DNA of 38,326 nt from Candidatus Syntropharchaeum sp. (lineage in GTDB: Archaea; Halobacteriota; Syntropharchaeia; Syntropharchaeales; Syntropharchaeaceae). The translations under genes were made by a program, and so were the position numbers. The notes under the pieces were generated by a model. It made no database searches. It was not told where the DNA came from and saw only the letters and a list, made by a program, of their open reading frames with translations. The stretch is from assembly GCA_026134025.1 (NCBI GenBank), contig JAOQII010000014.1, forward strand, positions 1-38,326, read 5' to 3'. Shown one piece after another: positions 1 through 38,326 of the stretch. Each line of letters begins with the position of its first letter. The stretch's first letter is position 1.

Positions 1-2
1 AC

Positions 3-473
3 AGCGAGGGAGGCTATTACCTCGTTAGCATCTCGGGATACAGGCTGGATAACGATGAATATGGCTCCGCTCAGAAGCAGATCTATGTTGATAGAGGTCC
101 TACAGCGAAGGCAAAGGCAAATTTAAGCTATATCACAGCACCTACAGCAGTTGAGTTCAATGGAAGCCTATCTCACGCTGATCCATACGGAAACAGAAGT
201 ATCTCCCGATATGAGTGGGAGTTTAATGATGGTGTAAATCTATCAGGCAAGGTTGTCGTAAGAGAGATCAACCAGACCACAACCGCAAAACTTACAGTCT
301 ATGATAACAGCTCAGACGGGGTCGAGCATTGCAAGAGTACATCACAGGTCACCGTAGAGCTGATATCTCACCAGGTCCCCGCTATCTCATATCCTGGTAT
401 CGTGCTCCTGATCGGACTTCTGGCACTTGCGGGTGTATTCAATCTTCAGCGACCTTCAAGACGTCGGCGATAA
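3..473 (+). CDS. Surface protein, C-terminal part (5' truncated by window edge)
   Basis: An open frame enters from the left edge and runs 156 codons to a TAA; no start is inside the window. It contains a beta-rich stretch like a PKD/Ig-type extracellular domain (acidic/Asn-rich turns, a YEWEFNDG motif near residue 73 of the visible part), then a hydrophobic segment (about residues 127-147) and a terminal Arg cluster (RPSRRRR). This is the layout of an archaeal surface protein held by a C-terminal membrane anchor with a basic cytoplasmic tail. Its last 28 bases overlap, tail to tail, the end of the beta-propeller gene on the other strand. Function beyond surface location is not known. Confidence 0.7.
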   Translation, partial: SEGGYYLVSISGYRLDNDEYGSAQKQIYVDRGPTAKAKANLSYITAPTAVEFNGSLSHADPYGNRSISRYEWEFNDGVNLSGKVVVREINQTTTAKLTVYDNSSDGVEHCKSTSQVTVELISHQVPAISYPGIVLLIGLLALAGVFNLQRPSRRRR

Positions 474-1831
474 CCTTCAAGAAGTAAAACCATGCCAATC
501 CCTGTAATTGCAGCAGTTGCCCCAAAGCCTGCAGGTTCTGCTTTAAGTGGATCTTCGGTCGCTGTGGGGGTTTCGCTTTCCTTTTCCTCTGCTGGCACAA
601 TGGCTGTGGTAGATGTGGCTGCTGGTGATGGTCTCGATTCTGGCTCAAGCTTTATCACGTAGCAGTCATTCCAGCCCTCACCATAAGAGTGGGTCATTCC
701 TGCAATAACATATCTATGATCTTGGGTCTCTATCACATCGTATCCGATCTCCTCACGTATACCGCCGTAAGTCTTCTCCCATACTTTTTCTCCGTTTGAA
801 TCGAACTTCAGGACGATGAGATCTTCTGAAATTTCCTCATCACTCGATGAGGTAAATCCTGTCACGATATAACCCCCATCTGATAGTGAGAGTACAGATC
901 TTGCCTCATCATGATACGCGCCTCCATAGAACTTCTCCCACTCTTTTTCTCCATCTGCATCGGTCTTTATGACGTAGATGTCTCTTCCTCCTGCACCATA
1001 GGACTCTGTCCATCCTGCAAGGATATATCCACCATCCGATGTCATATCAACCGAGTATGCTCGATCGTCGGCGCTTCCACCGTACTCTCTCGACCAGATC
1101 ACTTTTCCCAACCCATCAATCTTGATGAGATATGCATCTTCAGGGTCGTATCCAAAGACTCCGGTCCTGGTATAACCTGCGATGATAAAATTACCATCCC
1201 CGGTCTCATGAACATCAAACGCTTCGCTGATAAATCCCTCGATCAGCTTCTCCCAGCGTTTAAGACCATCTCGATCGAGCCTGATGATATATGGATTCAA
1301 ACCTTTAACACCATAAGACCATGTTGAACCTGCGATGATGTACCCGCCATCTGAGGTCATATCAACAGCAGATGCACGATCAATGTTTTCACCCCCCATC
1401 ACACGCTCCCAGAGTTTGTTTCCGTCCCAGTCGGTCTTTATGACATACGCATCCTCCATCGTATTGATTGACCATGTTGAACCTGCGATGATGTACCCAC
1501 CGTCTTTTGTCACAAGCACCGAGCTTGCGATATCATCGCCGCTCCCACCAAGCCGACGTTCCCATGACTTGCCACCGTTCTCATCGACCTTTACAAGGTA
1601 TACATCTTTCGTCTTCTCCTTTGTCGAGTCTGTCCATCCACCGATGACGTAACCGCCGCCCCTTGCTTCGGTTATGGATCTTGCTTCGTCATACCCTCTT
1701 CCATTCCAGAGTGCGGCAAACATCTTCTCCCATTCAGTAGTAGGTGAAGCGGTGGCAGATGCTACGGTGAAGATCATCAAAAATAGGATAAACGCGGCGA
1801 AGAACTTTTTCACATTATTATTTTCACGCAT
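446..1831 (-). CDS. Secreted seven-repeat beta-propeller protein with C-terminal anchor
   Basis: The protein is about 461 residues. It has a signal peptide (basic start, then hydrophobic FFAAFILFLMIFTVASATA), seven repeats of about 50 residues, a Thr/Pro/Glu-rich linker and a C-terminal hydrophobic helix followed by Arg residues. Each repeat has the core DGGYIIAGxTxS, a D-x-Y-V-I-K strand, an acidic DxDG turn and W-E-K-x-x-G-G, so a seven-bladed propeller is expected. The segment before the last helix (PAGFGATAAITG) looks like a variant PGF-CTERM sorting signal, inferred from layout only. I chose the ATG at 1831 because a GGGGAT ribosome site lies just upstream; an in-frame ATG at 1861 would put non-secretory residues before the signal peptide. 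Ligand or partner is unknown. Confidence 0.8.
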   Translation of the reverse strand: MRENNNVKKFFAAFILFLMIFTVASATASPTTEWEKMFAALWNGRGYDEARSITEARGGGYVIGGWTDSTKEKTKDVYLVKVDENGGKSWERRLGGSGDDIASSVLVTKDGGYIIAGSTWSINTMEDAYVIKTDWDGNKLWERVMGGENIDRASAVDMTSDGGYIIAGSTWSYGVKGLNPYIIRLDRDGLKRWEKLIEGFISEAFDVHETGDGNFIIAGYTRTGVFGYDPEDAYLIKIDGLGKVIWSREYGGSADDRAYSVDMTSDGGYILAGWTESYGAGGRDIYVIKTDADGEKEWEKFYGGAYHDEARSVLSLSDGGYIVTGFTSSSDEEISEDLIVLKFDSNGEKVWEKTYGGIREEIGYDVIETQDHRYVIAGMTHSYGEGWNDCYVIKLEPESRPSPAATSTTAIVPAEEKESETPTATEDPLKAEPAGFGATAAITGIGMVLLLEGYRRRLEGR

Positions 1832-1971
1832 AGAATTATCCCCTTTGATCTCATCACCCACTTATATTATTCCCGCTTATCTCTTATTTATTTATCAAGG
1901 TTAAAAACTATAGCGCATAAGTAAAGATAAATATATTAACTAATGTAATTATATACAGTAAGTAGGGGAAA

Positions 1972-2814
1972 ATGACCAAACAGCGAATCCACACTACCAT
2001 CGATGCAGAGGCATACCACATCCTTCAGAAGTATGAGGAGCAGTGGGGTGGGAAAAATGCCGTCCTTGAGGCTGCCCTGAAGGGACTTGATCAGGGACAT
2101 AAAGCACAGCTTGATATAAAAATTTATGAGAAGATCGGGCGCAAGAGCACAGGCATACCAACACTCGACCAGATGATAGAGGGTGGAATCCCAAAAAATT
2201 TTGTTGTTATCGTGACCGGAACTCCCGGGACAGGCAAGACGACTTTTGGGATGCAATTTCTCGTTGAAGGGATAAAAAATGGTGAGCGGGGCATCTTTTT
2301 CTCCTTTGAAGAGGATTCTGAGCAACTTGCAAATCACTGCCTCCGCTTCGGGTGGAACCTGCGAGAATACGCAGAGAAAGGGCAGCTTCTGATATACGGG
2401 TTATCGATGATCACGGTGAACGATGTGATCGAAGTAGTGCAAGATTATAAGCCATCAAGAATCGTGATAGACTCGATCAACCTCTTAACAGACTTTGGTT
2501 CATCGAATAAACTGAGGGAAAACTCGATGCTGAGAAATCTCTTAAAGCTTCTGAAACGTGAACGTGTCACGACAATCATCACAACCGAGAAGACACATGG
2601 ACTCGAGAAGAAAGCCTTCGATCAGTTCGATTTTATGGGGGATGGTCTGATCTTCCTCGATCGCACAACGGTCAATGATATGGATGTTTTTCTTATCAAA
2701 GTTCAGAAGATGAGGGGCACGAAGATCAACGGGCAGACGAAGGTCTTTGAGATGACAGATCAGGGAATCGTTGTATCTCTCGATTTCAGCCCAGGAATCT
2801 TTGATATTAAGTGA
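1972..2814 (+). CDS. KaiC-like RecA-superfamily ATPase with N-terminal RHH-like segment
   Basis: A 280-residue single-domain KaiC/RadA-like ATPase. Residues about 83-90 are the Walker A loop (GTPGTGKT). An FSFEED motif with paired glutamates follows near residue 111, and a Walker B strand (RIVIDS) near residue 164. The domain opens with the typical STGIPTLDQMIEGGIP. The first 45 residues (TKQRIHTTIDAEAYHILQKY and a helix) do not belong to the ATPase and resemble a ribbon-helix-helix DNA-binding unit. Archaeal single KaiC-domain proteins often act in signalling, but this one's partner is unknown. A GGGGA ribosome site precedes the ATG and an AT-rich promoter region lies upstream. Its 3' end overlaps argH on the other strand by 8 bases. 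Confidence 0.85.
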   Translation: MTKQRIHTTIDAEAYHILQKYEEQWGGKNAVLEAALKGLDQGHKAQLDIKIYEKIGRKSTGIPTLDQMIEGGIPKNFVVIVTGTPGTGKTTFGMQFLVEGIKNGERGIFFSFEEDSEQLANHCLRFGWNLREYAEKGQLLIYGLSMITVNDVIEVVQDYKPSRIVIDSINLLTDFGSSNKLRENSMLRNLLKLLKRERVTTIITTEKTHGLEKKAFDQFDFMGDGLIFLDRTTVNDMDVFLIKVQKMRGTKINGQTKVFEMTDQGIVVSLDFSPGIFDIK

Positions 2815-4141
2815 GGGATAACGCTTTCTTGCGCTTATCTATCATTCTTCTGACTTCACGCGGGGATGGTCCACCTGTAACCTTCCTTCGATCGACGCTC
2901 AACGCAGGATCGAGAGCTTCTTTCAACGTTGCTTCATCGAGTTCTTCAATTCTTCTCCCCTCGCTAATAACCTCTCCAACGATTTTATGAGCGGTCCTGA
3001 ACGGAATTCCACACTCTCTAACGAGCGTGTCTGCAAGATCAGTCGCCATTAGATCACCAAGATCAAGTTTCGCTCGCATCGACTCAGATTTTACCCGCAT
3101 ACCTCCGATCATCTTCGTCATTCCACGAAGCGAGCTTTTTGTTATCGTTACTGCACTAAGGAGGTGTGGTGTAAGTTCCTGAAGGTCTCGATTGTAGCTC
3201 ATCGGCATAGCTTTCATGATCGTTAACACTGCTGTAAGATCGCCATAAACCGTGCCGGTCTTTGCCCTGATAAGCTCTGCAAGGTCTGGATTCTTTTTTT
3301 GAGGCATTATTGAACTTGTGCTCGTGACAGCATCGTCAAGTTCGATCATATCAAACCCCTGGCTACTCCAGAGTATTAACTCCTCAGCGAGCCTTGATAG
3401 GTGCATCATTATAATGGAAAATACCGATATTGCTTCTATCAGAAAATCTCTCGCAGAAACAGCATCCATCGAGTTCTCAACAAGCCCCTCGAACCCTAAA
3501 AGCTCCATAGTCCTATCACGATCGATAGGGAAACTTGTAGATGCAAAAGCGGCAGCGCCCAGGGGTGAAAGGTTTGTGCGGTGGTAGAGTGCATCGAGCC
3601 GCTCAAGGTCACGGCTGAGCGCATCAAAATGGGCGAGGAGGTGGTGTGCAAGGGTTGTTGGCTGGGCAAACTGGAGGTGTGTGAAGCCTGGCATCAGTGT
3701 CTCCACATTCTCCTCAGCCCGTTTAAGAATCGTTCCTCTTAAATCGTTGAGATAATCGATTAACTTAAGTTCCTCCCTTCTAAGTGCGATCCTGATGCAC
3801 GTTGCAACCTCATCATTTCGAGATCTTGCTGTATGCATCCGCCCACCAGCCTCCTCACCGATAAGCTCAATCAGCTTCGATTCCACACACGCGTGGATAT
3901 CCTCATAAGCTTCAAGCTCCAGAATCTCAATCCCGCCCTCTTCAATCTGTTTTAACCCATCGAGGATTATAGATGCTTCCTTCTCGCTTATAATCTTATT
4001 TTCAAGGAGCATCCTGGTATGAGCTTTATCTACCAGGAGATCGGCATCAAATATCCATCGATCAGCATCCAGAGATTGGAGAAACTCAAGGCTTGATTCA
4101 TCAATCTGCTTTTTTAGTCTTCCACGACGGATGATATCCAT
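2807..4141 (-). CDS. argH: Argininosuccinate lyase
   Basis: Cleaves argininosuccinate to arginine and fumarate, the last step of arginine synthesis, in the cytoplasm. The 444 residues match full length. The fumarase/aspartase superfamily signature is present (SSIMPQKKNPD near residue 280), as are the HTARSRNDEV segment and the TSFPIDRD region. It is the last gene of the run mcrB-mcrG-Cys-rich protein-argH, 34 bases after the Cys-rich gene. No clear ribosome site is seen before the ATG, but the upstream gap is AT-rich and may carry a second promoter. Placing a housekeeping arginine gene behind mcr genes probably reflects chance linkage. Confidence 0.95.
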   Translation of the reverse strand: MDIIRRGRLKKQIDESSLEFLQSLDADRWIFDADLLVDKAHTRMLLENKIISEKEASIILDGLKQIEEGGIEILELEAYEDIHACVESKLIELIGEEAGGRMHTARSRNDEVATCIRIALRREELKLIDYLNDLRGTILKRAEENVETLMPGFTHLQFAQPTTLAHHLLAHFDALSRDLERLDALYHRTNLSPLGAAAFASTSFPIDRDRTMELLGFEGLVENSMDAVSARDFLIEAISVFSIIMMHLSRLAEELILWSSQGFDMIELDDAVTSTSSIMPQKKNPDLAELIRAKTGTVYGDLTAVLTIMKAMPMSYNRDLQELTPHLLSAVTITKSSLRGMTKMIGGMRVKSESMRAKLDLGDLMATDLADTLVRECGIPFRTAHKIVGEVISEGRRIEELDEATLKEALDPALSVDRRKVTGGPSPREVRRMIDKRKKALSLT

Positions 4142-4175
4142 ATAATTAAAAAAAGTTTGGAGAGGAGCGTAAATA

Positions 4176-4556
4176 TTACTCCTCTATCGTAAGCGGGAAT
4201 CCACTATCCTTGTAGATCTCCTCGAGCTTTGCCTTCTTCTCATCATTTGGTATGTAGTCCACACAGAGAAGGATATCCTCGCCCATTGTTGCGGTCTTTG
4301 CGCAGGTATAGGACGTCCCAAACTCGCCCTTCGTCTCGACGAAGAACTTGCAATCCTCGCACCTGAATATTGGCTGAAAAGCCTCACAGGTTCGGTCGAG
4401 CGGATCAGGTATATCGATCTTCATCTTGCCCCGAGTCTGTTTGAAGATTCGATCACACCCATTCTCAACGCTGTAATAATCACAGATAAGACAGGGACGT
4501 TTATTCTCCTCAAGGTACAGCTTCAGGGGGTAGACATCACCAAGTTTTATAGGCAT
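4176..4556 (-). CDS. Eight-cysteine small protein co-transcribed with mcrBG
   Basis: A 126-residue soluble, acidic protein with eight cysteines at residues 22, 25, 34, 57, 66, 69, 85 and 98. They form two similar modules, CxxC-x8-C-x22-C and CxxC-x15-C-x12-C, each beginning with CxxC followed by an aromatic pair (CDYY, CKFF). This suggests an internal duplication binding two metal centres, iron-sulfur or zinc. It starts 38 bases after mcrG behind a good GGAG ribosome site, so it is almost certainly co-translated with mcrBG. It is neither McrC nor McrD. From memory, the cysteine layout and the C-x2-C-K-x-F motif resemble HiPIP-like small subunits of glycyl-radical enzymes (HpdC, BssB); I could not align them. 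Function is unknown; an accessory, electron-transfer or assembly role for the Mcr-type enzyme is a guess. Confidence 0.85.
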   Translation of the reverse strand: MPIKLGDVYPLKLYLEENKRPCLICDYYSVENGCDRIFKQTRGKMKIDIPDPLDRTCEAFQPIFRCEDCKFFVETKGEFGTSYTCAKTATMGEDILLCVDYIPNDEKKAKLEEIYKDSGFPLTIEE

Positions 4557-4594
4557 TACAAAGGCTCCTAAAATATAAAAAGGTAGAAAAATAT

Positions 4595-5407
4595 CTACCT
4601 TGGGCAGTCAATGATCTCGGTCAGTTCTGGGTTGAACCCACCGGTGATCCTTCCTCTGCTGTACCTCGCAAGGACTGTCAGGATCTCTGTACGGGACTTG
4701 TACGCTGCAACATCCCAACGATATGTACAGTCGTGTCCTCTTGCTTCTCGCTCAGTAAGTGGTCGCCCGATTGGAATTGGATTGTCAAGAACCTCTGCGT
4801 GCATGTTCTTGATATACTCAACCTCACCTGTATCCTTGTTGAGCTTGTATCGACGCCTGGCATCGAACATCAATCCATCCTCATCAAGCCTCAACGAGTG
4901 GCCGTGCACTGTGATACCTCGAATCGCATTCCTTGCAGGGTCATAGACCTCGGTCTCCAGCAACCACTTCGCCGCACCTTCGATATCACGCTCACGCTGC
5001 TCGAGTAGCTGCCGGCCTGAGTAGACCATCACATCACACCCTCTCAGCCTCGACATGTACAGTCGGGGTCTGAGCCATGGGGCCATCGGCGGGTAGAAGA
5101 TCGAATCTGCGAACTGGATATACCTGATTCGATCACCAGCTCTTGCGCCAGGGGTCGGCTCGACAATACTCTTCACAGGATCATACTTTTCTACAAGCTC
5201 ATCCAAAGGAGGGTGAACACTCACATAAGACTCACCCTTAAATCTGTGGCCTAAGAGGAGTACGATGTTATCATCAGGGATCGACCTGAACTTCGCAAGT
5301 TTCTTCGTTGGATCTGTCGCTTTTCTCCTCCTGTCGGATACCTTGTCAGCACCAGGATACACCTGTGGCTTATACTTTGCTTTCTTTGCCCTTCTTGGTC
5401 TCGCCAT
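4595..5407 (-). CDS. mcrG: Methyl/alkyl-coenzyme M reductase subunit gamma
   Basis: Gamma subunit of the F430-containing reductase that makes or activates methane, or activates larger alkanes in divergent forms. The protein is 270 residues, slightly longer than usual. Family features are the N-terminal YKPQVYPG, the LLGHRFKGESYVSVHPPLDE stretch near residue 50, and the RLRGCDVMVYSGRQLLE region. Its start codon lies directly after the mcrB stop, so the two are translationally coupled. Methanogen operons usually run mcrBDCGA; here mcrD and mcrC are missing and no mcrA follows. The extra basic N-terminus and altered spacing suggest a divergent alkyl-CoM reductase type; which alkane it acts on cannot be told from this subunit. 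Confidence 0.95.
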   Translation of the reverse strand: MARPRRAKKAKYKPQVYPGADKVSDRRRKATDPTKKLAKFRSIPDDNIVLLLGHRFKGESYVSVHPPLDELVEKYDPVKSIVEPTPGARAGDRIRYIQFADSIFYPPMAPWLRPRLYMSRLRGCDVMVYSGRQLLEQRERDIEGAAKWLLETEVYDPARNAIRGITVHGHSLRLDEDGLMFDARRRYKLNKDTGEVEYIKNMHAEVLDNPIPIGRPLTEREARGHDCTYRWDVAAYKSRTEILTVLARYSRGRITGGFNPELTEIIDCPR

Positions 5408-6790
5408 TTAGATCTCCCCCTTGACCGACTCTGCAGCCTCTGCAACCTTCTCAAGTGGGTTCTGGAAGATTGGGAGGTTGTCTGCGAGCGTGTAGTAGAG
5501 CCCTGATGTGACACTCGGACGGAATATCTGAGAACCCGCATCCAGACACATACCTGCAACGACGCACGGGGTCAAGAAGCCTGAGGTGTGTCTCACAATC
5601 ACATGATCCATCGTGAACGCACCGGGTCCTGCACCACCATAGAGTCCATGTGTGTAGAAACCAAATCCAAGCCCGGTTCCCATAACCCTTCCTGCATCCG
5701 GGTCTGGTAAACCACCGCCCTCAAATGCGATGTAGTCGTTCCATGAACCCAGAACCGCACTTGTATTCTGTGCAGCCCTCATCGCACCGCAGTTGACGAT
5801 AACAGCACATAAAAGTGTTGCAACACCATAAGCGTTCCACATCGCGTAGTCCTTCAGCCCATATAGCTTGTAACCGGATGGCTGGACAAACGGATAACGG
5901 TTGGGTGGCTCTTCAATAACCCCATTCGCCAGCGCTCGTTCCATCAGTGTGAGAACGACATCATAAGCAGTTCCCTTCGCGTTTTCCTTCAGCATACTGA
6001 GCACAAAATTATTGGCATTGAAGCCCTGATATGCCGATCCAAGCAGCTGTGCTCGCTCATACCATCCAACAGAGTTGCCCATCTCGGCCTGGGCACCCTG
6101 CTCGAAGATCGTTGCCAATGCAACAGCCTCCAACGTTCTGTTGTTTCCGAGCGCAACGACGTGATTGATCATGAATGACTTAAACCCTGTCCCAAGACCT
6201 TCAAGGATTGAGGGAACTTTCATGAGGGTTGATACCGGATTACCCGAGTTTGGTCCTACATACTGCGGATATCTCCCATGCAGGCAGTTCTTCAGCATTC
6301 CCATCCTGTATGGACGATCAAGTGGGTTGTCAATTCCGTATTTCTTTGCGATTATCTGCGCAAGTGCAACACTCACTCGCGTGAATGCAGGTGAGTAATC
6401 TGCAGATCGCCTGAGAAGTTCTTCTGAAAGCTGAACCACAAGGAGTGATCCACCTTCAAGTTCGATGATGTTTGTATCGTCCCCTTCTTTGATCTGGAGC
6501 AGCTTTTTAAGTTCTTCTGCGATCTCCTCTGAGTCTTCAACAAGGTCGAGATCAAGGCCATACCATGGCATCTTTATCTCATCCTGGCCGACCGTTGAAG
6601 TCCAGCCGGTACGACCGTTCCTCAACATCTCCTCCAGCTTGCCGAGATCTACGATTCCTGTCCGCTTCAGCGTCATATACATCTCAGCCATGTAGGGGTT
6701 CCTGTATGGATGAAGCGCCTCGATAGGGATATTTTCTGCGAGAACTTTTCCCTCATCATTATACAGGTCAATTTTATCTTCATATTTCAT
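5408..6790 (-). CDS. mcrB: Methyl/alkyl-coenzyme M reductase subunit beta
   Basis: Beta subunit of the same enzyme, 460 residues, near the usual 430-450. It begins with the typical KYEDKIDLYNDEG and contains the conserved glycine-rich active-site segment (GRVMGTGLGF, FYTHGLYGGAGPG). The Phe and Tyr that in M. marburgensis line the substrate channel (Phe361, Tyr367 by motif) appear kept. However, a DPDAG segment replaces the common FFG-type sequence just before GRVMG, which points to a divergent clade. The ATG at 6790 is preferred over a TTG at 6805 because GGAGGAG sits directly upstream of it and the family starts there. A strong TATA box lies about 50 bases upstream. Confidence 0.95.
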   Translation of the reverse strand: MKYEDKIDLYNDEGKVLAENIPIEALHPYRNPYMAEMYMTLKRTGIVDLGKLEEMLRNGRTGWTSTVGQDEIKMPWYGLDLDLVEDSEEIAEELKKLLQIKEGDDTNIIELEGGSLLVVQLSEELLRRSADYSPAFTRVSVALAQIIAKKYGIDNPLDRPYRMGMLKNCLHGRYPQYVGPNSGNPVSTLMKVPSILEGLGTGFKSFMINHVVALGNNRTLEAVALATIFEQGAQAEMGNSVGWYERAQLLGSAYQGFNANNFVLSMLKENAKGTAYDVVLTLMERALANGVIEEPPNRYPFVQPSGYKLYGLKDYAMWNAYGVATLLCAVIVNCGAMRAAQNTSAVLGSWNDYIAFEGGGLPDPDAGRVMGTGLGFGFYTHGLYGGAGPGAFTMDHVIVRHTSGFLTPCVVAGMCLDAGSQIFRPSVTSGLYYTLADNLPIFQNPLEKVAEAAESVKGEI

Positions 6791-6837
6791 AGAAATCTCC
6801 TCCAAGTTTTGATTTCAATGTAGGTATAAGCTCATAG

Positions 6838-6845
6838 TATATAAA
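6838..6845 (-). promoter_or_regulatory. TATA box of the mcrBG operon
   Basis: A perfect archaeal TATA element (TTTATATA on the minus strand) lies about 50 bases before the mcrB ATG, predicting transcription start near 6816 and a leader of about 26 bases containing the GGAGGAG ribosome site. The gap back to the wHTH gene is about 105 bases and could hold an operator, but no obvious palindrome was seen. Confidence 0.6.
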
Positions 6846-6910
6846 CTTCGTGGTTTAATTAGTACATCAAATCTGTAAAATAAAAAAAATAAAATATTTT
6901 TTGCTGGCTT

Positions 6911-7696
6911 TCACCTCTTTATATCGACAAACTCATACCCGATCGCATCCTCACCCAACCGCTTGAGAAGCGACGGAAGTTCACTCTCCACACAGACGAT
7001 TACAGGAGATATACCCCTTCGAGCAGCCTCCACAACCACCGACTTGACCCCATAGTTGATCTGTGACGTTACATCGATCTCGCTGAGTGCAACAAATGCC
7101 TCGATCCCAATTGCACAGACGATATCCGCTCCCTCTACAGCTTTTCTCAGTGCATCAGATGATATACATTTTGAGCCGCCATCCTGCACCTGTGGGATCG
7201 GGCAGATCGTAACTTTACCCACCTCAAGCGATATTATTCCGCTTATATCCGAGATGCCAACATCCTTTCCCGCTTTTGCACTTGTAACTACAGTGGCATG
7301 TGCAAAACCCTCTCTCTCACCTTTCGAGGCGTGAAGGATGCCATCTTCCATGAAGAGCGAGACCTGATCCCCCTCTCTGAGATCCTCATCTGCCACCGCT
7401 GCCCAGACAGAAATATTCGTTACGATATTATTGATATGATCGAGATATTCCTCCATCTCCTTCCCAACAGCGAGTACAAAGTTCACACCTTCTCTTGTGA
7501 CAACGTACATCTTCTTTCCATCAGTATGAATCAACCCTTCTTCCACCATCTCCTTGACATACTCAGAGACTGCCTGGGGTGTGATATCCATCTTCGCTGC
7601 GATATCTTTCTGGCGGATCGTGGGCTGATGTTCCGCCACTTCTACCAGAATCTGGAATTTACTGGATACTTTCTTACTTTTTAATGCCTGTATCAT
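6911..7696 (-). CDS. Winged-helix transcriptional regulator with a large C-terminal sensor-like domain
   Basis: A 261-residue protein. Residues 1-80 form a winged helix of MarR/IclR style (RQKDIAAKMDITPQAVSEYV as recognition helix, then a TDGKKMYVVT wing). Residues about 95-261 form an alpha/beta domain with Gly/Ala-rich strands (IVCAIGIEAFVALSE, ISPVIVCVE) that looks like a ligand-binding or Rossmann-like unit. It starts one base after the stop of the ArsR-like gene and ends about 120 bases before mcrB, same strand. The family seems widespread in euryarchaeal methanogens, but I do not know a characterised member. The position makes it a natural candidate regulator of mcrBG, an inference from context only. 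Confidence 0.8.
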   Translation of the reverse strand: MIQALKSKKVSSKFQILVEVAEHQPTIRQKDIAAKMDITPQAVSEYVKEMVEEGLIHTDGKKMYVVTREGVNFVLAVGKEMEEYLDHINNIVTNISVWAAVADEDLREGDQVSLFMEDGILHASKGEREGFAHATVVTSAKAGKDVGISDISGIISLEVGKVTICPIPQVQDGGSKCISSDALRKAVEGADIVCAIGIEAFVALSEIDVTSQINYGVKSVVVEAARRGISPVIVCVESELPSLLKRLGEDAIGYEFVDIKR

Positions 7697-7697
7697 C

Positions 7698-8207
7698 TCA
7701 ACCCCCTGATATTATTTCTATTCTCTGTCCTTTCAGTAAAAGTTTTTTTGATCGCTTTACGATGGCTTTCAAAAGTATGGGAGGCACATCTTCTGAAATA
7801 GAAATGTTACTTATCGAGTCTTTTCCACTATTTATGCATGAGATTATATTATCCTCTATCGACCCGAACGCTTCTTCATCGATGAATGAGATCGATATGA
7901 TATCACCAAGTTCCTCCATCTCACACTGGAAATTGAGCCTGACTCTGGAATAAGAGGTAGCATACTCAACCTCAGGAGTCGCTCCAGCCTCAGGGATTCT
8001 CCATTTACTCTCCAGCAATCCGCTCTCTCGCAGAACATCAAGACTCTCGCCGATCTCTTCAGATTTAAGCTTCGCTTTTAGTTCTTCCTCTGTGCACCAC
8101 TTGGATGAGAGAAGATCGAATACCTGTTTATGTTTAGTGGATGTAAATATCTGGAGGAGCGGAACGAGATCTGGAAGATCATTGATGATCCTGACACGTT
8201 TTGCCAT
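7698..8207 (-). CDS. ArsR-like winged-helix regulator
   Basis: A 169-residue protein with an N-terminal helix-turn-helix (LLQIFTSTKHKQVFDLLSSK, then a CTEEEL recognition region and an ESGLLESKWR wing) and a C-terminal alpha/beta part ending in a Lys/Arg-rich stretch. It matches archaeal ArsR-related regulators in layout. It precedes and nearly touches the second wHTH gene, so the two form a regulator pair ahead of mcrBG. A TATA-like element about 26-36 bases upstream gives a predicted start almost at the ATG, so the message is nearly leaderless. Ligand and targets are unknown. Confidence 0.75.
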   Translation of the reverse strand: MAKRVRIINDLPDLVPLLQIFTSTKHKQVFDLLSSKWCTEEELKAKLKSEEIGESLDVLRESGLLESKWRIPEAGATPEVEYATSYSRVRLNFQCEMEELGDIISISFIDEEAFGSIEDNIISCINSGKDSISNISISEDVPPILLKAIVKRSKKLLLKGQRIEIISGG

Positions 8208-8228
8208 CCAATATGATAATGCATAAAG

Positions 8229-8243
8229 ATAATATAAAGTTTG
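8229..8243. promoter_or_regulatory. Shared divergent promoter region: ArsR-like gene / priS
   Basis: Overlapping AT-rich elements can be read as TATA boxes on both strands (plus: ATAATATAAAG, giving a start near 8262 for priS at 8273; minus: CTTTATATTATC, giving a start near 8213 for the gene at 8207). The only 65 bases between the two genes therefore appear to hold two back-to-back promoters that may compete for TBP. Confidence 0.45.
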
Positions 8244-8272
8244 GGATATTATTCATCTGTTGGTGGATTGTG

Positions 8273-9418
8273 ATGAATGAGAGGAGTCGGGCATTTGTGA
8301 GATCTGCCTTCAGGAACTGCTACCAGGGAGGCGGAATTGTAATGCCTTTAAAATTTGAAAAAAGAGAGTGGGGGTTTATTTTCTTTGATAGCCCTGGAAT
8401 GAGGCGGCATAAAAGTTTCAGTACGAGAAGAGAGGCTATCGACTATCTTCGAGGTGAGGTGCCCAGGCATGTCTACTACTCATCGGCGATATATTCCAAT
8501 CCATCTGCGCCTCGTATGGTCGATAAAGGGTGGGAGGGTGCAGAGTTAATCTTTGATCTTGATGCAGACCACCTGCACGTTGATGCCGATAGCTTCGAAG
8601 AGATGCTTGCTGCGGTGAAAAAGGAGACAAAAAAGCTCCTGAACTTTCTCGAAGATGATTTTGGTTTTTCAGAAGATGATATCGAGATCGTCTTCTCCGG
8701 TGGGCGGGGTTATCATGTTCATATCTATCATCCGAAGGTCTGGGGTCTACAAAGTCCTGAGCGGCGAGAGATTCTGGATTATATAACTGCAAGAGGGCTT
8801 GATATTGATCGAATCATCACAACCGATGAGTACGGCAATATCTTTATAAACAGATCCACAAACTGGGGCAAGCGGATACATCAGGGATTTATCGAGTTCA
8901 TGAAGAGAGTATCGAAGATGAAAGAGGAGGAGGCGATCAGATATCTCAAAAGTATCAAGGGAATTGGGGATATAAAGGCGAAACAAATATTTGAGGCAAC
9001 AAAGAGCGATTGGATGAGTCGGGCAAGCAAAGAAGGGGAATTATCCTGGATTAAAAATATGCCCCCACCGAGAGCGTTGAAAGAGGAGCTTCTACGTCAA
9101 GTAAAAGTTGAGCTCGGCGAGGTTGATGAGCCTGTTACAGCAGATATTAAACGGCTTATACGCCTGCCAGGATCACTTCATGGAGGAACAGGTCTCAGGG
9201 TTACACCACTCACGAGCGATGAGTTTGAAGGATTTGATCCGCTCGTTGATGCAGTCGCATTCGATGGGGATAAGATTCTCGTTGACCTATATTCTGAAAC
9301 CTCTATCAAGCTTGGTGATGAGAATTATTCACTTGATTCAGGGATGAATGAGGTGCCGCAGGCTCTCGGGCTTTTTCTGATATGTCGGGGGATGGCTGAG
9401 TTTAAAGGGGTGGTCTGA
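8273..9418 (+). CDS. priS: DNA primase small (catalytic) subunit PriS
   Basis: Catalytic subunit of the archaeal-eukaryotic type primase, which makes RNA/DNA primers at the replication fork with PriL. The 381-residue protein has the family start (MNERSRAFVRSAF, then FEKREWGFIFFD), the metal-binding DLDADH motif near residue 107 and the nucleotide-binding FSGGRGYHVHI motif near residue 142. A late RLPGSLHGGTGLRV block also matches. I chose the ATG at 8273, since an in-frame ATG at 8201 lies upstream of the predicted TATA box and adds unrelated residues. Its stop overlaps the next start by one base, and the priS-gins pair is a conserved archaeal replication unit. Confidence 0.95.
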   Translation: MNERSRAFVRSAFRNCYQGGGIVMPLKFEKREWGFIFFDSPGMRRHKSFSTRREAIDYLRGEVPRHVYYSSAIYSNPSAPRMVDKGWEGAELIFDLDADHLHVDADSFEEMLAAVKKETKKLLNFLEDDFGFSEDDIEIVFSGGRGYHVHIYHPKVWGLQSPERREILDYITARGLDIDRIITTDEYGNIFINRSTNWGKRIHQGFIEFMKRVSKMKEEEAIRYLKSIKGIGDIKAKQIFEATKSDWMSRASKEGELSWIKNMPPPRALKEELLRQVKVELGEVDEPVTADIKRLIRLPGSLHGGTGLRVTPLTSDEFEGFDPLVDAVAFDGDKILVDLYSETSIKLGDENYSLDSGMNEVPQALGLFLICRGMAEFKGVV

Positions 9419-10059
9419 TGAGCATGGATCTTGCCAAACTCTGGAGGCTTGTGGATGATGAGAGAAACTCTTCAAGCCTTCAAAAACTTCCGCCTACAGT
9501 TTATGAACAGATAGCTACCTACATCCATGAACTCCAGGAAGAGATGCGCGATCTTGAAGGTAAGCGGCGGGTATATTTAGAGGACGAACTCAAGACCGCA
9601 CGGATAAAGTCAGAAGAGCTGTTTGAGAGGCGGATATTCAAGGTCGTTGGGCTTGCATCTTCTCGTCTGAACCAGATACCAGAGAACCTCCTATCGCATG
9701 AAGAACGCCTCTACAGCGAGGTTGTTGGACAGATCGAGGGTTTAAGGTCCAAGATCCTGAAGGGAATATTCGGCGAGGCAAGGAAGGAAAAAGGAGATCT
9801 CGATTCAGAGGGCAGGTTTAAGAAAAGCTTTATAAAAGGCGATGATAGTATATTGGTTAACTTCTCGATTGTGCGAGTGCTGAGTGATATTCCTGTGTTT
9901 ATGGGGGTGCATAACGGCAAAAGTCGTGAATACTCCCTTAAAAGAGAAGATATCGTGGTCTTGCCGAGATCTCACGCAGAAGGCTTATGTAAGAAGAAAG
10001 CAGCAGTCGAGATCGATATATCAAAAGGTGAAGTTTATGAAGATGCCAAAGAAGATTAA
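9418..10059 (+). CDS. GINS complex subunit (Gins51/Gins15 type)
   Basis: Component of the GINS complex that joins MCM helicase and Cdc45/RecJ at the archaeal fork. The 213 residues fit archaeal Gins51: an N-terminal alpha-helical A domain ([19 protein letters not shown], long charged helices to about residue 120), then a small beta B domain ([21 protein letters not shown] with DIVVLP) at the C-terminus. The helix-then-beta order is the Gins51 arrangement. It overlaps priS by one base and its 3' end overlaps rpl44e by 23 bases, so it is tightly coupled on both sides. Confidence 0.88.
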
Positions 10060-10318
10060 GAAGCACTGTTCATACTGCAAGAAACACACCGTACACGAGG
10101 TCGTCCGTGTAAAGAAGAGGAAGGCATCCTCATTGACACATATTACGAGACAGAAGAAACGACAGACTGGTATAGGCAACTCGGGCAAGTTCTCAAAGGT
10201 ACCAGGTGGGGATAAACCGACAAAGAGGATTGAGCTGAAGTACGTCTGCACCGAGTGTTCAAAAGCCCACGCAAGCAAGTGTTTCAGGGCATCGAAGTTT
10301 GAACTTGTGGAATATTGA
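10037..10318 (+). CDS. rpl44e: Ribosomal protein L44e
   Basis: Large-subunit ribosomal protein near the tRNA E site. The 93-residue sequence has the family's zinc-binding cysteines (CSYCKKHT near the start and CTECSKAH near residue 76), the basic middle [18 protein letters not shown] and the end FELVEY. The ATG at 10037 follows an AAAGGTG ribosome site by six bases and lies inside the 3' end of the GINS gene. A longer in-frame extension upstream encodes nothing like the family and was discarded. Confidence 0.95.
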
Positions 10319-10338
10319 ATGATATTGGAGTAAAAAGG

Positions 10339-10533
10339 ATGGGGACAGATACACTACTGAAAAATCCAAGAAGCAGGTTTCTCAGGGTAAGATGCAATGA
10401 TTGCAATAATGAGCAGGTCGTCTTCGGTAACGCCTCGACAAAAGTGGAGTGCAGTGTATGTGGAAGACTGATCGTCGAACCTACGGGTGGAAAGGCAAAT
10501 ATCAAGACACAGATACTTGAGGTTCTTGAATGA
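10339..10533 (+). CDS. rps27e: Ribosomal protein S27e
   Basis: Small-subunit zinc-ribbon ribosomal protein, 64 residues. It shows [14 protein letters not shown] near the start, then [16 protein letters not shown]; the four cysteines form the zinc site. An in-frame TTG at 10315 exists, but the ATG at 10339 has GGAG eight bases upstream and gives the usual family length. It overlaps the aIF2alpha start by four bases (ATGA). Confidence 0.95.
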
Positions 10534-11312
10534 GGCTTGCTAAAAACTCCTGGCCGAGAGAGGGTGAACTCATCGTTGGGACGGTCAAGAAAGTCCTCGA
10601 TTTCGGGGCATTCGTTACACTCGATGAATATCCCGGACAGGAGGGTATGATCCACCTATCTGAAGTTGCCTCGGGCTGGATCAAATATATTAGAGACTAT
10701 GTCCGCGAGGGACAGAAGGTGGTATGCAAGGTGCTGAGGGTCGATCCAGTAAGGCGACATATTGACCTCTCCCTGAAGGATGTCAATCAGTACCAGCGCA
10801 AGGCAAAGATCCAGGAGTGGAAGATAAACCTCAGAGCAGGGAAATGGGTCACGTTTGTAGCGAACAATCTGAAGCTGACAGACGAAGAGTCTCAAAACTT
10901 AAGAGAAGAGATGATTAAAAACTATGGAGGTTTGTACCAGGCGTTTGAGGAGATCTCCATGGGAAGTATAGATGAGGTTAAACTCGATGAGAGATATAGA
11001 GATGAGGTCTATCGGGTCGCATGTGAGAGTATCAAGCACCCCAAGGTTGAGATCTCAGGATTCTTAGATCTGACATGTTTCGAGGAGAATGGGGTCGATA
11101 AGATAAAGAAAGCCTTGAAGAGTGCTTTGAAAGCAAAGAAAGATAATACCGAGCTTGATATAACGTACGTTGGTGCACCCCGCTTCAGGTTACATGTCAT
11201 CGCAGAGGATTACAAGCGTGCAGAGGCGATATTAAAGGACGCATCGAATCGCGCGCTCAAAGAAATCAAGAAGCTTGGAGGAAAAGGAGAATTCCACAGA
11301 CACGAGAGTTGA
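10530..11312 (+). CDS. eif2a: Translation initiation factor aIF2 subunit alpha
   Basis: Alpha subunit of the factor that brings initiator tRNA to the ribosome. The 260 residues cover an N-terminal S1 domain ([20 protein letters not shown], with [16 protein letters not shown] and HIDLSLKDV), a helical middle domain and a C-terminal alpha/beta domain ([15 protein letters not shown]). It shares four bases with rps27e. In many euryarchaea nop10 follows; here PAC2 begins six bases after the stop and no nop10 fits between. Confidence 0.95.
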
Positions 11313-11318
11313 TCCAGG

Positions 11319-12089
11319 ATGAAGGATGTTGAGGTTGTAAACATAAAATCTGTTGAACTTGAGAGTCCTATTATGATCGAGGGGCTTCCGGGTGTGGGGC
11401 ATGTTGGAAAACTCGTTGGAGAGTATTTGATCAGTGAACTCGGTGCAGAGAAGATACTTGAGATCTATTCGCCTCACTTCCCGCCACAGATCATCGTGAA
11501 GGCTGATGGAGATATCCAGATGGTGAGAAACGAGATATACGCCTACAGGTCAGACGATATTGAACTCTTGATCCTTGTTGGAGATCACCAGAGCAACACA
11601 AATGAGGGGCATTATCTCCTGACAGAGGCTTTTCTGGATATCGCCCAAAGCTACAACGTAAAGCGAATCTACACGATAGGAGGCTATGGAATAGGGCAAC
11701 TTGTCGAGAAACCTCGTGTGATCGGTGCTGCAAACCGTGTCGAACTCGTAGATGAAATGAAAAGTTACGGCGTTGAGTTCAGCGAGAGTGAGCCTGGAGG
11801 AGGGATAATCGGCGTTTCTGGACTTATGCTCGGTATCGGCAAGAGGCGGGGGATCGATGCCGTCTGTTTGATGGGCGTGACCTCAGGGTATCTCGTCGAT
11901 CCACGAAGCGCACAGTCTGTCCTGAAGATACTTACAAAGATTCTCGGGCTGAAAATCGATATGGGCGCGCTCGAGGAGCGTGGAAAAGAGATGGAAACAA
12001 TCGTAGCGCGCCTGAGGGAGATGGAGCAGTTGCAGGCGGAGGTCGAACCAGAGTTTGCCCCAGAAGCGCCCCTCGACTACATCAGATAG
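11319..12089 (+). CDS. PAC2-family proteasome assembly chaperone-like protein
   Basis: A 256-residue member of the PAC2 family (archaeal PbaB-like proteins), whose relatives help assemble 20S proteasomes. It opens with the typical IMIEGLPGVGHVGKLVGEYL, has ILVGDHQSNTNEGHYLL near residue 88, an IYTIGGYGIGQ motif and a late GVSGLMLGIGKRRGI. A charged C-terminal helix (EERGKEMETIVARLREMEQL) is likely coiled. The position directly after eif2a is common in archaea. The exact role in this organism is not shown by sequence. Confidence 0.88.
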   Translation: MKDVEVVNIKSVELESPIMIEGLPGVGHVGKLVGEYLISELGAEKILEIYSPHFPPQIIVKADGDIQMVRNEIYAYRSDDIELLILVGDHQSNTNEGHYLLTEAFLDIAQSYNVKRIYTIGGYGIGQLVEKPRVIGAANRVELVDEMKSYGVEFSESEPGGGIIGVSGLMLGIGKRRGIDAVCLMGVTSGYLVDPRSAQSVLKILTKILGLKIDMGALEERGKEMETIVARLREMEQLQAEVEPEFAPEAPLDYIR

Positions 12090-12095
12090 CTAAAT

Positions 12096-12878
12096 ATGCT
12101 CACGTTCGTGGGTCTGGGTCTATACGATGAGAAAGATATCACATTGAAGGGGCTTGAGGCTGTAAAATCTGCAGAAGCCGTATATTTTGAGGTGTATACA
12201 TCAAAGCTTGGAGGTTGCACAGCGGCAAAGCTTGAGGAGGCTTTTGGGCGCGAACTTTATCCTGCGAAGCGTGAAGATATAGAGAACGATCCAGAGGAGA
12301 TCCTGAAACGTGCAGCATCTGAAGATATTGTTCTTCTAACAGGGGGTGACCCGATGACAGCGACGACGCACGTTGATCTGAGGCTCAGAGCGTATGATCG
12401 AGGGATAGCGACACGTATAATCCATGCACCATCGATCTTCACAGCAGTCTCAGGAATTACAGGCTTATCGAGTTACAGGTTTGGAAAGGCCGCGACGATC
12501 TCGTATCCTTACAGAGATGATTTTAAGTCTATCTCCGATGTACCCTACGATACGATAAGGCTGAACCGATCCAACGGGCTCCACACATTGCTTCTTCTTG
12601 ATATATCCTCCCGTGCGTACATGACAATCCCTCAGGCGCTTACGATTCTCGAAGCACTTGAAACAAGGCGAGGTGAGGGGGTTCTTGACGATCTTATATT
12701 TGTCGGGATTGCGAGGGCGGGATCAAGCGAAGGAAAGGTGAAGGCAGGGATGATCGAAACACTAAGAGCGTTTGATTTTGGCGATCCGCTCCACGTCCTC
12801 ATAGCAGTCGGCGATCTTCACTTCATGGAAGAGGAAGCACTTGTTAAGTTCGCAGGACTTGAAACGGGGATTTTTTGA
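12096..12878 (+). CDS. dphB: Diphthine synthase
   Basis: Methylates the modified histidine of elongation factor 2 using S-adenosylmethionine, a step in making diphthamide. The 260-residue protein belongs to the tetrapyrrole-methylase fold, with MLTFVGLGLYDEKDITLKGL at the start, the glycine-rich TGGDPMTATTH loop near residue 85 and the later IGVARAG-like FVGIARAGSSEG. It is followed directly by archease with a one-base stop/start overlap (TGATG), so the two are translationally coupled. Confidence 0.93.
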   Translation: MLTFVGLGLYDEKDITLKGLEAVKSAEAVYFEVYTSKLGGCTAAKLEEAFGRELYPAKREDIENDPEEILKRAASEDIVLLTGGDPMTATTHVDLRLRAYDRGIATRIIHAPSIFTAVSGITGLSSYRFGKAATISYPYRDDFKSISDVPYDTIRLNRSNGLHTLLLLDISSRAYMTIPQALTILEALETRRGEGVLDDLIFVGIARAGSSEGKVKAGMIETLRAFDFGDPLHVLIAVGDLHFMEEEALVKFAGLETGIF

Positions 12879-13318
12879 TGGTAAAGAATCGTGGCTTTGA
12901 GTTTCTGGAGCACGTCTCTGATGCGAAGTTCAGGGCGTGGGGTAAAACGGTTGAAGAAGCTTTCGTGAGTGCAGGAGAGGCACTTTTTGGACTGATGGTT
13001 GATACAGGTAAGATCAAGCCAGATCTTGAGGTAAAAATTCATGTAGAGGCGGATAGTATAGAGTGGCTACTCTTTGAGTGGCTAAACGAACTTCTATACC
13101 AGTTCGATCTCGAGGATCTTGTCTTCTCAGACTTTGATCTCACGATTCGCGTGCAAGAAGAAGATGATATATATATGCTTGATGGAATTGCTTATGGCGC
13201 ACGGATAGATCCGGTCGAGACTGAGATCGATATTCATGTAAAGGCGATAACGCTCCACGATCTTGCAGTAAAATCTGAACAAGAGGGAATATCGGTTGAG
13301 GTGGTCGTCGATGTCTGA
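12878..13318 (+). CDS. Archease
   Basis: Archease activates the RNA ligase RtcB during tRNA splicing. The 146-residue sequence has the family core FEFLEHVSDAKFRAWGKT with the acidic metal-binding residue of that motif, the EWLLFEWLNELLYQFD helix near residue 66 and the late VKAITLHDLAV motif. I take the ATG at 12878, which overlaps the dphB stop, rather than the TTG three bases earlier. No rtcB gene is in the window. Confidence 0.92.
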   Translation: MVKNRGFEFLEHVSDAKFRAWGKTVEEAFVSAGEALFGLMVDTGKIKPDLEVKIHVEADSIEWLLFEWLNELLYQFDLEDLVFSDFDLTIRVQEEDDIYMLDGIAYGARIDPVETEIDIHVKAITLHDLAVKSEQEGISVEVVVDV

Positions 13319-13335
13319 TTGATTGTGTATGTGTA

Positions 13336-13407
13336 GGGCTCGTAGATCAGGGGTAGATCGTTACGTTCGCAACGTAAAGGCCGCGGGTTCGAATCCCGCC
13401 GAGTCCA
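13336..13407 (+). tRNA. tRNA-Ala (anticodon CGC)
   Basis: A full 72-base cloverleaf. The 7-bp acceptor stem contains the G3:U70 pair that marks alanine tRNAs. The D-stem is GATC/GATC, the anticodon stem TTACG/CGTAA with loop TTCGCAA (anticodon CGC), and the T-arm GCGGG-TTCGAAT-CCCGC. The discriminator base is A and no CCA is encoded. No intron is present. Confidence 0.95.
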
Positions 13408-13417
13408 TGTTTTTTTA
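13408..13417 (+). terminator. Poly-T terminator after tRNA-Ala
   Basis: A run of seven T follows the tRNA 3' end at once, the usual archaeal intrinsic termination signal. It probably also ends the priS-to-archease transcript. Confidence 0.5.
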
Positions 13418-13497
13418 CTGACACTTCTAATTTATATAGCGTAATCTGCAAAGAAAAGTTTAGATTATATGATTATTTTTTTGTACCGTTCGATAAC

Positions 13498-13505
13498 TTA
13501 TTATA
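13498..13505 (+). promoter_or_regulatory. TATA-like box for the candidate RNA at 13531
   Basis: TTATTATA centred near 13502 is about 29 bases before the base of the long RNA stem that starts at 13531. This is close to the distance expected between an archaeal TATA box and a transcription start. Confidence 0.4.
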
Positions 13506-13530
13506 GTAGAAGTGATGTAAAGCTAAAATC

Positions 13531-13648
13531 GTAGGGGAAAAGACGAGGACGACTCCGACGTTCCTCAGAGGTGTAATAACCTCCAACTAAATTAACCATA
13601 CGCTCCTTACCTACAAATTTTTTTATCGGCGCCCTCGTCCCCTACACA
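13531..13648 (+). ncRNA. Candidate structured RNA, possibly a single-stem H/ACA-like guide
   Basis: The ends of this gap pair in a long helix: GTAGGGG (13531) with CCCCTAC (13639), then, after a five-base bulge on one side, ACGAGG (13543) with CCTCGT (13633), 13 pairs in all. Above an internal loop, CCGA (13555) can pair with TCGG (13626). An inner hairpin GAGGT/ACCTC closes over GTAATA at 13568-13583. ACA lies directly after the helix (13646-13648), 16 bases from the next stem, which is the spacing of archaeal H/ACA guide RNAs. A TATA-like box and a downstream T-rich tract frame it. It does not look like 5S or SRP RNA. The one-sided bulge and the lack of a clear kink-turn are against a classical H/ACA RNA. 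Confidence 0.45.
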
Positions 13649-13676
13649 AACCCGCTGTTATATTTTTATTTCAGGA

Positions 13677-14399
13677 TTATAAACCATTTAAAATCTCAAT
13701 CACAACCTTACTACAATTTTCTACGGCAGATTCTATATCCCAGTTCTCAAATACCCGATCCTCAACGAGGTTGCTGACTCCTCTGACTTCTATCATTGCA
13801 ACGTCATAAGCTTTAGCGATATGAGCTGCTGCTGCACCCTCCATGTTCTCACAGATCGATTGAAACCGCTTGAAAAGTTCATTTCCAAGCTCAATAGATC
13901 CAGAACAGGTAGAAACAGTCAAAAACTTTCCATAAATGACATTTTGGTCGGTGATTTCATTCGTGATCGATCTAACCTGATGAAGTACCTCTCCCTCAAG
14001 ACAGAAGCTGTTGAAGTAGCACTCACCACCCTTTTTGAGAAGCGGAATTCCTATGTCCTCCATTGAAAGCCATCCATTTCCTGTTAAAACACCTTCATCA
14101 GCGTAGATTTCATGGGTTGCAATCATAACATCCCCGACAGCTCCGCCGCTTCTCAAGTATGCACCACCACAACCGTATAAGATCACAAGCTCAGTGGTTG
14201 GATATGCCTCAAGAAGCAGTGTTAGGGTGTATGCGGTATTGACCTTTCCAACGCCAGAAATCGCAGCTACCACTTCTTTACCACCAAGCTCACCGCAGAT
14301 AAGTTCGATATTCCTCAATCTCAGCCGCCTGCCTGATTGCACCCCTGAATATATATTTTTTGCTTCTAAAGCACTCGGTGAAAGGAGGATGTAGGTCAT
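13677..14399 (-). CDS. mqnB: Futalosine hydrolase-like nucleosidase
   Basis: A 240-residue member of the nucleoside phosphorylase / MTA-SAH nucleosidase superfamily. Visible motifs are LLSPSALEA at the start, ISGVGKVNTAYTLTLL near residue 48, GCGGAYLRSGGAVGDVMIA with HEIYADEGV after it, NMEGAAAAHIAKAY near residue 184 and EVRGVSNLVEDR. The purine-site Glu of NMEGAA and the ...VSN..(x)R..(x)WDI ending fit futalosine hydrolase (MqnB) better than plain MTA/SAH nucleosidase. That enzyme frees hypoxanthine in the futalosine route to menaquinone. It stands alone, with no other mqn gene nearby, so the specific substrate is a family-level inference. Confidence 0.72.
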   Translation of the reverse strand: MTYILLSPSALEAKNIYSGVQSGRRLRLRNIELICGELGGKEVVAAISGVGKVNTAYTLTLLLEAYPTTELVILYGCGGAYLRSGGAVGDVMIATHEIYADEGVLTGNGWLSMEDIGIPLLKKGGECYFNSFCLEGEVLHQVRSITNEITDQNVIYGKFLTVSTCSGSIELGNELFKRFQSICENMEGAAAAHIAKAYDVAMIEVRGVSNLVEDRVFENWDIESAVENCSKVVIEILNGL

Positions 14400-14519
14400 A
14401 GCTCAAACAATTAAATAACAAGATAAAATTATAAATATACTACAACCCTGCTCTTAAATATTAGTGCATGATGGGGGGTTAATTTCATTCACGTTATTAC
14501 CAGAACTTGTCGTGGCAGG

Positions 14520-15296
14520 TCATCCAAATCTTCCTGTAATATAGTTCTCTGTCGCCTTCTCGCACGGCCTCTCAAAGATCTTTGCTGTCTTTCCAAACTC
14601 AATAAGCTCACCCAGAAGGAAAAAGGCTGTATAGTCCGAGATTCTTGCAGCCTGCTGCATGTTGTGGGTCACGATCACGATCGTATATTCAGCCCTAAGC
14701 GATCGCATGAGGTCCTCGATCTTTGCTGTTGAGATGGGGTCAAGTGCAGAACATGGTTCATCAAAGAGAATCACCTCTGGCTTAACAGCAAGTGTACGTG
14801 CGATACATAATCGCTGTTGCTGCCCACCACTTAAGTCCATCGCAGAGGTCTCGAGCCTGTCTGATACTTCCTCCCATAACGCTGCTTTCTTCAGACTATC
14901 TTCAACGATTCTTTCAAGCTCATAACGATCTCTGATCCCGTGAATTCTCGGACCATAAGCGACATTATCAAAGATCGACTTCGGGAATGGATTCGGCTTC
15001 TGAAAGACCATTCCAACCCGCCTTCGGAGATCAACGACGTCTGTTCCATCCTCGTAGATATTCTCCCCATCAAGAAGAATCGCACCTGTGACCTTTGCGG
15101 CTGGGATAATATCGTGCATACGGTTTAAAGCCCGCAGGAATGTCGACTTACCACACCCAGATGGCCCTATTATCGAGGTAATGCGCTTATTCTGCATCTT
15201 GAGGGAGATATCCTTTATAGCATGGTTGGTGCCGAAATAGACATTCAAATTCCTCGTCTCGATCTTTGATTCATCGTCGTGAGTAATAACTACCAC
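14520..15296 (-). CDS. pstB: Phosphate ABC transporter ATP-binding protein PstB
   Basis: ATPase of the high-affinity phosphate importer. The 258-residue protein has Walker A (GPSGCGKST near residue 43), the Q-loop region ([20 protein letters not shown]), the ABC signature [16 protein letters not shown], Walker B ([13 protein letters not shown]) and the switch His (THNMQQAAR). The PNPFP sequence and YITGRFG end are PstB hallmarks. It overlaps pstA by seven bases and is the last gene of pstSCAB; no phoU follows within the window. Confidence 0.97.
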
Positions 15297-16141
15297 TTCC
15301 TCTTTTTCCTGAAGTTGTAACGAACAATCATGGCTATAAGTGTCATCAGGAATATAAGAATCACGAGCACAAGTGCAGTTCCTGCTGCATACTCCTCTGC
15401 AAGCGGGTCATTATGCTGGGTTGCAAGGATGAAGACATGGTAAGGAAGTGCCATGAATTTATCGAAGAGGGAATCCGGGAGTCCTCGCATGTAGAATGTT
15501 GCACCAACGATGATTATCGGTGCGGTCTCACCCATCGCCCGCGCAAGCCCGATTATTGAGCCTGTGATCATGCCTGGAAGCGCAGCGGGGAGAACGTTCG
15601 TTCTTATCACCTGCCATTTGGTCGCACCGAGTGCAAGTGCCCCTTCCCTGAAACCATCCGGGACGGTCTTCAGTGCTTCTTCTGATGCTGTGATCACCCA
15701 GGGAATTGTCATAGCTGCGAGGGTGAGGGCTGCCGCAAGAAGCGATGTCCCGAACTGAAGAAGCTGGACGAAGACCGCAAAACCGAAGAGTCCGTAGACG
15801 ATCGAGGGGACCCCTGCAAGGTTTCTTATGGTAAGACGGATCACCCGCACAAGCCCTGTATTCTTTGCGTACTCGTTGAGATAGATCGCACACGAGATCC
15901 CGACAGGAACAGAGAAGACCGCGACACCCAATCCTAAGTAGAATGTCCCGACAATTGCAGGGAGTATCCCACCTTTTGTTATATCCTGTGTCTGCCACAT
16001 CCCGGTTATGAAATTGAGATCAAGAACACCCACGCCGAGTTTGATCACAAATAGAAGGAAAAAAAGCAGAATTACGAGGCTTAAAAAGGAACAAAATCTA
16101 AAGATCGTGAAATATATGTTCTCTTTGATCTTCTCGTTCAT
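15290..16141 (-). CDS. pstA: Phosphate ABC transporter permease PstA
   Basis: Membrane permease, 283 residues with about six hydrophobic helices. The first is [20 protein letters not shown]. The cytoplasmic EAA loop that contacts PstB is [25 protein letters not shown], and [18 protein letters not shown] follows. It overlaps pstC by four bases and pstB by seven, so the operon is translationally coupled. Confidence 0.95.
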
Positions 16142-17028
16142 CTGCCCATCTGCCTCCCTGTTAAGAAAATATCGGATGCGAGATTTATCGCAAATGTCAT
16201 CAGAAAGAGGATGAGTCCGAGTGCAAAGAGCGCCTGGAAATGCAGATCTCCCTGAACAACCTCTTTGATCTCTATAGCGATCGTGGAGGTTATTGGACGC
16301 ACTGGATCGAAGATACTCACTGGAAAAAGTCTTGAATTCCCTGCAACCATAAGTACCACCATCGTCTCACCAACAACCCTTCCAAGTCCGAGCATCGATG
16401 CTGCAACGATCCCCGATGATGCAGCTGGTACAATTACGCCGCTTACTGTCTGCCATCGGGTTGATCCGAGTGCGAGTGATGCCTCACGGTAGCTATCAGG
16501 GACAGCCCTTATCACATCCTCTGAGATACTTATTATCGTTGGGAGTGCCATTATCGCAACGAGGATCGATGCTGTAAGCGCGTTCAGTCCGTTTGGCAGG
16601 TTGAAGATATTTGCAATCCACGGTGCAAGTATAATGAGCCCAATCAAACCAAGAACCACACTTGGAATGGCTGCTATCATCTCTATCGCTGGTTTCAGGA
16701 TCTCTCTTAGTGGAGGAGATGCAATCTCTGCGATGTAGATTGCCGATGCAACACCCAGTGGTATCGCAATTATAAGCGAAAGAACCGCGATATAGACCGT
16801 TCCTGCAAGAAGTGGTAAAATTCCCCAGGCTGGTTCGCCATACGCATCAGGGTTCCAGTCCATACCCAAAAATTCGATGATGCTTATCTCGTAAAAAGCC
16901 TGAAGCCCTATTATGGCGAGAAAAAGGAAAATGCCAAGGAGTATCACGATCGTGAGTATGCCGTTTGCGGCAAAGAAGAGTGCGATGAGACGTTCCTTAA
17001 CCCCCTCTCCTGAAGCGTTACCCATCAA
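16138..17028 (-). CDS. pstC: Phosphate ABC transporter permease PstC
   Basis: Partner permease, 296 residues with about six membrane helices. After the first helix comes EFLGMDWNPDAYGEPAWGIL, characteristic of PstC. The coupling loop is EASLALGSTRWQTVSGVIVP, followed by GLGRVVGETMVVLMVAGN. It lies 39 bases after pstS and overlaps pstA by four bases. Confidence 0.95.
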   Translation of the reverse strand: MMGNASGEGVKERLIALFFAANGILTIVILLGIFLFLAIIGLQAFYEISIIEFLGMDWNPDAYGEPAWGILPLLAGTVYIAVLSLIIAIPLGVASAIYIAEIASPPLREILKPAIEMIAAIPSVVLGLIGLIILAPWIANIFNLPNGLNALTASILVAIMALPTIISISEDVIRAVPDSYREASLALGSTRWQTVSGVIVPAASSGIVAASMLGLGRVVGETMVVLMVAGNSRLFPVSIFDPVRPITSTIAIEIKEVVQGDLHFQALFALGLILFLMTFAINLASDIFLTGRQMGR

Positions 17029-17067
17029 GTTTTATCCATCAGCTACGGTATATAACCCTATCGGATC

Positions 17068-17970
17068 TTAATCCTCGATCAGCCTGAATTTCTCATCATT
17101 ATTCATCTTATCTTCTGGATTCGGTGGATAGTAACCCGCATTCCTGACGATTTCCAGTCCTTCATCGCTCAACTCAAATCTAAGGAAACTGTAGGGAAGC
17201 GTATTCACCTCCGGCATGCCGTTTGTATACTGATAGAGCGGGCGAGTCAAAGGGTATGTTCCATCCTCGATAAGATTCTCATCGAGAGGTGAGACGTATC
17301 TTGATCCACGATCTTCTGCCAGCTTAAGGGCCTTAATCTCATCTGTGAGGTATCCAATCCCGATATACCCTATCCCGCTTAGATCATTCTTAACACCATC
17401 TACGATCGCCTTATTTCCTTCCATATTGAGCATATTTGGAGAATAGTCTGCTTTAAGAACGCGCTCTCGCATAAACTCATACGTCCCTGATGTACTCTGC
17501 CGCCCGTAGAGTGTAATCTCACGATCCTCCCCGCCAACCTCTTTCCAGTTCGTGATCTCCCCCCTGTAAATCGCTCCAACCTCATCAAGCGTCAGCCTGT
17601 CAAGAGGGTTTGATGGATTTACGATGATCGTGAGCCCATCCCTTGCTATCACAAATTCCCAGACCTCAACACCCCTTGAGGCTGCGCTCTCAATCTCACG
17701 ACTCCTGATCGGTCTCGATGAATCCGCGATATCAACTTCATTATTTATGAGTGATGCGATACCTGTACCGCTTCCACCGCCTGTCACGCTTATCTCGACG
17801 GATGGATGGTCTAACATATAAGCCTCTGCCATATTAGATACGAGCTGTACAAGGGTATCCGAGCCTTTGATGTCAAGTGTATCTGGAGTGGGTGCATTAT
17901 CCTTATCCAAACATCCGGATAACGCCAGGATGATGATCATTGCCAATCCTACAAGAACTTTTCTTTTCAA
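17068..17970 (-). CDS. pstS: Phosphate-binding lipoprotein PstS
   Basis: Extracellular phosphate-binding protein of the Pst importer, 300 residues. The first 20 residues form a lipoprotein signal (VLVGLAMIIILALSGC; Cys after LSG), so it should be lipid-anchored. Phosphate-site motifs are visible: KGSDTLVQLVSNMAEAY near residue 34, GGGSGTGIASLIN near residue 65 and the YGRQSTSGTYEFM loop near residue 150. The start is a TTG at 17970 behind a GAGGTGAG ribosome site. An AT-rich TATA-like stretch lies near 18010-18025. Low phosphate probably induces the operon (family knowledge). Confidence 0.95.
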   Translation of the reverse strand: MKRKVLVGLAMIIILALSGCLDKDNAPTPDTLDIKGSDTLVQLVSNMAEAYMLDHPSVEISVTGGGSGTGIASLINNEVDIADSSRPIRSREIESAASRGVEVWEFVIARDGLTIIVNPSNPLDRLTLDEVGAIYRGEITNWKEVGGEDREITLYGRQSTSGTYEFMRERVLKADYSPNMLNMEGNKAIVDGVKNDLSGIGYIGIGYLTDEIKALKLAEDRGSRYVSPLDENLIEDGTYPLTRPLYQYTNGMPEVNTLPYSFLRFELSDEGLEIVRNAGYYPPNPEDKMNNDEKFRLIED

Positions 17971-18071
17971 GATCTCTCACCTCAATGTATAGGTATGGGT
18001 TGAGGTTAAAAATTTATCTATTCAGCCCATCTTGATAGAAAGACGCCAGAAGCATCTGTTTTTCGAAATGT

Positions 18072-18077
18072 ATTTAT
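18072..18077 (+). promoter_or_regulatory. TATA box of the dodecin gene
   Basis: TTTATA about 50 bases before the dodecin ATG predicts a start near 18100. The leader contains a long GGAGGTGAGAGGAG purine tract (18112-18125), an unusually strong ribosome site right before the ATG. Confidence 0.45.
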
Positions 18078-18125
18078 ACAATTGACTGTATTAATTATTT
18101 ATGAGAATAAAGGAGGTGAGAGGAG

Positions 18126-18326
18126 ATGGTATACAAATCGATAAACATCGTTGGTATTTCGCCGGATAGCTGGGAAGGTGCAATACAGAACGCGCTCGAG
18201 GAAGCTTCGAAGACCGTTCGTGGGATCGGCAGGGTCATCGTGGAGGATATGGATGTGAAGGTCCAGGATGATAAGATCGTATCATACAGGGTCGAAGCGA
18301 AGCTGTACTTCAAGATTGAGCGATAG
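18126..18326 (+). CDS. Dodecin-type flavin-binding protein
   Basis: A 66-residue protein with the dodecin pattern: a first strand KSINIVGISPDSWEGAIQNA, a helix ALEEASKTVRGI, then two strands (VIVEDMDVKVQDDKIVSYRV and AKLYFKIER). Dodecins form hollow dodecamers that store or buffer flavins; archaeal ones bind FAD, riboflavin or lumichrome. The Trp after PDS is the residue that stacks on flavin in the haloarchaeal protein. It is divergent from pstS and converges with the DUF763 gene, leaving five bases between. Confidence 0.9.
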   Translation: MVYKSINIVGISPDSWEGAIQNALEEASKTVRGIGRVIVEDMDVKVQDDKIVSYRVEAKLYFKIER

Positions 18327-18331
18327 CTCAT

Positions 18332-19456
18332 TTAGTTCTCTCCTAAAAAGACATTGAGGCGTTTTATCGCCTTAATTTTATCTTTTTTTCCGAGTTTTGC
18401 CATCTCTATCGCACTCTTGAGAATCTCTGATGCCTCATCCATCGCATACCGCTTGACAGGGTATGGAACACCATCCTTCCCTCCAAAAGCGAAAGAATAC
18501 CTCACAGGATCTTTCCAGCTCGCTTCTTCGCCATAGATCAGTTCTGATACAAGGGCAAGCCCTCTCAACGTGGCAGGACCAACTCCCCTGATCTTTATAA
18601 GTTCTTCGTAGTTCCTGGGCTGTATCTCATACACCTTCCTGAGCGTCTTCCAGTCAACCCTTTTCGGTAGCCTGAAGGAAGGAACTGCATATCCACTTTC
18701 ACCTTCGATCCAGTCTGAAAGGCTGCTCTGCCCCCTGGGTCTTATACTTTCATATAGCCGTTTTATGTGTGATGTTTTTTCGCATACAAGATCTATCGAG
18801 ACTTTTCGACACGTCTCACTCGCTTTGGCTGTCAGATCAAGGACATTCTCCTCAGGAAACCCGGTTATACCCTGATGCGGCTCGTTGATAAAATCATCAA
18901 TCGTCGAAAGCCACTGGTATCTCCTTGCATAGCCGCGCTTCTCATTCAACCCCTGCTGTATGATTGCCCATTCACCCTCCTCGCTCAGAAACATCGCATG
19001 GTGATAGAGCTGGTAGCCATCCTGAAGACATGCGTTGTCAACCTTTGCAACGATCCTGCTTGTACTTTTTAGCTCATCGACTTTCTTGCTTCCAAACCCA
19101 AATAAAAGCCCTATCTCGTCGATCTCTCCTGGTGTACCCCTGGATCTTATACCTTTTCCACCAACAACCGCTATTCCAAACTCAGATGGATCAAAGACCG
19201 ACTTCAAGACGCCGCATACAACGGTTGTTGTCCCACTGCTGTGCCAGTCATAAGCAAGGACAGAAGAGAGTGATTGAAACCACAGAGGATCTGATAAACG
19301 GCGTAAAACCTCTCCTTTACCATACTCCTCGATAATAACCTCGAATATGGCAGAAGAAAGTTTTTTCATCCTTAAAATAAGCCATTGCGGCGCTTTTCCG
19401 CGATGAAGCGGGAGTTCGATCGTGCCTGTGCGACCTGCCGTCCCAGCCTGATGCAT
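18332..19456 (-). CDS. DUF763 family protein with helix-hairpin-helix motif
   Basis: A 374-residue DUF763 protein, conserved in archaea and some bacteria. The N-terminus has GRTGTIELPLHRGKAPQWL, a family hallmark. The middle has a Gly-rich VVGGKGIRSRG stretch and a DDFINEPHQGI motif. Near residue 295 a helix-hairpin-helix is seen (YEELIKIRGVGPATLRGLAL), which in other proteins binds DNA. The biochemical role is not established. A TATA box near 19479-19487 places transcription start almost on the ATG, so the message is probably leaderless. Confidence 0.85.
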   Translation of the reverse strand: MHQAGTAGRTGTIELPLHRGKAPQWLILRMKKLSSAIFEVIIEEYGKGEVLRRLSDPLWFQSLSSVLAYDWHSSGTTTVVCGVLKSVFDPSEFGIAVVGGKGIRSRGTPGEIDEIGLLFGFGSKKVDELKSTSRIVAKVDNACLQDGYQLYHHAMFLSEEGEWAIIQQGLNEKRGYARRYQWLSTIDDFINEPHQGITGFPEENVLDLTAKASETCRKVSIDLVCEKTSHIKRLYESIRPRGQSSLSDWIEGESGYAVPSFRLPKRVDWKTLRKVYEIQPRNYEELIKIRGVGPATLRGLALVSELIYGEEASWKDPVRYSFAFGGKDGVPYPVKRYAMDEASEILKSAIEMAKLGKKDKIKAIKRLNVFLGEN

Positions 19457-19486
19457 ATATGATATCTAAATTCAAGTCTTATAAAA

Positions 19487-20011
19487 TTAATCTGGGTAAT
19501 TCATCTCCCGTTTCATCCGTTCCCACTCCTTATCTGTAATCATCGAGTGAGTCTGCCCATGGGTTCGATTTCGGTTGTAATCCATTATATCTCCGAGTGC
19601 TATCGCTATCATGACTACCAAAAATGTCAAAGCAGTCACAAGCTCTGGATCTATGAAAGGGTCGCCCATATTCATGAATATCCAGTTATCAGTGGCTGCG
19701 AGGATACCTGCAATGGTGAAAACACCGTAAAAACCATTTATCGTCCAGAACATCGATTTTTTCGAGAAGTGCTGAATGAGAAGTGGAATTGAGAGAAGGA
19801 GGAAACATGCTACCACCTTGAAGATGAGGAGCGAGAGTGACCCATAAGATATTACAAGCTCTCTAAGAAGTGGATTAGCTTCTGCTATAATTCCTTTCTC
19901 ATCTATCATCATGGCAGCGGTTAAACCATCGAGTAATCCGAATGTTAAAAGTCCGCTGAAGAATAAGAGCTTGTGAGATAGGTATGATTCGGGTATTTTT
20001 CTTTGTGCCAT
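19487..20011 (-). CDS. DUF5658-like small membrane protein
   Basis: A 174-residue protein with about four hydrophobic helices (for example LFFSGLLTFGLLDGLTAAMM, LLIFKVVACFLLLSIPLLI, FYGVFTIAGILAATDNWIFM and ALTFLVVMIAIALG) and a charged C-terminal tail. The LLDGLTA motif followed by EANPLLREL resembles the D-x-x-T ... E-x-N-P pattern of DUF5658-type proteins. A GGGGGA ribosome site precedes the ATG. Function is unknown. Confidence 0.7.
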   Translation of the reverse strand: MAQRKIPESYLSHKLLFFSGLLTFGLLDGLTAAMMIDEKGIIAEANPLLRELVISYGSLSLLIFKVVACFLLLSIPLLIQHFSKKSMFWTINGFYGVFTIAGILAATDNWIFMNMGDPFIDPELVTALTFLVVMIAIALGDIMDYNRNRTHGQTHSMITDKEWERMKREMNYPD

Positions 20012-20159
20012 CGCTTTCCCCCTTTATTTATCTGAATATTTCTCTGCATCTGAATAAAAGCATGCGCTAATTTAAAAATTTTAAAGCAAAATATTCTCAA
20101 TAATAGTTTATAAAATATGATATAATAGTTACAATTACTCTATAAAATAAAGCTAAAGA

Positions 20160-20244
20160 CGCCGGGGTTGGGATTCGAACCCAAGTGTTCCAGAGGAACA
20201 ACAGGTCTCGAGCCTGCCGCATTAGTCCACTCTGCCACCCCGGC
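20160..20244 (-). tRNA. tRNA-Ser (anticodon CGA)
   Basis: An 85-base class II tRNA on the minus strand. The acceptor stem is GCCGGGG/CCCCGGC, the anticodon loop CTCGAGA (anticodon CGA), and the long variable arm GTTCC-TCT-GGAAC marks serine. The T-arm is TTGGG-TTCGAAT-CCCAA. The discriminator base is G and no CCA is encoded. Confidence 0.95.
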
Positions 20245-20331
20245 ATAAAAGAGTTCTTCTGCTAAATCGATCCAGATCTTAATAATCTTTTCCACTAAAT
20301 AGGCGTGATACAGCGGAAGGAAAATGAGAAG

Positions 20332-20339
20332 TTTATATA
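20332..20339 (+). promoter_or_regulatory. TATA box of hbd
   Basis: A perfect TTTATATA lies 48 bases before the hbd ATG, predicting a start near 20360. GGAGG (20373-20377) sits nine bases before the ATG. The gene thus has its own strong promoter. Confidence 0.65.
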
Positions 20340-20386
20340 GGAGGAGGTAAAGGTCATTTTAAATTAATAAATGGAGGCATCAAAGA

Positions 20387-21244
20387 ATGGCTATAAATAA
20401 GGTTACAGTTCTGGGAGCGGGTCTCATGGGCAATGGGATCGCTCAGGTATGTGCCCAGGCAGGATATGAGGTTGTCATGAGGGATATCGAGGATCGCTTT
20501 GTTGAGAATGGGATGAACACGATCAAGAAGAACCTCGAGAAGAGTGTGAAGAAGGGGAAGATGAGTGAGGAGGATATGAAAGCAATCCTCGGGAGGCTCA
20601 CAGGCGTGGTCGATATGAAAGAAGCTATTAAAGATCCCGATCTTGTGATCGAAGCTGCCCCTGAGATCATGGATCTCAAGAAGAGTATTTTTGCAGAAGT
20701 CGATGAACTCGCACCTGAGAAGACTCTGCTCGCCTCAAACACATCAAGCCTCAGTGTAACAGAGATGGCATCCGCGACAAAACGCCCTGAAAAGTTCATC
20801 GGCATGCATTTCTTCAACCCGGTCCCAGTGATGAAGCTGGTTGAGCTGATAAGAGGTCATCTCACTTCAGATGAGACTGTGAAGACCATTGAGGAAGTCT
20901 CAGCAAAGATCGGAAAGATATCTGTTCTCTGCATAGATTCACCAGGTTTTATCGCAAACAGGATCGCACTCCCACTGCTCAACGAAGCGTATTTCACGCT
21001 CATGGAAGGGGTTGCGACAAAGGAGGATATTGACACCGCGATGAAACTCGGATACAACCACCCGATGGGTCCACTTGAGCTAACAGATCTCATAGGGCTT
21101 GATACAATCCTCAAGATACTTGATATATATTATGAGGAGTTTAAAGATCCAAAGTACAGAGCATGCCCACTCTTGAGAAAGATGGTAAGAGCAGGGCTTT
21201 ATGGACGAAAGACCGGAAGAGGATTCTACGACTACACGAAATAG
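20387..21244 (+). CDS. hbd: 3-hydroxyacyl-CoA dehydrogenase
   Basis: Oxidises 3-hydroxyacyl-CoA to 3-ketoacyl-CoA with NAD(P), or the reverse. The 285-residue single-domain form is near standard length. The N-terminal Rossmann motif is VLGAGLMGNGIAQ; the catalytic region includes SNTSSLSVTEMA, the active-site His in GMHFFNPVPVMKLVELI, and DSPGFIANRIALPLLNEA. The C-terminal helical domain has HPMGPLELTDLIGLD and ends in GRKTGRGFYDYT. It is a one-gene unit with its own promoter; no thiolase, crotonase or acyl-CoA dehydrogenase is adjacent. In an Mcr-bearing archaeon it suggests beta-oxidation of alkane-derived acyl-CoA, an inference. Confidence 0.95.
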   Translation: MAINKVTVLGAGLMGNGIAQVCAQAGYEVVMRDIEDRFVENGMNTIKKNLEKSVKKGKMSEEDMKAILGRLTGVVDMKEAIKDPDLVIEAAPEIMDLKKSIFAEVDELAPEKTLLASNTSSLSVTEMASATKRPEKFIGMHFFNPVPVMKLVELIRGHLTSDETVKTIEEVSAKIGKISVLCIDSPGFIANRIALPLLNEAYFTLMEGVATKEDIDTAMKLGYNHPMGPLELTDLIGLDTILKILDIYYEEFKDPKYRACPLLRKMVRAGLYGRKTGRGFYDYTK

Positions 21245-21272
21245 AGGATTTATTTCCTCTCCTTCTTATTTT

Positions 21273-21605
21273 TCACAATAGAGAATCTTCCTCCTCGATT
21301 ATCCTGATCCCTGCACGCGTAGCATAAAAGTACGCCCCTCCAAGAACCTTCTCATAGGGGTATCGCCCTGCAAATGTCTGGATGACGAGAAGATCTCCCC
21401 CATTCTCGGATCGCTGAATTATTATACAGATCACATAGGGCTTCAGGAACGCCGAGGTTACAAGAATATCCTTTCTCGGTTTTGTGATGTAGTAATAACC
21501 TTCAAACCTCTCCTCGATCTCTGAGAGCGATCTTACCTCGTCAAAGACCCACCTGAATGCAAGCGCATTCTTTATCGGAAGCCGTTTTTTGATCTCATCT
21601 ATCAT
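21273..21605 (-). CDS. Unknown protein, second gene of an overlapping pair
   Basis: About 110 residues from the ATG at 21605 (MIDEIKKRLPIKNALAFRW); an upstream in-frame ATG at 21656 lies inside the previous gene and adds an unlikely Arg-rich start. A charged helical N-terminus is followed by beta strands (GYYYITKPRKDILVTSAFL, YVICIIIQRS, DLLVIQTFAGRYP). No transmembrane helix or cysteine pattern is seen. It overlaps the preceding gene by 11 bases, so the two are coupled. I do not recognise the family. Confidence 0.6.
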   Translation of the reverse strand: MIDEIKKRLPIKNALAFRWVFDEVRSLSEIEERFEGYYYITKPRKDILVTSAFLKPYVICIIIQRSENGGDLLVIQTFAGRYPYEKVLGGAYFYATRAGIRIIEEEDSLL

Positions 21606-21891
21606 AATTCTCTTTCTCCACAAGAACCTCCTTATGCACAAACCCCGCATCATCAATAGCGAGGAGAAGGTATGCCTGCCTGCCGCTTACATGCTCATCC
21701 TCGATCCTGGCTCTATACATCGCAATCTCTGGATCCTCAAGAAAGCTTCTGAGAAGTTCTATCTCCTCCTCAAGATCCGTATCCTTTCCACCATTTTTAA
21801 GATACTCATCAACCGCCTTCCAGTACCTACCTTTAGCGACCGTCTCGATACATTTTCCTGGTTCAGGTTTTATCGCGATAGTTCTTCTCAT
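21595..21891 (-). CDS. Unknown protein, first gene of an overlapping pair
   Basis: A 98-residue acidic protein. The start is MRRTIAIKPEPGKCIETVAK, followed by charged helices (YWKAVDEYLKNGG, EEEIELLRSFLED) and a strand pair (QAYLLLAIDDAGFVHKEVLV). A TATA-like CTTTTAAAG lies near 21961-21969, giving a short leader. Paired small overlapping genes can be toxin-antitoxin systems, but no such family is recognisable. Function is unknown. Confidence 0.6.
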   Translation of the reverse strand: MRRTIAIKPEPGKCIETVAKGRYWKAVDEYLKNGGKDTDLEEEIELLRSFLEDPEIAMYRARIEDEHVSGRQAYLLLAIDDAGFVHKEVLVEKENYDR

Positions 21892-22015
21892 ACAGGATCA
21901 ATTATCTATCTTTCTCAAACTCCACAACGGATTCATCTTTCATAAAATATACCTATGCGAACTTTAAAAGAATGAAGAGTACACAAATGTCAAACCTCTC
22001 GGTGATAAGCTTTCA

Positions 22016-22042
22016 GTATGAGGCGTAAAGCACGCCTCATAC
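22016..22042. repeat. Perfect 11-bp inverted repeat (stem-loop)
   Basis: GTATGAGGCGT and ACGCCTCATAC are exact complements around a five-base AAAGC loop. There is no T-run on either side, so it is not a typical archaeal terminator. It abuts the stem-loop-rich segment that follows and may be its boundary or an end of a decayed mobile element. Confidence 0.7.
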
Positions 22043-22233
22043 ACCCATGTCTAACCTTCGGTTGGACTATCGCTCTTTGAGCAAGTTTTTCTGCCTTCGG
22101 CAGGGCTGGTCCGACTGAAAAGCCTACTATTTTGCCGTGTGGGCATATGGTGTGCCTGCATGGACACAGAAGATGGATTGATCAGGGATATTCACCACAT
22201 TTTCCTTCAATCAGAAAGGAAAAAACATGGGTG
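22042..22233. other. Stem-loop-rich non-coding segment bounded by a 9-bp inverted repeat
   Basis: CACCCATGT (22042) and ACATGGGTG (22225) are exact complements enclosing about 190 bases. Inside are GTCTAACC/GGTTGGAC (22049-22067), GCTC/GAGC (22072-22082), CTGCC/GGCAG (22091-22103), and nested GTGT/ACAC and GGCA/TGCC (22137-22167). GTTGGAC (22061) can instead pair with GTCCGAC (22109), so two mutually exclusive folds exist. No long open frame fits. It could be a structured RNA on either strand or a MITE-like relic; strand and function are unknown. Together with the neighbouring relics it fills most of the roughly 890-base gap between coding genes at 21892-22782. Confidence 0.4.
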
Positions 22234-22260
22234 ATAGGGGAATTGAGGAGGGAGTTTGTT

Positions 22261-22347
22261 TTAAGCTTTGACCGGTGTGGGGAGGGGTAAATCAAAATAC
22301 TCCTCAGTGACTTCCATACCACATCTTTCGCAAACAGTTTTTCTCAT
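22261..22347 (-). CDS. Possible 28-residue CxxC micro-ORF or gene fragment
   Basis: An ATG-started frame of 28 codons encodes MRKTVCERCGMEVTEEYFDL and a Pro-rich end. The CERCG looks like half of a zinc ribbon. It lies just downstream, same strand, of the decayed kinase. It has no clear ribosome site, so it may be a fragment rather than a gene. Confidence 0.25.
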   Translation of the reverse strand: MRKTVCERCGMEVTEEYFDLPLPTPVKA

Positions 22348-22369
22348 AATAGCACACCCAATACCTTTT

Positions 22370-22756
22370 CTAACCCTTCGGGAAAAGAATCACAAACTTA
22401 CTTCCTCTGGTATAATCTCCTCTAACTCGACCCTCTACCCATATCTCGCCCCCATACTTCTCTATTATCTGTTTCACCAAGCGATCTCCTCTGATAACAA
22501 CCTCTCCCTCGGATTATCATGTTTGATCTCGATATCTCTATCTAAACTTTGTGTTGAGTATCGTTCGATTCAAGACCTTATGCATGTCTATCTTTCCCAG
22601 TTTACTCTGCTTGTCAGGGATACTTGAGAGCTGCCGTACCGTGAATATCAACATGGACATGCTCTTTGATTGCCCTAAGGAAATACCGATGTACTTTTTA
22701 GCCCTATCTGGAAGATCTGCATTGAAAGTCTGGGTACAATCAAGATTACCACGTTC
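22370..22756 (-). pseudogene. Decayed sensor histidine kinase
   Basis: Three pieces of a kinase core can be read on the minus strand in different frames. The first (22756 down to about 22560) is a helical dimerisation-like piece with LPDRAKKYIGISLGQSKSM, SMLIFTVRQLSSI and KIDMHKVLNRTI. A frame change then gives LDRDIEIKHDNPRE. Another gives LVKQIIEKYGGEIWVEGRV and GSKFVILFP before a stop at 22370, the classic last part of a HATPase domain. In-frame stops separate the pieces. The central ATP-binding N, G1 and G2 boxes are gone, so this is a frameshifted, internally deleted relic. A former PAS-type kinase is likely, but the sensory part is missing. Confidence 0.75.
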
Positions 22757-22782
22757 TACTCTAAAAACCTAACCCTCTGCGA

Positions 22783-23367
22783 TTATCTTGGCATGCAGAC
22801 GATCTCTTTCACCTCAAGTTCAAAGAAATTCTTCATCCCTGCGGACTTGAGGATCATCGCGGTATCAGCCCCGGTCTTTGTCCCACCGATCGTTAAAACC
22901 TCCACTCCAATGGGAATAAGCCCAGCATCAGCTGCCATCACTACAACCTCAATCCCTACCTTAACTCCCTGTGAGAAGAGCCTTAAAACATCTGCAATTA
23001 GAAGATGGGGGTACACTCCACCGTATTTATCCCCAACAGATCGCTCGATCCCGCTCAATGCATGCGTTGCCCGCAAACCTTTGCCGCCACGCTCCTCAAA
23101 GCGTTTCAGGTTATTAGCCCAGATCTCATCGAGCTTCTTACCCTCCTCGCCCACTTTAAATCCATGATGAGCGCCGACCATCACAATCTCTGCATCTTTT
23201 ATTTTATCCTGCACCTTTAAGCCAGTTTTTCCTGTAAAGGATGCGACAACGACATGTTTCACCTCAAGCTCATCCACACGCTGCTTTGCAAGCTCAATCA
23301 CCTTATCTGTGTTCTCCAAACCAGGCTCTAAAAAGTAACATATCTCCTTTGTACTATATTTTGCCAT
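22783..23367 (-). CDS. Pyruvate kinase C-terminal-domain-like protein
   Basis: A 194-residue protein made of one alpha/beta domain like the C-terminal (allosteric) domain of pyruvate kinase, without the catalytic barrel. It has NTDKVIELAKQRVDEL near the start, VVVASFTGKTGLKV near residue 40, MVGAHHGFK, and GIEVVVMAADAGLIPIGVEV with GGTKTGADTAMIL near the end. Stand-alone forms are common in methanogens; their role is not known. A GGAGGT site eight bases upstream supports the ATG at 23367 over a TTG at 23370. It lies 110 bases from sppA and may have its own promoter. Confidence 0.78.
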   Translation of the reverse strand: MAKYSTKEICYFLEPGLENTDKVIELAKQRVDELEVKHVVVASFTGKTGLKVQDKIKDAEIVMVGAHHGFKVGEEGKKLDEIWANNLKRFEERGGKGLRATHALSGIERSVGDKYGGVYPHLLIADVLRLFSQGVKVGIEVVVMAADAGLIPIGVEVLTIGGTKTGADTAMILKSAGMKNFFELEVKEIVCMPR

Positions 23368-23481
23368 CAACAGTTACCTCCAGTGATTTAAGACACACCT
23401 GATATATTTAGCATTTATTCTACCTAACATTTAAAACGACTTCCCTCACCAGTAAATCGCAACATTCGCAGCAGTGCTCAT

Positions 23482-24300
23482 TCAAAACAAAATATCCATG
23501 ACATCCAGCTTATTGGCATACTCAACCCTGGGCTCACCCTCGATTCCGCCAAGCTTGCCTGCAACCTCAATCGCATCATAGAGGTTTCCAAGTTGATCTA
23601 CAAGCCCAAGCTCCTTTGCATCAGCGCCAAGATAAACCCTCCCATCTGAGAGGTTTTTTACTTCGTCTATCGTCATGTTACGCCCGGCTGCAACCTCCTC
23701 AACAAAACGCTCAAATGCATCTGTCACCATCTCATTTGCGTAATCAAGCTCACCATCGGTTAAGTTACGCCATGGTGCACCCATATCCTTCATATCACCT
23801 GACTTCACAACTGTGTAATTTATTCCTTCTTCCCTGTACTCACCTTCACGGTTTTCAAATACCCAGATCACACCGATACTACCTGTAACGGTATCAGGGT
23901 TTGCCACGATCCAGTCTGAAGGAGCAGCGATGTAATATGCACCAGAGGCTGCAACATCCGCCATCGAGACCACGATCGGCTTATCGATACGTTTTATCTC
24001 GGTTACAATCTCCTGGGCTGCTGCAGGGGTTCCACCTGGGCTATTTATCCTGATAACGATCGCTTTTACAGCGTCATCCCTCTCTGCCGCCCTGAGCTCA
24101 TTGCAGATGTTCTCAGAACCTGCATAACCAAACCCTGGCGGTATATCACCTGTTAAAAGAGTTCCATCAACATATATCACCTCAACCCGTTCCCCCGTAA
24201 AGCTCAGATCATCGGTGATCGAGAAGTAAACCGCAGTAATAGCGGCTGAAATTAGTACAAGAACGATAAATATGATAAGAATGGCATATCTTTTCTTCAT
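23482..24300 (-). CDS. sppA: Signal peptide peptidase SppA
   Basis: A membrane-bound serine protease of the SppA/S49 family that degrades leftover signal peptides. The 272-residue short archaeal form has an N-terminal helix (YAILIIFIVLVLISAAITAV), an oxyanion region IRINSPGGTPAAAQEI, the nucleophile Ser in ADVAASGAYYIA, and the likely general-base Lys in VVKSGDMKDMG. GRVYLGADAKELGLVDQLG near the end is a family signature. It starts six bases after the HAD gene and ends the long minus-strand run. Confidence 0.93.
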   Translation of the reverse strand: MKKRYAILIIFIVLVLISAAITAVYFSITDDLSFTGERVEVIYVDGTLLTGDIPPGFGYAGSENICNELRAAERDDAVKAIVIRINSPGGTPAAAQEIVTEIKRIDKPIVVSMADVAASGAYYIAAPSDWIVANPDTVTGSIGVIWVFENREGEYREEGINYTVVKSGDMKDMGAPWRNLTDGELDYANEMVTDAFERFVEEVAAGRNMTIDEVKNLSDGRVYLGADAKELGLVDQLGNLYDAIEVAGKLGGIEGEPRVEYANKLDVMDILF

Positions 24301-24306
24301 CTTAAA

Positions 24307-25311
24307 TCACCCCAGGATCGACGCTCTACCACGAACCGCTTTACGAAATTCGGCGTGAATCGATGCAACCTCCTTTAAGAGATTATCATCATGCTTGCTT
24401 AAATAATGTAGCTGGGATGCTGTTAAATCCGCACCTTTAAATTCTTTGTTTATCTTCCCCCAGTTTGATGTAATTTTGATCATCTCACCCCTATCAGGAA
24501 ATTCACGACACAAAAGATCTAAAGCCCGCATATCGTACGTTGCAAGTGCGAAGTTTGCGTAGGGAAGTGCATACATATTTGCATTAAACGCTACGGCAAC
24601 GCCACCCGCATCCCGCACAGCAGCGAGCATCTTGAAGTCTGTTATGCTATCTCCTACAACCATGATCTCCCCAGGCGTTAAACCAAGGTCTTTTGCAAAC
24701 TTTCCTGCAGCATCAACCTTCCTTGATCCCCCGATAACCTTCACGCGATCCAGTGGATTGCCATATCGGGTGTCTGGAAGGATCTTGAAGAAAAATCGGT
24801 CAAGAAGCTCCATTATAGAATCTTCATCATCCTTTTTTTCCTGAATCACTACCCAGAAATCAGCGATTAGCTCAAGCTCATCTTCTCCAAGATCGGAGGC
24901 TATTCTTTCAAGATCAAGCTCGGTGCAGGCGATATCCTCTGGTGGAACACCTAACTTAGCACCGATATTGTAAGCATGTTCACTGTATGAGGTTGAGATG
25001 ATCCTGATGTTCCATCCCTCCTCTCTCAAATGGGATATGAGCTCGGCTGCACCATCAACGATTCTGGCGGTGGATGAGACGTTGTAAATATCCTCAGAGG
25101 TTATACGATGGTAAATTAAGAACGGAGCGATTAAAGCGAGTGTATCACCAGGTTCATACCCCTCCCGTTCTTCAAGTGTGAGGAGGTCATCATATCTGCT
25201 TATCACCTCAAAGAACTCCCTCCCACCGGGAATTAACGAGATCACCTCGTAGGCATTATCCTGTGGAGAGAGAGGTCCTTCAAGGTCAAAACAGATAAGT
25301 CTTGGTTTCAT
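24307..25311 (-). CDS. HAD-superfamily hydrolase (EhaR-like)
   Basis: A 334-residue HAD protein. Motif I is CFDLEGPLSP near residue 7, with Glu in place of the second Asp, so phosphatase activity may be altered. Motif II is the RIISTSYSE strand near residue 103; motif IV includes GDSITDFKML near residue 220. From memory it resembles the archaeal group that includes EhaR of the Eha hydrogenase operon, but no hydrogenase gene is near. It overlaps porB by four bases, which ties it to the Por operon. The substrate is unknown. Confidence 0.75.
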   Translation of the reverse strand: MKPRLICFDLEGPLSPQDNAYEVISLIPGGREFFEVISRYDDLLTLEEREGYEPGDTLALIAPFLIYHRITSEDIYNVSSTARIVDGAAELISHLREEGWNIRIISTSYSEHAYNIGAKLGVPPEDIACTELDLERIASDLGEDELELIADFWVVIQEKKDDEDSIMELLDRFFFKILPDTRYGNPLDRVKVIGGSRKVDAAGKFAKDLGLTPGEIMVVGDSITDFKMLAAVRDAGGVAVAFNANMYALPYANFALATYDMRALDLLCREFPDRGEMIKITSNWGKINKEFKGADLTASQLHYLSKHDDNLLKEVASIHAEFRKAVRGRASILG

Positions 25312-26198
25312 TCCTCTATGTCGAGATCAAGACCATACTGCTCGGCATTTGCATCTGCCATTGCCTGGATCTGGCGTATCACCTCTGCCCCCTCATCGGT
25401 CTTGAAGAGGTGTGAGAACCTGCCCTGTGTTTTCAGGTAGTCCTCGACAGGCAGTCGTTTTGCCAGTCTCTTAACATTCACGACCTCACCATCAACAACC
25501 TCATAGAGTGGCCAAAGGCCAGTCAGTACCGCAAGTCTCATGACCTCAACGGTCTTTGAACTTGGATGTCTCCAGCCAGTACAGCAACTTGAGTGGAGGT
25601 GTATAAAGGAAGGGCCATCGTGATCCACCGCTTTTTTTACCTTATCCATGAGGTCCGCGGCATATCCAACTGATGCACTTGCCACATACCCAAGACCATG
25701 TGCCACAGCGATCGATACAAGATCTTTTTTTGGGTGGATCTCTCCATAAGAGACCTTTCCAGCAGGCGTTGTCGTTGCAGATGCACCGATCGGGGTCATA
25801 CTGCTTCGCTGGACCCCTGTGTTCATGTATGCCTCATTGTCATAGCAGATATAGGTAACATCATGCCCCCGCTCAAACATCCCTGAGAGTGCACCCATGC
25901 CGATATCAGCCGTGCCACCATCTCCTCCGATGGCAAGTACCTTCCCTTCATCTTTTCTTCCGAGTGCCTTGAGCCCTGCCTCTATCCCTGATGCAACCGA
26001 TGCTGCATTCTCGAAGAGCGAGTGGATCCATGGGACCCTCCAGCTTGTCTCAGGATATGGACTTGACACGATCTCAAGACATCCTGTCGGAGATACAACA
26101 AAGACGTTCTCACCTGTTGCCTCAAGTATGAGTTTGATTGCGATTGCCATCCCACAGCCTCCACAGGCACGATGCCCGCTTGCAAAGAGGTTCTTCAT
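25308..26198 (-). CDS. porB: 2-oxoacid (pyruvate):ferredoxin oxidoreductase subunit beta
   Basis: TPP-binding beta subunit of pyruvate:ferredoxin oxidoreductase. The protein is 296 residues. Cluster-ligating cysteines appear at HRACGGCGMA, and Cys at TGCLEI and CCTGW. The TPP/Mg motif is GGDGGTADIG ... YDNEAYMNTGVQRSS. It overlaps porA and the HAD gene by four bases each. In autotrophs the complex makes pyruvate from acetyl-CoA and CO2. The strong match to Por rather than Kor/Vor is by overall sequence. Confidence 0.92.
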   Translation of the reverse strand: MKNLFASGHRACGGCGMAIAIKLILEATGENVFVVSPTGCLEIVSSPYPETSWRVPWIHSLFENAASVASGIEAGLKALGRKDEGKVLAIGGDGGTADIGMGALSGMFERGHDVTYICYDNEAYMNTGVQRSSMTPIGASATTTPAGKVSYGEIHPKKDLVSIAVAHGLGYVASASVGYAADLMDKVKKAVDHDGPSFIHLHSSCCTGWRHPSSKTVEVMRLAVLTGLWPLYEVVDGEVVNVKRLAKRLPVEDYLKTQGRFSHLFKTDEGAEVIRQIQAMADANAEQYGLDLDIEE

Positions 26199-27358
26199 AG
26201 TAGCTCACCTCTCAATCCTATAAACTGCCATTCATCAGTTATACCACCGTCCATTGCCGATTTTGAGCGTTTAATGATCTCAAGGATGTCATCAGCCCTG
26301 ACATCCCTGCCACCAAGCCCGACCACGAATCCAAGCATCTTCAGATCGTTTATGTGGTTGTAGAGTGCTGCCTTAACATCTGTAAATAATGCCCCCTCAA
26401 ACCCTGCTGAGAAGTCCTTCTCAATAACAGCAACAACCTTCGCATCCTTCAATGCATCCCTGATCTCAACCAGCGGGAAGGGTCTGTAGCTTCGGATTTT
26501 GAGGATTCCGACGTTCTTTTCACGATCAACGACTTCTTTTATTGTTCCGATTATCGAGCCGAATGTGAGAAGTACAATCTCTGCACCATCAAGGTTGTAT
26601 CCCTCGATCAGACCACCATAATAACGCCCGAATGCTTTACCAAACTCATCTGCAACCTCTTTGATCTTTATTCGGGCACGATCCATCGCCTCATGCTGCA
26701 TGTACCTGAATTCCATGTACTTATCAGGTTCTGCAAAGCACCCGAAGCTCAATGGATTATCGACGCTTAAGAAATATTCGGGCTCGTAGGGTGGAAGAAA
26801 GTCATCTACCTCGATCTGCTCAGCAAGTACAACAGGTTCATAGGTGTGCGTTAAGATAAATCCATCTGCGCAGACCATCAGCGGGAGCATCACATCCTTA
26901 CTCTCAGCGATTTTGTAACCCTGAATCATTGCATCGTGGGCTTCCTGGATATCCTCAACATAGATCTGAATCCAGCCTGAATCCCTTGCACCGATCGTAT
27001 CCTGCTGATCGTTCCAGATGCTAAGCGGTGCTGACATTGCACGGTTCACAGCTGTCATAACAACAGGGAGCCGCATCCCTGAGACGTTGTACAGGACCTC
27101 CCACATCAGCGCGAGTCCCTGAGAAGTTGATGCAGAGTACGCCCTCGCCCCTACGGCAGATGCACCGAGTGCGACCGACATCGCGGAATGCTCAGAGTCA
27201 ACAGGTACAAACTCACACTCAAGTTCCCCATCTGCTACAAACTGCGCCAGATCCTCGACGATATGTGTCTGTGGTGTTATCGGGTATGCTGAAATAACAT
27301 CAGGTCTGCAGCGCTTGACTGCATGGGCTATCGCATAAGATCCTTCAACAACCTGCAT
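26195..27358 (-). CDS. porA: 2-oxoacid (pyruvate):ferredoxin oxidoreductase subunit alpha
   Basis: Alpha subunit, 387 residues, containing the pyrimidine-binding and domain II parts of the TPP site. It begins GSYAIAHAVKRCRPDVISAYPITPQTHI and has FVPVDSEHSAMSVALGA with the conserved Glu, then STSQGLALMWEVLYN and RPFPLVEIRDAL. Its ATG follows the porD stop directly and it overlaps porB by four bases. Confidence 0.94.
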   Translation of the reverse strand: MQVVEGSYAIAHAVKRCRPDVISAYPITPQTHIVEDLAQFVADGELECEFVPVDSEHSAMSVALGASAVGARAYSASTSQGLALMWEVLYNVSGMRLPVVMTAVNRAMSAPLSIWNDQQDTIGARDSGWIQIYVEDIQEAHDAMIQGYKIAESKDVMLPLMVCADGFILTHTYEPVVLAEQIEVDDFLPPYEPEYFLSVDNPLSFGCFAEPDKYMEFRYMQHEAMDRARIKIKEVADEFGKAFGRYYGGLIEGYNLDGAEIVLLTFGSIIGTIKEVVDREKNVGILKIRSYRPFPLVEIRDALKDAKVVAVIEKDFSAGFEGALFTDVKAALYNHINDLKMLGFVVGLGGRDVRADDILEIIKRSKSAMDGGITDEWQFIGLRGELL

Positions 27359-27619
27359 TTACTTCTCCTCCATCTCCATATAGATCGCATGCCCTGAACA
27401 TTCATTCGAGCAGATACCACACCCTTTGCAGTAGTCATAATCGAAATAAATCCCCTCTTTGTCACTGTATTTAACCGCTGACTCAGGACAGTATATAACA
27501 CAGTTGAAGCATCTGATGCACAGTTCAGGAGTAATTCGCGGTATCTCGGTTCTCCATCCACCGGTTAAGTTCACAACACTCGTTCCAGGATCTGCTATCG
27601 CTCCGATTCGAAGTTTCAC
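27359..27619 (-). CDS. porD: Pyruvate:ferredoxin oxidoreductase subunit delta (ferredoxin-like)
   Basis: An 86-residue electron-transfer subunit with two CxxCxxCxxxC motifs ([11 protein letters not shown] near residue 35 and [11 protein letters not shown] near residue 65), giving two [4Fe-4S] clusters. The first 30 residues ([11 protein letters not shown]) are typical of PorD. It overlaps porC by four bases; the porC-D-A-B order is the usual archaeal one. Confidence 0.94.
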
Positions 27620-28167
27620 GAAGATACCCCCTCGATCATAAGATCGTACGCCCTCTTGATCGCCTTTGCGTTATTATCACCTGCCACACCCCGGAACCTT
27701 TCCTTGACCGCATATATCACCGCATGAAGGCTCACCGCACCGGTCACACCAGCAAACGCACCCATCATCGTTGTATTCACGATCGGCCTTCCGATCATCT
27801 CCTTTGCGATTGCCGTTGCGTTTATCGTCCTCAGTGTAAAATTACCCTTCAATCCAAGCTCTTCGGGTGATTTTGGTGTATTTATGAGGAGAATACCACC
27901 ATCTTTGAGTCCACTCATAAAATCGACAACCCCAATGAGGCTTGCATCCTGCACCATCACGTAATCAGGCTCATAGACCTGTGATCTGATCCTGATCGGC
28001 TCATCATCCACTCTCATGAATGCCATAACCGGCGCACCTCTCCTCTCAGCACCAAAAGCTGGAAACGCCTGTGAATACTTCCTGTCCCTGAACGCAGCGA
28101 TCGCAAGAAGCTCTGCAGCAGTTACAGACCCCTGGCCACCCCGCCCATGAATTCGAAGCTCTTTCAT
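27616..28167 (-). CDS. porC: Pyruvate:ferredoxin oxidoreductase subunit gamma
   Basis: Gamma subunit, 183 residues, beginning [20 protein letters not shown], with [19 protein letters not shown] near residue 38 and [11 protein letters not shown]; these match the gamma family. It overlaps the FrhB-like gene upstream and porD downstream by four bases each, which is good evidence for one translated unit. Confidence 0.94.
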
Positions 28168-29216
28168 GCTGTCCTCTCTTTTTTGCGTCGTGAAAGACCT
28201 TTTATTAAATCTGTACCTGTGGTATGTCCGAGTTCGATGTAGCCATCTGCGATCGCATCCTCGAAGATCTTTGTACCGAGTTCACTCCTTCTGATCACGG
28301 TCGACCATCCATGATCCGACCCAACCGACCCAACCGAGATGTCAGATAACTCTGCTGTAAAGTCTGCGCAGTACCTGCATCCCTCTGCCACGTACTGGTC
28401 CAGATCCCTTATCAGAACCGAGTAGGTTGTATCCGCAGTCTCAACCCAGAAGCTGCCCTCGCGCATCGCAAACTTGACAACATCCTCAAGATCGACCTTC
28501 AAAACCTTCCTGACAAAACCGTTCATCAGGTCAGCGTATCTGAAGTTCTCCATGCAGAAAAGCCCTATCATGAGCTTCACCTTCTCGATCCCGATCTGAT
28601 ATGGTTCTGTTGACACCTGAATCTTTCTCAATGCCTGGATGTTACAGGGGAGCCCGACAAACCCGATATTCTCAAATCCGGCATCTATCGCTTCCTTTAC
28701 CCCAACGATAGCTGGCGAGAGCGAGTACTTTGAGCCAGTAACCTTCTTGACATCAGAAGAATCGGTCAAAACGACAGGTACAGGCTTCCATGGCGCCTCA
28801 TCGCTCAAACCTGTTGCAACCACGGCATCAAGCACCCCTTTATCGAGTGCATACCTGATCAGTCCCGTGACAACGCCCCCATCCTGAACACTTTTCTTTA
28901 ACGTCGGATCGTTTCCACGGGCTGCAAATATTCCGTTTTTTACCCCAATAAGCTCATCTGCCCTTGTTTGACCAAAAACTTCTTCCTCAATCGCTGGAAT
29001 ATCAATAAAAGATCGTGGACAGTGTGTGTAGCACATCCCGCAGAGTGCGTCATACTCAACAAGCTGTGGTACATCATCCACCGCTTCAATCCTGGGGCAG
29101 AACGCGATGCATGCCCCACAGAAACAGCATTTACCTTTTCCTATAACCTTTGATTCAAGTTCGACAAAACCCGATTCCATGAAGGTTGGTACCTTTATAC
29201 CCGCTACGACTTCCAT
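28164..29216 (-). CDS. FrhB/FpoF-type F420-binding iron-sulfur flavoprotein
   Basis: A 350-residue member of the F420 hydrogenase/dehydrogenase beta family. An N-terminal pair of cluster motifs ([13 protein letters not shown] and [10 protein letters not shown]) is followed by the flavin/F420 domain with [42 protein letters not shown] and a late Cys region ([22 protein letters not shown]). Such proteins move electrons between ferredoxin or a partner and F420. Because it overlaps porC by four bases it probably acts with the Por complex. I take the ATG at 29216; an in-frame TTG at 29237 is possible. A promoter-like element lies just upstream. Confidence 0.88.
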
Positions 29217-29240
29217 AATGGATGTAAAAACAGGCAAGTT

Positions 29241-29250
29241 TAAATTTATT
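29241..29250 (-). promoter_or_regulatory. TATA-like box for the frhB-por genes
   Basis: AAATTTAAAC on the minus strand, inside and just beyond the end of the dCMP deaminase gene, would place a start near 29219, almost on the ATG at 29216. The frhB-por genes may thus be expressed separately from the hisD run as a leaderless message. Confidence 0.35.
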
Positions 29251-29255
29251 TTCCT

Positions 29256-29708
29256 TTATTCTTCCAGAATTATCACATTCACCCCTCCACATTTGAGGAG
29301 TTCAATCCCCTCCAGATCCGAGTACGTCCCTGAGATTACAACCCGCCTTATTGAGGCATTTAAAATCATCTTTGCACAGATCTTACAGGGGTATGCGTTG
29401 ACGTAGAGCGTTGCACCAGCCGCATCCCTGCCAGCCTGAAGCAGTGCGTTCTGCTCGGCATGAACACCCCGGCAGATCTCATGATGGGTCCCTGATTGAA
29501 TCCCAAGCTCATCTCTGATACATCCACGCTCGATGCAGTGTGGAAACCCGCGTGGTGCCCCGTTGTATCCGGTCGATACGATGATCTTATCCTTGACAAT
29601 AACTGCCCCGATTTTGCGCCTTATGCATGTTGAGCGAAGCGAGATGTCCTGGGTGATCTTTATCCAGTACTCATCCCACCCTATCCGCTCAGGAGTATCT
29701 GCTCTCAT
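29256..29708 (-). CDS. dCMP deaminase
   Basis: Zinc-dependent deoxycytidylate deaminase supplying dUMP for thymidylate synthesis. The 150-residue protein has the zinc-ligand motif HAEQNALLQAG (with catalytic Glu) and YPCKICAKMILNA. RKIGAVIVKDKIIVSTGYNGAPRG-type residues near the start match the ComEB group. Extra cysteines (ERGCIRDELGI) may bind a second zinc. It overlaps the HTH/TiaS-like gene by 20 bases. Confidence 0.92.
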   Translation of the reverse strand: MRADTPERIGWDEYWIKITQDISLRSTCIRRKIGAVIVKDKIIVSTGYNGAPRGFPHCIERGCIRDELGIQSGTHHEICRGVHAEQNALLQAGRDAAGATLYVNAYPCKICAKMILNASIRRVVISGTYSDLEGIELLKCGGVNVIILEE

Positions 29709-30822
29709 ACAAGTTCAGCCCTGGATTAAGAAGTATATCTTTGGACAGCCCAGAAAGCCCGAGTGCAGCAACGGCACCGATAATCCCACGTCTGCCTGTA
29801 ACCTCGATAACACCTGCACCACAACGATCTGCCACTTCGATTGCATCATCAAGATCTATTTTCTCACTGCGTGCCTTCGCTGCAAACGCCCGCAACCGTG
29901 AATCAACGCTAAAACCTGTTTTGTATGCCATTGCGGTCTCATCAGAGAGTGTTTCAGACTTTAAGTACCTCACAGACTCCTCGATCACTGTATCAAGTAT
30001 CTGCGGCTTTATCGCAAGTTCGATGAAGCTAACCGAGTTTCCAACCGTTCTGTATGGGATGTCTGGCTTGAGGAAGGCGACCTTATGTGCGATCGGGATT
30101 ACGCCTGGCAGTGTCGAGAGCACGTTCAGGAGCGAGAGTGTGACCGCAAATGTTGCACCCCTATCCTCAAGATCCGTATCATCAACCCCGATTGTAAGAT
30201 GTGAAAGTGCTTCTGTCAGGATCAATCCCACTATGTATTCAGGATGTCTCTCAACCCTGACCTCGATTACACCCTCAGCAAATTGCATCATCTCGGTAAG
30301 CGAATAGGCAGGACCGCCTCTTGATGCAATCCGTTGATAAACAATTCCATCCTTGACATAAACATCCATCACGCCGACTGCGTAACGCTCAAGGTCAATC
30401 CTGCCTTCACCTACCGTTACGATCTCATGGAGCAGCATCCCTTCTTTTTTGACGCTACGAACAACCCCTCCAGATCCGCCGTGCTCCCATTCACAGAACT
30501 CAAGACACCCCTCGCTCCTACACTCATGAAATATCTCAACACGATCGCCGTCGACCGTTGTGAAGATCCGCTTGCATGATGATGCAGGTAGTTCACGTGA
30601 TATACTCACATATCGTGCTGGACGTGACCCATCTCTTGTCTGAATGAGCTTTACAGAACCTTCACCTATAAGGCGATTAATCCAGTCCTGTACCGTGCTT
30701 CTTGGCATGCCGGTGCGATTGACAATATCCTTGATCGTGAAGTAGCCCTTCTCATGGGAGATCGATCTTGCATGCTCGAGGCAGACACTTCTTCGCTCAA
30801 GTACCTTTGATTTTACTTTCAT
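29689..30822 (-). CDS. HTH-TiaS-like fusion protein (unknown archaeal family)
   Basis: A 377-residue protein in two parts. Residues 1-70 are a winged-helix or HTH domain (YFTIKDIVNRTGMPRSTVQDW). The rest has a Cys-containing patch (HECRSEGCLEFCEWEHGG) and then a TiaS-related domain (LTIGVDDTDLEDRGATFAVT near residue 209; PYRTVGNSVSFIELAI near residue 256). TiaS is the tRNA-Ile2 agmatidine synthetase; its GVDDTDS motif is the kinase-like core. The fused HTH and the shorter length argue against true TiaS. From memory it may relate to the methanogenesis marker 11 family, unverified. It overlaps hom by four bases. Confidence 0.65.
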   Translation of the reverse strand: MKVKSKVLERRSVCLEHARSISHEKGYFTIKDIVNRTGMPRSTVQDWINRLIGEGSVKLIQTRDGSRPARYVSISRELPASSCKRIFTTVDGDRVEIFHECRSEGCLEFCEWEHGGSGGVVRSVKKEGMLLHEIVTVGEGRIDLERYAVGVMDVYVKDGIVYQRIASRGGPAYSLTEMMQFAEGVIEVRVERHPEYIVGLILTEALSHLTIGVDDTDLEDRGATFAVTLSLLNVLSTLPGVIPIAHKVAFLKPDIPYRTVGNSVSFIELAIKPQILDTVIEESVRYLKSETLSDETAMAYKTGFSVDSRLRAFAAKARSEKIDLDDAIEVADRCGAGVIEVTGRRGIIGAVAALGLSGLSKDILLNPGLNLYESRYS

Positions 30823-31811
30823 CGCTCTGATCGATATATACTTATAATATCGCTGAATATCGCGCTCGCCGCCTCTATCGCACCAGCACCCCTCCCCATC
30901 ACGGTGATAGGCCCTGAAAGGTCTGTGGTGATCTCTGCGATGTTAAGCGTCCCGCGCATCAGTGCAAACGGGTGATCTCTTGGAACAAGTCTTGGTGCAA
31001 CCTCAATCCTGCCGTTTACAGCTTCACCGATCAGTTTTACCACATAACCTTTATCAAGTGCGAGTTTGAGTGTATCTGGTGTGATTCGCCTGATCCCCTC
31101 AACCGAGACATCGTGGTACGCAATATCCATGCCCATGACTGCGTTTGCAAGGATTGTCAGCTTTTCAGCGGTGTCAATTCCATCAACATCATAAGACGGG
31201 TCTGCCTCTGCAATCCCGAGCGATTGAGCCTCTGAAAGGACATACTCATAAGGTAACCCCTCCTCTGCCATTCTTGTAAGGATATAGTTGCATGTGCCGT
31301 TGAAGATCCCTTTGATTCCAAGTATCTGATTTCCAGCAAGGTTATCCCTGATCAAATTTATGATCGGCATCGCACCACCGACAGATGCCTCAAACCTGAA
31401 AGGAGAACCCGTTCTTTCAGAAAGCTCCATAAGTTCACGATAGTAGAGAGCTATAGGACCTTTATTTGAGGTTACAACAGCTTTTCCCAGATTCAATGCT
31501 GTTTTTATGTGGGTAAAAGCAGGTTCACCGGTTGTAACATCTGAAGGTGTTGTCTCAACCATGAGATCGTATTCACCCTTTGATATAAGCTCGATACTAT
31601 TCACAGGCGAGATCTCACACTTCCATTCGAGTGCGTCATCGATATCAAGCCCTTCAGGATCCATCATCGAACCGCGAAGATCAGCGATACCCACAATCCT
31701 GATATCAACCCCAAATCGATCACGTGCAAGGCTTCCGTTCTTTCTTATAATCGTTGCAAGCCCACGTCCTACAGTGCCAAAGCCAATTATTATAATATCG
31801 ACTCGCTTCAT
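30819..31811 (-). CDS. hom: Homoserine dehydrogenase
   Basis: Reduces aspartate semialdehyde to homoserine for threonine and methionine. The protein is 330 residues. The nucleotide-binding motif is IIIGFGTVGRGLATI, followed by VVTSNKGPIAL near residue 112, EASVGGAMPIINLIRDNLAG and the hallmark GIFNGTCNYILTRM, with AEADPSYDVDGIDTAEKLTILAN. No regulatory C-terminal ACT domain is present; the preceding gene encodes a free ACT-type protein, which may supply it. It shares one base with that gene. Confidence 0.95.
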   Translation of the reverse strand: MKRVDIIIIGFGTVGRGLATIIRKNGSLARDRFGVDIRIVGIADLRGSMMDPEGLDIDDALEWKCEISPVNSIELISKGEYDLMVETTPSDVTTGEPAFTHIKTALNLGKAVVTSNKGPIALYYRELMELSERTGSPFRFEASVGGAMPIINLIRDNLAGNQILGIKGIFNGTCNYILTRMAEEGLPYEYVLSEAQSLGIAEADPSYDVDGIDTAEKLTILANAVMGMDIAYHDVSVEGIRRITPDTLKLALDKGYVVKLIGEAVNGRIEVAPRLVPRDHPFALMRGTLNIAEITTDLSGPITVMGRGAGAIEAASAIFSDIISIYRSER

Positions 31812-32314
31812 CAGACCTCCTCCAGCGGTTTTATGAGGAGGAGCTCTTTATTCACAGCCTCCTGTTCTAAAATCTCGATTGCACGTTCCATCTCAGTCCT
31901 ACCTGTCGCTTTTATCGTAATTCCTGCTGATGATTCCTCATCGATCCCTGGCATTGATAGTGTAAGATCGACAACCTCTGCAAAGCCTGTTGAGTCCACC
32001 GCATCGATCGTGCTCTTCAGGTCTGTGTGGACGATGTGCCCGACCAGTATGAGAAATACACTCTCATGGAGCCGTTCCTCTCCCTTCTGCATCACCGTGA
32101 TCCCGACATCGTGCCAGCGTGCAATCAGATCATCAAGATGCTCCTCATCTATCTCGATCGTGATCTTGATCGGTATCGTGCCCCTGGGGGTCCTTAGATC
32201 ACGCTGGTGTGCAATACTGATGATATTTCCCCCAAGATCCGCTATCGGACCGAGTGCCCCAAATAGCTGACCAGGTATATCCTTTAACTCAATCTCCATC
32301 GCTACCCGCATCAT
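31811..32314 (-). CDS. ACT-domain regulatory protein (possible partner of homoserine dehydrogenase)
   Basis: A 167-residue protein with an N-terminal ACT domain (MEIELKDIPGQLFGALGPIADLGGNIISI) and a second alpha/beta part that looks like another ACT unit (ESVFLILVGHIVHTDLKSTI with AEVVDLTLSMPG). The start is at 32314 with GGAGG six bases upstream, two bases beyond the hisD stop; a longer frame reaching into hisD was discarded. Because hom lacks its own ACT part, a regulatory role in threonine/methionine synthesis is plausible. Confidence 0.82.
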   Translation of the reverse strand: MMRVAMEIELKDIPGQLFGALGPIADLGGNIISIAHQRDLRTPRGTIPIKITIEIDEEHLDDLIARWHDVGITVMQKGEERLHESVFLILVGHIVHTDLKSTIDAVDSTGFAEVVDLTLSMPGIDEESSAGITIKATGRTEMERAIEILEQEAVNKELLLIKPLEEV

Positions 32315-32315
32315 T

Positions 32316-33560
32316 TTATTCCTCCGTATTGAACCGTGCAATTACAGACCTGGCATGTTCATCAAAGCCTTCATATCTTGCAAGTGCCACCGTGGCATCT
32401 TTGATCCTTTCAAGCCCGCGTTTTGTAAGCATCTGTATGCTCATCGTCTTCATAAATGAATCGAGTGAAAGTCCTGAGAAGACCCTGCCATAGCCTGCTG
32501 TTGGAAGGACGTGGTTTGTTCCTGATGCATAGTCCCCTGCTGCAACAGGCGAGTAACCTCCGAGAAAAATCGAACCTGCAGATGTGATCTCTTCAAGGAT
32601 CTTAAGCGGATCTTCGGTCAAAATCTCAAGATGTTCGGGTGCATAGCGGTTTATGAACTCAATCCCTTCTTTGAGCGTGTCGATCAGGAAGATCCTTGAC
32701 TGTGAGCTATCAATTGCAGCTGAAACCTCTGATGCGATTCTTTCTGATGTTGTAAGAAGTAACGAAACCGCCATTTTATCATGTTCTTCCTGTGCCCGCA
32801 TATCTGCGATAATCCAATCTGCATTGGCGCCTGCATCTGCAAGTATCAATATCTCAGAGGGTCCTGCAGGAAAGTCGATCTCACAGTACCCCTTTGATCT
32901 AACATAGATCTTTGCTGCAGTTACATAAACATTCCCAGGACCGACGATCTTTGAAACTTTTGGAACTGTCTCGGTTCCGCATGATAATGCTCCAATTGCC
33001 TGCGCGCCACCCACCTTGAATATCCTGTCTGCTCCTGCCATATCTGCTGCCACAAGAAGAAGCGGATCGATCGATCCATCACGCCGTGGAGGCGTTGCAA
33101 CAACGATCTGGGGGACACCCGCGACCTTTGCAGGAGTTACAGTCATGAGCGCGGTGGAAGGGTAACCTGCAGGTACATAAGCGCCAGCAGAACTTATCGG
33201 AACACGCTTCTGGCCAAGTACGATTCCATCCGTGATCTCATCCATCCAGAATTCTCTTTCTTTCTGGCGCAGGTGGTAAGCAAGAATATTTTTGTGAGCA
33301 AGCTCAAGATGCTTGAGAATCTCAGAATCAACCATTTCTCGGGCTGATTCAATCTCATGTCTATCAACTTCAATTTGATCAATATTCACGTCGTCAAATT
33401 TCTTTGTGTAGTCACAAACTGCCTCGTCACCCATCTTTCTAACCGTCTCAACGATTTCTGCGACGATATCTATAAAATCAAGATATTCTGCACTCCGATT
33501 GAAAAGTTGATCCAGTGCATCCTCATTCAAACTCATCAAGGTCTCGAGAGTTATAGCCAT
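32316..33560 (-). CDS. hisD: Histidinol dehydrogenase
   Basis: Oxidises histidinol to histidine in two NAD steps. The 414 residues are near full length. Conserved parts include ISSAGAYVPAGYPSTALMT, GPGNVYVTAAK, IDFPAGPSEILILAD and the EEHDKMAVSLL and APEHLEI motifs with zinc and catalytic His/Glu residues. It opens the long minus-strand run; a TATA box at 33586-33594 predicts a start within a few bases of the ATG. Confidence 0.95.
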   Translation of the reverse strand: MAITLETLMSLNEDALDQLFNRSAEYLDFIDIVAEIVETVRKMGDEAVCDYTKKFDDVNIDQIEVDRHEIESAREMVDSEILKHLELAHKNILAYHLRQKEREFWMDEITDGIVLGQKRVPISSAGAYVPAGYPSTALMTVTPAKVAGVPQIVVATPPRRDGSIDPLLLVAADMAGADRIFKVGGAQAIGALSCGTETVPKVSKIVGPGNVYVTAAKIYVRSKGYCEIDFPAGPSEILILADAGANADWIIADMRAQEEHDKMAVSLLLTTSERIASEVSAAIDSSQSRIFLIDTLKEGIEFINRYAPEHLEILTEDPLKILEEITSAGSIFLGGYSPVAAGDYASGTNHVLPTAGYGRVFSGLSLDSFMKTMSIQMLTKRGLERIKDATVALARYEGFDEHARSVIARFNTEE

Positions 33561-33585
33561 GTTACCAGCTTTCCATTGGTCAAGG

Positions 33586-33594
33586 TCTTATATC
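33586..33594 (-). promoter_or_regulatory. TATA box for the hisD run
   Basis: GATATAAGA on the minus strand lies about 26-34 bases before the hisD ATG, predicting a nearly leaderless transcript. Confidence 0.45.
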
Positions 33595-33616
33595 TTCTTT
33601 TGGCTGACTGCAACAG

Positions 33617-33623
33617 TTATATA
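33617..33623 (+). promoter_or_regulatory. TATA box of the ribosomal protein operon
   Basis: TTATATA predicts a start near 33646. It decides the rpl18e start: the in-frame ATG at 33629 lies upstream of the predicted transcription start, so translation should begin at 33653 or 33656. Confidence 0.55.
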
Positions 33624-33652
33624 CTGATATGACTATATTACCTCGATCCCGA

Positions 33653-34012
33653 ATGATGAAAAGAGTCAAGACCAATCCTGTCCTGCTTGGGCTGATCAGT
33701 CAGTTGATAGAGTTAGCAAGGGAGAACGATGCGCCCATCTGGCGTGACCTCTCAAAAAGACTCCAGAAACCCAGTCGAAATATGGCTGAGGTCAATCTTA
33801 AGCATATAAATAGACATACCTCTGCGGATGATGTTGTGGTGGTACCTGGAAAAGTGCTTGGTAGCGGTGTGATTGATCATCCCGTCACAGTAGCTGCATT
33901 TAAATTCTCAGAACGGGCAAGAGCCACACTGATGGAACAGGGGAGAGCAATCAGTATATTAGAGCTTACAAAGGAGAATCCAGGTGGAAAGGGGGTAAAA
34001 ATCCTTGAGTAA
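33653..34012 (+). CDS. rpl18e: Ribosomal protein L18e
   Basis: Large-subunit protein, about 119 residues, beginning MMKRVKTNPVLLGLI and showing WRDLSKRLQKPSRNMAEVNL and VVVPGKVLGSGVIDHPVTVA, which match L18e. It is first in the euryarchaeal block rpl18e-rpl13-rps9-rpoN-rpoK-eno. Its stop overlaps the rpl13 start by eight bases. Confidence 0.95.
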   Translation: MMKRVKTNPVLLGLISQLIELARENDAPIWRDLSKRLQKPSRNMAEVNLKHINRHTSADDVVVVPGKVLGSGVIDHPVTVAAFKFSERARATLMEQGRAISILELTKENPGGKGVKILE

Positions 34013-34457
34013 AGCTGTATTAAAAGAACCCACAGTTATAAATGCAGATAGATTAATTTTGGGTCGGCTTGCAAGTTCCTGTGCGAAGCGACTCCTTAAT
34101 AACGAAACAATCGTCATAATCAACGCAGAAAAAGCGATAATAAGCGGTTCAAAGCGTAAGACTTTCGCCGACTATCGCAGTATGAGGGATAAAGGCTCAA
34201 AGGAGAAGGGACCATACTTCCCAAGAATGCCTGATCAGATCTTAAAGCGAACAATAAGGGGAATGTTACCCTACAAACGAAAGCGGGGGCGTGATGCACT
34301 CGCAAGATTGCGGGTCTGCATTGGTGTTCCCGAAGAGTACAGCAATATACAACCTGTAACGATAGAAGAAGCAGATGCTGGTCGATTGGGCACATACAAG
34401 TTCACGCGTCTTGGAGACATCTCCAGAAAGCTTGGGGCAAAGTTTGAGGAGGATTAA
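34005..34457 (+). CDS. rpl13: Ribosomal protein L13
   Basis: Large-subunit protein of 150 residues, with [23 protein letters not shown]-type start, [13 protein letters not shown] near residue 37, and [24 protein letters not shown]. The start is TTG, not ATG, with GGGGGT upstream at 33991-33996; no ATG gives a full-length protein. Confidence 0.95.
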
Positions 34458-34458
34458 A

Positions 34459-34887
34459 ATGAAGAAGATCGTCAATTCGAGCGGTAAGCGAAAGACCGCG
34501 ATTGCAAGGGCGGTATTCAAGCCAGGTAAGGGGAGAATAAGAATTGATAAGACCCCTCTTGAAATCCTGAATCCAGAACTTGTTAAATTACGGATCATGG
34601 AGCCTATACTCATTATGAAACGTACACTCGGAAGAGATCCAAGTGCTGAGATCGATATAGATGTGAATGTGAAGGGTGGTGGCTTCATGGGGCGGGCAAA
34701 TGCCACGAGGACCGCGATTGCAAAGGGGCTCGTCGACTGGATCGATAACGTTGAAGAGCGATCACAATTAAAGAGCGCTTTCCTCGCTTATGATAGAAAT
34801 CTACTCGTGAACGATATGCGTCGCAAAGAAGCCAAGAAGTTTGGTGGCAGAGGCGCAAGAGCCAGGAAACAGAAGTCTTATCGTTGA
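34459..34887 (+). CDS. rps9: Ribosomal protein S9
   Basis: Small-subunit protein of 142 residues. It has [20 protein letters not shown] at the start, [22 protein letters not shown] in the middle and ends in the basic [12 protein letters not shown] tail that contacts P-site tRNA. I chose the ATG at 34459 behind GAGGAGG; a longer in-frame start lies within rpl13. Confidence 0.96.
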
Positions 34888-34899
34888 TCTGAGGTAAAA

Positions 34900-35088
34900 A
34901 TGATACCGGTTCGTTGTTTCACGTGTGGAAAGGTGATAGGCGGGCTCTGGGAGGAGTATAAAGAGCGAAGAGACGCGGGTGAAGATCCGGGGGAGGTTCT
35001 GGATGATCTGGGGGTGGAACGATACTGTTGCAGGAGGATGTTGCTCACGCATCTCGAGATCGTTGATAAGTTTGTGCCTTATCAATAA
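34900..35088 (+). CDS. rpoN: RNA polymerase subunit N (Rpo10)
   Basis: The 62-residue RNA polymerase assembly subunit. It has the zinc motif [11 protein letters not shown] near residue 4 and the later [11 protein letters not shown] (CxxC ... CC pattern), the family diagnostic. It lies between rps9 and tRNA-Pro, as in other euryarchaea. Confidence 0.97.
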
Positions 35089-35094
35089 TCAGTA

Positions 35095-35169
35095 GGGGTT
35101 GTAGGGTAGCCTGGTCGATCCTTCGGCGTTCGGGACGCCGTAACCTGAGTTCGAATCTCAGCAACCCCA
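35095..35169 (+). tRNA. tRNA-Pro (anticodon CGG)
   Basis: A 75-base cloverleaf between rpoN and rpoK. The acceptor stem is GGGGTTG/CAACCCC, the anticodon stem CGGCG/CGCCG with loop TTCGGGA (anticodon CGG), and the T-arm CTGAG-TTCGAAT-CTCAG. The discriminator is A; no CCA is encoded and no intron is seen. It is probably cut from the ribosomal operon transcript. Confidence 0.93.
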
Positions 35170-35189
35170 TCTCATTCTGAGGTGGTTGA

Positions 35190-35357
35190 TTGAAAAAATT
35201 CACAAAATATGAGAAGGCAAGGATCATAGGGGCAAGGGCATTACAGATATCGATGGGCGCTCCAGTTTTGGTGAAAACAGATGAGATGGACCCGATTGAG
35301 ATTGCACTCCTTGAGTTTGAGAAAGGAGTAATACCAATAACAGTTCGGAGGAAGTAG
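35190..35357 (+). CDS. rpoK: RNA polymerase subunit K (Rpo6)
   Basis: A short gene of 55 codons with TTG start and GAGGTGG just upstream. It encodes [20 protein letters not shown] followed by [20 protein letters not shown] and ends PITVRRK, the core of Rpo6/RpoK. It follows tRNA-Pro, and its stop is directly followed by the enolase ATG. The order rpoN-rpoK-eno is typical of euryarchaea. Confidence 0.95.
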
Positions 35358-36542
35358 ATGATACCGGTTGAGAAGATTTTTTTGCGGAAGATACAGGATA
35401 GTCGAGGGAATCCAACGGTTGAGGCTGAAATTTTAACTCAGGAAGGATGGGGTCAGGCTGCTGCGCCAAGCGGTGCAAGCACAGGAACACACGAAGCAAA
35501 AGTGATCCCTGTGGATGATGCGATCGCAAAGGCAGAGAGTAACGTGATCCCCAAACTTACAGGATGCGATGTGCTTGATCAGAGGCAGATCGATAGAACG
35601 CTCCATGAGATTGATGGAACTGATGACTTCTCAAATATAGGTGGAAACGTCGCTGTCGCGATCTCGATGGCTGCTGCAAAGGCGGCTGCATCATCACTTG
35701 GCATACCCCTCTATCGCTACATCGGTGGTGCCTTCTCATCCATTCCACATCCACTTGGAAACGTGATAGGTGGCGGTGTCCATGCCAAAGGCGCCACAGA
35801 CATACAGGAGTTCTTATCCATTCCCGTTGGGTCAGAACACGCTGTAGATTCTGTATTTGCAAACGCAAAGGTTCACAGGCGAGTGAAAGAGCTTCTCACA
35901 GCAAAGGGCATAACCTGTGCCAAAGGGGACGAGGGCGCATGGGCACCACCAATCACAAATGAAGAAGCTCTTGAACTGATGGCCGAGGCAACAGGTGCGA
36001 TCAGTGACGAGATGGGTTTTGAGATCAGGATCGGGCTTGACGTTGCAGCATCAGAGCTATGGGATGGAGGAGCCTACAGATACAGGGATAAGTCAAGATC
36101 TCGGGATGAACAGATCGCATATCTGGGAGAACTTATTGACCGCTATAAAATATATTATCTCGAAGATCCACTCGATGAAGAGGATTTTGAGGGGTTTGCA
36201 ACACTCACATCGTCTGTCAAATGTATTATATGTGGCGACGATCTTTTTGTGACAAATCCAGAGCGAATAAAGCGTGGAATTGAGATGGGAGCTTCAAATT
36301 GTGTTCTGATCAAGCCCAACCAGATCGGAACGCTCACTGATACATTCGATGCGATTCATCTTGCGGTCTCGAATGGTTATGCATGTGTCATCTCCCATCG
36401 ATCGGGTGAGACCACCGATAATACGATCGCACACCTTGCCGTGGGTCTGAATGTCCCGATCATAAAGACCGGGGTTGTCGGAGGCGAACGGATCGCAAAA
36501 CTCAACGAGCTTATAAGGATCGAGGAAGAGATATCTTCCTGA
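35358..36542 (+). CDS. eno: Enolase
   Basis: Interconverts 2-phosphoglycerate and phosphoenolpyruvate in glycolysis and gluconeogenesis. The 394 residues are slightly short for enolase but complete. Motifs are [14 protein letters not shown] at the start, [11 protein letters not shown], metal ligands in [21 protein letters not shown] and CGDD, the catalytic Lys in [12 protein letters not shown], and SHRSGETTD near the end. It starts directly after the rpoK stop. Confidence 0.96.
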
Positions 36543-36546
36543 GTTC

Positions 36547-37653
36547 ATGGCAAGATGTAAGATCGGATTTCTAATAAACCCGATTGCAGGAATGGGTGGG
36601 TCTGTTGGACTTAAGGGAACCGATGGAGTTCTTGATCTCGCAAAAGAGCGAGGGGCGTCACCTGTAGCACATATAAAAGCAGAGCAGGCACTTGAGAACC
36701 TCGATACCCCTGAAGCGACAGTATTTCTAACTGCAGCAGGGAATATGGGAGAGAGTGTTCTTAAGAGCGCTGGTATCACTTACAGGGTGATCTATGAACC
36801 GCCTCTGGTGACATCTGCCGGGGATACAGAAAAGATCTGCCGGTTGTTTCTTGATGAAAAGGTCGATCTGATCTTATTCTGCGGGGGAGATGGAACTGCA
36901 AGGGATGTATACTCGGTTGTTCAGGATAGGATACCAGTTCTCGGAATACCCGCGGGTGTCAAGATGTACTCTGGTGTATTTGCCCTGAATCCAGCATCTG
37001 CCAGAGAGCTTTTAAAGGCGTTCTTTGAGGGGAGAACGATCATGGGAGAGTCAGAGATCCTTGATATCGATGAAGAGAAGTACAGAGATGGCGTACTCGA
37101 TATCAGGCTCTTCGGGTATGCAAAAACACCTCAGATGCCAGGACTGATTCAGGAAGGTAAAGCGATCATCCATGACGCGAGCGAGGAGATATCAAAGGCA
37201 GAGATTGCATGGTTTTTATCAGAGATCATGAAGGATGACTCGATCTATATTCTGGGACCTGGGACAACAACAAAGGCGATATGTGATCTTCTGGGACTTC
37301 CCAAGACGCTGCTTGGTGTTGATGTGGTTAAAAACAAAGAGATAATCGGCGAGGATGTTTGTGAGTCAGAGATACTCGATCTCATCGATGGAGCGGATAA
37401 GGTCACGATCATCGTAAGCCCGCTTGGAAGACAGGGTGCAATCCTTGGTCGGGGAAACCAGCAGATAAGTGCCCGTGTGATAAGAAAGGTGGGAGTTGAG
37501 AATATCATCGTTGTTGCAACCCCACAGAAGCTCAGGGATCTGCCATTTCTTTTTGTTGATACAGGGGATCAGGCACTTGATCGTGAGCTTAGCGGGTATA
37601 TTAGCGTTGTATGCGGCTACAGGATGGCACAGAGGAAGAAGCTTTTACGATAA
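36547..37653 (+). CDS. ATP-NAD kinase-like protein
   Basis: A 368-residue protein of the NAD kinase / diacylglycerol kinase fold. The GGDGTARD motif near residue 117 is the diagnostic nucleotide site; GFLINPIAGMGGSVGLKGTD at the start and ILGPGTTTKAICDLLG and GRGNQQISARVI later fit the archaeal/bacterial ATP-NAD kinase-like group (COG3199 type). True substrate (NAD or another) is not certain. It starts four bases after the eno stop and is probably co-transcribed. Confidence 0.82.
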   Translation: MARCKIGFLINPIAGMGGSVGLKGTDGVLDLAKERGASPVAHIKAEQALENLDTPEATVFLTAAGNMGESVLKSAGITYRVIYEPPLVTSAGDTEKICRLFLDEKVDLILFCGGDGTARDVYSVVQDRIPVLGIPAGVKMYSGVFALNPASARELLKAFFEGRTIMGESEILDIDEEKYRDGVLDIRLFGYAKTPQMPGLIQEGKAIIHDASEEISKAEIAWFLSEIMKDDSIYILGPGTTTKAICDLLGLPKTLLGVDVVKNKEIIGEDVCESEILDLIDGADKVTIIVSPLGRQGAILGRGNQQISARVIRKVGVENIIVVATPQKLRDLPFLFVDTGDQALDRELSGYISVVCGYRMAQRKKLLR

Positions 37654-37748
37654 CTTTATACACCAAAAAAACGATGCACAGGGTGAGGAGATATTGCTAT
37701 GAAAAAGGTGGTTGGTTGTATGGATCTGCTCGCTCCGGTAGTTTGGTG

Positions 37749-38300
37749 ATGGCTGTGGATACAGGTAATGTAACAGGAATTGTGAAGAGAAAAGGGGTGA
37801 TAATTCCAGTTTTTATCTTTTTAGCCATGATAGCTCCAAGAGGCGTTTTCAGCATTGCTGAATACTTTGGCGTAGATCTGCCCTTTGTGCCGATGATGAT
37901 TGGGTGGATTCTCACTATAACAATCCTGCCGCTCGCGTTTGCACTCTTCTATAAGGATGTATCGCCCGTAATAGCCTTTATGGGTTGCTTGATTGCATAT
38001 ATCATGGGTGTAGTAGGAGATCTTTTTATAATTGATCTATTAACTGAGGTCATAGCTCCAGGTCTAATTCCTGGTGGTATTCGGTGGGGGACAGTAAAAT
38101 CCATTAAATATGTTCTATTCGGCTCATACGCGCCTTTCTGTCTTGTTAAGGCGTTATCTCTTGGTGTTGCTGGAGCAGGTGCGACACGGGCTTATTCAAA
38201 CAAACTCAATAAGTTCCTTTTGATCTCAGGATCTCTGGTATGGATTTTTTTGCATGTACGTGAACTCATCATGTTTATTCAAAAAGGGGGAGCGATCTGA
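37749..38300 (+). CDS. Unknown membrane protein
   Basis: About 183 residues with four to five hydrophobic helices (VIIPVFIFLAMIAPRG, VPMMIGWILTITILPLAFALFY, VIAFMGCLIAYIMGVVGDLFI, LVKALSLGVAG and FLLISGSLVWIFLHV). No catalytic or transport motif is recognised. I take the ATG at 37749; nearby TTG/GTG codons and a much longer start within the NAD kinase-like gene are less likely. The ribosome site is weak, so the start is uncertain. Function is unknown. Confidence 0.65.
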   Translation: MAVDTGNVTGIVKRKGVIIPVFIFLAMIAPRGVFSIAEYFGVDLPFVPMMIGWILTITILPLAFALFYKDVSPVIAFMGCLIAYIMGVVGDLFIIDLLTEVIAPGLIPGGIRWGTVKSIKYVLFGSYAPFCLVKALSLGVAGAGATRAYSNKLNKFLLISGSLVWIFLHVRELIMFIQKGGAI

Positions 38301-38326
38301 ATGGGTTTACAGATGAGTAATAAAGC
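38301..38326 (+). CDS. Start of a further gene (3' truncated by window edge)
   Basis: An ATG just after the membrane protein's stop, with GGGGGAG eight bases upstream, opens a frame (MGLQMSNK) that runs off the window. Too short to name. Confidence 0.5.

Follow-up and report, generated by a model that had tools for sequence, protein, structure and literature searches.

When butane and petroleum alkanes are oxidised anaerobically, the first step is that of multicarbon alkyl-CoM reductases (ACRs). A split ACR set has been reported in Ca. Syntrophoarchaeum butanivorans and in Ca. Alkanophaga (PMC9081873, PMC10322722), and in Alkanophaga the split type is the most strongly expressed of the ACR sets (PMC10322722). 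For MCR, the proteins McrC, Mmp7, Mmp17, Mmp3 and A2 have been purified as an activation complex, in which three complex iron-sulfur clusters lead to F430; the authors of that work considered it possible that activation needs further factors (PMC12176620). Small iron-sulfur proteins are also found with enzymes of another class: HpdC is the partner of a glycyl radical enzyme, and the gamma subunits BssC (TutF) and MasC are accessory to hydrocarbon activation by benzylsuccinate and 1-methylalkylsuccinate synthases, respectively.

The stretch of DNA that we analysed, 38,326 nucleotides from a Candidatus Syntropharchaeum species (the window), carries on its minus strand the beta and gamma genes of such a split multicarbon ACR. 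The acrG gene (an mcrG homolog, 4595..5407) matches PF02240 and TIGR03259. The acrB gene (an mcrB homolog, 5408..6805) matches PF02241/PF02783 and, below its curated cut-off, TIGR03257. Judged by these matches, both are genuine MCR beta and gamma homologs. For acrB, the listed start is a TTG at 6805, but the ATG at 6790, which is preceded by a GGAGG site, is the likelier one, and a putative archaeal TATA-like box, TTTATATA, can be read upstream of the gene (6838..6845, minus strand). Directly upstream of acrB and on the same strand lie two genes that look like transcription regulators (6911-7696 and 7698-8207, minus), a winged helix protein with DUF7839 and a PF09824 ArsR protein. Both mcrG and mcrA are present four times in the source genome (G000, 1.76 Mb). 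One acrA without adjacent acrBG belongs to a row X, Y, acrA, Z on contig 12, where X, Y and Z are three linked genes without an assigned family. With its split ACR set, the window probably comes from Ca. Syntrophoarchaeum butanivorans.

Immediately after acrG there is a small gene, which we call CysW (4176..4556). It reads on the minus strand from an ATG at 4556 to 4176 and encodes 126 amino acids with Cys at positions 22, 25, 34, 57, 66, 69, 85 and 98. The initial annotation had described eight Cys in the order CxxC-x8-C-x22-C and CxxC-x15-C-x12-C, and the translation bears this out exactly, to which the strand can now be added: the first module, C22-x2-C25-x8-C34-x22-C57, corresponds to 4386..4493 and the second, C66-x2-C69-x15-C85-x12-C98, to 4263..4361, both on the minus strand. 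The two modules had also been called similar, which holds for the layout of their Cys residues but not beyond it, since a profile comparison of one module with the other finds no likeness (1.3%). With the Cys frequency of the long ORFs of the window, eight Cys in 126 residues would be expected by chance with p of about 6e-5. Two pairs of close homologs, compared through their protein alignments, give dN 0.15 / dS 1.40 and dN 0.06 / dS 1.46; CysW is a real gene under purifying selection.

The distance to acrG, whose last base is 4595, is 38 bases, as had been noted, and the good ribosome site mentioned with it is an AGGAG eight bases before the ATG (4565..4569, minus strand). The same annotation had put the gene in the place where methanogens have mcrC/mcrD or mcrA. 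Only the latter is correct: the methanogen operon has the order mcrBDCGA, so that it is mcrA that follows mcrG, not mcrC or mcrD. A hairpin with a T-rich tail at the acrG stop (4580..4601, minus strand) might act as a partial terminator between the two genes and could lower CysW relative to AcrBG, although a consensus scan finds such sites, this one included, in a number near chance expectation. Around the CysW stop there is a 7-bp hairpin followed by a T7 tract (4148..4184, minus strand; predicted fold of -11 kcal/mol), and it is possible that the acrBG-CysW transcript ends here, before argH, which lies downstream on the same strand as CysW, acrB and acrG (2807..4141, minus).

How widely does CysW occur? 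Within the class, the CysW query matches G055 (57%), G003 (54%) and G057 (51%, at a contig edge), with no reliable match in the rest of the class in the same search. A profile search of 394 Halobacteriota genomes added G302, G231 and G239, together with a fragment at a contig edge in G002. A clear match is thus present in seven of the 394 genomes (G000, which has a single copy, G003, G055, G057, G231, G239 and G302), and none was found by this search in the others sampled in the phylum. The same seven genomes, and no others among the 394, carry an AcrG that is 70-76% identical to that of the window over the matched region; the genome of the eighth, fragmentary match (G002) carries an acrA of the same type. 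The sister species of the same genus (G001, 95% complete, with four other mcrG genes) has neither CysW nor a matching AcrG, and three genomes in which AcrG is 57-58% identical have no CysW by profile, nor beside acr where the contigs permit a view. A strict pattern scan outside Halobacteriota gave no further homolog, the same pattern having also missed G231 and G239; single-sequence scans of genome contigs and of viral contigs gave no match.

In all six full-length sequences the eight Cys are kept, in invariant columns, with gaps 2-8-22-8-2-(15 in the window, 20 elsewhere)-12. CysW divergence tracks that of AcrG and AcrB, also across classes (r 0.87-0.88, over 21 pairs that are not independent). 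CysW is restricted to one ACR clade and is inherited together with it. As to the hosts, G003 corresponds to Ca. Alkanophaga volatiphilum and G302 to the Archaeoglobales MAG B35_G2. Between G302 and Alkanophaga, AcrG is 95% and CysW 88% identical, and the G302 contig (L077, G302:C207) may be a mis-binned Alkanophaga contig or the result of a recent transfer. G231 and G239 are in the same class as G302 and are taken to be Archaeoglobi; we considered Methanoliparia for family f33 and rejected it, because f33 falls in the same class as that Archaeoglobales MAG. In size and completeness G239 resembles Ca. Polytropus marinifundus, the MCR operons of which were judged to be horizontally acquired (PMC6474303).

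The initial annotation had proposed a coupling to mcr genes, and had named homologs scattered without such a link as evidence to the contrary. The survey found the opposite of scatter and supports the coupling strongly: the homologs all come from genomes that have an ACR of this type, and their neighbours are acr or MCR-activation genes. Those next to acrBG are from Syntrophoarchaeum, Alkanophaga and two genera of Archaeoglobi. All six CysW sequences with an informative context, that of the window included, are linked to mcr/acr, McrC, Mmp3/7/17 or A2. In the window CysW is directly 3' of acrG, while in G003 and G302 it is divergent from acrB. In G231 and G239 it is second in an X-CysW(-Y) run that is divergent from acrB-acrG-acrA-Z-Mmp3, the latter run extending in G239 to Mmp17 and Mmp7. 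In G055 the run is CfbC/NifH-like, McrC, chaperonin, CysW and component A2 (TIGR03269, E 4e-192), with CysW 13 bases before the A2 gene. Hence the gene order varies by lineage and the neighbours are constantly acr or MCR-activation genes. The most informative genome is G055: it carries acrBG of this ACR type in three copies, and one CysW was found, away from them, in a genome that is 64% complete, so that further copies may be missing; at two of its loci seen in extended context (L059, L060) X, Y and acrA stand in line with no CysW. This arrangement, with CysW beside McrC and A2 and not beside the acrBG copies, speaks for an activation or assembly factor that is shared.

Several other genes of these neighbourhoods deserve mention in their own right. 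Gene X (about 370-480 aa; for example L056:6833-7957, L076:7942-9057 and L060:2419-3723) has no Pfam or NCBIfam match and is found in 9 of the 394 genomes, mostly those with the CysW-type ACR; most genomes with X have a second, diverged copy, which in G239 (L094) adjoins a component A2 gene. Gene Y (about 120-180 aa; L056:7961-8506, L059:4183-4578, L060:5425-5814, L076:9464-9835) contains Cys and His, looks zinc-ribbon-like by eye and has no family match; it either follows CysW or stands between X and acrA. Gene Z (about 180-200 aa; L056:10434-11021, L053:5117-5710, L075:792-1331, L076:3078-3617) adjoins acrA or acrG. Its only PDB profile matches are two SCP2 lipid-carrier proteins (E 1.4-1.7), and it is conceivable that it binds lipid or alkane. 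The gene after CysW in each of the two Alkanophaga genomes matches the tetraether lipid synthase Tes (L053:8497-9963, L078:81-1544), the assignment being by profile for L053 and by near-identical sequence for L078. The sister species G001 has a different divergent acrBGA operon (L101:5340-14000), after which come small Cys-containing proteins without an assigned family and genes resembling those of A2 and of a chaperonin.

CysW belongs to no described family in Pfam, NCBIfam or PHROGs, and the models of McrC, McrD, Mmp3, Mmp7, Mmp17 and A2 do not match it. A likeness to the small subunits BssB and HpdC had been suggested, and this suggestion survives in part. NF033716 (HpdC) is indeed the best NCBIfam match of the query and it matches four of the seven members, weakly (E 0.03 or weaker); however, the score of the query is 14.7 bits (E 0.029) against a curated cut-off of 50, and no glycyl radical enzyme (PF02901) was detected in eight genomes, some of them incomplete, where positive controls were detected. 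The profile-profile comparison that had been recommended (hhalign) gives 29% probability with an HpdC profile made of two sequences, one of which is backed by its match to 2Y8N alone. Among shuffles with the Cys fixed, one of 300 scored as well against HpdC, and none of 300 full column shuffles did, these tests having been chosen partly after the match had been seen. The HpdC-like portion is the linker C57-x8-C66-x2-C69: C-x2-F-x-P-x3-C-x2-C-K-x-F is common to CysW and the HpdC chain of 2Y8N, and in the six-frame translation of the retrieved loci (492,375 residues) CysW is the only sequence with the pattern C..[FY].P...C..C.

Two AlphaFold2 runs with different lead sequences gave low-quality models (mean pLDDT 39 and 45). 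We also looked for a relation to solved structures by sequence and rejected it, because the matches (complex I subunit I, CzcP, SAH hydrolase) were at chance level; those to Hantavirus Gc, an ISH6 transposase and a kinase were weak, isolated and not common to the family. In our opinion the likeness to the HiPIP-like HpdC subunit is suggestive only. It is unlikely that multicarbon ACRs use a dedicated two-cluster iron-sulfur protein distantly related to these subunits; in that case one kind of cluster protein would have been recruited twice, by two classes of radical enzymes for anaerobic hydrocarbon and aryl chemistry that are not related to each other.

What, then, might CysW do? We propose, with about even confidence, that it is a dedicated accessory protein of a single alkyl-CoM reductase clade, the multicarbon ACRs in which acrA is often split from acrBG, and that it carries two [4Fe-4S] clusters and acts in trans in assembly or reductive activation. 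We infer its metal content, its partner contacts, its electron transfer and its action in trans as follows. Each four-Cys module would hold one [4Fe-4S] cluster; the protein would work in trans while the ACR is assembled or reductively activated, would bind either the enzyme that contains AcrBG or the complex of McrC, Mmp7, Mmp17, Mmp3 and A2, and would help low-potential electrons to get to F430, for the step from Ni(II) to Ni(I). Of the two roles offered by the initial annotation, an added cluster subunit and a dedicated redox or assembly factor, the second fits better, the role itself being putative.

That CysW is instead an iron-sulfur subunit present in stoichiometric amount in the ACR holoenzyme, which it would stabilise or whose active site it would keep from or allow to open, in the manner of the HiPIP-like small subunits of glycyl radical enzymes that act on alkanes or aryl compounds (HpdC, BssB, MASS beta), is possible but rather improbable in our view. 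The gene directly follows acrG, as that of a subunit might, which also counts against our proposal, and its restriction to the ACR clade would be expected of a subunit. The HpdC model being the best NCBIfam match and reaching four of seven members, and the C-x8-C-x2-C linker with its longer motif being common to both proteins, point the same way, and MASS has a HiPIP-like subunit that lacks sequence similarity to the Bss subunits (PMC12358834). However, the similarity to HpdC is under its significance cut-off, and two ACR operons of G055 seen in extended context have no CysW, while the sole copy found adjoins McrC and A2. Because one lineage has three ACR copies and one detected CysW away from them, we favour a trans-acting factor, probably an iron-sulfur one, over a stoichiometric subunit.

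A role without electron transfer is also conceivable. CysW could be an assembly chaperone with zinc or a mononuclear metal that holds AcrBG or apo-AcrA before F430 is inserted, perhaps in place of McrD. Its linkage to acrBG, to A2 and to the gene of a chaperonin would suit this role, and the MASS delta subunit, a CX2CXnCXnC protein, can bind a single Fe (PMC12358834). On the contrary, its CxxC + C + C layout differs from that of zinc ribbons, in which CxxC is paired with CxxC, and no profile puts CysW in a zinc-ribbon family, the placement that had been named as speaking against an iron-sulfur protein (the query and two homologs have no such Pfam match); we regard a chaperone of this kind as distinctly unlikely. 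It would be very hard to believe that CysW is a chance neighbour with no functional tie to ACR. The sample of genomes is finite, and CysW is known from no more than about five independent lineages, but across their varying gene orders it is always accompanied by acr or MCR-activation genes, and the co-occurrence with the ACR type is complete. Our own proposal of an accessory factor acting in trans has to face two further points: ACRs with a 57-58% AcrG, as well as ordinary MCRs, are presumably activated without CysW, because no CysW was found there, and by profile matching CysW is in no known activation-protein family.

We found no family model and no open-access paper, in main texts without supplements, that describes CysW. 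A figure of the Alkanophaga paper includes unannotated genes around acr (PMC10322722), thus CysW may have been seen but left undescribed. The kind of system is known, and CysW probably adds a new accessory component to it. Tied as it is to exactly one ACR clade, it is a concrete candidate for the suspected additional activation factor, and its gene is one to include when multicarbon ACRs are produced in a methanogen host.

Comparison with the known systems puts this in perspective. HpdC (NF033716; PDB 2Y8N/2YAJ) is, like CysW, small and built of two consecutive four-ligand modules, and the C-x8-C-x2-C linker is identical in both. The gaps inside the modules differ, being 2-8-22-8-2-15-12 in CysW and 2-12-16-8-2-13-17 in the 2Y8N chain, where the first ligand is presumably His in place of Cys. 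CysW has extra N- and C-terminal parts, and its partner would be a Ni-F430 enzyme, unlike the glycyl radical enzyme served by HpdC. BssC and MasC have the CX2CXnCXnC cluster motif in common with CysW but consist of one module only and show no match in hhalign (1.5%). Methanogen McrD and McrC resemble CysW in being encoded by small accessory genes of the mcr operon, whereas their models do not match it. The MCR activation proteins have no sequence similarity to CysW, and the [8Fe-9S-C]-like clusters of their complex have few Cys/His ligands, whereas in CysW the presence of four Cys in each of two sets points to cubanes. Nevertheless, McrC, Mmp7, Mmp17, Mmp3 and A2 are the proteins whose genes are neighbours of CysW in G055, G231 and G239, and the step that we propose for CysW, the reductive activation of F430, is theirs.

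Follow-up and report, generated by a model that had tools for sequence, protein, structure and literature searches.

Introduction

The subunits encoded by the canonical mcrBDCGA operon of methanogens are homologous to those of the gene set described here, and the nearest described counterparts of this set are alkyl-CoM reductases (ACRs) of alkane oxidizers. In Ca. Syntrophoarchaeum, three of the four sets of Ca. S. butanivorans and all four sets of Ca. S. caldarius are in operons, as stated in the relevant passage of PMC9081873. In each of the two Ca. Alkanophaga genomes, one acrA is located away from its acrB and acrG, and the passage that describes this refers to an earlier report of the same for Ca. 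Syntrophoarchaeum (PMC10322722). For the most expressed enzyme of Ca. S. butanivorans, two of the accessions given in the corresponding part of PMC9118554 are consecutive and the third is far away, a spacing that is expected of a split set.

Here, we describe an mcrB-mcrG pair in the window, by which is meant the whole stretch of DNA that was analysed, namely the complete 38,326-base contig C6 of genome G000. The assembly of this genome is a draft with 98 contigs and a total of 1.758 Mb, and its completeness is 92.5%. Compared with the canonical operon, the window set is without mcrC and mcrD, its mcrA is elsewhere, it falls in another clade, and its alpha subunit has GQE where canonical proteins have GYD. 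The set is like two described ACRs, the most expressed one of Ca. S. butanivorans and that of the third acr cluster of Ca. Alkanophaga; according to the passages on these enzymes in PMC10322722 and PMC9118554, both have acrA separate from acrB-acrG and both are related to presumed long-chain ACRs. The window enzyme is probably of the same type as these two, and G000 itself is probably Ca. S. butanivorans or a close relative; genome G001, of the same genus, would likewise be close to Ca. S. caldarius. The same passages go without mention of linked gene families.

It is very probable, judging from gene counts, trees and gene neighbourhoods, that the window pair encodes the beta and gamma subunits of a multi-carbon ACR, that the alpha subunit is encoded by an orphan gene on contig C12 (L013:8537-10420), and that further gene families are linked to this enzyme; this assessment covers the enzyme, the pairing and the genetic linkage. 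Since the split is already in print and the unusual beta-subunit motif of the window is a feature of a whole clade, the enzyme part is not new. The initial annotation of the locus was thus correct and mostly known, and what is added here is a group of genes linked specifically to one ACR type.

The mcrB-mcrG locus

Both genes are on the minus strand, intact and adjacent, and the first base of mcrG (acrG, gamma subunit; 4595..5407) directly follows the stop codon of mcrB (acrB, beta subunit; 5408..6790). Their products score well over the Pfam cut-offs: the beta subunit matches MCR_beta (1.4e-81, 274 bits) and MCR_beta_N (1.7e-38), and the gamma subunit matches MCR_gamma (1.4e-89, 300 bits); the trees described below agree with both assignments. 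For the beta subunit, the score of 410 bits is below the 516 bits that NCBIfam requires of its methane-type McrB equivalog, whereas the gamma subunit is above its own NCBIfam cut-off (283 vs 172 bits). By eye, the preferred start of mcrB is the ATG at 6790 with GGAGGAG ahead of it rather than the TTG at 6805 that opens the reading frame. Also by eye, a putative TATA-like element, TTTATATA, is located upstream of mcrB (6838..6845, minus strand), and a putative terminator-like short hairpin with a T run spans the mcrG stop codon (4581..4600, minus strand).

A Pfam scan of 37 window proteins, run at E<=1e-5 for 30 of them, detected no McrA, McrC or McrD, which bears out the initial annotation of a pair lacking these genes. 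Its gene order holds as well: the pair is followed, 38 bases past mcrG, by a gene for a 126-aa Cys-rich protein (Cys126; 4176..4556, minus strand) without a Pfam or NCBIfam match, and then by argH (2807-4141, minus strand).

Other genes of the window deserve mention in their own right. Upstream of mcrB and on the same strand are two regulator-like genes (6911-8207, minus strand), one encoding a winged helix with DUF7839 and the other an ArsR family protein; no close relative of either was labelled beside B-G in the other genomes compared. Genes for pyruvate-ferredoxin-oxidoreductase-like subunits adjoin an FrhB/FdhB-like gene (25308-29237, minus strand), and a 3-hydroxyacyl-CoA dehydrogenase gene (20387-21244, plus strand) is consistent with beta-oxidation.

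The alpha subunit and its phylogeny

Searches of the whole G000 genome turned up four copies each of McrA, McrB and McrG. Contigs C20 and C45 carry the order B-A-G, C34 carries B-G-A, C6 carries B-G, and C12 carries A alone, well within its 90 kb. Three sets are therefore complete, only the C12 alpha gene and the window pair are partnerless, and by these counts the former is the sole free partner for the latter.

Trees built separately by maximum likelihood for A (34 proteins), B (33) and G (33) point the same way. The clade that holds the G000 protein comprises 15 rows for A (support 100/100), 14 for B (100/100) and 14 for G (100/99), and in all three trees the canonical-type rows lie outside it. 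Its other members are from G025, G005, G002, the families f33 and f12, and five Helarchaeota sets. Tree labels such as ANME1, mgen, f12 and f33 were inferred here, and only the Helarchaeota names come from records. The initial annotation had suggested a non-methane ACR whose alpha subunit is encoded elsewhere, to be examined by placing McrB and McrG in a phylogeny and by finding an mcrA of matching phylogeny. Both proteins fall with the ACR clade, and the orphan alpha occupies the corresponding clade.

The three other sets of G000 pair one-to-one with sets of G001, a genome of the same genus, which is without the window ACR type and holds instead one very divergent set. This mcrB-G-A set (L114, contig C1, 5340-9851) encodes a 733-aa alpha subunit, and its branch is long in each of the A, B and G trees. 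As to the family labels, an assignment of f33 to Methanoliparia was dropped, as the second f33 set falls among the ACRs. The name Methanoliparia would better suit f12, in which G046 has an ACR set and a canonical-type set; f33 could be a lineage of Archaeoglobi.

The split recurs in G025 and G005, which belong to two other families of the class; in both genomes, the contig that carries A is not the one that carries B-G. The Helarchaeota ACRs (L048, L049 and their genomes) share the window clade in A, B and G. In contrast to the window set, they have A, B and G together in one locus.

Sequence signatures

All 14 B proteins of the window type carry an insertion of a single residue ahead of GLP, with PD(P/G/A)D after it, compared with 0/19 of the others. 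The DPDAG variant that the initial annotation reported in mcrB is present and is part of this clade-wide feature; it is not a peculiarity of the window gene, as the exact DPDAG occurs in 5/14 clade B proteins and the insertion in 14/14. The A proteins of the window type have GQE in place of the canonical GYD in 15/15 cases. The Tyr of GYD is presumably alpha-444 of M. marburgensis.

Gene families linked to the ACR

Three genes flank the orphan acrA: ORF374 (374-aa family; L013:6833-7957) and ORF181 (L013:7961-8506) on one side and ORF195 (195-aa protein; L013:10434-11021) on the other. None of the three has a Pfam match at E<=0.001. Thus, in G000, Cys126 is on the B-G side of the split and ORF374, ORF181 and ORF195 are on the A side. 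In G025, the genes beside B-G are Cys126 and ORF195, and those beside A are ORF374 and ORF181; in G005 ORF195 is also on the B-G side. All four families are clustered with B-G-A in the f33 genomes, and ORF374, ORF181 and ORF195 are so in G002. Because the families straddle the split differently among genomes, they tie the A and B-G loci together.

Linkage was counted within a radius of 3 kb around 39 MCR/ACR sets, 20 of the window type and 19 others. ORF195 is near 17/20 window-type sets, ORF374 near 14/20 and ORF181 near 9/20, and each is near 0/19 of the others. For Cys126 the counts are 4/20 and 0/19 (p 0.06), which is not significant, and the p-values of these counts are nominal, since the rows share ancestry and are not independent. 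ORF195 is missed at three sets: in G046 it is on another contig, in G002 the contig (C135) stops 253 bases past A, and in G019 ORF195 was not found and no window-type B-G was recovered. In many loci the gap between ORF195 and acrA or acrBG is only ~5-60 bases. ORF374 is absent beside the f12 sets, both new Asgard sets (see below) and one Helarchaeota set, and these absences count against one fixed module. The Helarchaeota ACRs have ORF195 near 5/5 sets and ORF374 near 4/5, and are without ORF181 and Cys126. The two smaller families are narrower in distribution than ORF195 and ORF374; relatives of Cys126 adjoin the window ACR type or are within 1.4 kb of it in G025, G213 and G222. None of the four families is beside the three other ACR sets of G000, and none was found in G001, with its four ACR/MCR-like sets.

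Several further arrangements were seen. G002 (64% complete) has several ACR copies with repeated ORF374-ORF181 pairs (L100, L112, L113, L177). A distant second ORF374 paralog is located elsewhere in six ORF374-bearing genomes (L108:6640-7761; relatives L115, L116). A U32-peptidase-like gene and DUF5402 are near the orphan acrA (L013:11052-12477) and also near the canonical-type mcr set of G046 (L173:3671-5030), and the U32-like gene alone is near an mcr set of G013 (L164:1927-2928).

Distribution in wider surveys

In a draw of 294 genomes of the phylum, 171 have some McrA match. The window AcrA type is present in nine, eight at E<1e-160 and one with a truncated gene (G064). ORF195 is found in 8/294, all among these nine, and ORF374 in 7/294, one of them weak. 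A profile search with ORF195 of 195 Asgard genomes gave 10 matching genomes, of which four were strong: two known Helarchaeota, G403 and G452. The latter two, found via the ORF195 profile alone, both have the order B-G-A-ORF195 with ORF195 directly past acrA, and their alpha subunits join the window clade (17 rows, 100/100). Among ten weak Asgard matches, six were scanned and 6/6 were SCP2 proteins, five above the Pfam cut-off. Distances between ORF195 proteins correlate with those between AcrA proteins (r 0.78, n=15, 0/9999 permutations). A scan of viral contigs with ORF195 gave no match.

Identity of ORF195 and ORF374

Several lines, each weak, in combination suggest that ORF195 is likely a remote relative of SCP2, a sterol-carrier protein. 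Pfam detects SCP2 in 3/12 family members (best 7.1e-4) and an alkylsulfatase C-terminal domain in 5/12 (best 0.02), neither of them in the G000 member. The best four matches of a PDB profile search are SCP2 proteins at a weak E of 0.015-0.026. An AlphaFold model built from two sequences is poor (pLDDT 42), and its top 21 Foldseek matches are SCP2 proteins or alkylsulfatases, all at E>=0.12. The profile likeness of ORF195 to the SCP2/alkylsulfatase C-terminal domain superfamily is remote, and ORF195 differs from that superfamily in its long N-terminal part, in forming an ACR-tied family of its own, and in falling under most thresholds.

For ORF374, neither Pfam nor PDB yielded a relative, and the pLDDT of 31 makes its structure model unusable; its family has conserved polar positions. 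The idea that it is a distant ORF195 was discarded (hhalign probability 0.7%). For ORF181, no PDB match was found.

Proposed role of the linked genes and alternatives

An alpha2beta2gamma2 enzyme would be formed in trans by the three chains, and it would convert an alkane and CoM-S-S-CoB to alkyl-CoM. One step further, the SCP2-like ORF195 might bind a hydrophobic chain at the ACR cleft and either deliver the alkane or remove the alkyl-CoM. We put forward this carrier step, taken by itself, only tentatively. The most expressed ACR of Ca. S. butanivorans was modelled with an open cleft, and hydrocarbon-carrier proteins are named as a possibility in that passage of PMC9118554; however, Ca. S. 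butanivorans oxidises butane, and for this gas there is little need of a lipid carrier. With similar reserve, it is possible that open-cleft ACRs in general use a dedicated SCP2-type carrier of hydrocarbon or alkyl-CoM (ORF195) together with ORF374 as an accessory family specific to ACRs. Such a module would have been passed down along with the enzyme in Syntrophoarchaeia, in other lineages of the phylum and in Asgard archaea, and it would solve the delivery of an oily substrate to a buried nickel site.

Other roles can be considered. The linked genes could be assembly, F430-loading or activation factors that replace McrD and McrC, with the SCP2-like fold used for docking and not for carrying alkane. 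The absence of mcrC and mcrD from the window and from the neighbours scanned fits such a role, as do the invariant C, C, C and H positions of ORF181 and the paired Cys of Cys126, and a passage of PMC9081873 treats McrC and McrD as accessory proteins and suggests that further ones await discovery. We regard it as rather unlikely, however, and the three other ACR sets of G000 manage without any of the four genes nearby. It is also unlikely that the open cleft of this ACR type is capped by ORF195 as a fourth structural subunit: its tight linkage to acrA or acrBG and the congruent trees would agree with such a putative contact, yet the structural model of ORF195 is unusable. Enzymes for the conversion of alkyl-CoM to acyl-CoA are not known, according to the passages concerned in PMC10322722 and PMC11543930, and ORF374, an uncharacterised family in which polar positions are conserved, might be sought among them along with ORF181 and Cys126. 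This is improbable, since all such organisms would be expected to need the step, but G001 is without any of the four families and f12 is without ORF374 beside its ACR.

The possibility that misassembly or rearrangement broke up an MCR operon of the methane type, of which the pair would be the remnant, is so improbable that we reject it. The draft state of the genome, with its many contigs, might lend it some credit, and misassembly was one of the caveats attached to the initial annotation; however, B-G and A are each inside contigs with unrelated flanks, the recurrence of the identical split in G025 and G005 shows that misassembly is not its cause in the window, and the A, B and G trees exclude canonical MCR.

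Implications

The route by which an alkane reaches the active site of an ACR is an open riddle, to which hydrocarbon-carrier proteins are one suggested answer in the relevant passage of PMC9118554. Our literature searches, which covered text passages of openly available journal papers, returned no report of ACR-linked gene families, and searches for SCP2 together with ACR, and for ACR accessory genes more widely, were without result. As ORF195 tracks one ACR type only, it provides a named, expressible candidate for alkane transport and thus a testable lead, and ORF374, a family for which no relatives were found, offers another target. Should the link be borne out, heterologous expression of this ACR may require the linked genes, and these genes could be used as markers of the ACR type when acrA and acrBG sit on different contigs.
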